Made by a program: the position numbers and the translations under genes
Origin: Chloroflexota bacterium
GTDB taxonomy: Bacteria > Chloroflexota > Anaerolineae > Anaerolineales > Villigracilaceae
Direction of reading: 5' to 3'
NCBI GenBank assembly: GCA_016219545.1
Contig: JACRMH010000022.1
Span: forward strand, 101,108 to 165,107
DNA length: 64,000 bases
The notes under the pieces: model-generated
What the model saw: the letters and a program-made list of their open reading frames with translations, nothing else
Told to the model about the DNA's origin: nothing
The model's database searches: none
Shown here: in pieces, positions 1-64,000 of the stretch
Position numbering within the stretch: the first letter of the stretch is position 1
Layout of the letters: each line of letters starts with the position of its first letter

Positions 1-256
1 TGAGGATCTCGTTGTGTGCGGAAATTTTTGCGCCCCTCATTTTTTTTCCGCTGACATCATGGGCGAGTATAAAGGCCTTCGTCAACAAATTCCTTGAGCC
101 TTTATTTAACTTCTCCCCGCCTTCGCCTGTCACGTGATATGTGATTCGGTCAGCTGATTCAAAAGAGACTTCATTCCAAATATTCAAAGCCAGCCCGAGA
201 CAATCAAAACCTGGACCTAAATTTGCAGATGTAGCTGGGACTCGGATTTTTATCAT
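1..256 (-). CDS. thrB: Homoserine kinase, N-terminal part, truncated by the window edge
   Basis: Reverse-strand translation from ATG at 256: MIKIRVPATSANLGPGFDCLGLALNIWNEVSFESADRITYHVTGEGGEKLNKGSRNLLTKAF..., the GHMP homoserine-kinase motif PATSANLGPGFDCLG. Not in the supplied ORF track. An in-frame alternative start lies at 283. Confidence 0.9.
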   Translation of the reverse strand, partial: MIKIRVPATSANLGPGFDCLGLALNIWNEVSFESADRITYHVTGEGGEKLNKGSRNLLTKAFILAHDVSGKKMRGAKISAHNEIL

Positions 257-374
257 GCCGACATTATAATCGGCGAAATTCATCGTCATTGCGAGGAGGG
301 TGGTTTTCCCGACGACACTTGCGCCGTGCGCCAGTGCGGTGAGCAATCTCTTTACAATGACAAACAGGAGATTC

Positions 375-1406
375 ATGTCTTACCAAGGATTGATCCACCG
401 CTACGGGCATCTGCTTGACCTGCCCTCCCATACACAAAATATTTCCCTGCTCGAAGGGAATACGCCTCTCATCCCCATGCCGCGTTTGGGGAAGGAGTTC
501 GGCTGTGAGTTATTCGTCAAGTTTGAAGGGTTGAATCCCACCGGCTCCTTCAAGGACCGCGGCATGACGGCCGCCATCAGTGAAGCCGTAGGTCGCGGCG
601 CACAGACCGTCATCTGTGCTTCTACGGGCAACACAGCGGCCTCTGCCGCGGCGTATGCATCGCGGGCGGGTCTGCGTTCCATTGTGCTGATTCCCGAAGG
701 TAAGGTCGCCGCAGGCAAACTTGCGGGAGCAATCGCTTATGGTGCGGAAGTGATCCAAATCCAGGGCTCATTCGATGATGCGCTTTCGCTGGTCGTGGAG
801 ATCACGCAAAAGACGCCGATAGCATTGGTCAACTCGATCAATCCATATCGCGTTGAGGGACAAAAAACTGCCGCGTTTGAAATTTGCGATGTGCTCGAAA
901 GCGCGCCGGATTGGTTATGTCTGCCCGTTGGCAATGCGGGCAACATCACTTCATATTGGGCTGGCTTTAAGCAATATCAAAAGGGACTGCCGCAAGTATT
1001 AGGCGTGCAGGCCGCAGGGTCCGCTCCGCTTGTGCTGGGCCATCCCGTGGATAAGCCAGAGACGATTGCCACCGCCATCCGCATTGGCCGCCCGGCGCGT
1101 GGGGAACAGGCTCTTGAAGCCGCGCAGCAATCCAATGGACGGATCATCGCAGTATCCGATGCGGAAATTTTATCGGCGCAGAAAATCCTTGCAAGCGAAG
1201 GCGTTTGGGTCGAGCCTGCCTCAGCGGCGGGGTTGGCCGGTTTGATTGCTGAGTCAACTCTCGGCAAGTTTGATGCGCGCGGAAAAAGGATCGTCGTCGT
1301 TTGCACAGGTCACGGCTTGAAAGACCCGTCCATCATCACCGAGTCATTCACGTCACCAAAAATAATCCCATCTCAATATGATGCCCTGATCGAAGTGATA
1401 GGATAA
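375..1406 (+). CDS. thrC: Threonine synthase
   Basis: PLP fold II protein (GLNPTGSFKDRGM, STGNTAASAAAYASRAG). Start moved from 300 to ATG 375, which has 'aggag' just upstream. Confidence 0.92.
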   Translation: MSYQGLIHRYGHLLDLPSHTQNISLLEGNTPLIPMPRLGKEFGCELFVKFEGLNPTGSFKDRGMTAAISEAVGRGAQTVICASTGNTAASAAAYASRAGLRSIVLIPEGKVAAGKLAGAIAYGAEVIQIQGSFDDALSLVVEITQKTPIALVNSINPYRVEGQKTAAFEICDVLESAPDWLCLPVGNAGNITSYWAGFKQYQKGLPQVLGVQAAGSAPLVLGHPVDKPETIATAIRIGRPARGEQALEAAQQSNGRIIAVSDAEILSAQKILASEGVWVEPASAAGLAGLIAESTLGKFDARGKRIVVVCTGHGLKDPSIITESFTSPKIIPSQYDALIEVIG

Positions 1407-1408
1407 AT

Positions 1409-2203
1409 ATGCCGACGATTTCTCTGACCACCGATTTTGGAACCCGCAATGGATTTGCGGGTGTGATGAAGGGCGTGATCTATAAAATTTCGCCCAATGC
1501 GAAAATTGTGGATATCAGCCACACCATCGCGCCGCAGGATATTCGCGAAGGCGCGTTCGCATTGTGGCGTGCCTATTCGTTCTTCCCGAAAGGCACGGTG
1601 CATCTTTATGTGGTGGACCCCGGCGTTGGCACGAAGCGCCGTCCGCTGGCCGCGCGGATCGGCGATCATTATTTTGTCGGACCCGATAACGGGCTGCTGA
1701 CTCCCATCCTCGAAGATGCCGAACACAAATTTGAAAAGATAGAATTTTTTGAATTGAGCAACCCCAAATATTTTTTGCCGAAGGTCAGCCGAACCTTTCA
1801 CGGGCGCGATATTTTTTCGCCCATTGCCGCGCATCTTGCCAATGGCATTTCGTTAAATGAATTTGGTCCTTCATTCTTTGACCCTGTCCGCATGAAAATG
1901 ACTCATCCTGAGAAAACATCGAATGGATTTACCGCCCATGTGACATTGATCGACATCTTTGGGAATATCTCCACCGATCTGTCCGCGTCTGCGCTTCAAG
2001 GTCAGACCGATGTGCTGTTTCGCCTGCGAGGAGCAGAAGTGAACGGGTTGGTTGAGACTTACGGGCATCGTTCTGCCGGTGACCTTGTAGCCGTTGTAGA
2101 TAGTGAAGAGTTCGTTGAGATTGCCGTAGTCAATGGGAATGCGGCGCAAAGACTCAGCGCTGAGGTCGGTGATGTGGTGGATGTGGTTTTCAGTGTAAAA
2201 TAA
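1409..2203 (+). CDS. SAM hydrolase / S-adenosyl-L-methionine hydroxide adenosyltransferase family (DUF62)
   Basis: LTTDFGTRNGFAGVMKGVI, VVDPGVGTKRRPLAARIGDHYFVGPDNGLL, typical of the DUF62/SAM_adeno_trans family. Confidence 0.9.
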   Translation: MPTISLTTDFGTRNGFAGVMKGVIYKISPNAKIVDISHTIAPQDIREGAFALWRAYSFFPKGTVHLYVVDPGVGTKRRPLAARIGDHYFVGPDNGLLTPILEDAEHKFEKIEFFELSNPKYFLPKVSRTFHGRDIFSPIAAHLANGISLNEFGPSFFDPVRMKMTHPEKTSNGFTAHVTLIDIFGNISTDLSASALQGQTDVLFRLRGAEVNGLVETYGHRSAGDLVAVVDSEEFVEIAVVNGNAAQRLSAEVGDVVDVVFSVK

Positions 2204-3828
2204 TGACGATGTCACATCTTCCCCTCGTTGTTGAAAACTTATCATTCCGCTACCGCCGCCGCGAAGAGTTGGCTATTCAGAATATCAATTTTGAATTGCA
2301 TCCGGGGCAGGTGATGTTGATTGCCGGCGCAAGCGGATGCGGCAAGACCACCTTAATGCGCTGTATCAATGGACTGATACCGAATACTTACAACGGCGAG
2401 ATGACAGGCGACATTCGACTATTCGGCAAATCAGTTAAAGAAATGGCGATGGTTGAGATTTCGCAGACAGTGGGGACTTTACTGCAAGACCCTGAACGTC
2501 AGATCCTTGGAAGTTATGTTTTGAATGAAGTGGCATTTGGCTTGGAAAGTCTCGGCGTCCCGCGCGGCGACATAATCCCGCGCGTGGAGAAGGCGCTGAG
2601 TCGTCTCGGCATTTTGCATTTGCGTGACCGCGAAACCTTTGGCACATCCGGCGGTGAGAAACAAAAGATCGCCCTTGCCGGTGTGCTCGCCATGGAACCA
2701 AAGATCCTCTTGCTTGATGAACCTCTCGCCAGCCTTGATCCTGCATCCGCGCATGAGGCTTTGGATGCCTTCCGCGTTTTGGCCGATGAAGGCTATTCCG
2801 TGATGGTCGTTGAACATCGTGTGGAAGATGTGCTTGCCATTCATCCTGAAGTGGTCATGTACATGGATGAAGGCAAGGTCGAATACTTCGGCGGCGTGGA
2901 AGGTCTGATGCAGGTCGTGGATTATCATCGCATCAAACTTCCCGCGCAGGTGGTGATGGATCGCGCGCACGGCCAAAAGCAGGAAAAAACTTTCGAAGCA
3001 ACGATCAGGCCGCAGGTCGGGAATGAAGCGGAACTGGTCCACTTTGATAATGTCCGCTTTCAGTACCATGAAGATTCGCGCGAGATCCTCAAAGGCATAG
3101 ACTTCAAGATCAATAAAGGCGATGTGATCGCGATCCTCGGACATAATGGTTCGGGCAAGACCACGCTTATGAAGCATACGCTGGGATTGTTAAAGCCCAC
3201 CCAGGGGCGGGTGTTGCTTGAAGGAAAGAATACGCGCCAGATCAGTGTTGCGCAAGCCGCGCATACGGTCGGTTATGTTTTTCAAAGCCCAACCCAAATG
3301 TTGTTCGCGCCGACGGTCAAGGAAGAACTTGCCTTCGGCCCGAAGAATTTGAAAATGTCTGAAGACGTGATCGAAAAAAATATTCAATGGGCAATTGAAA
3401 CCGTGCACCTGCCGGAAGAATTGCAAACGCCGCCGCTCGCGCTTTCGTTCGGCCAGCAAAAAAGGATCTCCATTGCATCCGTGCTTGCCATGCGCTCGCG
3501 TATTTTGATGATGGATGAACCCACCGCCGGGCAGGACTATTGGAATTACACCGCCTTCATGGACAGCATTTTGCAGATGCCCGGCTTTGATGCCATTCTT
3601 TTCATCACGCATGATGTTGACCTTGCCGTCGTTTATGCCAACCGCATCCTGCTTGTATATGATGGGCAGTTGATGGCAGATGGGACTCCTTATGATGTCT
3701 TGAGGGATGAGGCGCTTTTACGAAGATGCCGCGTCCTGCCGACCTCTTTGCTGCGTGCCAACATTGAGCATTATCCGCGCCTTGGGCAATTCCACCGCGC
3801 CGAAACCTTATCGCAATTCGTGAGTTAA
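2203..3828 (+). CDS. ECF transporter duplicated ATP-binding protein (two ABC ATPase domains in one chain)
   Basis: Two Walker A motifs (GASGCGKTT, GHNGSGKTT) and two signature/Walker B sets. Starts on the last base of the upstream stop (TAATG). Confidence 0.92.
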   Translation: MTMSHLPLVVENLSFRYRRREELAIQNINFELHPGQVMLIAGASGCGKTTLMRCINGLIPNTYNGEMTGDIRLFGKSVKEMAMVEISQTVGTLLQDPERQILGSYVLNEVAFGLESLGVPRGDIIPRVEKALSRLGILHLRDRETFGTSGGEKQKIALAGVLAMEPKILLLDEPLASLDPASAHEALDAFRVLADEGYSVMVVEHRVEDVLAIHPEVVMYMDEGKVEYFGGVEGLMQVVDYHRIKLPAQVVMDRAHGQKQEKTFEATIRPQVGNEAELVHFDNVRFQYHEDSREILKGIDFKINKGDVIAILGHNGSGKTTLMKHTLGLLKPTQGRVLLEGKNTRQISVAQAAHTVGYVFQSPTQMLFAPTVKEELAFGPKNLKMSEDVIEKNIQWAIETVHLPEELQTPPLALSFGQQKRISIASVLAMRSRILMMDEPTAGQDYWNYTAFMDSILQMPGFDAILFITHDVDLAVVYANRILLVYDGQLMADGTPYDVLRDEALLRRCRVLPTSLLRANIEHYPRLGQFHRAETLSQFVS

Positions 3829-3895
3829 TATTTGTGATGTGTTCTTTCGGACTGGCAGAATGCCGTCCGCCAAAATTATTCTTATGGAGGAAGAA

Positions 3896-4444
3896 ATGCA
3901 AAACAAATCACTTTGGAAGTTTGGAACCCGCGAGGTAGTTTATTCAGCGATTGGCGCGGCTTTGTATGCCGTGCTTGGTATCGCCACGAACTTCCTGCAA
4001 TTGCCCAGCGCGGGCAATGTGTCATTCCGCCCCGCCGTCGCGATCCCCATGTTCTTCGGCATTGCCTTTGGACCCGTCGTCGGGTTCATCGCCGGCTTCC
4101 TCGGCAACATCATCGCCGACCTTGTCTCCGGTTATGGATTCTGGGTTTGGTGGGATCTTGGCAATGGTCTCATGGGTCTCGTGGCCGGTTTGATGGCCTT
4201 CTCCTTTGTCGGTTTCAAGACCCAGGGGACTTTGCTCAAGGCTGAGCTCTTTGTCATCCTGGGCGTAGTCGTTGGTATGGGTGTGGCCTCCCTCTCTGAA
4301 ATGTGGGTTTCCGGCGCTGATATCAATACAGTGATCTTCGGCAACTTCATTCCCGCCGCAGTTGCAAACCTTGTCAATGGATTGATCCTCGTACCGATCC
4401 TGATGATCGCGTATGACGCGGTCGTATCCCGTTCTGGAAAATAA
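3896..4444 (+). CDS. ECF transporter S component (UPF0397/riboflavin-transporter-like)
   Basis: Hydrophobic; FRPAVAIPMFFGIAFGPVVGFIAGFLGNIIADLVSGYGFWVWWDLGNGLMGLVAG. Start placed at ATG 3896 behind 'ggagg'. Confidence 0.82.
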   Translation: MQNKSLWKFGTREVVYSAIGAALYAVLGIATNFLQLPSAGNVSFRPAVAIPMFFGIAFGPVVGFIAGFLGNIIADLVSGYGFWVWWDLGNGLMGLVAGLMAFSFVGFKTQGTLLKAELFVILGVVVGMGVASLSEMWVSGADINTVIFGNFIPAAVANLVNGLILVPILMIAYDAVVSRSGK

Positions 4445-4451
4445 ATTAACA

Positions 4452-4486
4452 TGTTTGAGCGCAGGTCTCAGACCTGCGCTCAAACA
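4452..4486. repeat. Word palindrome between ECF S and T component genes
   Basis: TGTTTGAGCGCAGGTCT-C-AGACCTGCGCTCAAACA, perfect 17-bp arms. Confidence 0.85.
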
Positions 4487-4496
4487 CTGATACCTT

Positions 4497-5375
4497 ATGC
4501 TGGTTACCTGGGCTTATCGCGTCCGTAAAAGTTTAATGGGGAGTTTTGATCCGCGTGCGCGCTGGATTTTTTCGTTCGCCTTTCTTATTTCCGCAACTCA
4601 ATTCTGGGATGCGCGTTTTCTCGTTGTATTATTTGTCCTTGCCTTTCTTTGGTATTTTTCCGCACGTGTGCCGTTCAAAGAAACGCGCCGCGCGTGGACC
4701 TTTGTCTGGTTCCTGCTCTTGATCATGATCGTGGTCAACACGATTCTCACTGGCGGCGGTGCGGGGGGCGTTGTCCCTGAGGGCGGGCATGTGGTCTGGC
4801 CGAACGGAATTCCGATCCCATTAACCGCGTGGCATTTTCATTTCGGTCTGACTTATGAACGTCTTTGGTTCGCGCTCTGCCAGATTTTGCGTATTGGCGG
4901 AATTTCTGCTGTCTTCGTGATCATCCCCTTTTCAATGGACCCGCGTTCATACGGCGTGACCTTTCGCGGGCTGGGCTTCCCCGACAAATTTGCTTATTCC
5001 ATGGAACTCGCATTTCGCTATGTTCCAACTATTGCGCGTGATTTCGGCGTGACAGTGGATGCACAGCGCGCACGCGGATATGAAGTGGAAGGTTCAGGCG
5101 GCGGCATCTTCAAGCAAATTTTGCGGACAGCACCTTTGATCGTTCCGGTGACTATGAACTCCATTCTTACAGGCGAAGATGTGGCCAATGCCATGGATCT
5201 GCGCTGCTTTGGACGTGGTCCGCGCACATGGCTGTATAAACTTGAATATCACTGGCAGGATTATTTGCTGATCGCATTCAGCATACTTTTATTGCTTGCA
5301 AGCTTGGCAATTGTCTATGGGCTAAAGTTGGGAGATTTCTGGGTGCCTGAATTTTTGATCCGGATGATTTCGTAA
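4497..5375 (+). CDS. ECF transporter T component (EcfT/CbiQ-like)
   Basis: Polytopic membrane protein with DPRARWIFS start and an AQRARGYEVEG-type EcfT motif; follows the ATPase and S component. Confidence 0.87.
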   Translation: MLVTWAYRVRKSLMGSFDPRARWIFSFAFLISATQFWDARFLVVLFVLAFLWYFSARVPFKETRRAWTFVWFLLLIMIVVNTILTGGGAGGVVPEGGHVVWPNGIPIPLTAWHFHFGLTYERLWFALCQILRIGGISAVFVIIPFSMDPRSYGVTFRGLGFPDKFAYSMELAFRYVPTIARDFGVTVDAQRARGYEVEGSGGGIFKQILRTAPLIVPVTMNSILTGEDVANAMDLRCFGRGPRTWLYKLEYHWQDYLLIAFSILLLLASLAIVYGLKLGDFWVPEFLIRMIS

Positions 5376-5421
5376 ACAGGTTGCTTCACCAAAATGCGGC
5401 TCGCAACGACATGTAAAATAA

Positions 5422-5450
5422 AAAATCCGCCGTTCATCGCGGCGGATTTT
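5422..5450. terminator. Bidirectional hairpin terminator between convergent genes
   Basis: AAAATCCGCCG-ttcatcg-CGGCGGATTTT. Confidence 0.75.
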
Positions 5451-5453
5451 AGT

Positions 5454-6272
5454 TTAATGATGCTGGTAGGTTTCCCCGGCTGTCACTTTGAAATCGAGCC
5501 GGTTTTGTTCGGGGGCGAAAACGCAGGTGGCAAAATCTGTGAAGGCGCAGGGCGGGCAATAGGCTTTGTTGAAGTCTATGAAAATCTTTCCATCGGCTTC
5601 CACCTCGGCTACAAGATAGCGGCCGGTGGGGTAAGTCTCGTCCTGGCTGGTGGGGTCTGAGAAGCGGATGAAGAATGTGCCGTCATCTTCCTTGTTAATA
5701 TCCAGTTGATAATCTTTATTGTTGAATTGGAATGAAAGATAACCGTCAACTGGGAATTCTGATTTCTCACCGGTGACACCCGGAAAGTAGGACATCTTTG
5801 GGCGGTCGTAGGGAGTGTATGTGGCAGGGAGGCGAAAATCTTCATTGATGTCGAACCAGGTACGGGCGGGGAAAGACTGTCGCTCTTTGCGCTGGTTATC
5901 CCAAAGGCGGACACCGAATTTATTTCCGCGTTGAATGACAACGAGTTGGACATCCTCTAACTGGATGTAGCTTGGGTCGTCTGACGTGTCAGGCTGTAGG
6001 ATGGCGAAGTCGGTTTCCGTGCTGTTCACTTTTATTTTTTTTGCGGGGTCTGTGCGCAGGGAGACCGACCTGCCATTATATTCAAGGTGGCCGATGTTGG
6101 CAGGGAGACGCTCCGGCAGCAAAATTTCAGACTTAGGGTCGGAGCCAAGCAGGTTCTTGCCAAGTTTCAACCAATAAAGACCTGCGAGTGCGAGCCATCC
6201 ATTTTCCTTGCGGATGGTTTCATTGCGCTCTTTGCGCCATTCATTGATGGTTTGCTGATACGTGTTTGTCAT
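5454..6272 (-). CDS. DUF1684 family protein
   Basis: EWRKERNETIRKENGWLALAGLYWLKLGKNLLGSDPKSEILLPE; PTGRYLVAEV...IDFNKAYCPPCAF. Confidence 0.8.
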   Translation of the reverse strand: MTNTYQQTINEWRKERNETIRKENGWLALAGLYWLKLGKNLLGSDPKSEILLPERLPANIGHLEYNGRSVSLRTDPAKKIKVNSTETDFAILQPDTSDDPSYIQLEDVQLVVIQRGNKFGVRLWDNQRKERQSFPARTWFDINEDFRLPATYTPYDRPKMSYFPGVTGEKSEFPVDGYLSFQFNNKDYQLDINKEDDGTFFIRFSDPTSQDETYPTGRYLVAEVEADGKIFIDFNKAYCPPCAFTDFATCVFAPEQNRLDFKVTAGETYQHH

Positions 6273-6360
6273 GCTGGCATTATACCTGTACTAAAAAGAC
6301 TTCGGAAGATTTGTTGAAAAAGACGCCCCACCTGTAAAGGTGGGACGTTGTGATTTGTGT

Positions 6361-6954
6361 TTAGATCGAGATAGCCGGAACCGAGAAATAAATAATTAAC
6401 CCAATTACAAAGATGATGACCGATAGCAGGGAGAAGAAGGGTCGTAACTTGCCATCCTCTTTGTTTAGGGAGGCCCATGCTGCGAACGCAAGACCGATTG
6501 CCATGATCGTTAGAATGAGTTGAAGTTGATCGCCGAGTTCATCATATTGTGAACCGATCTCAAAATTAGCATCGGATTCTTCAAAGTAGCCGTCAGACTC
6601 GGCATACATATCTTCGTAATATTGATCGTCCCAAACAGTTTCAGGGTCGCGTTCAATTGCCGCGTTGAGCTGTTCAGAAAAACTTGACTGGTAATATTCG
6701 GCAATTTCGGGACGTTCATCCGCGTTCAGGTACCAATTGTCGAAGTAATTGTAATCCTGGGTAATATCTTGATTCGTGCGTAAGTATTCTGCGTTGCCGT
6801 CGTTCAGGGATTGCATACCCTTTAATTCATATTTGTTTTGTTCTGAATCAGCCATTGCGCCCTGATAACTGGCCGCGGCGGTAAAAATGCTCAATAATGC
6901 GATCATTGCGCCAAGGAAAATATCATTGCCTAAAATACTAAAAAACTTCTTCAT
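6361..6954 (-). CDS. Hypothetical membrane protein
   Basis: N-terminal TM plus two C-terminal TM segments and an acidic middle region. Confidence 0.6.
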   Translation of the reverse strand: MKKFFSILGNDIFLGAMIALLSIFTAAASYQGAMADSEQNKYELKGMQSLNDGNAEYLRTNQDITQDYNYFDNWYLNADERPEIAEYYQSSFSEQLNAAIERDPETVWDDQYYEDMYAESDGYFEESDANFEIGSQYDELGDQLQLILTIMAIGLAFAAWASLNKEDGKLRPFFSLLSVIIFVIGLIIYFSVPAISI

Positions 6955-7104
6955 TTATTTTTTCTCTCCTCTTGGATGTGGATTGGACTACAGACCGTGA
7001 AGCCGGCGATAGTTTACCAGAATTTGGGGATTGAATGTTTACAGTTTTGTTATAAAATGGTGACGCTTTGAAGAACCAAAATCCATTCCACCAAGGAGAG
7101 AATT

Positions 7105-7659
7105 ATGGGATTAAAACCCGACCACTGGATCCGCAAGATGGCACACGAACAGAAGATGATCGAACCCTTTGTTGAGAATCAAGTCCGTGAGGGAGTGATC
7201 TCCTATGGCGTTTCATCATACGGATATGATGTGCGTGTTGCAAATGAGTTTAAGATTTTTACCAATGTCTATTCCGCGACCGTTGACCCCAAGAACTTTG
7301 ACGTTAAATCCATGGTGGATTTTGTGGGGGATGTGTGTATCGTCCCGCCGAACTCGTTTGCCTTGGCGCGCACCATAGAATATTTCCGTATTCCGCGCAA
7401 GGTGTTGACGGTTTGTTTGGGGAAGTCTACATACGCGAGATGCGGCATCATTGTCAATGTGACTCCGTTCGAGCCGGAGTGGGAGGGATTTGTCACATTG
7501 GAAATTTCCAATACCACGCCATTGCCCGCAAAGATCTATGCCAACGAAGGGCTGGCGCAGGTCCTATTCTTTGAGGCGGATGAAGAGTGCGATATTTCCT
7601 ACGCGGATAAAAAAGGGAAATATCAAAAACAGCAATCCATTGTTTTGCCCAAGTTGTAA
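7105..7659 (+). CDS. dcd: dCTP deaminase
   Basis: [68 protein letters not shown]. Confidence 0.95.
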
Positions 7660-7669
7660 AAGAGTTTCG

Positions 7670-7737
7670 CCACAGAGCGCACTGAGATCACTGAGAAAAC
7701 CTTTTTAAAATCTCTGCGTGCTCCGTGATCTCAGTGG
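7670..7737. repeat. Inverted array of ~9-nt units (CACTGAGAT-like), just downstream of the dcd stop
   Basis: Left arm CACAGAGCG CACTGAGAT CACTGAGAA; right arm, reverse complement, CACTGAGAT CACGGAGCA CGCAGAGAT. Confidence 0.75.
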
Positions 7738-7740
7738 TAA

Positions 7741-8735
7741 AAGTTTTTGGCTCATATGTAAAGGATGTGCAGAGAGATGATAAACTTTGGAAATGGAATT
7801 TCCAATCACAGAACTGCTTGACTATGAAAATAGCACTGAGTGGATACTCAAGCATTTTCATCCAAAGGGACTACAGTGTCCCAAGTGTAAAAAGACTGTT
7901 AAACAATCACGTAAGTTCAGACGCACCCAAACCAGCGAATTGGTTGTACATCGGTGTTACAACTGTGACACAATCTACAACTTATATACAGGCACTATCT
8001 TTCAAGGAAGCCAGTGGAGCGTGAAGCAAGTGGTACTCCTGATGCGAGGCATTTGCAAAAAAGGTGAGACGACACGGGAACTGGCAGCCGAACTTGGCTT
8101 GAGCTACAAAACTGTATTGGTCATGCGGCATAAGGTGCAAGACAACGCAGAACTTGAACAACCGAATACACCACTCCCTGACAGCCATTCGGAAACAGAC
8201 GAAATGTTTCAAAATGCGGGGGAAAAAAGGTGTACTTCATCCCGATCCTGAGGATCCACCACGAAAACGAGCGAATAAACAACGTGGACACGGGACCTAT
8301 GATAATGACCGACCTCCCATCGTTGGAACAGTAGGACGCGAAAGTGACCAAGTGCGTTTACGGGTAGTTCATAATACAAATCGAAAAACCCTCGAAGCTC
8401 ATGTCCATCAGTTTACGAACAAAGAAGCAACCTGTTACACCGATGATTGGCAAGCCTACAATCACATCATTCGAGAACATCTCACTGTTTGTCACGCCGA
8501 TCATGAATGGGCTCGCGACGATAATGGCGATGGTATTCGAGAAGTTCATACAAACACTATTGAAGGAATGTGGACAGATGTCCGAAACTATCTACGTCCT
8601 TTCAAAGGTGTCCATAAAGACTATCTGAGCGGTTATGTGGCAATGACTGAGTTTCGTAGAAACCTCAAACGCATTTCACCTGAGTTCATTGCCGCTCTCG
8701 TTACTCTGCACACCGATGACACATGAGCCAAGTTT
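7741..8735 (+). mobile_element. IS1595-type insertion sequence (boundaries approximate)
   Basis: Transposase with DDE-type ETDEMFQNAGEKG motif. Candidate terminal inverted repeats TTGGCTCATATGT (7747-7759) and ACACATGAGCCAA (8719-8731), 12/13 identical. Confidence 0.7.
7787..8726 (+). pseudogene. IS1595-family transposase split by a 1-nt frameshift
   Basis: ORF 7787-8251 continues in the frame of ORF 8154-8726. Removing one A from the A6 run at 8223-8228 restores ...ETDEMFQNAGEKGVLHPDPEDPPRKRANKQRGHGTYDNDRPP... Confidence 0.8.
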
Positions 8736-8748
8736 TTTCCTGCCACAT

Positions 8749-8782
8749 AAAAAGAACTGCTCCTTGCGAAGCAGTTCTTTTT
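8749..8782. terminator. Bidirectional terminator hairpin
   Basis: AAAAAGAACTGCT / AGCAGTTCTTTTT, perfect 13-bp arms. Confidence 0.8.
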
Positions 8783-9542
8783 ATAAAATCACATTGAAGT
8801 ATTTCTTGAGAATTGATCCCCGGTCATCTTCTTTGACTTCCTGTGTGGTGCGGTTCCCGTTTGATGTGACGATCAACTTGTCATTATCCAATGAAACGCG
8901 GCCATCTTCCGTGAGCCGCGAGATGATCCGCTTTCTTGTGAATATGGATTGCGGTGACGACTGGTGATAAAGACAGGCATCCAGGTATTCATCCGGGAAC
9001 CTATGCGGGATGATGTCGAAAAAGTATTGACGTTCGTGTGAGCCGTCATAATCACGCTGCCAGAGTTGGTATCCGTTATTAAATTGTTCCAACCAGTAAC
9101 CCCGTGCGCCCTGGACCTGTTCATTGGGATCGTCCAAATTTAATGGTTCTGTGAAGGAGTCGCCCCAGCCAACATCCACCAGCCAGCGCGTGGGATCTTT
9201 TGGGATATGTACCATGAGTGTGAGGTGATCAAAGTCAATGCCGAAGGTATCGTCCTTCTCATGGTAATCACGTGCGTTGAGATAGGTGACCTCGTAGCCG
9301 ATCTCTTTCAACAGCCAGGCAAAGAGTCCGTTTAGCTCATAACAAAATCCGCCGCGTTGACGGGTAATGAGTTTGTCCCATAGCGATTTCTCGTCAAGCA
9401 GAATGGGACGATCGAGCCCAATATCCAAATTTTCAAACGGGACGCTAAGCATGTGCGCAAATTGAAGTCCGCGCAGGGTTTCAAGATTTGCCTTCACGTC
9501 AGGCGCGTAGCCAATTCGGTGTAAGTATTCCTGTAACTTCAT
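8781..9542 (-). CDS. Arylamine N-acetyltransferase
   Basis: HMLSVPFENLDIGL, RQRGGFCYELNGLF (catalytic Cys), HLTLMV, VDVGWGDSF. Confidence 0.92.
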   Translation of the reverse strand: MKLQEYLHRIGYAPDVKANLETLRGLQFAHMLSVPFENLDIGLDRPILLDEKSLWDKLITRQRGGFCYELNGLFAWLLKEIGYEVTYLNARDYHEKDDTFGIDFDHLTLMVHIPKDPTRWLVDVGWGDSFTEPLNLDDPNEQVQGARGYWLEQFNNGYQLWQRDYDGSHERQYFFDIIPHRFPDEYLDACLYHQSSPQSIFTRKRIISRLTEDGRVSLDNDKLIVTSNGNRTTQEVKEDDRGSILKKYFNVIL

Positions 9543-10408
9543 TGGTTCTTATAAATTGGTTTGGATACTTTTACAAAGATATGTTGAATGGATGGTTTGT
9601 GTAAAATGAATGCAAGGATGAGCATGGATAATGCGATCCATAATAAAGCGGGCGGATCAAGGATAACGCCAGAGACCAACCCTGCAACCAACAAGTAAAA
9701 ATGGGTAAGGAACGGGACCCAAAAAGCCAGCGGGTCAACAGGCGTTTGGTAAAAGCGCGGGCGTGATACAACCACAATAAAAAGAGCGCTGATCAATACC
9801 GGGGCAATGGTGAGTGTGTGATAGTCAAATGGAATGATGAAAGTGATGAAGGCATTGGTGAACATCACACAGACCAACCCGATGAGGATTCCAAGGAATG
9901 GCGAAAACCATTTGCCGATCCAGTCCGTGCGTTGAGATAAGAGGCGATAGCCGAAAGAGAACGATGAAACCACCCAGAACCATGCCCAAAAATTAGCATA
10001 AGGCACACCGAAATATTGAAAGTTCAAACCTTGTCCCCAATCCCAGAAGCCGAGGCGGATGGCGACAGTGTCCAGCGCGAGGTCAATATTCAGGGCAAGC
10101 AGTCCATCGAGAATTGGGCGAGTCCAGTAGGGCAGGGAGCTTCCGTCCGAGAATTCCATCAGGGCGTAAATGATGCAACTCCAGGCCACACCGATGCACA
10201 GGGGCACATCCAGAATCATGATGAGGAACCGGCCGTACTCATATGCGTTCAATTGGCGGATGGTGGCGAGCTCAAGCAAAACCCCGAATAATATGCCTGT
10301 AAATAATTTCAATAGATTCGCCGTGCCGTGCTTTAAAGCATGGCGAAGGCAAATTGCAAACTGGATGTATATGGTGAGTTCAAAAAGGATAAAGTAGGTG
10401 TTTGGCAT
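9539..10408 (-). CDS. Membrane protein, possibly carotenoid-biosynthesis (CruF/DUF422)-like
   Basis: Polytopic; DLALDTVAIRLGFWDWGQGLNFQYFGVPYANFWAWF resembles the D...W.W....YFGVP..NF..WF pattern of that family. Confidence 0.5.
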   Translation of the reverse strand: MPNTYFILFELTIYIQFAICLRHALKHGTANLLKLFTGILFGVLLELATIRQLNAYEYGRFLIMILDVPLCIGVAWSCIIYALMEFSDGSSLPYWTRPILDGLLALNIDLALDTVAIRLGFWDWGQGLNFQYFGVPYANFWAWFWVVSSFSFGYRLLSQRTDWIGKWFSPFLGILIGLVCVMFTNAFITFIIPFDYHTLTIAPVLISALFIVVVSRPRFYQTPVDPLAFWVPFLTHFYLLVAGLVSGVILDPPALLWIALSMLILAFILHKPSIQHIFVKVSKPIYKNQ

Positions 10409-10456
10409 GAATACTCATTCTATTTGCGCAAGTCGCCCGTTATTTTGCCAACCCTG

Positions 10457-13102
10457 TTAATTGCCTTGATTAATTTCTATTATTTGGTAACTTTCGGATG
10501 GCAATTCTCTTAGAAAAATTGATGGAGTCATAGCAGTTTGTTTTTCTTTATTGTAATCAGCTGTTAATTTGGGATATGTGATATGCAGTAGTTCTTTAGC
10601 ACGTGTAATTGCTACATGAAATAATCGTCTTTCTTCCTCAACATCTGCCGCTTTATTACTCGGCATCCAGCTTTCTACCATCCCAATGATGAAAACACAT
10701 CTCCATTGCAATCCTTTGGCGGCATGTATGCTTGAAAGCATAATTTTTTCGCCAGTTTCAAAATTTGACGATGAAGTATTGTTTTTGACTTCAATACGTT
10801 CAAGCGTCATTTCTGTTAACAAGTTTTCAATGGTATTGTAGTGCCCAGCTAAATCTTGGAACACTTGTATGTCCTCTTGTTTAGATTCCCAGTCATTTGG
10901 ATAAGCTTTCTGTAAGTACGATAAGTAACGTTCATCTAGTAGAAATTGGATTAAATCTGGGATATTACTGTTTTGATGACGTTTTTGTAAACGCGATATT
11001 GTTTGAATTATTCCTTCCAAAGACTTTTTCGATAACAGTTCTAACTGACTATATTTTTTTTGAACTAAGTCCCAAAATTTAATATCTTGATTTTCGGATT
11101 CTTCTTCCAACGTTTGGAATATTTTAAAAACATTGCTTGATTGTTGTCTAAAAACATTTCCAAGGCTGATTGTGTCGTTTGGATTTATAACTAAACGTAA
11201 CCAAGCAATTATGTCTTTGATGTGGGACTCCCCGAAAAATGACTTTGCCCCTGTGATTTCATATGGAATATCAGCCTGAATCAATGCAAGTTCAATCTGT
11301 GCTTTTTGAAACCCAGATCGGAAAAGAACAGAAATATCTCCCAATTTGTATCCCATTTGATTTAGTTCCAGTATACGGGTAACAATAAACGATGCTTCCA
11401 TAGCTTGATTTTTGGCAATACAGACCCATGGCGTTTCTGCTTGATCTGATGAGCGGTTGGTAAATAAGGTTTTTTGTTTGCGTTGTTTATTATTTGAAAT
11501 ATTCTCGTTTGCAAGCTTTAAAATTTGTGGTGTGTTACGATAATTTTCCTCAAGGCGTAGCTCCTTTGCTCCATGAAAAACCGTTTCAAAATTTAGTATA
11601 TTTTCTATTCTAGCTGCACGAAATCCATATATTGCTTGGGCGTCATCGCCGACTACTGTGACATTATTTTTGTTCGCGAGTAGCTTAAGCAGGTGCGCTT
11701 GAATTGGAGACGTATCTTGGTATTCATCCACTAATATATATTTGAATTGCTCTTGGTATTTTTTGCGAACAGCAACATGTTTCTCCAGCAATGAGACTGT
11801 GTTTGTAAGGAGATCATCAAAATCCATTCTGTCACTTCGCTTCAGCCTTCGTTGATATGCATTAAATATTTTTTCTGCTAAATCTTCTTTAATATTGATG
11901 TTGTCAGATGAAGGTGCGTTTTTCCAATTCTCCATGGAATTTCGTGAGAAGCTATAAATACTTTGCAAGTCTCTTGTGTTTACATATATGTTATTTGGGA
12001 TACATCTCTTAAATATCTCTTCGCTTTCGTATTGATCTACAATAGCAAATTCCGGAGAGTACCCCAATAGTGATGCATTTTCAACCAATATTCGACGACA
12101 AATACTATGAAATGTCCCTATCCAAAGCTGATCAATATTGTTTCGTGTTACCCTGGAAAGTCTTTGGTACATTTCGTGAGCGGCTTTATTGGTAAAAGTC
12201 ATAAGTAATATTTCAGATGGCTGGCATTTTTCCAATAAGTAGGCCGCCCTTAAAATTAGAGTATCTGTTTTCCCTGTTCCAGCCCCTGCAAGTATAAGCA
12301 AATGGCTGTCTGAGTGAAGAACAGCTAACCTCTGCTGCTCATTTAATTCTTCTAAGTAACCGGGTAGTTTGTTAATTGTTTTTGGGAGGGATGTGGTGAA
12401 TTTAAAACCCACAGTATATTTACGGGTAGTTAAAGCTGGCAACTCGTTTATTGATTTGAATATCTCTTTATTTGATGCTTCGTTATCTAGATTTATATTC
12501 GTGTTTAATTCAATACATCCTAAAACGTCTTTGATTAATTTGCGAATTTCATCGTTTTGCAAACGAATTTTTGTGCTTCGTATTTGTTTTATTATTTCTG
12601 CTAATTCAGGCAGCCCGACTATGTGAAACCATCTGTGCTTTCCGAAGTCAAAATCGAATTTAGAATTTATGTTCTTTTTTGGGGAAAAAGCGACTATGCC
12701 TGAAACATGTTCGAATGTGCTCTGGTCGGCTTTTTGTTTTGAGAGAAAAGACTCTCTGTGGTCTTTTAGGTAACCCATTAATGAATATCTATTTTTTCTT
12801 ACTTGTTGAAAAGGATTGTCTGTGTTTCCTCCTTTTAATGACTTTTCTGTGTTTTCAATTATCCAGTTTCCATTTTCTTTGCCAATAACAGGCGCTTCGC
12901 AATCTTTTAATTCCACTACAATAATTGCGTCTGATTTAAATATAGCAAGGTCTAGGTCCTCTCCGCAGTGGAAGTCGAAAGCAACAGAGATTAAGTGGCT
13001 TTCGGAAGCAAATTCTTTTTGAAATAATTTTATTATCTGCTCACGTGCTTGCATTTCATGAGTTGTATCAGGTTCTTTTCCCATCCAAAATTCAACTGTC
13101 AT
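10457..13102 (-). CDS. NERD-domain UvrD/Rep-like superfamily 1 helicase
   Basis: N-terminus DFHCGEDLDLAIFKSDAIIVVELKDCE (NERD, PD-(D/E)xK-like); helicase motifs LAGAGTGKTDTLILRAAYLL, YILVDEYQDTSPIQ, VVGDDAQAIYGFRAA, SSIHAAKGLQWRCVFIIG. Confidence 0.88.
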   Translation of the reverse strand: MTVEFWMGKEPDTTHEMQAREQIIKLFQKEFASESHLISVAFDFHCGEDLDLAIFKSDAIIVVELKDCEAPVIGKENGNWIIENTEKSLKGGNTDNPFQQVRKNRYSLMGYLKDHRESFLSKQKADQSTFEHVSGIVAFSPKKNINSKFDFDFGKHRWFHIVGLPELAEIIKQIRSTKIRLQNDEIRKLIKDVLGCIELNTNINLDNEASNKEIFKSINELPALTTRKYTVGFKFTTSLPKTINKLPGYLEELNEQQRLAVLHSDSHLLILAGAGTGKTDTLILRAAYLLEKCQPSEILLMTFTNKAAHEMYQRLSRVTRNNIDQLWIGTFHSICRRILVENASLLGYSPEFAIVDQYESEEIFKRCIPNNIYVNTRDLQSIYSFSRNSMENWKNAPSSDNINIKEDLAEKIFNAYQRRLKRSDRMDFDDLLTNTVSLLEKHVAVRKKYQEQFKYILVDEYQDTSPIQAHLLKLLANKNNVTVVGDDAQAIYGFRAARIENILNFETVFHGAKELRLEENYRNTPQILKLANENISNNKQRKQKTLFTNRSSDQAETPWVCIAKNQAMEASFIVTRILELNQMGYKLGDISVLFRSGFQKAQIELALIQADIPYEITGAKSFFGESHIKDIIAWLRLVINPNDTISLGNVFRQQSSNVFKIFQTLEEESENQDIKFWDLVQKKYSQLELLSKKSLEGIIQTISRLQKRHQNSNIPDLIQFLLDERYLSYLQKAYPNDWESKQEDIQVFQDLAGHYNTIENLLTEMTLERIEVKNNTSSSNFETGEKIMLSSIHAAKGLQWRCVFIIGMVESWMPSNKAADVEEERRLFHVAITRAKELLHITYPKLTADYNKEKQTAMTPSIFLRELPSESYQIIEINQGN

Positions 13103-13166
13103 ATTTTCTCCTGATAATATTTATGAGGTGATCTTCAACATATTTTCTCTTGGATAATTTGATAAA

Positions 13167-15965
13167 TTATACTCCCAGCCATTTCTCAGTTTCGTGTGGC
13201 AATTGACTGATCGTGCCATGAAATACGGTACATTGGGGTAGTGATTCCAAAAACATCCGCCCATATTGTTTGGTGAGCACACGCCGATCCAAAATGACCA
13301 CAATGCCACGGTCGGAGGCAGTACGAATGAGGCGTCCAAATCCCTGTTTGAATTTTAGAACTGCCTCAGGTAGGTAATATTGGTTGAACGAGTCTTCGTA
13401 CAGTTCGGAGCGCGCCGCAATTATCGGGTCGGAGGGTACACCGAAGGGAAGCTTGGTAATGACCACTACAGATAGCGCGTCGCCAGGCACATCTACGCCT
13501 TCCCAGAAGGAACGAGTGCCAAGCAGGACAGCACGTTCGGTGGTTTTGAATGATTCAAGTAAGGCATTGGGCGATGCGCCTTCGCCCTGTTCATAGACGA
13601 AAATATCTTCACGTCCTAGCGGACCGGTGATAGCCTGTGCTGTTTTCTTGAGCGCCGCATAGGATGTAAATAATACCAACATTCGTCCGCCCGTGGCTTT
13701 GGCGGTGGAGATGATGGCTCGCTCAAGTTCCTTCTGGTAGTTTTGTGCGTTTGGTTCAGGTATGTCATTGGCAATATAGAGCAAGGCGCTTGATTCGTAA
13801 TCAAAAGGTGAGCCAAGCGCCAAGGTATCCACTTCATCAGCGGAAAGCGTATTACGTAAATAGCTAAACTCACCGTACGATGTTGTGAGTGTGGCAGACG
13901 CCATGATGACGCAGTTTTTTGTATACCATAAAGTTTTTTGCACCAACGGACCCACCCGCAGCGGCGCGGCATTCAACGATAACCTCTCGCCGCGCGGATT
14001 AACCTCGACCCAATAGATCAGTTCGTTGGACGGTTTGGTCATCATGCCGGAAGATGCGGCTTCGGCTTCTGTCATCCGGCGGATCAGACTGCTCAGTATC
14101 CCCATTACATCCTGTACGTTTTCGTGACCTTCGGCGTAAACATCACTTAATGCTTTGTAAATTTCATCTAAGGTTTTCAAGAGCAAGCCCATCGTCTCGC
14201 TGAGCTGGTCCCACATGATCTCCACATCGCTCCAGCCGGGCATGGTGCGTGTGGCAGGGATAATACGCATTTGCCACGAGTAATTGCTGGGAGGCTGTCC
14301 CTCGCGTTGAATGGCGATGAAGTCGCCGAGCACGTTGAAAAATTCGCGCGTGATCTGTTCGAGGCGGAAGGCCTGGTCAGTGGCGCGTTTTGATTTTTGC
14401 TGGAGCAGTCCAAAGTCAGAGGGACGAAGCGCGTCGTGAGTTTCGGTCAGCAATCTGCCGAGCACGCCTGCAGACGATCCGCCCAATTCCTTGAGCATCC
14501 GTTCCAGGTCGCTTTGAGTCATGCGGAACGAGAGCGCACCGGTCACGGCATTTTCCATGTGATGCGCTTCATCCACGATCACATAATCATATTCAGGCAG
14601 AACCTTGCTTCCGGTGGAAACATCTGAAAGCAGGAGCGCATGATTGACGATGAGCAAATGCGAATTGATCGCGGCTTGCTTGGCGCGATGGAATGCACAC
14701 GTGCCGCTCATTCGCCCGAGGCAGGTCTCTGTGGTGCAGGCATCATCTTCCGCTGAGAGTCTGCTCCACACTTCGCGTTCGATGGGACCCGTGAGATTTA
14801 ATTCATTCCTGTCGCCGCTGTCGTTTTCCAATTTCCAGACAATAATTTTCGCCAGCACACGCATTTCGTTTGCGTCTTTCGGTCCGTGTTGGCGCATGAA
14901 TTGAAGCCTGCGCGGACAAAGATAATTTGCGCGGCCTTTCAACACTGCCGCGCGCACATCCAAATTCAGCGCGGCTTGCAGGTCGGGAATATCTTTTTTG
15001 ATGAGTTGGTCTTGCAGGTTGATGGTGTTGGTGGATACGACGACCCGTGTGTTGTTCTGGAATGCGAACATGGCCGCCGGGACGAGATAGGCGAACGATT
15101 TACCAACACCGGTTCCAGCCTCGACCAGTAAATGGTTGCCGGTTGAAAGGGCATTGGTCACCGCTTTGAGCATATCCACCTGCTCGGGACGGTGCTCATA
15201 AGATTCGAAATACTGTGAGAATGGTCCGCCATACTCCAGCACGGACGCGATTTCTTCGGGGTCAAGCGGAGTGGGTTCTTCGTTCTTCTCAACCGGAGAA
15301 TAATCTTTTTTGGCTGAATCAAATTTCGGCTTGGGAATTGAAACGCTTCGAGTCGACTTAGCCTTGATTCCTTCTTTCGCTTTCGCCTGCAATGCCTGTT
15401 CAAACGCCCAGCCTGCATCCCAATCTACAAAGTTGCCAAGCTCAACGATCTCCTGCAAAGTTTCAAAGGGAAGTTCGCGGGCCATGTCGAGCAGGCGCAC
15501 ATAAGCGGCTTGGGTGACGCGCGCATCATCCAGAGCGCGATGGGTGGCGGGCAGGGGAATGTTTAGCTGTTGACCGAGCGAGCCGAGGTTGTAGCGGCTG
15601 GCGGTTGGCATGAGCACCGATGCGAGTTCGTAGGTATCGAGGGTTTGACTATTAATAAACAATCCTGCTTTGCGCAGGAAGCCAATATCGAATTTGACGT
15701 TGTGTCCGAGAATGGGAGAGTCGCCGACGAAGTCGGTGAGTTCCTGCATGATGTCGCGCAGACGCGGAGCCTGGCGCACCATGGCATTATCAATGCCGGT
15801 TAACCCCGTGATGAAATCAGGGATGGCTTTGCCCGGATTGATGAGGGTGGAAAATTCATCTTCCACGCGGCGACCGTTGAATTTAACCGCGCCGATCTCG
15901 ATGATGGCTTCGCGGTTTTCGTCGAGCCCGGTGGTTTCTATGTCTAGTGAAACAATGGATGTCAT
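13167..15965 (-). CDS. dinG: DnaQ-like exonuclease fused to DinG-type helicase
   Basis: N-terminal VSLDIETTGLDENREAIIEIGAV and GHNVKFDIGFL (DEDD exonuclease); VEAGTGVGKSFAYLVPA, VDEAHHMENA, Fe-S-type cysteines, SFWEGVDVPGDAL. Confidence 0.9.
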   Translation of the reverse strand: MTSIVSLDIETTGLDENREAIIEIGAVKFNGRRVEDEFSTLINPGKAIPDFITGLTGIDNAMVRQAPRLRDIMQELTDFVGDSPILGHNVKFDIGFLRKAGLFINSQTLDTYELASVLMPTASRYNLGSLGQQLNIPLPATHRALDDARVTQAAYVRLLDMARELPFETLQEIVELGNFVDWDAGWAFEQALQAKAKEGIKAKSTRSVSIPKPKFDSAKKDYSPVEKNEEPTPLDPEEIASVLEYGGPFSQYFESYEHRPEQVDMLKAVTNALSTGNHLLVEAGTGVGKSFAYLVPAAMFAFQNNTRVVVSTNTINLQDQLIKKDIPDLQAALNLDVRAAVLKGRANYLCPRRLQFMRQHGPKDANEMRVLAKIIVWKLENDSGDRNELNLTGPIEREVWSRLSAEDDACTTETCLGRMSGTCAFHRAKQAAINSHLLIVNHALLLSDVSTGSKVLPEYDYVIVDEAHHMENAVTGALSFRMTQSDLERMLKELGGSSAGVLGRLLTETHDALRPSDFGLLQQKSKRATDQAFRLEQITREFFNVLGDFIAIQREGQPPSNYSWQMRIIPATRTMPGWSDVEIMWDQLSETMGLLLKTLDEIYKALSDVYAEGHENVQDVMGILSSLIRRMTEAEAASSGMMTKPSNELIYWVEVNPRGERLSLNAAPLRVGPLVQKTLWYTKNCVIMASATLTTSYGEFSYLRNTLSADEVDTLALGSPFDYESSALLYIANDIPEPNAQNYQKELERAIISTAKATGGRMLVLFTSYAALKKTAQAITGPLGREDIFVYEQGEGASPNALLESFKTTERAVLLGTRSFWEGVDVPGDALSVVVITKLPFGVPSDPIIAARSELYEDSFNQYYLPEAVLKFKQGFGRLIRTASDRGIVVILDRRVLTKQYGRMFLESLPQCTVFHGTISQLPHETEKWLGV

Positions 15966-16077
15966 ATTACAGAAGTTCTCGCACTTGCTAAATTTTGAAT
16001 TTAATTTTCTTGATCGTTGGTGATTTCAAAGATAGAACAAGTGTACCATGAAAAGAAATAGCGGCAAAAAATGTTGA

Positions 16078-16104
16078 GTAGGGGCGGGGTCACCCCGCCT
16101 CTAC
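16078..16104. repeat. Intergenic palindrome
   Basis: GTAGGGGCGGGGT-C-ACCCCGCCTCTAC, 12/13 arm match. Confidence 0.7.
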
Positions 16105-16116
16105 ATCTAAATAATA

Positions 16117-16152
16117 AATCCATCATTGCAAGCAGCCTTGCAATGATGGATT
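16117..16152. terminator. Hairpin, probable terminator for the 16175-16870 gene
   Basis: AATCCATCATTGCAAG-cagc-CTTGCAATGATGGATT, perfect 16-bp arms. Confidence 0.55.
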
Positions 16153-16174
16153 ATCTTACCGGATATTTTCGTAT

Positions 16175-16870
16175 TTATTCCTGATCGAACAAACTTGTGA
16201 TCTTTTGGATCTGATCGGGGGTAAGCGCCCGGTTCTTTGAACCCTGACGCATGAACTCCTTGAGTTGTTTCAATTTCATCGCAGGGATGGGGGAGTCGCC
16301 GCTTTCCAATTCAACATCATCGCTGGTGAAAACCAAAATGGGTTTGATCTCGGGGATGCTGTTCTCATCCATTTTCTTTGCGAAGAATTTTCTGAGCGTG
16401 ATGATCTCATTTTCTGCATCCAGATCAGGGCGGCCGATGCTTTCCTGCCCGAAGATGCGCATATAAGATTGCATGAATCCTCCTCCGCTCATCTTCCAGC
16501 GGTTCTTGGTGAATTCAACTTTTCCTTTTTGGTGATATGTGATCAATGCCCACAATCCCGATGGTCCGATCAGCAAATGGGAGATGGGCGATGTGTAGTG
16601 ATACATATTGAATTCGCCGGGCAGACCTTTAAGTCCGGCATCGAGTTTTTCATCGGGGCGCGGGGAACGTCCCCAGCGGTTGCCCATGTACATACCGACT
16701 TGCGTCATGATGAAGCCGATCAACAGGCACACGATAGAGTATGTAAAAAGTTCCGGTTTTGCGAACGAGATGTACATACCGAGTCCAAGCACAACCAAGG
16801 CGCCGAGACTTGTCCACTGGCCGATCTTGCTGTTGCGGGAAATAATCTTTTCATTCTTGATGATTTTCAT
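16175..16870 (-). CDS. NERD-like domain membrane protein
   Basis: Two N-terminal TM helices then HLLIGPSGLWALITYHQKGKVEFTKNRWK (NERD-like core). Confidence 0.6.
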   Translation of the reverse strand: MKIIKNEKIISRNSKIGQWTSLGALVVLGLGMYISFAKPELFTYSIVCLLIGFIMTQVGMYMGNRWGRSPRPDEKLDAGLKGLPGEFNMYHYTSPISHLLIGPSGLWALITYHQKGKVEFTKNRWKMSGGGFMQSYMRIFGQESIGRPDLDAENEIITLRKFFAKKMDENSIPEIKPILVFTSDDVELESGDSPIPAMKLKQLKEFMRQGSKNRALTPDQIQKITSLFDQE

Positions 16871-16913
16871 GTTAATCCTTATTTTATGTAGTGCGTCGCA
16901 CAGATTATGTAGG

Positions 16914-17930
16914 TTAGTTCTTCAAGCTCTCTTCTATTGCGACTTTTATTGCATCCAAAACTTTCACGTCTACAGCTTGTTTCGCCACGCGGACAGCGTT
17001 CTTAATGGCGAAGGCATCCGAGCGCCCATGACCGATGAAGACCAGTCCGTTCACGCCAAGCAGGGGAGCCGCTCCCTGTTCGCTTGGGTCAAGCAGTTTT
17101 TTGATCTCACCCAGCGCAGGCTTCACCAGCAGTCCGCCGATCTTGGTGAGAATGCTGCCATTCTTGATGATCTCTTTGATCCTATCGGTGATCAGTTTGG
17201 CAACCGCCTCCGATGACTTGAGCATAATGTTGCCGGTAAAGCCGTCCGTGACGGCTACATCCACTTTACCACCGATCAATTCCTTGCCTTCTATGTTTCC
17301 GAAGTAATTCAACTTTGAGGACTTCAACAAAGGCGTGGCGCCTTTCACCAATTCATTGCCCTTGCCTTCCTCTTCTCCGTTCGAGAGCAAGCCTACTTTT
17401 GGATTCTTTACCCCGCGTACTTTCTCGGCATAGATGCTTCCCATGATCCCGAACTGCATCAGGTTTTCCGGCTTGCAATCGGGGTTTGCTCCAATGTCGA
17501 GCACGACACAGGTCCCTGTGGCGGTGGGGAAGATGGGAGCCAGCGCGGGTCGGTCCACGCCGCGAATGCGGCCAAGCCGGAACAAAGCTGTGACCATGCC
17601 TGCGCCAGTATTTCCGGCGGTGACAAATGCGTCCGCTTCGCCGTTCTTGACCAGGTCAACGCCGACTGCCATTGAATTCCTGGCATCTTTACTGCGCGCC
17701 TTCAAGACCAGCTTCTCGCCTTTGTCTTCCATCGAGAGCATTTCAGGCGCATCCACAATGCGGATGCTTAATCCCTGCGTGTTTTGTTTATCGAGCACCG
17801 GTTTGATGATGGACTCGTCCCCGACCAAAATGATCTCCACGCCATAATCACGCGCGGCTTGTACTGCTCCCTCCACATCCGGGGTTGGAAAATTATCACT
17901 TCCCATTGCATCTACAACGATTCGTGCCAT
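16914..17930 (-). CDS. plsX: Phosphate acyltransferase PlsX
   Basis: MARIVVDAMGSDNFPTPDVEGAVQAA; VTAGNTGAGMVTALFRLGRI; VALTDGFTGN-like VAVTDGFTGNIMLKSSEA. Confidence 0.95.
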   Translation of the reverse strand: MARIVVDAMGSDNFPTPDVEGAVQAARDYGVEIILVGDESIIKPVLDKQNTQGLSIRIVDAPEMLSMEDKGEKLVLKARSKDARNSMAVGVDLVKNGEADAFVTAGNTGAGMVTALFRLGRIRGVDRPALAPIFPTATGTCVVLDIGANPDCKPENLMQFGIMGSIYAEKVRGVKNPKVGLLSNGEEEGKGNELVKGATPLLKSSKLNYFGNIEGKELIGGKVDVAVTDGFTGNIMLKSSEAVAKLITDRIKEIIKNGSILTKIGGLLVKPALGEIKKLLDPSEQGAAPLLGVNGLVFIGHGRSDAFAIKNAVRVAKQAVDVKVLDAIKVAIEESLKN

Positions 17931-17994
17931 AAACTGTCTCCTCCGATTTATGTGCTTGACAACAAAAGCAAGCCGATTATAATACGCCCTGCTT

Positions 17995-18076
17995 GCGCTA
18001 GTGCTGGAATAGGCAGACAGGCACGTTTGAGGTGCGTGTGCCGCAAGGCGTGGAGGTTCAAGTCCTCTCTAGCGCA
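17995..18076 (+). tRNA. tRNA-Leu (anticodon GAG), no encoded CCA
   Basis: Acceptor GCGCTAG/CTAGCGC; anticodon arm CACGT-TTGAGGT-GCGTG; long variable arm TGCCGCAAGGCG; T arm GAGG-TTCAAGT-CCTC. Confidence 0.92.
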
Positions 18077-18085
18077 CAAGCAATG

Positions 18086-18111
18086 AAAATCCCCGATCTT
18101 TTTTCGGGGAT
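18086..18111 (+). terminator. Rho-independent terminator after tRNA-Leu
   Basis: AAAATCCCCGA-tcttttt-TCGGGGATTTTT hairpin with T tract; bounds approximate. Confidence 0.8.
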
Positions 18112-18120
18112 TTTTCTTTT

Positions 18121-18146
18121 GTAGCGCGACATTAATGTCGCGTTAC
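18121..18146. repeat. GCGACATT/AATGTCGC word palindrome
   Basis: GTAGCGCGACATT-AATGTCGCGTTAC; related word at 55190-55213. Confidence 0.75.
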
Positions 18147-18147
18147 A

Positions 18148-18909
18148 TTATGAAATGATCAAACTGCAACAGGTGACCGCGCCTTCGGCCTTTGCGAGTT
18201 CATCCACAGTTACTGCTTGAATTTTATATCCACGTGCTTCGAGTTTTGTGCGTGTCTTTGGGAAGGACGTGGGGTAAATGATCTGTCCATTCACCGGAAG
18301 GCAATTCGCCGCAAAAGGTTCGGACGGATCAACTTCGATCAAGTCATATTCTGCGAAATAAGACGGCGACACCCAATTCTTGTTGATGAGCAGGGTCTTG
18401 TCATCTACGTGTGTGACGGCTGTCTTTAGGTGCAGGCAGTCTGTCATTTCAGCGCCGATGACGTTATAGCCATATTTGCTCAATAAGTTTTGCATTTGTT
18501 CGATGGCGGCCGAATTACTGCGCGTGGATAAGCCAACGTAAATGTTCTTTCCCAAAACAAGCACATCGCCGCCATCCACTGTGGCGGGGGCAGTGACATG
18601 TATCAGCGTGCGATGGGGAGTTAATGCCCGGATGATGGAGTCTGTTTCTGGTTTTCGGGAATCAGCCCCAGGTCGGGTGATGACCGCGACTTCATCCAAA
18701 ATAAATGCAATATCCTCCACAAAAACCGAGTCGGGCAGATCCTTTTCCTCGGGCAATTCAATTACTTCGCATCCAACTTTTACCAATGCGCTAACGTATT
18801 CACGATGTTGAGCACGCGCCACTTCCAGGTTGATCGGCGTGCGTTCGATGTGAGTCAGTTCGCATTCATTGAAGCGCGAACTGACTTCACGTGTAATTGC
18901 AAGGGTCAT
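18148..18909 (-). CDS. Dimethylarginine dimethylaminohydrolase / arginine deiminase-superfamily protein
   Basis: LPDSVFVEDIAFILDEVAVITRPGADSRKPE, VDGGDVLVLGKNIYVGLSTRSN, C-terminal TCCSLI. Confidence 0.87.
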   Translation of the reverse strand: MTLAITREVSSRFNECELTHIERTPINLEVARAQHREYVSALVKVGCEVIELPEEKDLPDSVFVEDIAFILDEVAVITRPGADSRKPETDSIIRALTPHRTLIHVTAPATVDGGDVLVLGKNIYVGLSTRSNSAAIEQMQNLLSKYGYNVIGAEMTDCLHLKTAVTHVDDKTLLINKNWVSPSYFAEYDLIEVDPSEPFAANCLPVNGQIIYPTSFPKTRTKLEARGYKIQAVTVDELAKAEGAVTCCSLIIS

Positions 18910-19671
18910 TTATTGTTCACCGGAGCGATAACGTTCGATCAAAGCTTTGGTGCGCGGGTCTTTCGGATTGGTGAATAGATCGCTGGGCTTGGCGTCTTCG
19001 ATGATCTCACCATCGCCCATCACGAGCACACGGTCGGCTACATCTTTTGCAAAACCCATTTCGTGAGTGACCACGAGCATGGTCATGCCGTCGAGGGCGA
19101 GCTTCTTCATGACGTTTAACACTTCGCCGATGAGTTCAGGGTCAAGCGCGGAAGTGGGCTCATCAAAGAGCATGACCTTTGGTTCCATGGTGAGCGCACG
19201 GGCAATGGCAACGCGCTGCTTTTGTCCGCCGGAGAGCCGCATGGGATATTCATCTTTTTTCCAAAGCATATCAACATGATTCAGATTCTTCTCGGCCAAT
19301 GCAATGGCTTTATCGCGATCCATGCCTTTGACCTGTACCGGTCCTTCGATGACATTTTCCAGCACGCTCATGTGAGGGAATAAATTGAATTCCTGAAAGA
19401 CCATGCCGGTTCTCAAACGCACTTCATGGACAAGGTCGCGATTGATCTTTCCTTTTTCACCGCCCTCCACTTTGACGCCGTCCACTTCAATGGTTCCATG
19501 TGAAGGTACTTCAAGGAAGTTGATGCAGCGCAACAAAGTGCTTTTGCCCGAACCACTGCGCCCGATGAGACATACCACCTCACGCGGCATGACCTCAAGG
19601 CTGATGTCCTTCAAGACATGCAGGCGTCCGAAATATTTATCGAGGTTGGAGATTTTTACAATGGGAACCAT
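18910..19671 (-). CDS. Polar amino-acid ABC transporter ATP-binding protein
   Basis: [52 protein letters not shown]. Confidence 0.93.
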
Positions 19672-19672
19672 G

Positions 19673-20512
19673 TTATCGGTCTCCTTTGGATAAACGGGCT
19701 TCGATGCGGCTTTGCAGGTAACTCAGGAGCAAGGTCATGGCCCAATAGAACATGGCGGCCATGATGAGCGCTTCAAGGTTATGGAATTGAGCACGACCTA
19801 CTTTCGTAGAGCGCCACATCAGTTCGTGGACGAAGCCGGTAACTGAGACGAGGGCCGAGTCTTTGGTCATGGCGATGAATTCGTTGCCCGTGGGTGGTAT
19901 GGCGAAGCGCAGGGCCTGCGGCAGGATGACGCGTTTCATGGTCTGGCCGGGTGTCATGCCGAGGGCGATGGCGGCTTCACGCTGACCCTTGCCAACCGAG
20001 CTTAAACCGGCGCGGAAGATCTCAGACATATAGGCCCCATAATTTAAGCCGAGGGCGATCACACCGGCCCATAATCCGGGAAGAATGATCCCCAATTGAG
20101 GCAGGGCAAGGAAGAAGAAAAAGATTTGAAGATAGAGCGGAGTCCCGCGAATGAGTGAAACGTAAAAAGTGCTTAGTGCATAAATGGGTGGGAAAGTGGA
20201 AAGACGCCCGAGGGCAGCTAGTAGTGCAAGGATCGTGGCCAATACGATCGAAAGCAGGGAGATTTTTATGGTTTGACCAAGTCCGCCCGCAATGAAGACC
20301 AGATTATCCTTAATGAAAGTAGTATCCAGTTGGATGGTTTTAATGCCGAGAATATTTTGCCCGCTAAAGAGGAAGATCAGGATGAGGATCAGCACCATCC
20401 ATGAGAGTGCAACGTTGGCCTTGAATTGTAGTTCCTTACGTTGATTGGCTTCAAAGATCAAGTCCGCTTGTGATTTCGGCGCGTTAGGTTCATTTTTTGC
20501 GAAAAGGTTCAT
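19673..20512 (-). CDS. Polar amino-acid ABC transporter permease (HisM/GlnP-like)
   Basis: [47 protein letters not shown]. Confidence 0.92.
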
Positions 20513-20541
20513 TGCGAGTTTTTCCTTTTGTGCAAGAAAAT

Positions 20542-20572
20542 AAAGGGAAGCGGCATTTAGCCGCTTCCCTTT
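20542..20572 (-). terminator. Hairpin between binding-protein and permease genes (attenuator-like)
   Basis: AAAGGGAAGCGGC-atTTA-GCCGCTTCCCTTT perfect 13-bp arms followed by ATTTTC on the minus strand. Confidence 0.7.
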
Positions 20573-20588
20573 ATTGAATTCACCAATT

Positions 20589-21488
20589 TTATTTTATGAG
20601 GCCTTGAGTCAAATCCTTGCCAAACCACTGTGTAGAAAGTCCACTAAGGGTACCATCTGCGTGCAGGGCTGTCAGGATCTTATCCACTTCGGCGAGCAAG
20701 GTGGCTGAGCTGAGGGTTGAGGATTTGTCAAAAGCGGCGGCTAAAACTTCGTTATAGACGGCGTCCCCAAGTTGTTTCACAGGCATTCCAGCCGCAATGT
20801 TAGCATCAACAACAGTCACTGCGGTGACATAGCCTACAAAATCTTCACGTCCGGCTGCCAAAGATTGGGCACATTCCTGGTCGGTTTCAAGCGGTACAGC
20901 GACCACACCAGCAGGTGCTTTGGAATAAATTAAGATTCCAGGTCCCAAATCTCCGCCATTAAGCCAGGTTTCGTAAGTGGTGGAAGTGCCTGCGCATAAT
21001 GCCTTGCCGGCCAGCTCATCCAGTGAAGCAAATGTGGAATCTGCTTTTACTGCGACGACAGCGGGTGTACCGTAATATGGCACACTAAAATCCAATACTT
21101 TCTGGCGATCGGGCAAAATGGTCATTGAGCCGACGCTGACATCCCACTTATCAGACCAGTTACCAGCGGTGATGATATCCCAGGCGGGGGTGGCGAAGCA
21201 GGTTTCGACGCCCAGTCCATCACCGATCTTGTGAGCTACATCTACATCAAAGCCTTGTAATTCGGCGGTGGTCAGTGCATCTGCGGGGCATTTGGTGTCA
21301 GCCGGGCGTTTGCCGTTCGTGTTGAGGAAGGACTGGGGTTCGTAGTTCGGGTCGGTTGAGACCATAATGTAACCACGTTCCTTGATCGCGCCAAGCAGAT
21401 CAGAAGCGGTTGACTTCCCACCACCACATGCAGAAAGCACGAGGGAGGCCAGAACGAGCAGGCTGGCCAGTGTAAACAGTTTTTTCAT
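20589..21488 (-). CDS. Amino-acid ABC transporter substrate-binding lipoprotein
   Basis: Start set at 21488 (MKKLFTLASLLVLASLVLSACGGG lipobox); LQGFDVDVAHKIGDGLGVE, SBP_bac_3 family. Confidence 0.9.
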   Translation of the reverse strand: MKKLFTLASLLVLASLVLSACGGGKSTASDLLGAIKERGYIMVSTDPNYEPQSFLNTNGKRPADTKCPADALTTAELQGFDVDVAHKIGDGLGVETCFATPAWDIITAGNWSDKWDVSVGSMTILPDRQKVLDFSVPYYGTPAVVAVKADSTFASLDELAGKALCAGTSTTYETWLNGGDLGPGILIYSKAPAGVVAVPLETDQECAQSLAAGREDFVGYVTAVTVVDANIAAGMPVKQLGDAVYNEVLAAAFDKSSTLSSATLLAEVDKILTALHADGTLSGLSTQWFGKDLTQGLIK

Positions 21489-21653
21489 TTGCTCCTCCAA
21501 GAGAAATAAAATGATTGGCAACTTTTAAATTGCCACGGGATGATGTTCATCCCGCAGTCCTAAGCATAGACCATTTTTTTCATTTGTGCAAGGATTTTTC
21601 TCTCATAATTTCGTAATGGTACAATTACCCAAAAACCTGTCTGGAGGCGACCC

Positions 21654-22064
21654 ATGTCCGCGATCTTTCCGAGTAAAGAATGGCTCAATGAGTTGGAAGT
21701 GAAACTTAATTCAGATCCAAAATATGCCGATGTTGCCAAAAATTGGGAAGGCGACATATTCATTGTGATCGAACCCAAGGGTAATTTGAAGGAACCCCTC
21801 TCGGTCTATCTGGACCTGTGGCATGGGAAGTGCAAAAAAGTGGAATACAACCCTGCGGCAGGGACCTACCCAAAACCAACCTTTACGCTGACGGCCAACT
21901 ATGACGATATTAAAGACATCGCCACCGGAAAATTAAACCCCATGACAGCCATGATGACCATGAAATTAAAAGTAAAAGGCAACATGGGTTACATGATGCG
22001 AAACGTCCCCACCGTATTGGACTTTGTCCGCTGTTTGCAGGAAGTAACAACGGAAATTCTTTAG
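21654..22064 (+). CDS. SCP-2 sterol-transfer-family protein
   Basis: TFTLTANYDDIKDIATGKLNPMTAMMTMKLKVKGNMGYMM. Confidence 0.8.
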   Translation: MSAIFPSKEWLNELEVKLNSDPKYADVAKNWEGDIFIVIEPKGNLKEPLSVYLDLWHGKCKKVEYNPAAGTYPKPTFTLTANYDDIKDIATGKLNPMTAMMTMKLKVKGNMGYMMRNVPTVLDFVRCLQEVTTEIL

Positions 22065-22066
22065 GC

Positions 22067-22130
22067 GTTGAAAGTTGAAGGTTACAGGTTGAAAGTCAAA
22101 CTTGTAACCTTCAACTTGTAACCTTCAACT
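22067..22130. repeat. Inverted heptad array filling the gap between the SCP-2 and AOR genes
   Basis: GTTGAAA GTTGAAG GTTACAG GTTGAAA / (G)TCAAAC TTGTAAC CTTCAAC TTGTAAC CTTCAAC. Confidence 0.85.
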
Positions 22131-22133
22131 CAA

Positions 22134-23951
22134 ATGCAACCCATCCTCAAAATAAATCTCACCACCAACGCAACCGAAGAATTTGTCATCCCAAAAGAGT
22201 GGGTGAACGAATTTCTCGGCGGAGCATCCCTTGCCGCACGGATTCTGTATCCGTATCTCACCAAGGAACTTGACCCGTTATCAGCAGAATCACCGTTGCT
22301 CTTTATCACCGGTCCGCTTACAGGGACGAATGGCCCGACCACTGGTCGCTTTGTGATCTGTGGGAAAGGTCCCGCCACGAACTTGTGGGCTGAATCCAAC
22401 ATCGGCGGCTTCTGGGGACCAGAACTGCGCGCGGCGGGTTACGATGGATTATGGATCACAGGGAAATCTCAAAGCCCGGTCTATCTTTGGATCGAAGACG
22501 GCAGGCTTGAGGTCAGGAATGCGGCGAGTGTTTGGGGTAAGGATATTTATCAGACTCAGGAAATGATCAAAGAAGAAGTCGGAGTCAAAGGCGCGCATGT
22601 CGCCGTGATCGGAGAAGGCGGGGAGAACGGCGTCTTGTATGCATCCATTGCGTGTGACCATGGACGCTTTGCCGGGCGCACTGGACTCGGCGCGGTGATG
22701 GGCTCGAAGAATCTCAAAGCCGTTGCGGTGCATGGTACGAAGAAAATTGCAGTTGCGGACTTTGAACGTTATTCCGCGTTGCGTTCCGAAGCTAACCGCA
22801 CGCTTAAGCAGGATAATGAAACGAAAATTTTTCACGAACTCGGCACGGCAGGCGGAGCAAATTTCGCGGAATATCTCGGGCAAATGCCTTCGAAATATTA
22901 TCATCAAGGTTCCTTTGAAGGCGTGGACAATGTCTCCGGCTCGAAGATGGCCGAAAGTATTCTAGTTGGGACGAGCGCCTGTCAGGGTTGTGTCATCGCT
23001 TGTGGACGTGTGGTGAATCTCGGCGACGGAAAAAAACGCAAGGGTCCTGAGTACGAAACCATTGTCGGCTTTGGACCGAACCTTTTAATTGATGACCTCG
23101 CTGAAACCGTGCGGCTCGGTGAACTGTGTGACCTGTATGGCATGGATGTTATCAGCACGGCCAACACGATTGGGTTGGCTTTTTATTTGTATGAATTGGG
23201 CAGGTTGACTAAAGAAGATACCGGCGGTATTGAACTGACTTGGGGAAATTTCATGGCAGTGCGTCAGCTAATCCCCATGATCGCACATCGTGAAGGGATC
23301 GGCGAATTGCTTGCGCGCGGGTCACGTCAATTCGGCGCAGCATTCAATGCGGAAGATGAAGCCGTGCAGGTGAATGGACTCGAGGTGGCATACCACGATC
23401 CGCGTGGTGTTTCTGGCATGGCTCTGACCTATGCCACCAGTCCGCGCGGCGCTTGCCATAACCAGTCAGATTATTTCTTTGTGGATTGGGGACATACCAA
23501 CGAACAGATCGGCATTGAATTCTTTGAACGTCATGTGCAGTCAGAGAAGGCGGCGAACGTGGCGCGCCATCAAAATTGGCGGACCGTCTTCAACTCGGCG
23601 GTGATGTGTATCTTTGCGAATGTGGAACCCAAAATGCAGGTGGACCTGGTCAATGCGGCCTGCGGCCTGGATTGGACTCTCGCCGATATGATGAAGTCCG
23701 GCGAGCGCGCCTGGAATCTCAAACGCGCCATCAATAACCGCATGGGGTTGACCCGAGCGAATGATAAATTACCCAAGGCATTTCTCGAACCCTACAAAGA
23801 AGGCGGAGCGGCTGGATTTGTCCCTGATTTGCCTGCCATGCTTAACGCCTACTATGAAGCGCGGGGTTGGGATAAGGAAAGCGGGAAGCCCTCTGAAGAG
23901 AAGTTGATCGAGTTGGGGCTGGGGGATGTGGCGAAGGAGTTGTGGGATTAA
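22134..23951 (+). CDS. Aldehyde ferredoxin oxidoreductase (tungsten-dependent family)
   Basis: GPLTGTNGPTTGRFVICGKGPATNLWAESNIGGFWGPELRAAGYDGLWITGKS, CQGCVIACGR Fe-S motif. Confidence 0.92.
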   Translation: MQPILKINLTTNATEEFVIPKEWVNEFLGGASLAARILYPYLTKELDPLSAESPLLFITGPLTGTNGPTTGRFVICGKGPATNLWAESNIGGFWGPELRAAGYDGLWITGKSQSPVYLWIEDGRLEVRNAASVWGKDIYQTQEMIKEEVGVKGAHVAVIGEGGENGVLYASIACDHGRFAGRTGLGAVMGSKNLKAVAVHGTKKIAVADFERYSALRSEANRTLKQDNETKIFHELGTAGGANFAEYLGQMPSKYYHQGSFEGVDNVSGSKMAESILVGTSACQGCVIACGRVVNLGDGKKRKGPEYETIVGFGPNLLIDDLAETVRLGELCDLYGMDVISTANTIGLAFYLYELGRLTKEDTGGIELTWGNFMAVRQLIPMIAHREGIGELLARGSRQFGAAFNAEDEAVQVNGLEVAYHDPRGVSGMALTYATSPRGACHNQSDYFFVDWGHTNEQIGIEFFERHVQSEKAANVARHQNWRTVFNSAVMCIFANVEPKMQVDLVNAACGLDWTLADMMKSGERAWNLKRAINNRMGLTRANDKLPKAFLEPYKEGGAAGFVPDLPAMLNAYYEARGWDKESGKPSEEKLIELGLGDVAKELWD

Positions 23952-23958
23952 TTGATTC

Positions 23959-23997
23959 AGACCTGACAGGTTTCCAAAACCTGTCAGGTCTTTTTTA
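23959..23997 (+). terminator. Terminator/word palindrome downstream of AOR
   Basis: AGACCTGACAGGTTT-cca-AAACCTGTCAGGTCT then TTTTT. Confidence 0.8.
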
Positions 23998-26900
23998 TTT
24001 CCCAGTCAAAATCAAAAAAGCTTTGACTACTTCGGGATCAAAATGTTTTCCCGACTCGGCGCGAATATGCTGGAATACTTTCTCTTTTGGCCAGCCGGGA
24101 CGATAAGAACGATTTGAAAGCAAGGCATCCCAAACATCCACTACAGCAAAAATCCGTGCAACCAGCGGGATTTGTACCCCTTTAAGTCCACGCGGGTAGC
24201 CCGTTCCATCCCATTTTTCATGATGGCAGTAGGGAATATCCAATGCTGATTTTAAATATTCAATTGATGAAAGCATATTATATGCATGGACAGGATGCTG
24301 GCGCATAATTATCCACTCCTCATCTGTAAGCTTGCCTGGTTTGAGTAGAATTGAATCAGGGATTCCTAATTTGCCAATATCGTGCAGGAGCGCCCCACGA
24401 TGGACGTGAACTTGTTCCGTTTCTGATATGCCTATTAGATTTGCGAGTCGCAAAGCCATTTCGGTTACCCGCAAAGTATGCCCTTCAGTCTCATGATCGC
24501 GCAGATCCATAGCGCGAGACCATCCTTCGATGGTTGCATCATAAGCTTGAAGGAGTTCCTTGTTCGAATTTTGCAGGTTATCAAAAAGCCGGGCATTACT
24601 TATGGCTACAGCAGCCTGTCCAGCTAAAGCATTCAAGAAATCGAGCCATTCCTGATCGCGTTTAACAATTGACCGTTGGTAGACCTCCAACACGCCGATT
24701 ACTTCCCCCTTGATTATTAAGGGTATACCAAAATAGCTGACAAATTTCTCATCTTTTAGGAAGCTGGTGAGAAATAAATCCCCAGACTCATCTTTTGGAT
24801 TAGGAAATTTCACAATTCGCTTTTCAATCGCTGCCCTGCCAGCATAACTCTCGCCTAATTTAACATGGGCCGTTTTGACGGCATCTGTCTGAAAACCATC
24901 TCCGGCAGCAAATTCAAGCGCATTCGTGTTGAAATTAATCAGTAGGACCGCAGCCGCATCTACTGCAAGCAGAGAGACGGCCTTTGCGATCAGGGCATTC
25001 AGACTGGGCTGCATGTCAAAATCAGATGCGATTGTACGGTCAATATCCTGCAGGGCAGTCAAATAATTAATCTGGCGGTGAATCTTTTCCTCCGCCTGCT
25101 TGCGCGCGGTGATGTCTGTAAAAACAGCCATTGTGCCATTAAAGCGCCCGTTTTCAAAGAGTGGACTGCCGCTTACCAACATGTTAACCCGTTTCCCGCT
25201 TTTGTGCAGAAAATCTATTTCATATTGTGAAGCCTGCCCAGTCGCACGCCGACTATCAGATTCATTAATAATTTCATGTTGATCGGCCGGGATGAATTTT
25301 GTCCAATGCAAGCCGAGGAACTCCTCAGGAAGGTATCCGGTAATGGCTGTGACGGCCGGGTTTATATAGCTAAAATTACCCTCATTGTTTTGGACCACGA
25401 TTCCTTCCGCCATATTGTTGATCAGATTCTCATCAAAATCTTTCAAGCGCCTGATCTCATCTTCAGCCTGTTTGCGCTCAGTGATGTCGCGCACGATGGC
25501 AGTATACAGGTTTCGCCCGCCAAGTTCAAGTTTTGAGATGGAGACTTCGCTCGGAAATTCCTCACCATCAGCTCGCAGAGAGATAAACGTTAATGCCGGG
25601 TTATTCATTGAGCGTCTGGTTAGATTGGATTCCCCAAAAGAGCGTACCGATGCCTTATGCCGGTCGCGATAATAATCAGCGATAAAGCGATCAAGGCTTC
25701 CTCCGATGGCCTCACTGGCTGTGCATCTAAACATCTTCTCGGCTGCGGGATTGAAAATGACTATTTTCTGATCTTCATCAATCGTGATAATGGCGTCCAT
25801 CGTTGTATTAAATATGCCTTCCAATTGCATTTGGCTACCCCGAAGCGAATCTTCGGCTATTTTGCGTTCAGTGATGTCGCGCGCCATACCGCGCACAATG
25901 GGAACAGTCCTGCCTTCAGCCCGCAAAGTATTGTTGTATTCCCAGATGCGGGTTTCGCCTGTGGCTGTCTGTATTTGCATGAGGCCGCGCGCATGGCCTG
26001 CAGTTTGCATCTTTTTCAAATATGCGCTGAAAAAGCGGCGCGTCTGGGGTGTGAGCAGGTCAGCCAGGTTCATTTGTAACAACTCTACGCGCGAATATCC
26101 GGTCAGCAGGATCGCTGCTTCATTCGCCGAGAGGAGCTTCCCTTCGAGGTCGTGCGTGCAAATCAAATCCTGGCTGTTCTCCACCAGGTCACGATAACGG
26201 TCTTCGCTCTCTTGGAACTTCTCTTCCGCTTGTTTGCGCTCGGTGATATCGCGATTCACACTGACATATCCCGTGATCTGCCCTCGATCATCATGCAACA
26301 CGATGGAAGAAACCTCCACATTGATCCTGATACCGTCCTTTCGTGCCTGAGTCGCTTCGCCGCTCCAGCGCCCCAATGCTGCGATCTCACTCCTCATCTT
26401 TTCTGCATCTGCTTCGGGCCATTGGGTCTGGACGATTTCCAGCCCGTTACGCCCGATGGCTTCCTCAGCCTTCCAGCCATACATGGATTCTGCCGCCGCA
26501 TTCCAGGCTGTGATTCGAAAATTCGAGTCGGAGGCAACAATGGCGTCGTTCACATTGCTTAGGAGTCTCGCATGATAGGAAAGTTCGGCCTCCGCCCGTT
26601 TGCTCTCGGTAATATCAATCGCCGATGTGAGCATGCACGGTGAGCCGTTAATCATGATAACTTCACCGGAAAATAGGGAAGTTCGTTCGCGGTTATCTTT
26701 TAGATGTACAACCACCTCGATATTTTCAAAACGACCCTGATCACGCATCCTCTGAGCGAAGCGGGCATGGTCTTCCGGGGAAATGATTCCCAATTCCAGC
26801 GCTGTTTTGCCAATGATCTGGTCGCGGGTAAGCCCGATGTTGGCGATGTATCTGTTATTAACATCAATTAGCCTTCCATCTTCGATGGCGCTCAAGCCCA

Positions 26901-27813
26901 TCGGAATGGGGGCGTGTTTAAAGACCTCGGAGAATTTTGCTTCGCTCTCGTGCAGGGCTTCTTGCAGAAGACTGTGCTCGGTCACATCGCGGATGATTGC
27001 GGCATACAACTTGCGACCTATAATCTCAAGACGTGAAATTGAAATTTCGGCAGGGAATGCATCGCCGTTTGCCCGTAAACAGGTTAACGTCAAAGGCGGT
27101 GATTTCATCGAACGCTTTGTGACTCCCGACTCGCCAAAAGCGCGTACAAGTTCCCTATGCTTCGCTCGGGCATCTGGAGGCATGAAACGATCCAGGGTTT
27201 GCCCGATGACTTCGCCGGTTGAAATTCTAAACACCAGTTCTGCGGCGGGGTTGAAAATGACAATTTGCTGATTCTCGTCGATGACAATGATCGCATCCAT
27301 GGTTGAGTTGAAAATACTTTCCAACAGGCGCTGGTGAACCTGAAGCGGATGTTCATCCACTACGGCGAGGTTCGCAGTAGCTGTTTTTTTCTTGCGTGTG
27401 ATCTTTTTCATTTTATTTCCTGAAGTCTGTTCTTCACTGCGGTTTCTAAAAAGGGATTCAAGAATCGGCATCAACTCTTTGTGCATCTGAGATTTGTTGA
27501 TAAACGCGTGCGCGCCAGCCTGCAATGCGGCGGCGCGATACGATTCCGACTCCATGATGGTGAGCACGATAATCTTTGCATTGGGCAAGTGCTCATTGAA
27601 AAGTGGAATCAGGTCCAGCCCCGACCGTTCGCCGAGGTTGATATCCAGCAGGATCACCTGCGGATTCAACGCGACAGACTTTGCCAGGGCATCTTCTGCG
27701 TGGATTGCGAAGCCAACTACTTCGATGGAGTCTTGAATTTGTAAATAGTCCTGCGCCGCTTCCAGAAAATACGGGCTGTCGTCCACGAGCAGGGTGCGGA
27801 TGGGGTTAAACAT
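23995..27813 (-). CDS. REC-multiPAS-GAF-HD-GYP response regulator (putative c-di-GMP phosphodiesterase)
   Basis: N-terminal receiver (LLVDDSPYF..ILLDINLGERSGLDLI), several PAS/PAC repeats ending DITERKQAE, GAF, HD-GYP ([39 protein letters not shown]). Confidence 0.9.
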   Translation of the reverse strand: MFNPIRTLLVDDSPYFLEAAQDYLQIQDSIEVVGFAIHAEDALAKSVALNPQVILLDINLGERSGLDLIPLFNEHLPNAKIIVLTIMESESYRAAALQAGAHAFINKSQMHKELMPILESLFRNRSEEQTSGNKMKKITRKKKTATANLAVVDEHPLQVHQRLLESIFNSTMDAIIVIDENQQIVIFNPAAELVFRISTGEVIGQTLDRFMPPDARAKHRELVRAFGESGVTKRSMKSPPLTLTCLRANGDAFPAEISISRLEIIGRKLYAAIIRDVTEHSLLQEALHESEAKFSEVFKHAPIPMGLSAIEDGRLIDVNNRYIANIGLTRDQIIGKTALELGIISPEDHARFAQRMRDQGRFENIEVVVHLKDNRERTSLFSGEVIMINGSPCMLTSAIDITESKRAEAELSYHARLLSNVNDAIVASDSNFRITAWNAAAESMYGWKAEEAIGRNGLEIVQTQWPEADAEKMRSEIAALGRWSGEATQARKDGIRINVEVSSIVLHDDRGQITGYVSVNRDITERKQAEEKFQESEDRYRDLVENSQDLICTHDLEGKLLSANEAAILLTGYSRVELLQMNLADLLTPQTRRFFSAYLKKMQTAGHARGLMQIQTATGETRIWEYNNTLRAEGRTVPIVRGMARDITERKIAEDSLRGSQMQLEGIFNTTMDAIITIDEDQKIVIFNPAAEKMFRCTASEAIGGSLDRFIADYYRDRHKASVRSFGESNLTRRSMNNPALTFISLRADGEEFPSEVSISKLELGGRNLYTAIVRDITERKQAEDEIRRLKDFDENLINNMAEGIVVQNNEGNFSYINPAVTAITGYLPEEFLGLHWTKFIPADQHEIINESDSRRATGQASQYEIDFLHKSGKRVNMLVSGSPLFENGRFNGTMAVFTDITARKQAEEKIHRQINYLTALQDIDRTIASDFDMQPSLNALIAKAVSLLAVDAAAVLLINFNTNALEFAAGDGFQTDAVKTAHVKLGESYAGRAAIEKRIVKFPNPKDESGDLFLTSFLKDEKFVSYFGIPLIIKGEVIGVLEVYQRSIVKRDQEWLDFLNALAGQAAVAISNARLFDNLQNSNKELLQAYDATIEGWSRAMDLRDHETEGHTLRVTEMALRLANLIGISETEQVHVHRGALLHDIGKLGIPDSILLKPGKLTDEEWIIMRQHPVHAYNMLSSIEYLKSALDIPYCHHEKWDGTGYPRGLKGVQIPLVARIFAVVDVWDALLSNRSYRPGWPKEKVFQHIRAESGKHFDPEVVKAFLILTGK

Positions 27814-27937
27814 AAGTGCCTCTGGTGTCGTAAAAGTTATTCATTCACTTCTACGATACCAGAGGCGCTGTCAAGAGGCTATTCGAGTGTGTACGGTAAT
27901 TGAAGGGACTTTGCCCCGTATTGTTTCACCCATTGAA

Positions 27938-27970
27938 AAACCCTAAAGGTTTTGAAAACCTTTAGGGTTT
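27938..27970. repeat. Word palindrome adjacent to the response-regulator stop
   Basis: AAACCCTAAAGGTTTT-g-AAAACCTTTAGGGTTT, perfect 16-bp arms. Confidence 0.8.
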
Positions 27971-27977
27971 GCCTTTT

Positions 27978-28622
27978 TCATTCCACCATGCCCTTTTTCA
28001 CGGCATACTTCACTAGCTCGGTCTGCGATTTTAAACCGAGTTTTTTCATCAAATTTCCGCGGTGCATTTCGACGGTGCGCGCACTGAGCGAGAGCCGCTC
28101 GGCGATGTGCGGGTTGCTCAAGCCTTCAGCGGCGAGTTGAAAGATTTCGCGTTCGCGCTGGGTGAGCGTATCGTAGGGGTCTTCGGCGCGTGAATCCTGG
28201 GCGCGCTGGATGTAGGCTTGAAGGGCGCGTTCGTTGAGCGACGGGCTGAGATATAAATTCCCAGCCAGCGCTTCGCGGATGGCGTGGATCAAATCACTGG
28301 AGGAACTCTTCTTGAGCACGTACCCCGCCACACCTGCCGCCAACGCCTCGACCACATAGGACTCGGCGTCGTGCATCGAGAGCACGATCACTCTCGTAGC
28401 TGGGGAAATGCCCTTCGCGCGCCGCGCAACTTCCAGCCCCGAAAGACCCGGCATCATCATATCCACGATCAACATATCAGGCTTGTGCTTTTCAAGCAAT
28501 TGAAGCGCATCCAAGCCATCGCTTGTTTCAGCGATCACGTGGAAATCGGGTTGTGTTTCGAGCAGAAGGTGCAGGGCTTCGCGCACGATTTGATGGTCAT
28601 CGGCAAGGAGGATTGTGGTCAT
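27978..28622 (-). CDS. NarL/FixJ-type response regulator with LuxR HTH
   Basis: REC (LLADDHQIVREALHLLLE, MLIVDMMMPGLSGLEV) and HTH (LTQREREIFQLAAEGLSNPHIAERLSLSARTVEMHRGNLMKKLGLKSQTELVKYA). Confidence 0.93.
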   Translation of the reverse strand: MTTILLADDHQIVREALHLLLETQPDFHVIAETSDGLDALQLLEKHKPDMLIVDMMMPGLSGLEVARRAKGISPATRVIVLSMHDAESYVVEALAAGVAGYVLKKSSSSDLIHAIREALAGNLYLSPSLNERALQAYIQRAQDSRAEDPYDTLTQREREIFQLAAEGLSNPHIAERLSLSARTVEMHRGNLMKKLGLKSQTELVKYAVKKGMVE

Positions 28623-31600
28623 AAAATTTCCTTTGGAAGGGGTATTTGGATGATTTTTTTTGTCCCCTTACCGGGTTGTGACTCAATTTGGAATGTTCCA
28701 TCTACAAGGCTCGCGCGCTCACGAATTCCTCTCAGGCCGCTGGAGCGATGCTTTGCCATCTCAACCTGCGGATCAAAGCCTTTTCCGTTATCTTCGATCT
28801 GGACGTTCAACATGCCGTTCGCTGCGCGGACCTCAAGCTCGGTGCGTGTTGCTTCGGCATGACGCGCCACGTTGGTGAGCGCTTCCTGCACAGCGCGGTA
28901 GGCAGTAGTTTCGATCTCGCTGGAAAAACGAACTCCTTCCACGCCGCTGTGTTTGAAATCCACTTCGATGCCCGTTTGTCCCTGAAAACGGTTGACGTGC
29001 CAGGTGAGCGCAGGAATCAATCCAAGATCATCGAGCATCGGCGGGCGCAGTTCGAGCGAGAGGGCGCTGACACGGCTGAGCAGATCGTTCACCAATTCGC
29101 CTGACTGCGCCATTTTTTTAGCCGCCAGTTCAGGCGGAAGCTGCGGCATGATCTCCATTGTCAATTTCAAAGCGGTCAGCATCTGTCCGATCTGGTCGTG
29201 CAGTTCGCGCCCGATGGCGCGCTGTACCGTCTCGTGGGTTTCAAGGAGTCGGCGCGAGAGTTCCCCCAATCGGTCACGGCTGAGACGGAGTTCCTCTTCT
29301 GCGCGTTTGCGCTCGGTGATGTCCTGCATAGTGTTGAGGATGAATTTCTGATCGCCGACATCCACCAAATCAATGTTCACAGAGAAGTTGCGCTTCTCGC
29401 CGGACTTGGTGTGCAAGGGCAGTTCCGCATTGCGTACGGAACCGTTTGCGTTCAGAAGGGCAAGGATGCGGGCGCGGCCCTCGGCATCGGGGTTGAATCC
29501 CAGTTCCTGCGAGGTCTTGCCGATCGCTTCCTCCCTTGTAAACCCGATGGTTTTTTCGAAGGCTTCATTGACATTGACCAGAACGCCCTCGGGCAGTTTC
29601 GACAGCGCGGCGACAAAAGCGGATTTCTCGAACAGGACGGAAAACTTTTGCTCGCTTTCGCGCAGCCGCGTGTGAATCCGGGCGCGCCCGATCGCGGGGC
29701 TGATGTCTTGAATCAAGACCATTATCAGTTTCAAGTCCGACTCTGTCAGCCTCGTCTCTTGCGCGTTTTCCACGCTGAAAATTCCGATGACCTTGCCCTC
29801 ATCGAAGATAGGCACGCAGATCTCAGAGACGATGCCCTCGATGGCTGTAAAATACGCCGGGTCACTGCGGGTATCCTTGAGGAAAACAGGCTCGCCCGTC
29901 CGCGCCACGCGGCCCGCAATACCTTGGGTGAGCGGAATCTCCTCGAGGACCTGTGCATAACCGACCTGATGCTGCAGAACCAGCGCTTCGCCCGACAGCA
30001 AATACAGGCTGACATGGCTGTAGCTAAAGGTTTCCTTTGTGCTTTCCACGACGCGCCTCAGAATCGTCCCCAAGTCCAGTTCATTTTCGACAATGCCGCG
30101 CACGCGATCCAGCAAGTCGCGTTCCCGCTCGGCGCGCTTGCTCTCGGTGATGTCTGTGCTCATCGCAAGGATAAACTGCGATTCGCCAATCGTAATGATC
30201 TGGGCATTGACCAGGAAATCCCTGATCTCGCCATCCTTGCGGCGCAAGCGGTATTCACGATCCCGAACATTGCCCTGTTCCGTGAGTTCCTTTGCCAACA
30301 GTTCTCGAACCGGCGAGGCTGGCCTCATTCCCAACTCTACCGCGTCATGCCCGATCATTTCTTCGCGGGTAAACCCCAAATTCTTCGCATGAGTCTGGTT
30401 GACTTCTGTGAACACGCCTTGCGCCAAGTCCGAGATGGACATTCCAATGGGCGCTTCATGGAATGCCTTGAAGAATCGTTCTTCACTCTCGCGCAGTTCT
30501 TTCTCCGCGCGCCTGCGCTCGGTGATGTCCAATATTGCGCCATAAACCGTCTTTGTTTTTCCATCTATTATCTCCGCGTTTGCTATCGCGCGCACATTTT
30601 TATGATTGCCTTTTCCTGTTACCATTTCCAAATCTAAATCATACGGCTTGCCAAACTTGACGGCGTCTTCAACCGCTTTCCTAAGGATGGGTTCATCCTT
30701 TGGAATGAAACGACTGATTTCCTTCTCTACGTTGGGATCATAGGTGTTTTTATCAACTTCATGAATGCTATACGTTTCGTCGCTCCACTTTTGTTTCATC
30801 GTCAGAACGTCGAGTTTCCACGCGCCAACCCTGGCAAGATATCCCATCTGATTGAGCAATTTATTCTGAAGCGCCATTTCCTCCTCCGCCTGTTTGCGCT
30901 CGGTGATGACCTCCGAAAAAAGGATGACTCCGCCAATTTCACCGTTTGCTTCGGACCACGGACGAATTTCCCAGCGGATCCAATCCATCTTTCCGCTGAG
31001 GCGCGGGAAGGGGTCTTCATCTGCTTTTTCGATCGCACCCGCCAGACAGCGGCGGTGGATTTCCTTCCAGTGTTCGGGGATTTCGGGGAAGATTTCGTAA
31101 TGCGAACGCCCGATCACATTCTGATTTCCCAGATCATAATCAACCAGATAACGCCGGCTGGCGACAATGTAATTCATATCACGGTCGAACATGGCGATGG
31201 CGGCGGGCGAGTGTTCGACGAACAGGCGCAGGACTTGTTCATTCCTTTGCAATGCCTCCTCCGCCCGCTTGCGGTCAGTGATGTCGTGAAAGAAGATCGA
31301 AAGCCCATCTTTGGATGGATAGATGCGGTTCTCGAACCAGCGGTCAAACGGTTCGTAATAATCTTCGATTTCAAGCGGGGCCTGCTCTTTGAGCGCGCGA
31401 AGGTACGCATTGGCGAAGGTTGAGCCTTTCGCTTCGGGATATTCAGTCCAATAGTTTTTGCCGATCAGGTCCGCCGGTTTGCGTCCGAGCATTTCCCCGC
31501 CGCGCGTGTTGACATACGTGTAGTTCATATCCGCGTCGAAAGCCACGAAGCCGTCGCTTACGCGCTCGAGGATATTTTCGATTTGCGGGCTGGCAGTCCG

Positions 31601-31717
31601 CTTATGATTGCGAACGATCTTTTTTAATATGGGTTTTGACGCAGAGGGCTTGCGCGTCCCCTGTGTTTTTGATTTCGCCCCGTTATTTTGTTTTGTTACC
31701 CTGCGGTTTGCTTCCAT
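28619..31717 (-). CDS. PAS/GAF multi-sensor NarX-type histidine kinase
   Basis: Repeated PAS/PAC (DITERRRAE), GAF, HisKA_3 (RAIGRELHDQIGQMLTALKLTMEIM), HATPase (EDNGKGFDPQ). Overlaps the regulator by 4 nt. Confidence 0.92.
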   Translation of the reverse strand: MEANRRVTKQNNGAKSKTQGTRKPSASKPILKKIVRNHKRTASPQIENILERVSDGFVAFDADMNYTYVNTRGGEMLGRKPADLIGKNYWTEYPEAKGSTFANAYLRALKEQAPLEIEDYYEPFDRWFENRIYPSKDGLSIFFHDITDRKRAEEALQRNEQVLRLFVEHSPAAIAMFDRDMNYIVASRRYLVDYDLGNQNVIGRSHYEIFPEIPEHWKEIHRRCLAGAIEKADEDPFPRLSGKMDWIRWEIRPWSEANGEIGGVILFSEVITERKQAEEEMALQNKLLNQMGYLARVGAWKLDVLTMKQKWSDETYSIHEVDKNTYDPNVEKEISRFIPKDEPILRKAVEDAVKFGKPYDLDLEMVTGKGNHKNVRAIANAEIIDGKTKTVYGAILDITERRRAEKELRESEERFFKAFHEAPIGMSISDLAQGVFTEVNQTHAKNLGFTREEMIGHDAVELGMRPASPVRELLAKELTEQGNVRDREYRLRRKDGEIRDFLVNAQIITIGESQFILAMSTDITESKRAERERDLLDRVRGIVENELDLGTILRRVVESTKETFSYSHVSLYLLSGEALVLQHQVGYAQVLEEIPLTQGIAGRVARTGEPVFLKDTRSDPAYFTAIEGIVSEICVPIFDEGKVIGIFSVENAQETRLTESDLKLIMVLIQDISPAIGRARIHTRLRESEQKFSVLFEKSAFVAALSKLPEGVLVNVNEAFEKTIGFTREEAIGKTSQELGFNPDAEGRARILALLNANGSVRNAELPLHTKSGEKRNFSVNIDLVDVGDQKFILNTMQDITERKRAEEELRLSRDRLGELSRRLLETHETVQRAIGRELHDQIGQMLTALKLTMEIMPQLPPELAAKKMAQSGELVNDLLSRVSALSLELRPPMLDDLGLIPALTWHVNRFQGQTGIEVDFKHSGVEGVRFSSEIETTAYRAVQEALTNVARHAEATRTELEVRAANGMLNVQIEDNGKGFDPQVEMAKHRSSGLRGIRERASLVDGTFQIESQPGKGTKKIIQIPLPKEIL

Positions 31718-31938
31718 GTCTGCTCCTCAAAATAATAAAAATGAGAGCGCGTTATAAGATGTAAGAGCCAGTATAGCACCAATCATGTTTCCAGCTAACC
31801 CGCATATCGGGAAAATTCTCAAAGAGCCTATTTGTTGTTTAGTTACCGTTCATTTAGGAGGTAATAGACGTATAATTTCTGTAAGGTTTTTGCGCGAACT
31901 AAAACGCTGAATTTCCACACCTTAAACTTGGAGAAAAA

Positions 31939-33555
31939 ATGAAACTCGTAACTGTCGCGCAGATGCGCGAGATTGAAAAAGAAGCAGACGCAAACGGACT
32001 CGCCTATGCCGAGATGATGGAAAACGCAGGGCACGGGCTTGCGGAAATCATCAATGAAATTACATTTGACGATGAAGGCGGAGACGCACTTGGGTTGGTC
32101 GGTCCCGGCAACAATGGCGGTGATACTCTTGTTGCATTGACTCATCTTGCCGAAGACGGCTGGCATGTCCGCGCTTATGTGGTTAAACGCAAGCAGGATG
32201 ATTTTATTGCGCGTCTTATCGCAGCCGGTGGGGAAGTGTCCTTTGCGGAAAGCGATAATGATTTTTCTGCGTTGGGCATGTGTTTTGAATCCGCGGATAT
32301 TTTATTGGATGGTCTGCTTGGCACAGGTATCAAACTTCCGCTCAAAGATGAAATTTCCGCTGTGTTGGAGCAATCCCTTTTCATTATGGACGAGCTGGAT
32401 GAGCCGCCATTTATCATTGCGGTGGATTGTCCCTCTGGTATTGATTGCGATACAGGCGAGGCGGCGCTCGAGTGTTTGCCCGCAGATCTCACCGTCACCA
32501 TGGCGGCGGTCAAACGCGGAATGTTGAAACTGCCTGCCTTTGAATTTGTCGGTGACATCGCGCTTGTAGACATTGGCTTGCCGGATGATCTCGCATCGTT
32601 TCATGATTTGAAGACCGAAGTGGCGGATCATGAACTGGTGGCGGGTCTCCTGCCCGAACGCGCTCTCGATTCTCACAAAGGGACATTTGGTACTGCACTG
32701 ATAGTTGCGGGGTCCATCAATTACACTGGCGCGGCCTTCCTCGCTGGCATGGCGGCCTATCGTTCAGGCGCGGGATTCGTAACGATGGCTGTGCCGGGTC
32801 CATTACATGCTGTGCTGGCAGGCCAACTCCCCGAAGCCACGTGGATTTTGCTCCCAAATGACATGGGCAGCATCGCCGGCACTGCCTCAGCATTGACCAA
32901 ATCCCTTGAAAGCGCATCAGCTTTATTGGTCGGGCCGGGATTCGGACTCGAAGCCAAGACAAAAGAATTTTTGGAAGGATTGCTCGCAGGTAAGTCCAAT
33001 GCCAAAAAGCAGACATCCCAAATAGGTTTTGTTCATAAAGATGCAGAGAATCAAGATGCATCTGTGACTTTGCCTCCCATGGTTGTGGATGCGGACGGTT
33101 TGAAACTGCTTGCGCAAATCCCCGACTGGCACAAAAAACTTCCGCCTTTGAGCGTGCTTACTCCGCACCCGGGCGAGATGTCTGTATTGACGAATTTAGC
33201 GAAGGATGAAATTCAAAGTGACCGCGAAGCCATTGCAAGCAAATACGCGAAGGAGTGGGGACATGTCGTTGTGTTGAAAGGCGCATTCACCGTGATCGCC
33301 GCACCCAACGGCCAGTTGACCGTGATCCCCGTTGCATCGCCTGCATTGGCGCGCGCCGGTACTGGCGATGTGTTGGCAGGCTTGATCGTTGGCTTGCGCG
33401 CACAGGGACTGGATGCTTACGATGCCGCAGTCGCTGGCGCATACATTCATGCGGAAGCAGGTCTGCTCGCCGCTGAAGACCTTGGCACGACTGCATCCGT
33501 TTTAGCGAGTGATATTTTGAATAGCATTGTGGATGTGATCAGCGAATTGGAATAA
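31939..33555 (+). CDS. nnr: Bifunctional NAD(P)HX epimerase/dehydratase
   Basis: N-terminal VGPGNNGGDTLVALTHL epimerase; C-terminal HKGTFGTALIVAGSINYTGAAFLAG, LTPHPGEMSVL, ARAGTGDVLAGLIVGLRAQG. Confidence 0.93.
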   Translation: MKLVTVAQMREIEKEADANGLAYAEMMENAGHGLAEIINEITFDDEGGDALGLVGPGNNGGDTLVALTHLAEDGWHVRAYVVKRKQDDFIARLIAAGGEVSFAESDNDFSALGMCFESADILLDGLLGTGIKLPLKDEISAVLEQSLFIMDELDEPPFIIAVDCPSGIDCDTGEAALECLPADLTVTMAAVKRGMLKLPAFEFVGDIALVDIGLPDDLASFHDLKTEVADHELVAGLLPERALDSHKGTFGTALIVAGSINYTGAAFLAGMAAYRSGAGFVTMAVPGPLHAVLAGQLPEATWILLPNDMGSIAGTASALTKSLESASALLVGPGFGLEAKTKEFLEGLLAGKSNAKKQTSQIGFVHKDAENQDASVTLPPMVVDADGLKLLAQIPDWHKKLPPLSVLTPHPGEMSVLTNLAKDEIQSDREAIASKYAKEWGHVVVLKGAFTVIAAPNGQLTVIPVASPALARAGTGDVLAGLIVGLRAQGLDAYDAAVAGAYIHAEAGLLAAEDLGTTASVLASDILNSIVDVISELE

Positions 33556-33560
33556 GAATC

Positions 33561-33630
33561 GTTACAGGTTTGTAGGTTCACAAGTTTGAAGGTTCAACCT
33601 GCCAACTTTCAAACCTTCAAACTTGAAAAC
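33561..33630. repeat. Inverted 7/8-nt unit array after the nnr stop
   Basis: GTTACAG GTTTGTAG GTTCACAA GTTTGAAG GTTCAAC / CTGCCAAC TTTCAAAC CTTCAAAC TTGAAAAC. Confidence 0.75.
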
Positions 33631-33643
33631 ACAAAACAAACAA

Positions 33644-33675
33644 AAAGAGGATGCCCATAAACGAGCATCCTCTTT
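33644..33675. terminator. Terminator between convergent nnr and SPFH genes
   Basis: AAAGAGGATGC / GCATCCTCTTT with T-rich tail. Confidence 0.75.
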
Positions 33676-33694
33676 CTTCTTTTATCTTTCCTGC

Positions 33695-34738
33695 CTAACT
33701 ATTCATGAACGTTTCAAGGTTATCCTTGCTGATGCGGAACGCCTTGCCGACTTTCTTTGCTTTCAAAGTTCCGTCCGTGATGGCCGCCATGATGTCATCT
33801 TCGGCAACTTTCATGAACTTGGCCGCTTCAGCAGGGGTCATGATGTCTGGCATCGCGCCGCCAGCTGCGGGAGCCCCGCCCTGTGAACTATTCTGCATTC
33901 CACCTTGCAAGGCCTGTCCCATCAAATTGCCGATGCCCATGCCTGCGCCAATGCCAGCGGTGAGACCAGCGCCGCCGCTTTGGTTCTGAGCCGCATCGCG
34001 CATGGCATCCGCGGCTTGCAGTTGGGTGTAGGTTCCCATGTCAAGCATGCCCATGTCACGAAGTTCCTGAGCCGATTTTTCAGAAGGCTTCAGGTTGCCA
34101 ACGTAGAAGGTCTTCAACATTAAACCAATGGCTTCAAATTCTTCCTTGGCCTTCGCGCGGACCGCTGCGCCGATCTCCTCGGTGAGTCCGATCATTTCAG
34201 GCACGGAATTCTTCGCGGCGGTTTCGCCGAGTACATCCTGTAATTTTGAGAGCAGCATGGTGCGCAGGCGTTCTTCAATTTCAGAACTGCGGTAGGTGCC
34301 TGTCGTGCCGACGATCTGGGTCACGAATTGCTGCGGGTCTTTAACCTGGAAGGAGTAAGTACCAAAGCCTTGCAGCAAGGCCACGCCCAAGCCCATGTTC
34401 GGGTTGCGGACAATGATCGGCTGCGGCGTGCCCCACTTCTTGCTCGCAAATTCCTTCATCGAAACGAAATAAACTTCCGCAGGGAAGGGCGTGCGGTCAT
34501 TGAAGGCCTTGCCGATGAAATCGATCACCTTCGGAATGTTCGCTGTGGCAATGGTGTGGCGCCCCGCCTTGAAAACATCCAGCGCATTGCCGTCACGGAA
34601 GAACACTGCCGCCTGGCTCTCGCGCACGATCACCTGTGAACCGATGCGATAGTCACCGATCCCAATCTCCGGGAAGCGATGCACGATCTCATCATTCATT
34701 TCATTTGCATATTCGATGACATCAAAAATTCTAGCCAT
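33695..34738 (-). CDS. SPFH/virion-core-like protein with C-terminal excisionase-type HTH
   Basis: SPFH body (GSQVIVRESQAAVFFRDGNALDVFKAGRHTIATANIP...); C-terminus MTPAEAAKFMKVAEDDIMAAITDGTLKAKKVGKAFRISKDNLETFM looks like HTH_17. Confidence 0.82.
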   Translation of the reverse strand: MARIFDVIEYANEMNDEIVHRFPEIGIGDYRIGSQVIVRESQAAVFFRDGNALDVFKAGRHTIATANIPKVIDFIGKAFNDRTPFPAEVYFVSMKEFASKKWGTPQPIIVRNPNMGLGVALLQGFGTYSFQVKDPQQFVTQIVGTTGTYRSSEIEERLRTMLLSKLQDVLGETAAKNSVPEMIGLTEEIGAAVRAKAKEEFEAIGLMLKTFYVGNLKPSEKSAQELRDMGMLDMGTYTQLQAADAMRDAAQNQSGGAGLTAGIGAGMGIGNLMGQALQGGMQNSSQGGAPAAGGAMPDIMTPAEAAKFMKVAEDDIMAAITDGTLKAKKVGKAFRISKDNLETFMNS

Positions 34739-34849
34739 GTTTTCTCTCCTTTTGAAATTATCAATTTGATTATAGCCGAATGGACTTGCTGATACAAGAA
34801 CCGTTTGTCTTATTCCTCTACGGATTTTTACTCAAATCGTTTCGCTCTT

Positions 34850-34884
34850 AGCTGATAACTGTTCACTGCTCACTGACAACTGAC
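34850..34884. repeat. Heptad array at the stop of the zinc-ribbon gene
   Basis: AGCTGAT AACTGTT CACTGCT CACTGAC AACTGAC (unit nACTGnn). Confidence 0.75.
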
Positions 34885-35480
34885 TACCCCTCCACCAACC
34901 TCGTCCCGCACGCCTGACAGAACAACGCATCTGAGGTATGTCCGCGTTTGCATTTCGGACAAATGCGTGGCAGGTCTGTGGGCAGCGCGCCTCCGCAAGA
35001 ACTGCACAATTCAAGTTCAGGGTCATTGGCTGTGTTGCAATACGGACATACTTTCGGGTTACCCGGCGCATTCTTTTCCCCAGCCAACGAACGCGTCAGC
35101 GCGCAAAGATCATTGATGGCATTCCAAATTTGTGGAGCGATATTTTCCTGCTTCAATTCCCCGACAATATCCGGGATCATCGCCAGCAATGAAAGTGGAC
35201 TACTCGCAGCACGTTCCATCATTTCACTGGCGTCTGCAGTTCTATCCAGCCAGTCGCGGTCACGGCTCATGGTGACCAGTACGCCGCCCTCTGTATCTGC
35301 AATATGAGCGGTGATGGGCGTTCCGTGCTTCGATCCAATCTGCACCAGCGAGGTATCTCCATGAGATTCAACTTTTGTACGATGCTGACGGTCATTGAAT
35401 CTGGCGGCAAGTTGTTCCGCCAGGGCTACGGCGCGAATCCCGCCATGGAACATGCGTTGATTGGGCGGCAATGTGTTCAT
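34884..35480 (-). CDS. Double zinc-ribbon protein
   Basis: VCPYCNTANDPELELCSSCGGALPTDLPRICPKCKRGHTSDALFCQACGTRL. Confidence 0.75.
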   Translation of the reverse strand: MNTLPPNQRMFHGGIRAVALAEQLAARFNDRQHRTKVESHGDTSLVQIGSKHGTPITAHIADTEGGVLVTMSRDRDWLDRTADASEMMERAASSPLSLLAMIPDIVGELKQENIAPQIWNAINDLCALTRSLAGEKNAPGNPKVCPYCNTANDPELELCSSCGGALPTDLPRICPKCKRGHTSDALFCQACGTRLVEG

Positions 35481-35481
35481 G

Positions 35482-36273
35482 TTATTCCTTCATTGATTTC
35501 CCCGTCCCCTTATCGCGCAGCATTAATATCTCAGACATGATGCTGACTGCGATCTCTTCAGGGGTTTCGGCTTGCAATTCCAACCCAATGGGCGAGTGGA
35601 CTTTTGCGATCTTTTCTGCGCTGATGCCTTTTTTCTTCAATGCTTTGACAGTGGTTGCCCATCTTCTTTTTGAGCCGATGATGCCAATGTACGCGGCAGC
35701 GGAGTCAAGCAGCGGGGCAAGTCCGGCCGCATCGACGGCTGATCCTCTTGTGGTTAAGATGAGGACCGTTCGTTTATCAATTTTGATGTGTTTGGGAAGT
35801 TCATCCATCGTCACCGGATAATACGCATCTGCCTCCGGCGTTGACTCAGGCGTGCAAAATTCGGCCCGGTCATCGCTGACAGCGACTCGATACCCCAGCC
35901 ATTTTGCGAGATGGACAACTGCCTTGCCCACGTGCCCTGCGCCGATGACGACGAGCAGTGGGGCGGGGAGAATGGGTTCCACAAATACCTCCACCTGACC
36001 TCCGCATACGCCGGGGTCGCCGCGTGACGGATCGGCCATGTTGTAATGCAATTTGCGCGGTTGACCGTCACTGATGGACATCCAGGCTTCATCAAGCACG
36101 CGATGCTCCAGGTCGCCGCCGCCAACCGTGCCAATGAAATGTCCGTTGGAATAGACGAGCATCTTACTGCCCACATGGCGCGGTGTGGAGCCTTCACTGC
36201 TCGTCACTGTACACAACGCGGCAGTTTCATTATTCTTTTCAAGTTCAGCCAGGGCTTGGTAGATGGATTTCAT
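35482..36273 (-). CDS. XdhC/CoxI family protein (molybdenum-hydroxylase maturation)
   Basis: AALCTVTSSEGSTPRHVGSKMLVYSNGHFIGTVGGGDLE, VVIGAGHVGKAVVHLAKWLGYRVAVSDDR. Confidence 0.92.
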   Translation of the reverse strand: MKSIYQALAELEKNNETAALCTVTSSEGSTPRHVGSKMLVYSNGHFIGTVGGGDLEHRVLDEAWMSISDGQPRKLHYNMADPSRGDPGVCGGQVEVFVEPILPAPLLVVIGAGHVGKAVVHLAKWLGYRVAVSDDRAEFCTPESTPEADAYYPVTMDELPKHIKIDKRTVLILTTRGSAVDAAGLAPLLDSAAAYIGIIGSKRRWATTVKALKKKGISAEKIAKVHSPIGLELQAETPEEIAVSIMSEILMLRDKGTGKSMKE

Positions 36274-36319
36274 AATTTATAACTCTGGAGTCAGACAGCA
36301 AACCCGATCCAGAAACAAA

Positions 36320-36652
36320 TTATCCGGTCTGTTTGGCAGCCACGCGTACGCGGATCGCTTCCACTAGAATGTGAACATACTCCATGCCTTTTTTGGATGG
36401 GGTCTTTTCGTAATGCTTCCAGCGCCGTGATTCAAAGAACAAACAAGTCCGCAGGTCGGTCAGCGATTGGGTCAGTTGCTTTTGTTCGCGATACAGCTTG
36501 ACGCCTTCTTCGGCGACTTCGCGGCATCTTTTAAAGGAGCCCCAATGTTTGTAGCCGTCAAAGGTCAACGCGAAAGGTTCGATCTTTTTCCAGCTTGCGC
36601 GGTGATTGGGGATGTCGTTTTCGATCAGTTGTGAATTTGGGATTTTGTCCAT
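36320..36652 (-). CDS. Hypothetical protein
   Basis: Intact 110-aa ORF in a gap between known genes, same strand as its neighbours; no family recognised. Confidence 0.5.
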   Translation of the reverse strand: MDKIPNSQLIENDIPNHRASWKKIEPFALTFDGYKHWGSFKRCREVAEEGVKLYREQKQLTQSLTDLRTCLFFESRRWKHYEKTPSKKGMEYVHILVEAIRVRVAAKQTG

Positions 36653-36737
36653 GATACTCTTTTGGCTTTTACGCGCATAAGATGCGTAATAGCATGGCGC
36701 AACAGAGATTCAAAGCTGCGTGTCCAGATAAAATTCT

Positions 36738-37067
36738 CTACAAAAATTTCTTGATGGCGTGTTTGTGGAGCGGGAGGTCATCCTGAACGGCATTCCAAAC
36801 GCTGGCAAGGTTGACGCTGAAATTTTCGGGGATGATCTTTTTGCAGATGCCGGTCATGTTGGACCAGGGCAGGGTGGGGTGGTCGCTTTGGAATTCGGCC
36901 GAAATGCAGTTTGCCGCGGCGCCGATGATCTCGATCTGACGCACAACGGCATCCTGCACCATGGCGCGGGAGAGGAATTCGTTCTCAGACATGCCCCTTG
37001 TATAGCGGTCTATCTGTTCTATTGCAGCGAAGATGTGATGCAAATAGACGGCGTCCTGATTACTCAT
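36738..37067 (-). CDS. HepT-like (DUF86/HEPN) protein with degenerate catalytic motif
   Basis: AIEQIDRYTRGMSENEFLSRAMVQDAVVRQIEIIGAAA ... VNLASVWNAVQDDLPLHKHAIKKFL; RX4HXY is replaced by CKKIIPEN. Confidence 0.75.
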   Translation of the reverse strand: MSNQDAVYLHHIFAAIEQIDRYTRGMSENEFLSRAMVQDAVVRQIEIIGAAANCISAEFQSDHPTLPWSNMTGICKKIIPENFSVNLASVWNAVQDDLPLHKHAIKKFL

Positions 37068-37185
37068 AAATTGCCGCCTTGTCCTGATTCAAATGTTTTT
37101 TGCGTACTTTTCATATATCCATTGTACCGTAATAAATGTTTCGTGACGGACGAGTGAATGTACAAATGTGAAACGTTTGTATGTT

Positions 37186-38529
37186 CTAGCGTTCCAATAG
37201 CCCCAGTATCGCGGGCAATAATTGTTTTTTTCTTGAAACCACACCTTGCGCGTCGAGAGTCCCATCAGCGAGAGGCGGGTAGGGGAGATCATCTAAAATA
37301 CCGGGGGCATTCGATGTAAGAATTAAGCGGCTCGTACTGCGCACAACATCAGTGACGAGGAGCATCGCGAAGTCAAGTCCGCGTTTATCACTGAGGTCAT
37401 TGAGCGCGTTTTGTAGCGGTTCAAGATGATCGGTGAGTTGCAGGATGTCGGTCACTTCGGCTTGAGCCACGGCGAATTTATATCCGCCCGCTTCAAAGGG
37501 TTTTATGTCTGTGCTGACCACATCTTTGGGTTCGCGGTTGGAGAGCCCTGCTCCTGCGCTGAGTACGGCCTTGCCATAGGAGTCTATCGTCTCGCCTTTG
37601 AGCGGACTTCCACCTGCGAAGGCCCAGCGGGATAACCTGTCTGCGGCGGTCTTGTCACGCGGCGTGGTGGTGGGAGATGTCAGGATAAGCGTATCAGCCA
37701 ACAGTCCGGCAAGAAGCGTGCCTGCCAGCGGCGGCGGCATGGAGAGTCCCGCTTCGGCGGTTAGTTCAGTCACCAGCGTGGATGTTGACCCAACGATGTC
37801 CACAGTAAAGCGAATGGGTTGATGCGTGTACGGATTCCCAAGCCTGTGATGATCGAGGATCTCAAGCAGTTCGGCTTCTTCGAGCGCGGTGATGGCCTGA
37901 CGGGTTTCGTTATGATCCACCAAAATGATCTTGAGACGCGGCGGGTTGAGCACTTCGCGCTGGCTGGCAATGCCAACATAATGTCCATTTTCATCCACGA
38001 CCCAATAATCATCATATTCATCACGCAGAATTTTATTGAGCGAATCGCGGATGTGCGCGTTGGCCGCATATTTGGGGACGTTCGTGTCGGCTGCATGTTT
38101 GGATTGCGCCGACATCATCTCGCGCACGGTTGTATCGCCGGGGCGTGGACCCAATGTGTCGGTGAAATATTTGAAGAGGCTCATGCCATTGATGATGCCG
38201 TAAGGTCTGCCATCTTCACTTACGACTGGTGCGATGCCGCCGGTTTTGCTGGCAAGAGTCCACGCCGCGCCGAGTTGTGAATCGGGACGAATGGTATCGA
38301 GCCGGCGCATGACAGATTCAAAGCGCGGCGATGCATCCGTGAGGAGGAAGGGTGCTTCCAGTCCGAGAGTTTTCAACACCCAGGATGTTTGCGGGTTGAG
38401 AGCGCCCGCGCGCGCAGCGACGGTGTTGCTGCCGTCACGTTCGCGCAGGAGCCACGCATATCCCATTGCTGAGGCGATGGAATCAGTATCCGGGTTGACA
38501 TGTCCGATAACATAGATTTGATCGTGCAT
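37186..38529 (-). CDS. Manganese-dependent (family II) inorganic pyrophosphatase with CBS domains
   Basis: VIGHVNPDTDSIASAMGYAW, ILVDHNETRQA, LEILDHHRLGN plus an inserted CBS-like region. Confidence 0.88.
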   Translation of the reverse strand: MHDQIYVIGHVNPDTDSIASAMGYAWLLRERDGSNTVAARAGALNPQTSWVLKTLGLEAPFLLTDASPRFESVMRRLDTIRPDSQLGAAWTLASKTGGIAPVVSEDGRPYGIINGMSLFKYFTDTLGPRPGDTTVREMMSAQSKHAADTNVPKYAANAHIRDSLNKILRDEYDDYWVVDENGHYVGIASQREVLNPPRLKIILVDHNETRQAITALEEAELLEILDHHRLGNPYTHQPIRFTVDIVGSTSTLVTELTAEAGLSMPPPLAGTLLAGLLADTLILTSPTTTPRDKTAADRLSRWAFAGGSPLKGETIDSYGKAVLSAGAGLSNREPKDVVSTDIKPFEAGGYKFAVAQAEVTDILQLTDHLEPLQNALNDLSDKRGLDFAMLLVTDVVRSTSRLILTSNAPGILDDLPYPPLADGTLDAQGVVSRKKQLLPAILGLLER

Positions 38530-38577
38530 TATATTTTCCCGTGAGTGTTGAAATTTTGGTAAATAATAATGATCGAA

Positions 38578-41500
38578 TTATATCTGACCTTTTTCGATCA
38601 GACCTAAAAATATAACTACAATGTGCGGGTCAAAGTACTTGCCCGATTGTTCTTTTACATATTCTATGACTTTGTTGCGCGGCCATGCACCATTATAAGG
38701 ACGTTCCGAACTGACGGCGTCCCATACATCTGCTATCGCAAATATGCGTGCCGGGAGTGGAATCTCTTCTTTCTTTAAGCCTTGCGGATAACCCGTCCCG
38801 TCCCATTTTTCGTGGTGACAATAAGGTATATCCAAAGCAGGTTTGAGATATTCTATGCGCGAGAGCATGTCGCGTGCGTAGATGGGATGCTTCCGCATGA
38901 TGATCCATTCTTCATCGGTAAGTTTATCGGGCTTGAGCAAAATGGAGTCTGGAATACCCATTTTGCCCATGTCATGGAGGAGCGCACCGCGTTTCACATG
39001 GACTAATTCTTCATCGGTCATTCCGACAGAACGTGCCAGCAGCATGGTCATTTCAGTAACGCGCCGGGTGTGACCTTCGGTTTCCTTGTCGCGCAGGTCC
39101 ATGGCATGTGACCAGCCTTCCAGTGTGTTGTCGTACGCAAGCTGAAGTTCCTTGGCCATCTTTGCATTCAGCGCGGATTCTTCGAATAAAGCTTCTTCGG
39201 CTTGTTTTCGTTCCATCTCGCTGTTGATGGAATCGAGGGCATAAGAAATATCCCGCCCAATTTCATCGAGCAGGTTTTTATCATCTTCATCAAAGGCATG
39301 AGGTTCAGCTGCGTAAACGGTCAATGCGCCAACGATATGTCCGTGTTCATGGAATGGCACTGCGGCTGACGAACGATATCCGCGCTTAAGAGCCTGCTCG
39401 CGCCAGGGGATCATGGACGGGTCGGTGGCAATATCCTGGCAGATCACACAGCGGTCTTCCCGGACCGCCGTGCCGGTCGGTCCACGACCAAGTATTTCAT
39501 CGCGATAATCAAATTTGATATTTGCCAGGTAACCCTGCTCTTCGCCGGCGAACTCAACCGGTGTGATCATCTGGTCAGATGCACCGATCATGCCGATCCA
39601 GGCGAAGCGGAATTGACCGTGCTCAATTGCCACGCGGCATAACTCCCTGAACAGGGTTTCCCGATCCCGCTCATGCACGATCGTCTGGTTGATCTGACTA
39701 ATGGTGATATACAAACGGTTGAGCCGCAGGATCTGATGCTCTCTTTCCTTGCGCTTGGTAATATCCTTGATCGAGATCAGGATCCGTCCCCATGATTCCT
39801 CATAGCCCGGTACGATGATCCCATTGACGATCAAATGAATGGGTTTATCATCTTGACTCTGGCGCGAGACTGCAAGTTCATACTGGTTTCCGCCTTGCAT
39901 AAGCATGAGCAGTTCCTCAATAAAACCTTCGTATTCTTTCAGGTTTAACACCTGTCCCAGATTTTTAAAGTAATCTGCTTTGCTCTTCATGCCGTACCAA
40001 TTCAATATCGCCTTGTTCACATCCACGATGCGTACCATATTCGCACAGCGCTTTGCCTCTTCCGGGTGGGTTTGGAAATATTCCTTGAAATCTTTGACTC
40101 CGTTTTTCTTCAGGTCATCAATATGTTTTTTGATATCAGAAAAATCCTCTTCCAAAAGCGGGACAGGCGAATCTTCAAAGAGCGTGCGATATCGTTCTTC
40201 GCTTTCTTTTAGTCTTTCCTCCACCTTTTTCCGTTCAGTGATGTCTTGTAAAAACCCTTGAATAAACATGACCTGACCGTTTTCATCGCAGATCGGTATG
40301 GAAGTGTCACGCACCCAGATCTCGCTTCCGTCTTTTTTGATCATGCGGTATTCATCCATGGCACCGTTATTCGTAAGTGTCTGGTCAATGGTGGTTTGGG
40401 CGCGTTGATAATCGAATGGATGGACGATCTGATGCCAGAGTTTTGGGTTTTGAGCAAAGTCGGCTGGTGTGTAACCGAGCAGTCTTTCAACCTGTTCGCT
40501 GATGTATATATTGCTGCTAAATTCGTCCACGCTGTCTAAATAAATCACCTCAGGTGCATTTTCAACAAGGGCCCTGTATTTGGTCTCCGCTTCGCGCAGG
40601 ATGTTTTCTGCGCGCTTGCGTTCGGTAATATCGCGGACAATGGCCTGAATGTAGACTTCATCGTCCATGTTCAGGAGATTCAAACTTACTTCTGCATCGA
40701 ACAAGGTCCCATCCAACCGGCAATGTTTCCATTCGAAAAATTGTGGATTCCCACCTAATGAAGCGTTGATTTTTTCAAGCGCTTTTTCCTCTGACCGACG
40801 ACCGTCCTCCTGGAATTCAGGTGAAAACTTAATGGGAGTTTCCCCAACGATCTGTTCGCGCCGACAACCGAACATTTTCAATGTATAGGAGTTGCAGTCT
40901 GTAAAAAGATTTCCCTTCATAAGGAAAATGCTATCGTTAGCCGTTTCAAATAATAGACGATGTTTTTTCTCGCTTTTGAGGAGGGATGTTTCAGCGCGTT
41001 TGCGTTCGGTGATCTCCGTGGTGATGCCGCACATGCCCCTTACTTCGCCGCTTTCATTCCGCAAGGGAAATTTCACCGAAAGGAAATACTTCCTGCCTTG
41101 TGGGTTATCAAGAATTTCTTCTTTTTCGATGGCTTTACCCGCTTCCATTACTTCAACATCGTTTGCGCGGAATTGTTTACCGATCAACCCGGGGAAGAGT
41201 TCTTCGTCGGTGCGCCCGATGACGCTTTCCCGCTTTAGTCCTGTAACCTCCTCCCACTTGCGGTTGATCAACTCATAGTGCCCGGCATGGTCTTTTACAT
41301 AGATAAGCGCTTCCCCATATTCGATCAAGTCGGCAAGGAATTTTTGGTTTTCACGCAGGGTGTTTTCGATCTGTTTGCGTTCCGTGATCTCCGCAAAGGA
41401 GGCCAGCCATAAATTCCCAACCGCGCGCATGATGATCTCGGCATCATGTGCCCTTCCATCCTTGCCAGTGATTCTGTATTCGCGCACAGGAGTGGATACC

Positions 41501-42696
41501 TGTTCACGGGTGGCTTCCTCTACATCACTATCCCATTGGGCGATAACTCTTTCACGATACTCAGGTTCGGGGTAGGCCTTCAGCATCCATTCAGAAACAG
41601 TGGAGATATCCTCTGTGGAATAACCATACTGCTCCTTGAATGTGCGATTGAATTCAAGGATATTTCCCTCATTATCAGCGACACCAATGGGGATGGGCAG
41701 AAACTCTATCATTTCCCGAAAGCGGGTTTCCGAAGTCCTCAGGCTGGATAGTGCCTTTTCCAGTTCATGTGTACGGGTCTGTACACGTTTCCGCAATTCC
41801 CTATTGAAGACAAGAAGAATGGAGATAAATAAAGCGACAGCGGTTATACCAATCCCGAGGTAGGGTACGAATCGCATTATGCTGGAGTATGGGGTTGTCC
41901 CAAACCAGCGGTCATTGATCTTTTGATATTCGGCTGTGCTTATATTTGCAAACCCGATGTTGACCACATCTAGCAGAATAGTATTTCCTTTTTTGACCGC
42001 ACGGTGGAATTGTCCGCCTTCCAAGGGTTCGGAGAAATGGAACTGATCCTGGATACCGTATTTGTATAGGAAATATAGGGCGGGCGGTTCGTCAATGACA
42101 AAGATGGTCTCTTTTTTCTCTGAGGCCGCCTTGATGATCTCCTCATAACTGTTGTAATAAACCAGATCGTTTATACCATTCTGGAGGAGATACTCGGCAT
42201 TTGCATCGCCCGCCTTGACCGCCACGCGGAATCCCTGCAAGCTTTTAACATCTGCGATCCCCGAAACATTATTCGGAAAGAAAATGCGAATATCAATATT
42301 GGCATAGGGTTTGGTGTAATCAAAAATTTTCTCGCGTTCGTCGGTGTAGAAGATCGTGTCAATAACATCGTACTCGCCGTTCTTCATTCCCCCCAGCGCT
42401 TGGTCCCAGGGCAAGCCGATGATATCAACTTTTATGCCTGTGCGTTCCTCCCATAATTTCCACTGGTCAACGAGAATGCCTTGCATCTCGCCGCGTTCAT
42501 TAATAAATGCATAAGGTGGATAATTATTATCCATCACTACGCGGATTTTAGTGAAGGGCGGAATGACTTGTGCGACCGGCGCAATTGAGCAGGATGCAAG
42601 AATCCCCAGAAGCAAGATCAATAACGCCTTGAAATATCGCTGCGAGTGTTGGGGAACATATAACTTCATGATGGATTCCGGTCTTGCTTCATACAC
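38578..42696 (-). CDS. SBP_bac_3 sensor-multiPAS-GAF-HD-GYP protein
   Basis: Lipoprotein-like N-terminus, periplasmic binding domain ([28 protein letters not shown]), TM, PAS/PAC repeats, GAF, HD-GYP ([14 protein letters not shown]). Confidence 0.9.
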
Positions 42697-42816
42697 ATAA
42701 TAGGCTTACTTTGGTTGTATGAACGATTTGTATTGTACCAATTTTAGAGTCATTCTTGATGAGAGTTAAATAGGCTCATTAGGAATCGCCTTGATAGACC
42801 AGCACATCTGGCGGTT

Positions 42817-42900
42817 CGGCGTAAGTCGGACACTTACGCCGCGACGCCAGTGCGGTGTTGCCAATCCGACTTACATGGGGTGGCGCTCCACGGCAACTCT
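42817..42900. repeat. Structured intergenic element with overlapping inverted repeats
   Basis: CGGCGTAAGT-cggac-ACTTACGCCG (42817-42841), and alternative pairing GTAAGTCGGA (42821-42830) with TCCGACTTAC (42865-42874). Confidence 0.6.
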
Positions 42901-42913
42901 CAGAGAGCCGTTA

Positions 42914-42956
42914 AATAAAAAACTGACAGCCACTTTCAAAGGTGACTGTCAGTTTC
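42914..42956 (-). terminator. Rho-independent terminator of the molybdenum-hydroxylase gene
   Basis: Minus strand AACTGACAGTCAC-ctttgaaa-GTGGCTGTCAGTT-TTTTATTT. Confidence 0.8.
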
Positions 42957-42958
42957 GG

Positions 42959-45900
42959 TTAGCGGTTCTTGAGTGCTCTCCAAATCTTTTCTGGCGTGAC
43001 CGGGTTGTCGTCCACGTTGACGCCGATGGCATCGAGGATGGCGTTGCCGACTGCTGGCGCGACTCCGTCCATCGGAATTTCAGCCACAGCTTTGACTCCA
43101 AATGGATGACTCGGCTCGAACGTCTCAACGAAGATGGTTTCGAGTTCCGGCATTTCATCTGCGCGGAAGATGTGATAACGGTCAAAGTCCCGTTCGATGG
43201 CTTGACCCTTTTCGTCGTAACGCATTTCTTCGCAGACGGCATAACCAAGCGCCTGGGTCATCCCGCCTTCGATTTGCCCGGAGGCTGTCTGCGGGTTGAT
43301 GATGACTCCCGAGTCAACAGCCATCACAAGCCGGTCAACAGTGACGGCGCCTGTTTCTGTGTCCACTGTCACTTCGGCGAATTGGGCGGCGAAGGGCGGC
43401 GGCGATACCGGCGAGACATAACTCGCCACGCCCATGATCTGTTCCTGATTGTTCTTGTGCAAACTATCGAGAGCAATATCTGCCATTGAAACAGACCTGC
43501 CATCTGGAGCGATTGCCATGCGATTGACAAGTCGAATGTCAGCAGGTCGAAGGTTTTCACTCTGACTTTCGACTTTTGACTTTTGATTAATCATGTTTGC
43601 CGCTCTTATTCTGATCCTCTCCGCTACGATCTTGGCCGCATTGACTGCCGCTGTTCCGGAAATATAAGTTGTGGATGAAGCGTATGCGCCTTTATCGAAC
43701 GGTGTGAAATCTGTGTCGGATGAATAGGTGATCATATCTTCAACTGGCACGCCCAAAATTTCCGCTGCCATTTGCGCGAGGACAGTATCAGAGCCGGTAC
43801 CCAGATCTGTAGCACCAACCAAAAGGTTGAAAGAGCCGTCATCATTCATCTTGATGGATGCGCCGCCCATATCCAAATAAGGAATTGCTGTTCCTTGCAT
43901 GACCATCGCGATGCCAATACCTTTACGTAACGTTGAACGTTTAACGTTCAACGTTGAATGCCATTCCTCATTCCCAAACTTGTCATCCCACCCGATCGCG
44001 GCGCGGCCTTGCGCTACGCACTGTTCCAAGCCGACGGTGTTGATGATCTCTGGGCGCGGCTCGCGGCCTTCATTCCATGCTGTTGAGAACGGATGATATT
44101 CTCCGGCATGGATTGCATTCTTCAAACGGAAGTCAATGGGGTCAAGCCCCAACGCGCGCGCGATCTTTTCCATGTGACGGTCGAGCGGCCAATATCCTTG
44201 CGGCACGCCGTATCCGCGGAAAGCTCCTGCGGGCGGCGTGTTGGTGTAAACCACATCGGCATAAAAGCGAATATTCGGCGCTTTGCGATACTCGCCGTTA
44301 CCGACATACAATGCCATTGCCTTGTGACCCGTGTTTCCGGTCACGGTCAACGCATGGCAGCCATACGCGCCTGTATCCGATAATGCATACATCGAGTTGG
44401 CTGTGATCGTGCCATCTTTCTTCACACCGGTTTTCATCTGCACGCGCATAGGATGACGCGAACGCGCCGCGATAAATTCCTCTTCGCGCGTGTATTCATA
44501 GATCACAGGTTGTTTGGTCGCAATCGTCAAATGCGCGGCCACATCTTCGATCAACACTTCCTGCTTGCCGCCGAATCCTCCGCCAATGCGCGGCTTGATG
44601 ACTCGGATTCTTTTTACAGGCAATCCCAAAACCGGAGCCATCATTCTGCGCACATGAAATGGCACTTGCGTGGACGTGCGGATCACAAGGCGGTCATCTT
44701 CGTCCCAATAGGTCACCACCACATGCGGCTCGATGTGCGCCTGCTGAACTTTCGGCACTTCGTAATTCGCTTCAAAGATCACATCGGCTTCCGCGAATCC
44801 TTTTTCGACATTACCAATGTCAATGCGGATTTCTGCCGCAAGATTATTCTGCGGATCGGAATCTGCGAAGTTGACATATTCCTCTTCATCGTGAATACGG
44901 ATCGGACTCCCCATAGCCTGTCTCGCATCAAGGATCGGAGTCAGCGCCTCGTATTCGACCTCGATCAACGCGAGCGCCTTTTCAGCAATCTCGGCTGTTT
45001 CCGCCGCGACGAATGCCACGCGGTCCCCAACGAAGCGGACTTTCTTGTCGAGCGAAAACGCATCCAACGGCCCGGGGATCGGGTCGCTTTGTCCCGCAGT
45101 GGAATACACAACACGCGGCAGATCCTTCCACGTCAAGACAGCCGCGACTCCGTCCAATGCCTTGGCTTTAGTAGTGTCAATGTTTTTTATCAAAGCATGT
45201 GCGTATGGCGAATGTAAAACCTTGGCATGGAGCATTCCACGTTTTTCAAAATCTGCGGTGAAGGCAGGTTTGCCCTGCGCCAATTTGACCGCATCCAATT
45301 TGATTTCAGGCTTGCCGACGGTTTGGTATTTCTCTGTTTCAGGGGTGAGAATGATCCTTTGTTTTGTGAGCAGGTTACCTGTTGTATCGGGAGTCGGAAA
45401 TTGGGAGTCGGTTGAAGGTGGTTTTCCGATTCCCCGCGAAGCGTCCCAATTCCCAATTCCCGATTCCCGATTATCAATTCCCGACTCTCCCCTCAACATG
45501 GCCGCTGCCTTTAACACCGCCTGCACTGGCTTCAGATACCCTGTGCAGCGGCACAACACACCGGAGATCGCCTCGCGGATTTCAGCTTCGGTTGGGTTTG
45601 GATTTTTATCCAGCAGGGATTTCGCCGCGAGGATTTGTGCGGGTGTGCAATAACCGCATTGGACCGCGCCGGTTTCAATAAATGCTTTTTGCAGTGGATG
45701 CAGTCCTTCGGTCTTGTTCCAGCCTTGATCCGGATGCTCGCCCAATGCTTCGATGGTTGCGACTTTGTGACCCTCCGCCTGTGCCGCCAGCAAAGACCCC
45801 GCGTTGACAGGTTTGCCATTTAATAAGACTGTATCCGAACCACTCAAGCCGCCTTCATCGCCAAACTTGACTCCATGAAAGCCAAGTCCGCGCAGGGCGG

Positions 45901-45970
45901 AGAATAATGTTGTGGATGGAGTAAGGTCAAGGTTGTGGTCAGTACCGTTAATGTGAAGTGTGATGTTCAT
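42959..45970 (-). CDS. Fused xanthine dehydrogenase/aldehyde-oxidase-type molybdenum hydroxylase ([2Fe-2S] domain plus molybdopterin domain)
   Basis: N-terminal Fe-S domain with CGYC...CRC motif; Mo domain IGGGFGGKQEVLIE, PPAGAFRGYGVPQG, ATDLGTGSDTVLAQM. Contains three repeat-like in-frame segments. Confidence 0.9.
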   Translation of the reverse strand: MNITLHINGTDHNLDLTPSTTLFSALRGLGFHGVKFGDEGGLSGSDTVLLNGKPVNAGSLLAAQAEGHKVATIEALGEHPDQGWNKTEGLHPLQKAFIETGAVQCGYCTPAQILAAKSLLDKNPNPTEAEIREAISGVLCRCTGYLKPVQAVLKAAAMLRGESGIDNRESGIGNWDASRGIGKPPSTDSQFPTPDTTGNLLTKQRIILTPETEKYQTVGKPEIKLDAVKLAQGKPAFTADFEKRGMLHAKVLHSPYAHALIKNIDTTKAKALDGVAAVLTWKDLPRVVYSTAGQSDPIPGPLDAFSLDKKVRFVGDRVAFVAAETAEIAEKALALIEVEYEALTPILDARQAMGSPIRIHDEEEYVNFADSDPQNNLAAEIRIDIGNVEKGFAEADVIFEANYEVPKVQQAHIEPHVVVTYWDEDDRLVIRTSTQVPFHVRRMMAPVLGLPVKRIRVIKPRIGGGFGGKQEVLIEDVAAHLTIATKQPVIYEYTREEEFIAARSRHPMRVQMKTGVKKDGTITANSMYALSDTGAYGCHALTVTGNTGHKAMALYVGNGEYRKAPNIRFYADVVYTNTPPAGAFRGYGVPQGYWPLDRHMEKIARALGLDPIDFRLKNAIHAGEYHPFSTAWNEGREPRPEIINTVGLEQCVAQGRAAIGWDDKFGNEEWHSTLNVKRSTLRKGIGIAMVMQGTAIPYLDMGGASIKMNDDGSFNLLVGATDLGTGSDTVLAQMAAEILGVPVEDMITYSSDTDFTPFDKGAYASSTTYISGTAAVNAAKIVAERIRIRAANMINQKSKVESQSENLRPADIRLVNRMAIAPDGRSVSMADIALDSLHKNNQEQIMGVASYVSPVSPPPFAAQFAEVTVDTETGAVTVDRLVMAVDSGVIINPQTASGQIEGGMTQALGYAVCEEMRYDEKGQAIERDFDRYHIFRADEMPELETIFVETFEPSHPFGVKAVAEIPMDGVAPAVGNAILDAIGVNVDDNPVTPEKIWRALKNR
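43564..43591. repeat. Heptad array inside CDS (encodes INQKSKVES on minus)
   Basis: GACTTTC GACTTTT GACTTTT GATTAAT. Confidence 0.75.
43929..43955. repeat. Perfect palindrome inside CDS (encodes STLNVKRSTL on minus)
   Basis: AACGTTGAACGTT-T-AACGTTCAACGTT. Confidence 0.85.
45385..45492. repeat. Inverted heptad array inside CDS (domain linker)
   Basis: Left GGGAGTC GGAAATT GGGAGTC; right TCCCAAT TCCCAAT TCCCGAT TCCCGAT TATCAAT TCCCGAC TCTCCCC, all in heptad register. Confidence 0.85.
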
Positions 45971-45992
45971 GTGAACTCCTGTGGCTGCTGCT

Positions 45993-46505
45993 TTATTTCA
46001 ATCGTGATTTTAACTCTTGCAGATGAGCAAGTATGTCTGGGTGCAAATCAAATTTGCCAGCTTTGGATATAGCGCTATTTGTAATTTGCTCTAATTCTTT
46101 GAGCGTTATGTAATCGTTTTTAATTAGAAAGATAATGTCGTCAAAATCAGTGAACAGACCACGATCTAATTTACTGAGCGCAATGCTGTACGGGTCAATC
46201 ACATAGATTTCAAGATTCGCAAATTGACCAATGTATATACTGCGTTGTTCATTTCCTTCCGGCAGGGGAACAAAGCGGTCAATAGGAACAATGTCAACCT
46301 GCAATTTCATTTCTTTGGCTTTCGCCATAATTGCGCGATGTAATTCATTTGGATGAACATCATCGCCGACGAAATCAATATCAAGAGATGGGCGCGGGCT
46401 TCCGAGCAGAGTCAATGCGCTGCCACCGACCAGGAATAAGCGAGAAGCAGGCGGGACTTGCTCTCCCAAAATTGTCAAGATGGATTGAAGTTTGGATTTA
46501 TCCAT
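45993..46505 (-). CDS. Nucleotidyltransferase-fold protein (DUF6036-like)
   Basis: LFLVGGSALTLLGSPRPSLDIDFVGDD (GGS..D.D). Start set at MDKSKL (46505), 3 nt from the upstream stop; longer start at 46541 possible. Confidence 0.75.
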   Translation of the reverse strand: MDKSKLQSILTILGEQVPPASRLFLVGGSALTLLGSPRPSLDIDFVGDDVHPNELHRAIMAKAKEMKLQVDIVPIDRFVPLPEGNEQRSIYIGQFANLEIYVIDPYSIALSKLDRGLFTDFDDIIFLIKNDYITLKELEQITNSAISKAGKFDLHPDILAHLQELKSRLK

Positions 46506-46507
46506 AA

Positions 46508-48099
<1,592 letters not shown>

Positions 48100-48136
48100 T
48101 CAGTTTGATTCGCTGTTTGTGTCCATGCTGTCTGAT

Positions 48137-49030
48137 TTATGCATCCACCTTGATCGCTGTGAAAGAGAACCGCGGCGGATAAAACAGAAATTTCCGCCCC
48201 CAGAAATCCAATAACTGCTGGGTGTTCATCCTGGATATTTTCGGTGTGACAGGTTTCTGCTTATCGCTTGGCCAGGGATCGGCCGGGTTGAGGATCAGCC
48301 AATCTCCGCCGTCGTAGCCGACCAAAACCATCGTGTGCGGCATTCCGCCCAGCCAGGTCAGCAGCGGGTTATAGCGATGTTTTTTGTCGCTGCGGTCAAA
48401 CGTTGTCTGCCAGGCGCCGTGAATGAGGAGAATATGACCTTCCTGAAGTTCTTCGATAAGATCGTTTAAATCCCGGCGGACATTGAGTTCTACTTTGAAA
48501 GATTTCCCGTATTTTTTTGCGAGGTTTTTTGCAAAATCTTTCAATGCGATGATCGCCTGCCAAGGGGTCATCATGCCCGGCAGCGGACTTCTGGTGGAGA
48601 AGCGGTACTTCCAGCCTTTCAAGCCGCGTGAATCGAGGTCGCGGGTATATTCTTCTATGGTCATATCTGCTTCGAGGTGATGACCTTGATACAGGGCCGC
48701 CCAATCCTTGAGCATGTTCATGCTTATCAAGGCAGAGGTTGTAACGCATTCATTCGCGGTTGGCCCGTAACCCTGGCTTTGAAAATAATGCAGAAAATAT
48801 GATTCCTTTTGTGATGAGTCTGATACCCACGGGAAAGGCAGCGAGATGGACGGCATTCCCCAAATTTTTCCAATGACTCCGCTGGGGGGATTTTCCTCCC
48901 TGCGGTTGCGATAGAGTCCGTCTAAAAAAGCATCCAGCCATTTGGTGAACGATCCTGCCTGGCCTTGAGTTGATTCCTCTGAAGTCAATTCGCCCGCCGT
49001 TTTGGTTTCTTCCTCTTTTAGGTTGGACAT
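48137..49030 (-). CDS. C39-like peptidase-domain protein
   Basis: GYGPTANECVTTSALISMNM (Cys region), HTMVLVGYDGGDWLILNPADPW (His region). Confidence 0.65.
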   Translation of the reverse strand: MSNLKEEETKTAGELTSEESTQGQAGSFTKWLDAFLDGLYRNRREENPPSGVIGKIWGMPSISLPFPWVSDSSQKESYFLHYFQSQGYGPTANECVTTSALISMNMLKDWAALYQGHHLEADMTIEEYTRDLDSRGLKGWKYRFSTRSPLPGMMTPWQAIIALKDFAKNLAKKYGKSFKVELNVRRDLNDLIEELQEGHILLIHGAWQTTFDRSDKKHRYNPLLTWLGGMPHTMVLVGYDGGDWLILNPADPWPSDKQKPVTPKISRMNTQQLLDFWGRKFLFYPPRFSFTAIKVDA

Positions 49031-49161
49031 AAAGCCTCCATAAAATTAACGATAAGAAACACCATTGAACATCAAGCAATAATGATTATACCCAGCGGAT
49101 GTGAAAATATAATTCACCCGTTTTTTGAGTCGGATGCCCCATTGGTACCGCAGCGTTTAAA

Positions 49162-49189
49162 TAAAAAACCGCCCGATGAGCACGGGCGG
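49162..49189 (-). terminator. Rho-independent terminator
   Basis: Minus strand CCGCCCG-tgctcat-CGGGCGG-TTTTTTATTT. Confidence 0.8.
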
Positions 49190-49197
49190 ATCAGTTT

Positions 49198-49953
49198 TTA
49201 TAAGGCTTCCAAACATCTCTTCGCCAGTACGGACGCGACATCCATTCTGTATTCCGCGCTTGCCCATTCATCTGTCGCTTCGTGATAAGCGTTGCGCGCC
49301 GCGGACTCCAACCCTTCGGCTTCGGTGCCGTCCATGGCCAGCATGGGACTCTTGTCATAGCCGCCGAGTGCAAGGCGCGTGCGGCCGGAGTTCCATTGGG
49401 TCAAAGCGGCGCAGATGATGGGTTTATCTGCAGGCGTGCGGGAAACGAATTCAAAGGCGAATTTGGTGTTGAGGGGAAGAGTGATCAAGGTAATGAGTCC
49501 GCGTGGGCGGAGGGGGAGAAAATCTCCCAGACCATAGACAGTGGACGATGGACCGTCTACTGTCTTCGGTCCACGGTCTATGCTCAATTTTGCATCCATG
49601 GATAGTAATGCTGTTGCAAATGGGGATCGTCCGTCGCTTGCAACAAGAGTCCCTGCGATGGTGGCCATATTGCGGATGTTAATCGGCGCTTCGAGTTTGA
49701 TGGCAGATCTTAAGGCTTCGGGACAATGTTCGGATTCAAGTAATGACTGTAAAGTACAGGTCGCGCCGATCTCGAGTTCATTCCCTTTGACGCGGAGCGT
49801 ATCCAGTCCGAGGTGTTGCAAGTCCACAACGGAAACAGAGTCAACTGTCGGGTGAGAGAGAAGCGTGCCTCCTCCGAGTGGAAAAGTGTTCGGTTGAGAT
49901 AAAAGAGTCAGGGCTTCATCCAATGTTTGCGGACGGTGGTATGTCGTGATCAT
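49198..49953 (-). CDS. FAD-binding subunit of a molybdenum hydroxylase (CoxM-like)
   Basis: YHRPQTLDEALTLLSQPNTFPLGGGTLL, INIRNMATIAGTLVASDGRSPFATALLSMDAKL. Confidence 0.87.
   Translation of the reverse strand: MITTYHRPQTLDEALTLLSQPNTFPLGGGTLLSHPTVDSVSVVDLQHLGLDTLRVKGNELEIGATCTLQSLLESEHCPEALRSAIKLEAPINIRNMATIAGTLVASDGRSPFATALLSMDAKLSIDRGPKTVDGPSSTVYGLGDFLPLRPRGLITLITLPLNTKFAFEFVSRTPADKPIICAALTQWNSGRTRLALGGYDKSPMLAMDGTEAEGLESAARNAYHEATDEWASAEYRMDVASVLAKRCLEAL
49531..49582. repeat. Inverted heptad array inside CDS (encodes SIDRGPKTVDGPSSTVYGLG on minus)
   Basis: ACCATAG ACAGTGG ACGATGG ACCGTCT ACTGTCT TCGGTCC ACGGTCT; arms CATAGACAGTGGAC/GTCCACGGTCTATG match 13/14. Confidence 0.85.
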
Positions 49954-49989
49954 GTTGTGCCTCCGGAAAATTCTCTTGTATTATACGTT

Positions 49990-50027
49990 AAAAAAATATC
50001 GCCATCTTGCGATGACGATATTTTTTT
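49990..50027. terminator. Terminator hairpin
   Basis: AAAAAAATATCGcCATC-ttgc-GATGaCGATATTTTTTT. Confidence 0.75.
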
Positions 50028-50029
50028 AT

Positions 50030-52294
50030 TTAGCCCGGAGGAGTATATGGGGCAAGTTCGGGATATAGGAATTCATCCTTCAGTGCTTGAATGAGAATTT
50101 CAAATTCATCTCCGTTGCTGTAGTGACCATAGAAGCGCCACACGGGTTGAAGGTATTGCGCGTCGTCTCCTGCCTTCGGATCGGTCATTGATTGGAGCGG
50201 ATTTCTGATGAAGTAGACCAACTCTATTGTCTCGATGACGGCTGTGGGTGGCAGGTTACTTTGCGCTGACGGCGGCGCTGCTTCCACAACTGCAAGTTGA
50301 TCCGCGGTGACGGATAATTCGCCGGGTTGGCCTGTCTTGGTGTTGATCGCCAGAATGCCTGCGAAAACCCGCAAGGATGGGTAGCCGCCGAAGGATTCAT
50401 CAGGCAATATCAGAACTTCCAGCAAAACTTCTTTTTTTGGTTCTGCCGGATCTCCCCAAACAGCACTAAAGACTTCACCCCAGGGATTTCTTTCAGAGAA
50501 ATTTTTTCCATCCTCAGTTGTGAACAGGGTTACATCCTGACCATCTATGGTTACAACTTTCTGTGAACCTTTGACGATTTGGAAGTCCGCATTGGGATAT
50601 GGGTCTTCAAATCTTTCGAGATTAATGACAGGGTTGAAATTCTGGTCGAGATGATCGAAGGTTCCCCAAACTTTGAGGACGCGGTTTTGATAAGCTTGCA
50701 GGTCTGCGCCTTCCAGAACAGAGAATTGAAATGAACCATCGTCTTTTTGATAGATGAACGCATACTCGATCCGTTGTGTGCCATCCGCGTTTTTATAGAT
50801 GCTGACAGAAACCGTTCCGCGCAATCCATCCACGCGTTGACCGATGAGTTCGGCGGCCAGAGGGGTGGGAATTTCTACGTTTGGGTTGGGCGTGGGGAAG
50901 GGCACAGGGATTCCGCTCAGGTTGACTTTATAAAAGCTTCCGCCTCCGCCACCACCGCCATGACCTCGGGACATTTCCATTATGCCAGACTGCTGGTTTG
51001 GATTCAGTACTTTTTGGAATGCTTCGTCCGCTAGGAGAATACCAAATTTACCAAGAGATTCGAAGTTGATAGCATATCCCGAAAGGATGATATTTTTCAG
51101 ATCAGCGCTCAACGATACCTCGTATCGCAAAGGCATCATCGCATCCAAACGCATTTCGAATCCATCTGGTGTGAGCGGCAGGATATAGTATTGCTGGTTG
51201 ACTGCTGCCGATTTGTTGTCAGCACGAAACTCGAAATCGAATCCATGCTGTTTGAGAAATTCGTCAATGATGGGCATGGCTTGTTCGGCGGGAACTGTTC
51301 CCAAAGTGAAATTTTCAAAATCCGAATAAAAGGTGAAGAAGTGATCTGAACGGACAGTCAACTTTTGTTTGCCATCAATCAGAAGATAATCAAAATTGCC
51401 GGGGATTTCTCCCGGGGTTTCCGTCACTTCACCAACAAGCCCGAATTGCTGTGCAAGTGCTTGGGCTTCATCCATCGTTGCGGGTTGACTTAGTTTGAGC
51501 GAATAAACATTCGCTTCCGCAGGCGACTCGGGCAATGATCCTGCAAGAGTTAATGTTGTGCCGCGCCAGTCGTAGCCTTCATTATTTGGAACGGATGTCA
51601 TCGCGACTGTTGGAGCAGGCGTTGAAATTTCCTGCATTGATTCAGGGGTTGGCGTTGCCTCGCCAAAAACAACTTCGGTCACAAAGGTCAGCGATGCATC
51701 GCCGACTCGTCCGGTCACTTCCCAACAGCCTGTGGTAGGGAAGATCAAAGCGGAGATTTGGAGTCCTGTATCGCCGTAGCCATCTGGGATGTCAGCGCGC
51801 AGGGGCGGTGCTTCCTTATCCAGCCGGTGACCTTCAATCGTGAGCGGACCTGTTACAGCGCGCACCCAGCCCCACTTCATGCTGAAGGCTCCGTCAGATT
51901 CCTTGTTGATCAAATCCATATAGATCTTGCCGTCCGGCCATAAAGCTGTCCACAATTGGCCATTGCCGAGGTAGTACTTGGATTCAACCGTTTCTCCGGG
52001 CGGCAGGCTTCCGTTCGGTTCTGTCACCGGGCAACTGAAGCCATCACTGGATGCTGGATTGCTGGATAGGATCGAGTGAGCGCTCCAGTTCAAAATAAGC
52101 ACCAGAGCCGCCAAGGCAATTGACCAACCTAAAGTGGGCAGAATATTTTTTCGCAAAGAGGAAAATAGATCACGCTTTGGTTTGTGCGCGGCGGTCAGAC
52201 GTTTTTGAAGTTCAACTTCAAAAACCGAATTGAGTTTGAGCCCCTGCGCGGTATTTTCAAGTATTTCAATCGTTTTTTTATCTTCGGGATTCAT
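50030..52294 (-). CDS. Large single-TM protein coupled to an ECF sigma factor (candidate anti-sigma/regulatory partner)
   Basis: Short cytoplasmic N-terminus, one TM (LGWSIALAALVLILNW), ~650-aa exported region; 4-nt overlap with the sigma gene. Confidence 0.65.
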   Translation of the reverse strand: MNPEDKKTIEILENTAQGLKLNSVFEVELQKRLTAAHKPKRDLFSSLRKNILPTLGWSIALAALVLILNWSAHSILSSNPASSDGFSCPVTEPNGSLPPGETVESKYYLGNGQLWTALWPDGKIYMDLINKESDGAFSMKWGWVRAVTGPLTIEGHRLDKEAPPLRADIPDGYGDTGLQISALIFPTTGCWEVTGRVGDASLTFVTEVVFGEATPTPESMQEISTPAPTVAMTSVPNNEGYDWRGTTLTLAGSLPESPAEANVYSLKLSQPATMDEAQALAQQFGLVGEVTETPGEIPGNFDYLLIDGKQKLTVRSDHFFTFYSDFENFTLGTVPAEQAMPIIDEFLKQHGFDFEFRADNKSAAVNQQYYILPLTPDGFEMRLDAMMPLRYEVSLSADLKNIILSGYAINFESLGKFGILLADEAFQKVLNPNQQSGIMEMSRGHGGGGGGGSFYKVNLSGIPVPFPTPNPNVEIPTPLAAELIGQRVDGLRGTVSVSIYKNADGTQRIEYAFIYQKDDGSFQFSVLEGADLQAYQNRVLKVWGTFDHLDQNFNPVINLERFEDPYPNADFQIVKGSQKVVTIDGQDVTLFTTEDGKNFSERNPWGEVFSAVWGDPAEPKKEVLLEVLILPDESFGGYPSLRVFAGILAINTKTGQPGELSVTADQLAVVEAAPPSAQSNLPPTAVIETIELVYFIRNPLQSMTDPKAGDDAQYLQPVWRFYGHYSNGDEFEILIQALKDEFLYPELAPYTPPG
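52046..52067. repeat. Short heptad run inside CDS
   Basis: ACTGGAT GCTGGAT TGCTGGAT, encoding ILSSNPASSDG on minus, in the post-TM linker. Confidence 0.5.
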
Positions 52295-52857
52295 TGTTCC
52301 ACCTCCAAAGCCAGAGAGGTTCTTTCGCGCAGGTCTTGCAGTCCGCGCGCGATCAGCATTTTTACGGCCGCCTCGCTTTTATTAAGCACGCGGCTGATCT
52401 CAGCCATACTCAACTCGCCAAAGAAACGCAGGATCAACGCTTCGGCCCGGTCAGCGCTGATCTGTTTCAGGGCTCGGGATATGGATTCGATTCTCAGACG
52501 AGCGAATGCCGCTTTATCAGTCGGCAGGCTTGGGCTGGGGATTTGAAGCGCCGCCTCTATCTGGACCTCGGGCCTGCGTCCCCTAAAAAAGAGGAATCTT
52601 TTCTTTGAGGCGATCCCCATCAACCAGGCCGCGAAAGGCGCGTCCCCGCGAAACGAGCGGATGCCTTCCAGCGCGGCCATGAAAGTTTGCGAGGTGAGGT
52701 CTTCAGCATCTTTCACATTGCCCGTATGCGCCGCGTGATAACGATAGACGCGCGTCACATGCCGGCGATATAGCTCCGCGAAAGCATCCGCATTGACCGC
52801 GGCTTCGCGCACAAGGCTGGCTTCGTCAACGGGCGTACTTTGAGTTTTTTCGGTCAT
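52291..52857 (-). CDS. ECF-subfamily RNA polymerase sigma factor
   Basis: FAELYRRHVTRVYRYHAAHTGNVKDAEDLTSQTFMAAL; ALILRFFGELSMAEISRVLNKSEAAVKMLIARGLQDL. Start set at MTEKTQS. Confidence 0.9.
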   Translation of the reverse strand: MTEKTQSTPVDEASLVREAAVNADAFAELYRRHVTRVYRYHAAHTGNVKDAEDLTSQTFMAALEGIRSFRGDAPFAAWLMGIASKKRFLFFRGRRPEVQIEAALQIPSPSLPTDKAAFARLRIESISRALKQISADRAEALILRFFGELSMAEISRVLNKSEAAVKMLIARGLQDLRERTSLALEVEQ

Positions 52858-52928
52858 GAGGGTAATCATAAGCCTCCTGTTGTTAATATGTTGCAGGAGG
52901 CGGTCAAAAGGTAACAGGGAAAAATTCC

Positions 52929-53702
52929 CTACTGGTATCCCCAAACTTCAGAAAGTGCATTTTGGAAAATATTGTCCAGTGTTTCAAAAGGCACCGACTT
53001 GTTTTCAAGAGAAATCTGGGTTTTCTCAAGTCGCGCCATTTCTGTTTCGATATAAGTATTAATGGAAGGAATGTTTGGCTGGCGATCCTTCTCTGTTCCG
53101 CTTTCCTTTACTTTGACCAATTCCAGAATTTCCGCCTTGAGTGTGGGTGAAGTAACCAAACGCTCAAGCAGGATTGCAAACTCAGTGGGAACCACTCCAT
53201 ATCCAGCATTGATCCATTGAGCGGCCAGGAGTGTGCGCAAGGTATAAAAATACCATTTTAGTTTTATCCCATTCTCCGATAGCGCATCGCGATAATGCCC
53301 ACGTGCTGCGCTAAGGTAGTGATGGAAACAAGAGATCGGCGAGTAGTACATTTTTGCCAGGTCGCGCAGTTGAGACCTGATGGAGTATTTTTCCAGATAT
53401 ACAATGGGTGAACCTAGCCATTCCAGCAGAGGCGGATTTGATTTGCGAAACAACTGCAAAGCTTTTTTTAAATCCCAGCCGTTGATATCAAGCTGATCGT
53501 TGATTGGAACTTCAATTACATCTCGTTTTTCTTCCACCGAGAGATACCACTTTACAGGTCGAAGGTAAATGAACCGTACATCGTAATCGCTGTCTGCAGA
53601 AGGAAAGCCCCAAGCGCGGCTTCCGCTTTCACACGCATACAGAATGACCACATCGTGATTTTTTTCGATCTCGTTCAGTTGTGCAAGGATGTTTTTTTTC
53701 AT
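52929..53702 (-). CDS. COG3541/RlaP-like nucleotidyltransferase
   Basis: YACESGSRAWGFPSADSDYDVRFIYLRPVKWYLS. Confidence 0.82.
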   Translation of the reverse strand: MKKNILAQLNEIEKNHDVVILYACESGSRAWGFPSADSDYDVRFIYLRPVKWYLSVEEKRDVIEVPINDQLDINGWDLKKALQLFRKSNPPLLEWLGSPIVYLEKYSIRSQLRDLAKMYYSPISCFHHYLSAARGHYRDALSENGIKLKWYFYTLRTLLAAQWINAGYGVVPTEFAILLERLVTSPTLKAEILELVKVKESGTEKDRQPNIPSINTYIETEMARLEKTQISLENKSVPFETLDNIFQNALSEVWGYQ

Positions 53703-53704
53703 GG

Positions 53705-54175
53705 TCAATCCGGATAAACCTTCCAACCCAATTCATCCAACTTCGACATATCCAATTTATCCTGCGGCACGTTGATGTGAATTGCATTTGCCTCGGCCAG
53801 CAGTTCACCGCTTTCATCATAGATGCCTGCCCAAGCCTCGACGAATTTTTTGCGGTCCTTGCCCGCCTTGCCGATGATCTTCAACGGCTGCCCGATCGGC
53901 ACATTCTTGCGATACTTTACCTCGAGTTTTCCGGTGAACATAAAACGCGGCGAGTCGGCATCGCCCATGTGTGCGCGCCCGCTGACTTCATCCAAGATCG
54001 CCGCGACAATTCCGCCATGCAGAACGCCGGGATACCCTTGAAAATGGTCCGGCGCAGTGTATGCAGTTTCAACCACACCGGGTTCAATTTCATAAATATG
54101 CAAATGCAAGCCGACCGGATTTTCCAATCCGCAAATAAAACAGTGACGTGAGTTGGGTTGTTTGATTTTGGACAT
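53705..54175 (-). CDS. PaaI/hotdog-fold thioesterase
   Basis: CFICGLENPVGLHLHIYEIE, FQGYPGVLHGGIVAAILDEVSGRA. Start reset from 54436 to MSKIKQ at 54175. Confidence 0.85.
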   Translation of the reverse strand: MSKIKQPNSRHCFICGLENPVGLHLHIYEIEPGVVETAYTAPDHFQGYPGVLHGGIVAAILDEVSGRAHMGDADSPRFMFTGKLEVKYRKNVPIGQPLKIIGKAGKDRKKFVEAWAGIYDESGELLAEANAIHINVPQDKLDMSKLDELGWKVYPD

Positions 54176-54196
54176 GCGCGGGATTATACTCCGCGC

Positions 54197-55159
54197 ATGA
54201 AAATATTCGTCACCCACCTCATCCCCGACCGGGGGCTGATTCTCGTCAAAGAACATTTTCCCGGCTGTGACATTTGGTCTGCCGAGATGCCGCCATTGCG
54301 CAGTGAGCTTCTTCAGCGCGTATACGGCGTGGACGGTTTGCTCTGCCTGCTCACAGAAAAAATTGACTCTGAACTCATGGACGCGGCCGGACCTCAACTG
54401 AAGGTCATCAGCAGCATGTCCGTGGGTGTGGACCATATTGACGTAGCCGCCGCCACCGCGCGCGGGATTCCCGTCGGCAACACGCCCGGCGTATTGACAG
54501 ACGCCACAGCCGACATGGCCTTTGCCTTGTTATTCGCATCCGCGCGGCGTGTGGTGGAAGGCGAGAAGTACGTCCGTTCGGGAGATTGGAAAACATGGAA
54601 TCCCAAACTCCTGCTCGGCGCGGACTTTGTCGGTGCGACATTGGGCATTGTCGGCTTCGGGAGAATTGGTCAGGCCGTGGCGAAGCGCGCGCAGGGCTTT
54701 GATATGCAAGTCATTTTTTATGATCCATCATCACAACCAGCCTACGGCGCACGATCCGTTGACTTGAACACCCTCTTGCGTGAATCAGATTTTGTTTCCA
54801 TCCATGTGCCGCTGATGCAACAAACCAGACACATGGTCAATGCCGGGTTTCTTGCCAAGATGAAACCCAACTCGATCCTGGTCAATACCTCACGCGGCGG
54901 GGTGGTGGATCAGTCTGCGTTGTATGATGCACTCAAAGCAAAAAGAATCTTCGCCGCCGCCTTGGATGTGACCGACCCTGAGCCTTTGCCAACGGATAAT
55001 CCATTGCTTGAATTGGAAAATTGTCTCATCGTCCCGCATCTGGGGAGCGCCAGTCAGCACACCCGCGATATGATGTCTCTGCTTGCCGCTGAGAATTTGA
55101 TCGCAGGCTTAAAAGGGGAGCATTTACCGAATTGCGTCAAACCCGAAGTTTATAAATAG
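54197..55159 (+). CDS. D-2-hydroxyacid dehydrogenase (glyoxylate/hydroxypyruvate reductase-like)
   Basis: LGIVGFGRIGQAVAKRAQGFDMQVIFYDP, NTSRGGVVDQSALYDAL, DVTDPEPLPTDNPLL. Confidence 0.92.
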   Translation: MKIFVTHLIPDRGLILVKEHFPGCDIWSAEMPPLRSELLQRVYGVDGLLCLLTEKIDSELMDAAGPQLKVISSMSVGVDHIDVAAATARGIPVGNTPGVLTDATADMAFALLFASARRVVEGEKYVRSGDWKTWNPKLLLGADFVGATLGIVGFGRIGQAVAKRAQGFDMQVIFYDPSSQPAYGARSVDLNTLLRESDFVSIHVPLMQQTRHMVNAGFLAKMKPNSILVNTSRGGVVDQSALYDALKAKRIFAAALDVTDPEPLPTDNPLLELENCLIVPHLGSASQHTRDMMSLLAAENLIAGLKGEHLPNCVKPEVYK

Positions 55160-55160
55160 T

Positions 55161-55213
55161 GTAGCGCGAGATTTATCTCGTGCATGGTTGTGGCGACATA
55201 AATGTCGCGCTAC
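55161..55213. repeat. Compound word palindrome (GCGAGATTTATCTCG and GCGACATAAATGTCGC) after the dehydrogenase stop
   Basis: GTAGCGCGAGATTTATCTCGTGC-atggtt-GTGGCGACATAAATGTCGCGCTAC. Confidence 0.75.
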
Positions 55214-55233
55214 GGTTTATTTATAGGAGCAGA

Positions 55234-56484
55234 ATGTTTAATAAATTACGAGATACTTATAACCAGTTTCCACAGACCTTTTGGGTGGTGGCAGGGACGC
55301 ATTTTATTGATGTGATCGGCAACACATTACTCATGCCGTTCTTTGCCTTATATGTGACCCAAAAATTTCACGTCGGCATGACTGAGGCCGGAATTCTTCT
55401 AGCTACGAATTCGGTTGCAGGCATGGTCGGCAGTACCATCGGCGGAGCCATGGCAGACCGCTTTGGCCGGCGCGGCATCATTTTGTTTGGATTGATCGTC
55501 AGCGCCTTGAGCGGACTTACCCTCGGCTTTGTAAATAAATTTTACTTTTTCTACGGACTGTCGGTTTTCGTCGGCTTGCTTAGCAGTGCTGCATACCCTG
55601 CTCATAACGCGATGATCGCCGATATTCTGCCCCCCGAAAAACGCGCGGAAGGATTTGGGATGATGCGAGTGATCTCCAATTTCGCCTGGATCATCGGTCC
55701 CACCATTGGCGGATTCCTCGCAGCTTACAACTTCCTCTACCTCTTTTTGAGCGATGCAGTCATCAGCACCATTACAGCGTTACTTGTGTTTCGCCTACTC
55801 CCTGAGACCAAGCCAAAGCCTAAAGAGAAAACTGAGCATGAGACACTTTTGCAGACTATCAGCGGTTACCGTGTTGCATTGATGGATCGTCCCTATCTGG
55901 CATTCATCTTTGCATCCATTTTGATGATCCTTGTCTATCAGCAAATGTACAGTTCGCTGTCTGTATATCTGCGTGATGTGCATCAAGTGGACCCGCAATA
56001 TTACGGCATGATCATGTCCACCAGCGCGGTGACGGTGGTGCTCTTTCAATTTTGGGTGACGGGCATCATCAAGAAATATCCTCCGTTCCTGATGATGGCG
56101 GTCGCTTCCTTCTTTTATATGATCGGCTTCACCATGTACGGGTTTGTGTCCACCGTTCCGTTGTTCATGTTCGCGATGGTCATCATTACAGTAGGCGAAA
56201 TGATCGGGATGCCCACCAGCAATGTCCTTGCCGCATCTTTTGCGCCCGAGGATATGCGCGCGCGTTACATGGCAGTCTTCGGGCTGACATGGACCGTCCC
56301 TTCGATGATCGGTCCCTGGGCGGCGGGCTTGGTGTTCGATAATCTCGACCCGAATTATGTCTGGTACATTGGCGGAGTCTTGTGCATCGTTGCGATCCTC
56401 GCGTTCTATGCTTTACATGTCAAATTAGGCGCAAGGGAAAAATTCCAGCGCGCGGAAACAAATCAGGAAACTGCGTCGGCCTGA
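55234..56484 (+). CDS. MFS transporter
   Basis: GGAMADRFGRRGIILFGLIVSALSG; 12 TM-like pattern. Start set at MFNKLRD with upstream 'ggagc'. Confidence 0.88.
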   Translation: MFNKLRDTYNQFPQTFWVVAGTHFIDVIGNTLLMPFFALYVTQKFHVGMTEAGILLATNSVAGMVGSTIGGAMADRFGRRGIILFGLIVSALSGLTLGFVNKFYFFYGLSVFVGLLSSAAYPAHNAMIADILPPEKRAEGFGMMRVISNFAWIIGPTIGGFLAAYNFLYLFLSDAVISTITALLVFRLLPETKPKPKEKTEHETLLQTISGYRVALMDRPYLAFIFASILMILVYQQMYSSLSVYLRDVHQVDPQYYGMIMSTSAVTVVLFQFWVTGIIKKYPPFLMMAVASFFYMIGFTMYGFVSTVPLFMFAMVIITVGEMIGMPTSNVLAASFAPEDMRARYMAVFGLTWTVPSMIGPWAAGLVFDNLDPNYVWYIGGVLCIVAILAFYALHVKLGAREKFQRAETNQETASA

Positions 56485-56544
56485 AACGTTGGCAGGTTTT
56501 GGAACGATACTGGAATTTTCAGTTGGCGCCGGGTTGCTTTACTG

Positions 56545-57336
56545 TCAAGGCGCGGATGGCGTGACTTGGGCTGCATCCAGGCAGACTTGAGGGAATGTAA
56601 TCGTGAGCGGCTGGTTAATATCATTTACTTCAAAAATTGTTTCCATGTGAATGATGTTGGTATTTGGGTCCATAACGGTTTCAGCAACCAGCGAATATTT
56701 GACGAGGTATTGACCATCCACTGCCAGCCAATAATCCCCTTGGTTAATGGTTACATTCGCCCCGGATTTTACTCCCAAGCCTTTGACTTTAAACGAAAAG
56801 TGATTGACGGGAATCCCATTGACTGTTTCCTGGGCCACAAAGACTGAATTATCGGTTGTGGGTGTAAAACCAAACATGCTCATGACCATATCCATCATTT
56901 CGGCCCGGTTGGGCTCCATGATCTCATAGCTCCAATCTTCGCCGGATCCCGAGCATTGATCATTGCCGATACGATAGATCTCAGAATTGTTGTCGCCTTC
57001 CCCAGGTTGGCCATTCTGGATCGATGTGGAGGTTATATGTGTAAATTGGGCATTGCTGTCGTTGGAACGCTTGGTCTCGAACGAAAGCATTGTTGAATTC
57101 TTTGGATCGGGCCCTGAAGAGTTTATGGTTAGGATCGTGCGATAGCTGTTGAGACTTGCCAATCCTTCAGAGATACTAACTGGTTGGGAGTCCGGTGTCG
57201 CAACCGGCAATGGAGTGGTCTGTATTTCTGGCGTTTCGCCCGGTGCCTGACCTGTGGGCAGCCCTGGTTTCATCAGGCTGCAGGCTAACGTGGTTAGTAT
57301 CAGCACGAAAAGGGAAATTACGGTTTTATTTTTCAT
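56545..57336 (-). CDS. Hypothetical lipoprotein
   Basis: MKNKTVISLFVLILTTLACSLMKPG lipobox, Thr/Pro-rich linker, no recognised domain. Confidence 0.65.
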   Translation of the reverse strand: MKNKTVISLFVLILTTLACSLMKPGLPTGQAPGETPEIQTTPLPVATPDSQPVSISEGLASLNSYRTILTINSSGPDPKNSTMLSFETKRSNDSNAQFTHITSTSIQNGQPGEGDNNSEIYRIGNDQCSGSGEDWSYEIMEPNRAEMMDMVMSMFGFTPTTDNSVFVAQETVNGIPVNHFSFKVKGLGVKSGANVTINQGDYWLAVDGQYLVKYSLVAETVMDPNTNIIHMETIFEVNDINQPLTITFPQVCLDAAQVTPSAP

Positions 57337-57374
57337 TCGGTCTCCTGTTTTATTTCTTCAGAATGGAAATACGA

Positions 57375-59105
57375 TCATGGAGGACCTGTCAACATACTAA
57401 AAGGGTATTGATCTTTCAAAGAGATAAGGTTCTGCAAATTATAAACCGCAAAGCCTTCATTTTCGTAGACAACTGGAAAGGGTTGTAAATGAGGTTTTTC
57501 GATCACGAGATAAGACGCCTGATATTTTTGGGCAATGCGTAGATAATCTTCAGGCTTGAGGGAATAGAATGCCTCTTTGGTAAAAGTAAAGGTGTCGAAG
57601 TAATTCCCATTAAATTGATTGATCGCTCCGGGAGCCAATGCTTCAAATCTTTCCTGCCATGATGGGAAATAATCAGGGTGCGGAAACTCGAAAATTTCAA
57701 CCAGGGTTGCCAGTGTGCCCCGTTCCGAGAAGGTGCACCAATCAGGTATATAGTGGGAAAGGATTTCTGGCGGGGTAATGAACATGGCATCACGCGGTGT
57801 ATTATTTCGAGCCCAATCCTGAGTTTGTGTCCACGGTGTTTTCGGTTCGAATAAATAAAAACCGGGCGACCAGATGCCGGAAACGAGTGCGCCAGAAATT
57901 GTGGCGATTGAGATCAGGATAAATATGATCGTGCTGATCCACTGCCTCCATCGATATTGACCCAGCCAGCGGTTGAGCACCAGAAAAAGGATCGGAAGCA
58001 ATGGCGAAGGATAGGCAATGAAGCTGATGGTCACGAGCCTGCCAGAGAGACCGCTCAGACTACTTTGCTGGAGACGACTGGCAAGGTAGCCCGCAAAATA
58101 GATGTAACCGAAAATCAGCAGGAAAACACCAATGCGCAGAATCTGCAACTGTAGGATAAAGGTGATCGGAAACCAGTATGTGGTTATGATTTGAATCGCC
58201 AACACGGCCCCGATTGCCCAGACAAAATTGGTCATTGTACGGTCATGTGTTGAAAGACCGAGACGCCTTCCGAATAAGAAAAATACAAGTGTGGCGATGC
58301 CGTGTAAGGTGCCGATTAATATCTGTGGCGAAGGAAGGAAGAGATAATAAACGCCGGCTAACAAGGCGGAAGAAATCAGTTTCAGAACATCCGGGCGGAC
58401 CTGCAGGTCAATGGGAGTACTGCCGGATCGCCACAACAAAACGGGCAATGCGCCAATGATAAAAAGGGCAACTCCTTTCAAAAGATTATTCCATCCAACT
58501 TCAGGAAGTCGAAGGAAAAGATCGAAGAGGATCATCGTCATGGCAAAGCCGACATATATGACATGCAGATTGAACATGATGCCCAACAACAAAAAAGCCG
58601 ACACATAACGCCGGCCTAAATAGAGGATGATCGCGCCTAGTATAAAGGACAGGACGAAGGTTCGATTTAGCAGGCTGAATTCAACGATCTGAAAACCGGG
58701 CATACCCATGTGCGGAAAAACCAGCATAAGGACGCTCAACAGGTTGGCTAGGTTATTATGGAATAAAGTATCGGTTAATTTCCAAAACATCCAGACCAGT
58801 CCATAGGTGGACATAACATGAACTGCAAACATCACCGGCTCAAGGAGTCCTGCACGATAGGCGGGGATGAACATCAACCAAAAGAATGAATAATGTTCAC
58901 GGCGCAGATCGAGAAAGGGGTCGGTTGGGTAAAGGCTTGGGTCAGCAAGTTTCTTCAGGAAGGGGATATGGATCACCTGGTCAAAGGTGCCAAAATGATA
59001 GCCACTGATCCAGATCGTCAACAGGGCAATTGCCAGAAAGCTGATATGTCGCAGCAGGTCGTTTTTTGTGAGACGATCTGCAAGCAGACTTAAAGCAGAG
59101 ACCAT
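57375..59105 (-). CDS. Polytopic membrane protein of unknown function (glycosyltransferase-like topology)
   Basis: About 10 hydrophobic segments; HIPFLKKLADPSLYPTDPFLDLR loop; C-terminal soluble region. Confidence 0.6.
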   Translation of the reverse strand: MVSALSLLADRLTKNDLLRHISFLAIALLTIWISGYHFGTFDQVIHIPFLKKLADPSLYPTDPFLDLRREHYSFFWLMFIPAYRAGLLEPVMFAVHVMSTYGLVWMFWKLTDTLFHNNLANLLSVLMLVFPHMGMPGFQIVEFSLLNRTFVLSFILGAIILYLGRRYVSAFLLLGIMFNLHVIYVGFAMTMILFDLFLRLPEVGWNNLLKGVALFIIGALPVLLWRSGSTPIDLQVRPDVLKLISSALLAGVYYLFLPSPQILIGTLHGIATLVFFLFGRRLGLSTHDRTMTNFVWAIGAVLAIQIITTYWFPITFILQLQILRIGVFLLIFGYIYFAGYLASRLQQSSLSGLSGRLVTISFIAYPSPLLPILFLVLNRWLGQYRWRQWISTIIFILISIATISGALVSGIWSPGFYLFEPKTPWTQTQDWARNNTPRDAMFITPPEILSHYIPDWCTFSERGTLATLVEIFEFPHPDYFPSWQERFEALAPGAINQFNGNYFDTFTFTKEAFYSLKPEDYLRIAQKYQASYLVIEKPHLQPFPVVYENEGFAVYNLQNLISLKDQYPFSMLTGPP

Positions 59106-60206
59106 TCAATCTCTCCCCAGTAATTCCGGGGTCGTCATTGTATTGATTCTTCTTGCAGGGATAGCGACGCCGATCCCTGCAATCAGGAAAGTGATCATCA
59201 AGATCGAACCAATCGTAGACAGATCCCAGATTGGTGTGATGGCAATTCCAAAGGCGGAAAAATCCTGAATTCGGGAAATCACAAGAAGAACTGCAAAAGA
59301 ACCGCCCACGAAGGCTCCGAGAAGTACGATCAGGCTCGCTTGAGTCAGCAAATAGATCACAACTGAATTCCTGCCGAAACCCAGGGTACGCGCGATGCCA
59401 AATTCGCGGCGATGAAGCCAGGCTAAACGCCACAGAAGATTGGTAAGCGTGACGCTGGTTGCGACTCCGGCAAAGCTGCCGATCAAACCGAGATAGCGAA
59501 AGAAGCTCATGATCTCCTTGCCAAAGGTGTTACCAGCCTCGCCTCTTCGACCGATTGAAATCCCCTTTGCCAGATTAAATCCTTCGTGAAGCGACCCTCC
59601 GTCAGGAATGTAATAGATCGAAACATCCGAACCATAATCCAACAATTTTTGGGCGTCAGACAGTGAAATCCAAGCCTGGCTGTCTTCATAAGAACCGGTC
59701 TTGAAAACTCCGATCACTGAAAATTCTCGCCCCCGTAATTGGAGCGTGTCTCCCACGTTGATCTTGAGTCGGTTGGCAAGACCGATGCCGACCATTGTAA
59801 GCCGGGGGGGATCGGTGGGAATGAGATTGCGGCCAGCCATCAGTTTGAAAGGGCTGACTTTTAACAGATCTTCGGGACGCACACCGCGCATCATGATGCC
59901 GTTCGATATCGAGGTCCCCACCACTTGGTGAATTTCCGGGATGGGTTGATAGCCATACTCCCTCATGAGTTGTTCTATTTCAGGCTTTAGACGGCTGCCG
60001 TGAATTTCACCGCTGCCAAAACTGACCTGTGTCACCAGCCAGTTGGTCTCAAGTGAAAAGTAGGTCATGGATAGGGATTTCTGATAAGTTATCAAGGCGA
60101 GGTAGGTTGCAAATGTGATGCTAAAAAGCAATGCCATCACCAGCGCAAGTATCCAGCGCTGTTTTAGATCTTTTAATGCGATCCAAATGATTGCAAGCAT
60201 ATTCAC
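59106..60206 (-). CDS. FtsX-type ABC transporter permease
   Basis: MacB-like periplasmic domain (GRNLIPTDPPRLTMVGIGLANRLKINVGDTLQL) and C-terminal FtsX TM segments. Confidence 0.85.
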   Translation of the reverse strand: MNMLAIIWIALKDLKQRWILALVMALLFSITFATYLALITYQKSLSMTYFSLETNWLVTQVSFGSGEIHGSRLKPEIEQLMREYGYQPIPEIHQVVGTSISNGIMMRGVRPEDLLKVSPFKLMAGRNLIPTDPPRLTMVGIGLANRLKINVGDTLQLRGREFSVIGVFKTGSYEDSQAWISLSDAQKLLDYGSDVSIYYIPDGGSLHEGFNLAKGISIGRRGEAGNTFGKEIMSFFRYLGLIGSFAGVATSVTLTNLLWRLAWLHRREFGIARTLGFGRNSVVIYLLTQASLIVLLGAFVGGSFAVLLVISRIQDFSAFGIAITPIWDLSTIGSILMITFLIAGIGVAIPARRINTMTTPELLGRD

Positions 60207-61340
60207 CTATTTATGCATCAAACTTGCGATGCTTCGGTTGCGTAAGTGACGCGTGGGGATCCAAATGCCTGCCCACCCAAAACATAAGGAAAGAATAAAG
60301 CCGATCCATAAGGCTTTTGCCGAAATTGAAACCGGCAACGGGATCGAATGAAGGGTTAATGGGTTGATGCGGTTAAACCAATTCAATAGGAGAGAGGTGA
60401 CCCCCCAACTCAAAATGTATCCAATACTGACTTGCAACAATGTTCTAAATGTGACCAATGCACGGATGGTGCCGGACTGGACTCCAATGGCTCGCAAAAT
60501 CGTAATATCCCGGCTGCGTTCGGAGAGGATCAGAAAAATATTGCAATAAGTTCCCAGCATGACCGCCGATAAAGCCAGGATGACAAGCAAGCTGCTCACG
60601 CCTTGCATGTCTGAGACTGCTTTTGTGTACTCCTGATAAAGGTTATCAGCAAAATAAACTTCGAAGCGATCAAACAAGCGCGGGTCATTTTGCAGTTTGG
60701 AACGAACAGCCTCAGAATCCACGGCGGACTGCAATTGGATCCATCCAAATTGATAAATGCCTTTTAGATCAAACAGTGTGGCTGCGGTGTCCAGGGTCAT
60801 CCAAAGTGAACTGAATTTCGTACCCGGGGCTCTGATCAACCCGGAGATAATGAAATCATTTCCATAGACATGGATCGTGTCGCCTATCTTCCAGTTCATC
60901 ATGGTGGCAGCGCCTTCGCCCATGACAACTTCGCTTTCTCCCATAGGCCAACTCCCGCCGATGAGTTGTAAGGAATGCACCGTTTGCATATCTTCCAGCT
61001 TCGCAGCCCTGAGCTGGATCAGATTGCCATTGACGTTGACGATCTTAAAAATGAGCGGGGAGACACTCTTTACATATTCCGGAATTAATTCTTCAGCGGG
61101 CAGAAATTCGCGATCCGTAACCATGCTTTCGGATGGATCGAATACGTTTCGAGAAATGATCAGGAGTGCTGACTGATCGGTTGGCTGATTGCCGAAATTG
61201 TAAGCAGCTTCGGCCAGTGCTACCAGGGCAAAATAACTACAGAGAAAAACCAATAGATTGACAATGGTGATGGTGGTGCGCCAGCCATCACTGATGAGGT
61301 CCTTGATCACAAAGCGAAAGACATCACCCAGTTTTGTCAT
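60207..61340 (-). CDS. FtsX-type ABC transporter permease
   Basis: VVMGEGAATMMNWKIGDTIHVYGNDFIISG; RSRDITILRAIGVQSGTIRALV. Start reset to MTKLGDVF at 61340. Confidence 0.85.
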   Translation of the reverse strand: MTKLGDVFRFVIKDLISDGWRTTITIVNLLVFLCSYFALVALAEAAYNFGNQPTDQSALLIISRNVFDPSESMVTDREFLPAEELIPEYVKSVSPLIFKIVNVNGNLIQLRAAKLEDMQTVHSLQLIGGSWPMGESEVVMGEGAATMMNWKIGDTIHVYGNDFIISGLIRAPGTKFSSLWMTLDTAATLFDLKGIYQFGWIQLQSAVDSEAVRSKLQNDPRLFDRFEVYFADNLYQEYTKAVSDMQGVSSLLVILALSAVMLGTYCNIFLILSERSRDITILRAIGVQSGTIRALVTFRTLLQVSIGYILSWGVTSLLLNWFNRINPLTLHSIPLPVSISAKALWIGFILSLCFGWAGIWIPTRHLRNRSIASLMHK

Positions 61341-62010
61341 TATGGTTGGGTTGAATTTTTCCATCCCGGAGTTCAAAGACACGGTCTGCATTTTCAGCCA
61401 GCCGCAGATTATGAGTGGCGACCACAAAAGTGAGGCCCATTTGTTGGTTCAATTCATGCATCAGGGTAATAATCTCTTCAGCGGTCCGTGAATCGAGATC
61501 GCCTGTGGGTTCATCGGCCAGGATCAACTCAGGTGCGGCAATGATCGAACGGGCGATGGCGACCCGCTGTTGTTCTCCTCCTGAAAGTTCCGAGGGAAGG
61601 TGTTTCAACCGCTGTTCAAGTCCCACTCTTGTCAAGATCTGAATCGCTTTTAGGTTGGCTTGCTTGAAGGATACGCCTTTGGCCATCAAGGGCAGGGAAA
61701 CGTTTTCAACGGCATTCAATGCAGACAGCAGGTTGTAAAACTGGAAGACAAAACCGATGTGATCCCGGCGGAAGCGGGTGAGGCTTTCTTCACTGGCTTT
61801 CTCCAGTGCAAAGCCATTTATGGTGACCGTTCCTGAAGTTGGGCGGTCGATCCCGCCGATCAAATTAAGCAATGTGGATTTGCCCCCTCCGCTCGGACCC
61901 AGGATGACCACAAATTCACCTCTTTGGATCTCAAGGTCAATTCCACTTACGGCTTCCACAGATTCGGTGCCGCGATGATAGGTCTTATAGAGTTGATGGA
62001 TTGAGATCAT
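61324..62010 (-). CDS. LolD/MacB-type ABC ATP-binding protein
   Basis: [56 protein letters not shown]. Confidence 0.93.
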
Positions 62011-62219
62011 TGGATTTTTCTTTGTAAACTCAGGGCTGCATGTTCGTATATGATTTTAGCATGGAAAGGAATAATAAAATTCCAAGGGAATCTCATCATG
62101 TGCAGGCAACATCTTTCCTGTATAATGCGGACATCGCATACGTTTTTAATTGAATATTGATCCACTACTCGTTGTCGAATACGCTTTTCCGAATCTTTTA
62201 TTTCACCCAGGAGGCTTAT

Positions 62220-63848
62220 ATGCAAGGACAAATGATGGATTACCAATTGACGCTTACCCCGCTGTTGGAGCGCGCGCGTCGACTCTTCCCGAAGAAGGAG
62301 ATCGTCACGAAGGCAGGACCCACCCTTGAGCGTTACACCTACGCCGAGATGGTCGAGCGTGTGGGGCGGCTTGCGAATGCGCTGGAAAAACTCGGCGTCA
62401 AGCGTGGTGACCGGGTTGCGACGTTTGCGTGGAACAACGCCCGTCACCTTGAAATCTATTTCGCCGTGCCGTGCATGGGCGCGGTCTTGCACCCGATCAA
62501 TTTACGCCTGCCCGGTGAGCAGATCGCTTTCATTCTGAACCACGCTGAAGATCAGGTTTTATTCGTTGACCCAAGCCTGCTTCCGGCTGTTGAAAAACTT
62601 TCCCCTTATTTAAAAAATGTAAAACATTATGTTGTGATGGGTGACAAAGTCCCTGATGGCACAACATTGAGTCCTGTTCATGCTTATGAAGATCTTCTAA
62701 AGAGTGTCAGTCCGAATTATCCGTGGCCGAACCTCGATGAAAATGATGCGGCGGCCATGTGTTATACATCCGGCACCACAGGCAACCCGAAAGGCGTGGT
62801 GTATTCGCATCGCGCGATCTACCTGCACAGTTTAGGATTAAGCATGACGGATTCGTTCGGACTCTCCGAGCGCGATATTTTTATGCCGGTCGTGCCGATG
62901 TTCCATGTTCTGGCGTGGGGGACTCCCTTCGCTACGATCATGCTTGGGACCAGTCTCGTGTTCCCCGGTCCGCATATGACGCCGCGTGACCTCGCCGAGT
63001 TGATCCAGGCAGAGAAGGTGACTCTCACAGCGGGAGTCCCAACCTTGTGGATGGGAATCCTGAACCTGCTTGAGAATGAACGCTATGATCTAAGCAGTCT
63101 GCGCGGAATGATCGTGGGCGGTGCGGCCGCTCCACAATCCATGATCGAGGCTTTTGAAAAGAAGCATGGACTGACCGTGATGCACGCGTGGGGTATGACG
63201 GAGATGACCCCGCTCGGAACGGTCAGCCGACTCAAGAGTTATCAACTGGATTTGCCCGAAGCCGAGAAGTTTGCGATCCGCGCCAAGCAGGGGACTTCGG
63301 TGCCGGGCGTGGAACTGCGCGCCATAGATGAAAGCGGAGGAGAAATCGCATGGGACGGAAAAGCCTTCGGTGAGTTGCAGGTGCGCGGACCGTGGATCAT
63401 CAGCAGTTACTACAACGATGAGCGTTCGGCTGATTCATTCCAGGATGGCTGGTTCCGCACCGGTGACGTGGTGACGATTGACCCCGAAGGCTTTGTGCAG
63501 ATCGTGGACCGCTCCAAGGATGTGATCAAGAGCGGCGGTGAATGGATCTCGAGTCAGGACTTGGAAAACGCGATCATGTCTCATCCCAAAGTCTTGGAAG
63601 CCGCGGTTATTGCCATTGCACATCCGAAGTGGCAGGAACGTCCGCTGGCTTGTGTGGTTCCCAAACCTGATTACAAAGATTCACTGACGAAACAGGAGAT
63701 CCTTGACCACCTGAAACCCAAGTTCGACAAGATGTATCTGCCCGATGACGTGGTGTTCATCGAAGCTGTGCCGAAGACCAGCGTGGGAAAATTCGATAAG
63801 AAGGTCTTGCGGGTTCAGTTCAAGGATTACGTTCTGCCGACGATATAA
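62220..63848 (+). CDS. AMP-dependent acyl-CoA synthetase
   Basis: [77 protein letters not shown]. Start at ATG 62220 after 'ggaggc'. Confidence 0.94.
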
Positions 63849-63861
63849 GATTAATAAAGAG

Positions 63862-64000
63862 AGGGGCTGTCCAAAAAGAGGGCAGCCCTTTTCGATTTAA
63901 AAAGAATTTAATACAATAGAGGGATGAACAACGGAAAAGTCATCTTCAAAGAATACACAATGAAACAAGCGCAACTGTTGCCGCCGAGTTTAGAGGAATT
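63862..64000 (+). mobile_element. Left end of an IS1182-like insertion sequence, truncated by the window
   Basis: ORF from 63924: MNNGKVIFKEYTMKQAQLLPPSLEEL..., like IS1182-type transposase N-termini; preceded by GGGGCTGTCCAAAAAGAGGGCAGCCCTTTTC, terminal-repeat-like. Confidence 0.6.

Follow-up and report, generated by a model that had tools for sequence, protein, structure and literature searches.

Loss of the cluster II cysteines from an XdhD-like molybdenum hydroxylase of Chloroflexota, in a family where either [2Fe-2S] cluster appears to have been lost repeatedly

In enzymes of the xanthine oxidase family, the electron relay runs in the order Mo, cluster I, cluster II and FAD, a chain that is usually held as fixed wiring. 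In the known members of the family, electrons travel over both clusters on their way between Mo and either FAD or an external protein (PMC12316806). How electrons would move in a member that has no ligands for cluster II is the question raised by one gene of the window, that is, of the whole 64,000-nt stretch of DNA from a Chloroflexota bacterium that we analysed:

42959..45970, minus strand: fused [2Fe-2S]/Mo-binding subunit of an XdhD-like Mo hydroxylase, 1003 aa (open reading frame, translation and profile matches)

The reading frame starts with ATG, and its product begins with a ferredoxin-like domain, followed by Fer2_2 and a complete Mo-binding region. The Pfam search matched Fer2_2, Ald_Xan_dh_C, MoCoBD_1 and MoCoBD_2, with PF01315, PF02738 and PF20256 (the a/b hammerhead and both MoCo-binding domains) above cut-off, and returned no Fer2 match at E <= 0.001. 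The two cluster sites were located by alignment, for cluster II with orthologues that keep all eight cluster cysteines (all-Cys orthologues):

about 45791..45868, minus strand: former cluster II loop KFGDEGGLSGSDTVLLNGKPVNAGS, residues 35-60
45545..45658, minus strand: cluster I ligands C105, C108, C140 and C142, intact (CxxC and CxC; CGYC...CRC)

The residues found at the four ferredoxin-type cysteine positions are D38, S43, D46 and G58. The initial annotation had reported that these four cysteines were gone and that the second cluster was complete, and the alignment bore it out in every checkable detail. It had also named cysteines supplied elsewhere or a sequence error as possible sources of an apparent loss. 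The sole further cysteines of the protein (C538, C651 and C913) all lie within the Mo domain, so that the lost cluster II ligands have no replacement, and a sequence error is ruled out by the presence of the same state in 50 of 114 distinct orthologues. As judged from its sequence, the protein is a member of the xanthine oxidase family by its Mo domains and cluster I, and departs from that family in its cluster II ligands.

Orthologues were gathered from whole genomes and from a species-level genome collection, and the eight ligand positions were read in each of them. Most of the sequences belong to metagenome-assembled genomes, with related loci from Anaerolineales and Anaerolineae, and losses beyond Chloroflexota were sampled in E. 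coli and a few plasmid records only. Close orthologues, with 80-88% identity, were present in nearly all genomes sampled from the window's genus. Among the 114 distinct sequences, 53 kept both clusters, 50 lacked cluster II only, 3 lacked cluster I only and 8 lacked both. The D/S/D/G pattern is shared, since nearly all of the orthologues that lost cluster II and kept cluster I carry DSDG or DTDG at the ligand positions; the variants ATDD, SDSI and DSSA also occur among orthologues without cluster II ligands. Both clusters are missing in L087, L095, L120, L124, L142, L143, L146 and E. coli XdhD. The orthologues L048:95-3103, L133:10001-12934 and L137:3710-6643 present the mirror image of the window protein, with CCCC at cluster II and SNVD, SDSE and SESE, respectively, at cluster I. 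In L121 and L037 (Chloroflexi OLB14) the frame of the Mo gene is disrupted near residue 253 by an in-frame TGA preceded by garbled residues, likely a frameshift in the assembly or in the gene.

On a tree built from the Mo domain only (94 rows), the observed states call for at least nine changes at cluster II and at least seven at cluster I. Cluster II loss is nested among eight-Cys orthologues on the Mo-domain tree, where the all-Cys L042 lies near the window protein. AU tests, which used quick trees and groups defined after the data were seen, rejected one clade of all cluster II losers (p-AU 1e-49) or of all cluster I losers (p-AU 6e-87), and with it a single loss. Counts of changes alone do not give the direction of change; since regain would need four cysteines at the exact sites, we take loss as the sensible reading. 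The replacement motif is strikingly similar on distant branches, as might follow from sequence error, or from one loss in an ancestor that then spread through exchange of the N-terminal domain. We find this scarcely credible, since the state is common to fifty orthologues, with error already refuted, and since the N-terminal domains follow their Mo-domain sisters once the cluster loops are removed (L124 with L126, L128 and L132; L048 with L057, L122 and L141) in a tree that rests on 114 columns only. A swapped N-terminal domain is thus unsupported, on these few columns, and the alike loops on distant branches look like convergence rather than the spread of a single domain. As far as the sequences tell, either or both clusters have been lost repeatedly and independently, in all combinations, within the family.

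The substitutions at cluster II were accompanied by a high degree of conservation. In the cluster II-lost orthologues, mean identity reached 86% in loop 33-62 compared to 73% in the rest of the ferredoxin domain, and median dN/dS was about 0.06 for the loop, against about 0.05 for the Mo domain, values that are rough because synonymous sites are near saturation. By these measures the replacement loop is under purifying selection. Given that cofactor ligands have been lost more than once in the family, the protein could be regarded as a decaying or non-redox relict, an explanation that is highly improbable in view of the invariant Mo-site residues, the dN/dS of the Mo domain and the near-universal presence of the gene in the window's genus. 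A full-length AlphaFold model (24 sequences, pLDDT 68) was too weak for detail, and the N-terminal domain was therefore modelled separately. AlphaFold2 modelled the N-terminal 164 residues, with 64 sequences, at pLDDT 91.7, and the closest solved structures were [2Fe-2S] subunits of the Mo hydroxylase family (TM-score 0.87-0.89). The structural model, which the initial annotation had put forward as a check, predicts that the ferredoxin fold is kept despite the loss of its ligands; it holds no cofactors and is uninformative on metals. It is very unlikely that the D-S/T-D-G loop still binds a metal or an unusually ligated cluster: Asp does recur at the first and third cysteine positions in several independent losses, E. 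coli included, but Gly or Val occupies the fourth position, the second varies between Ser, Thr and Ala, and the variants listed above diverge further, so that no full ligand set is conserved.

We then considered which reaction the enzyme might catalyse. The best NCBIfam match of the window protein was TIGR03313, the XdhD family, with 686 bits, below the cut-off of 1101.9, and its identity to E. coli XdhD in the alignment was about 40%. The alignment also placed a candidate active-site residue:

44069..44071, minus strand: codon of Glu634, equivalent of E. coli XdhD Glu606

Glu606 has been proposed to help orient urate in E. coli XdhD (PMC12507026). The position of Glu634 is E in 112 of the 112 rows that have a residue there, and it sits in a short insertion that three paralogues from the same genome do not have. 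Because of the homology, this active-site residue and the gene neighbourhood, we consider the protein XdhD-like and a probable reductase; in reductive uricolysis its likely role is that of the urate reductase, which would convert urate to yanthine.

The neighbourhood of the Mo gene includes the following features:

49198..49953, minus strand: FAD-binding subunit, YgfM-like, 251 aa (TIGR03312, 72.8 bits, below cut-off; PF00941)
45993..49030, minus strand: four genes between the Mo and FAD genes (open reading frames, Pfam)
35482..36273, minus strand: XdhC/CoxI-like maturation factor (tblastn match to the N-terminal half of E. coli YqeB)
53705..54175, minus strand: thioesterase-like gene that adjoins the FAD subunit gene in relatives (tblastn and synteny; named by eye)

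The FAD gene lies 3.2 kb upstream of the Mo gene in the window, and both genes are conserved together in relatives. The four intervening genes encode a DUF6036/AbiEii-like nucleotidyltransferase, a 160-aa protein, a DNA methylase with a RAMA domain and a 297-aa protein, and relatives with adjoining FAD and Mo genes, G043 among them, lack these four. The nucleotidyltransferase and the RAMA methylase are possibly part of an inserted defence or mobile module. The RAMA methylase family was seen near the Mo locus in 18 neighbourhoods, all of them from the cluster II-lost group. The XdhC/CoxI-like family, linked in most relatives, was present in 55 of 83 neighbourhoods. Of the marks of a selenium-dependent Mo hydroxylase, namely labile Se at the Mo site together with SelD and YqeB/YqeC, the window showed only this XdhC/CoxI-like gene with its match to half of YqeB. 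SsnA scored above its family cut-off in 45 of 61 genomes and is linked with the FAD, Mo and F420-type genes in relatives, over 6-27 kb. The G043 genome carries a 15-kb cluster in the order SsnA, NpdG, CofE, nitroreductase, CofD, CofC, luciferase-family enzyme, thioesterase, FAD subunit, Mo subunit and XdhC. Relatives of the window keep this gene order split into two nearby blocks, and in the window's own genome the SsnA-to-luciferase block is on another contig, C37. Elsewhere in the window, the open reading frame at 22134-23951 resembles, by eye, a tungsten aldehyde:ferredoxin oxidoreductase.

From the ligand loss the initial annotation had concluded that a different acceptor or mechanism was implied. 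The loss itself stands, but the idea of a different acceptor has to be recast: for an XdhD-like protein that is probably a reductase, the question becomes that of the electron donor. The motifs of the FAD subunit are the same in orthologue sets with and without cluster loss, and the comparison between the groups revealed no clear change that tracks the loss. We consider it somewhat more probable than its negation that this is an XdhD-type, probably urate-reducing Mo enzyme of uncultured Anaerolineales with a cluster-free ferredoxin scaffold, whose Mo site is fed from FAD via cluster I. The ferredoxin domain without cluster II would be retained as a folded scaffold by the selected D-S/T-D-G loop, and electrons for Mo would still come from the retained FAD subunit, entering via cluster I and bypassing cluster II. 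We infer all three components: the substrate, the metal-free loop and the electron route. A reduction that is still driven by FAD, with electrons entering at cluster I, is favoured because the FAD subunit is retained and because of a report on E. coli XdhD, discussed below, in which NADH was used. Several observations count against it: FAD adjoins cluster II in solved relatives, which would leave a long distance for direct transfer between FAD and cluster I unless docking differs; the TIGR03313 score is below cut-off; and in the window's genome the SsnA block and the Mo gene are on different contigs, with 3.2 kb between the Mo gene and the FAD gene.

A serious rival, although an unlikely one on balance, is that electrons enter cluster I (or Mo) from a ferredoxin, a flavodoxin or an F420-linked enzyme and that the FAD subunit no longer feeds the Mo subunit. 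What makes it serious is that in several loci that lost both clusters, such as L095, L120, L124 and L142, the upstream flank of 5-10 kb that was examined contains no FAD gene. In addition, members of the cluster II-lost clade often have the FAD gene at a distance of 2.5-9 kb from the Mo gene, whereas most all-Cys relatives have the two side by side, F420-type genes belong to the conserved neighbourhood, and an aldehyde oxidoreductase of the D. gigas type functions without a FAD domain (PMC12316806). However, the cluster II-lost clade has conserved the FAD subunit, with its motifs unaltered, no ferredoxin gene was found near the Mo gene in the neighbourhood examined, and the coupling of cluster loss to separation of the FAD gene, present in raw counts, was gone on phylogenetically independent pairs.

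E. coli XdhD brings the same question to an enzyme of reported activity. Co-purified with a protein taken as YgfM, it has been reported to convert urate to yanthine with NADH (PMC12507026; PMC12990295). Searched by word, the main text of PMC12507026 mentions no cysteines, and Fe-S for YgfK only. E. coli K-12 xdhD (L011:13317-16187) encodes none of the eight Fe-S cysteines, though its RefSeq name is 'Mo/Fe-S-binding subunit', which suggests that this database label is wrong; the gene is present in 5157 of 5426 E. coli genomes. Since E. coli XdhD lacks the eight cysteines and yet NADH use was reported, cluster loss need not mean a new partner. The XdhD of Cetobacterium, with 45% identity to that of E. 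coli, keeps all eight cysteines, and therefore the E. coli loss is separate. In Cetobacterium somerae, a near-complete urate degradation cluster (L152:1870-17744) is located on a 664-kb plasmid and comprises dpaL, a ygeY-like gene, D-aminoacylase, ssnA, the FAD subunit, the all-Cys XdhD and dihydropyrimidinase. A broader proposition, possible but doubtful, is that the XdhD family transfers electrons between FAD and Mo without the full [2Fe-2S] relay, so that the clusters would be dispensable and lost independently in many lineages, including E. coli. If true, a cluster-free NADH-dependent Mo reductase would already exist in E. coli.

The losses in this family challenge the textbook view of the relay. 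They provide a natural orthologue set in which either link or both have been removed while the Mo domain is still under strong selection, and which, with E. coli XdhD included, allows testing of the need for the relay and of the electron path to Mo, and touches on the electron donor of bacterial urate reduction. Our search of the open-access literature found no published Mo hydroxylase of the xanthine oxidase family without a cluster, which is a weak negative.

Among known systems, 4-hydroxybenzoyl-CoA reductase (PDB 1RM6), a family member that acts as a reductase, is the best solved match of the window Mo region by sequence; it differs in having three separate subunits, a solved Fe-S subunit that is not cluster-depleted and another substrate. 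The Desulfovibrio gigas aldehyde oxidoreductase (MOP, PDB 1SIJ), the best structural match of the full-length model (pLDDT 68), resembles the window protein in joining both Fe-S domains and the Mo domain in a single chain, but it keeps both clusters, has no FAD subunit and oxidises aldehydes. All-Cys Anaerolineales orthologues such as L042 (G049) share 74-76% identity with the window protein over the full length, as well as the FAD gene and the type of neighbourhood, and differ in keeping the eight cluster cysteines. E. coli XdhD (YgfN)/YgfM is like the window enzyme in its fused Fe-S/Mo architecture, in Glu606/Glu634, in its FAD partner, in the presence of SsnA in the pathway cluster, which relatives of the window show, and in the lack of cluster II ligands, with D, A, D and S at these positions. 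In contrast to the window protein, it has lost cluster I too, through an independent loss, and its pathway partner is YgfK, whereas that of the present system is a luciferase-family enzyme.
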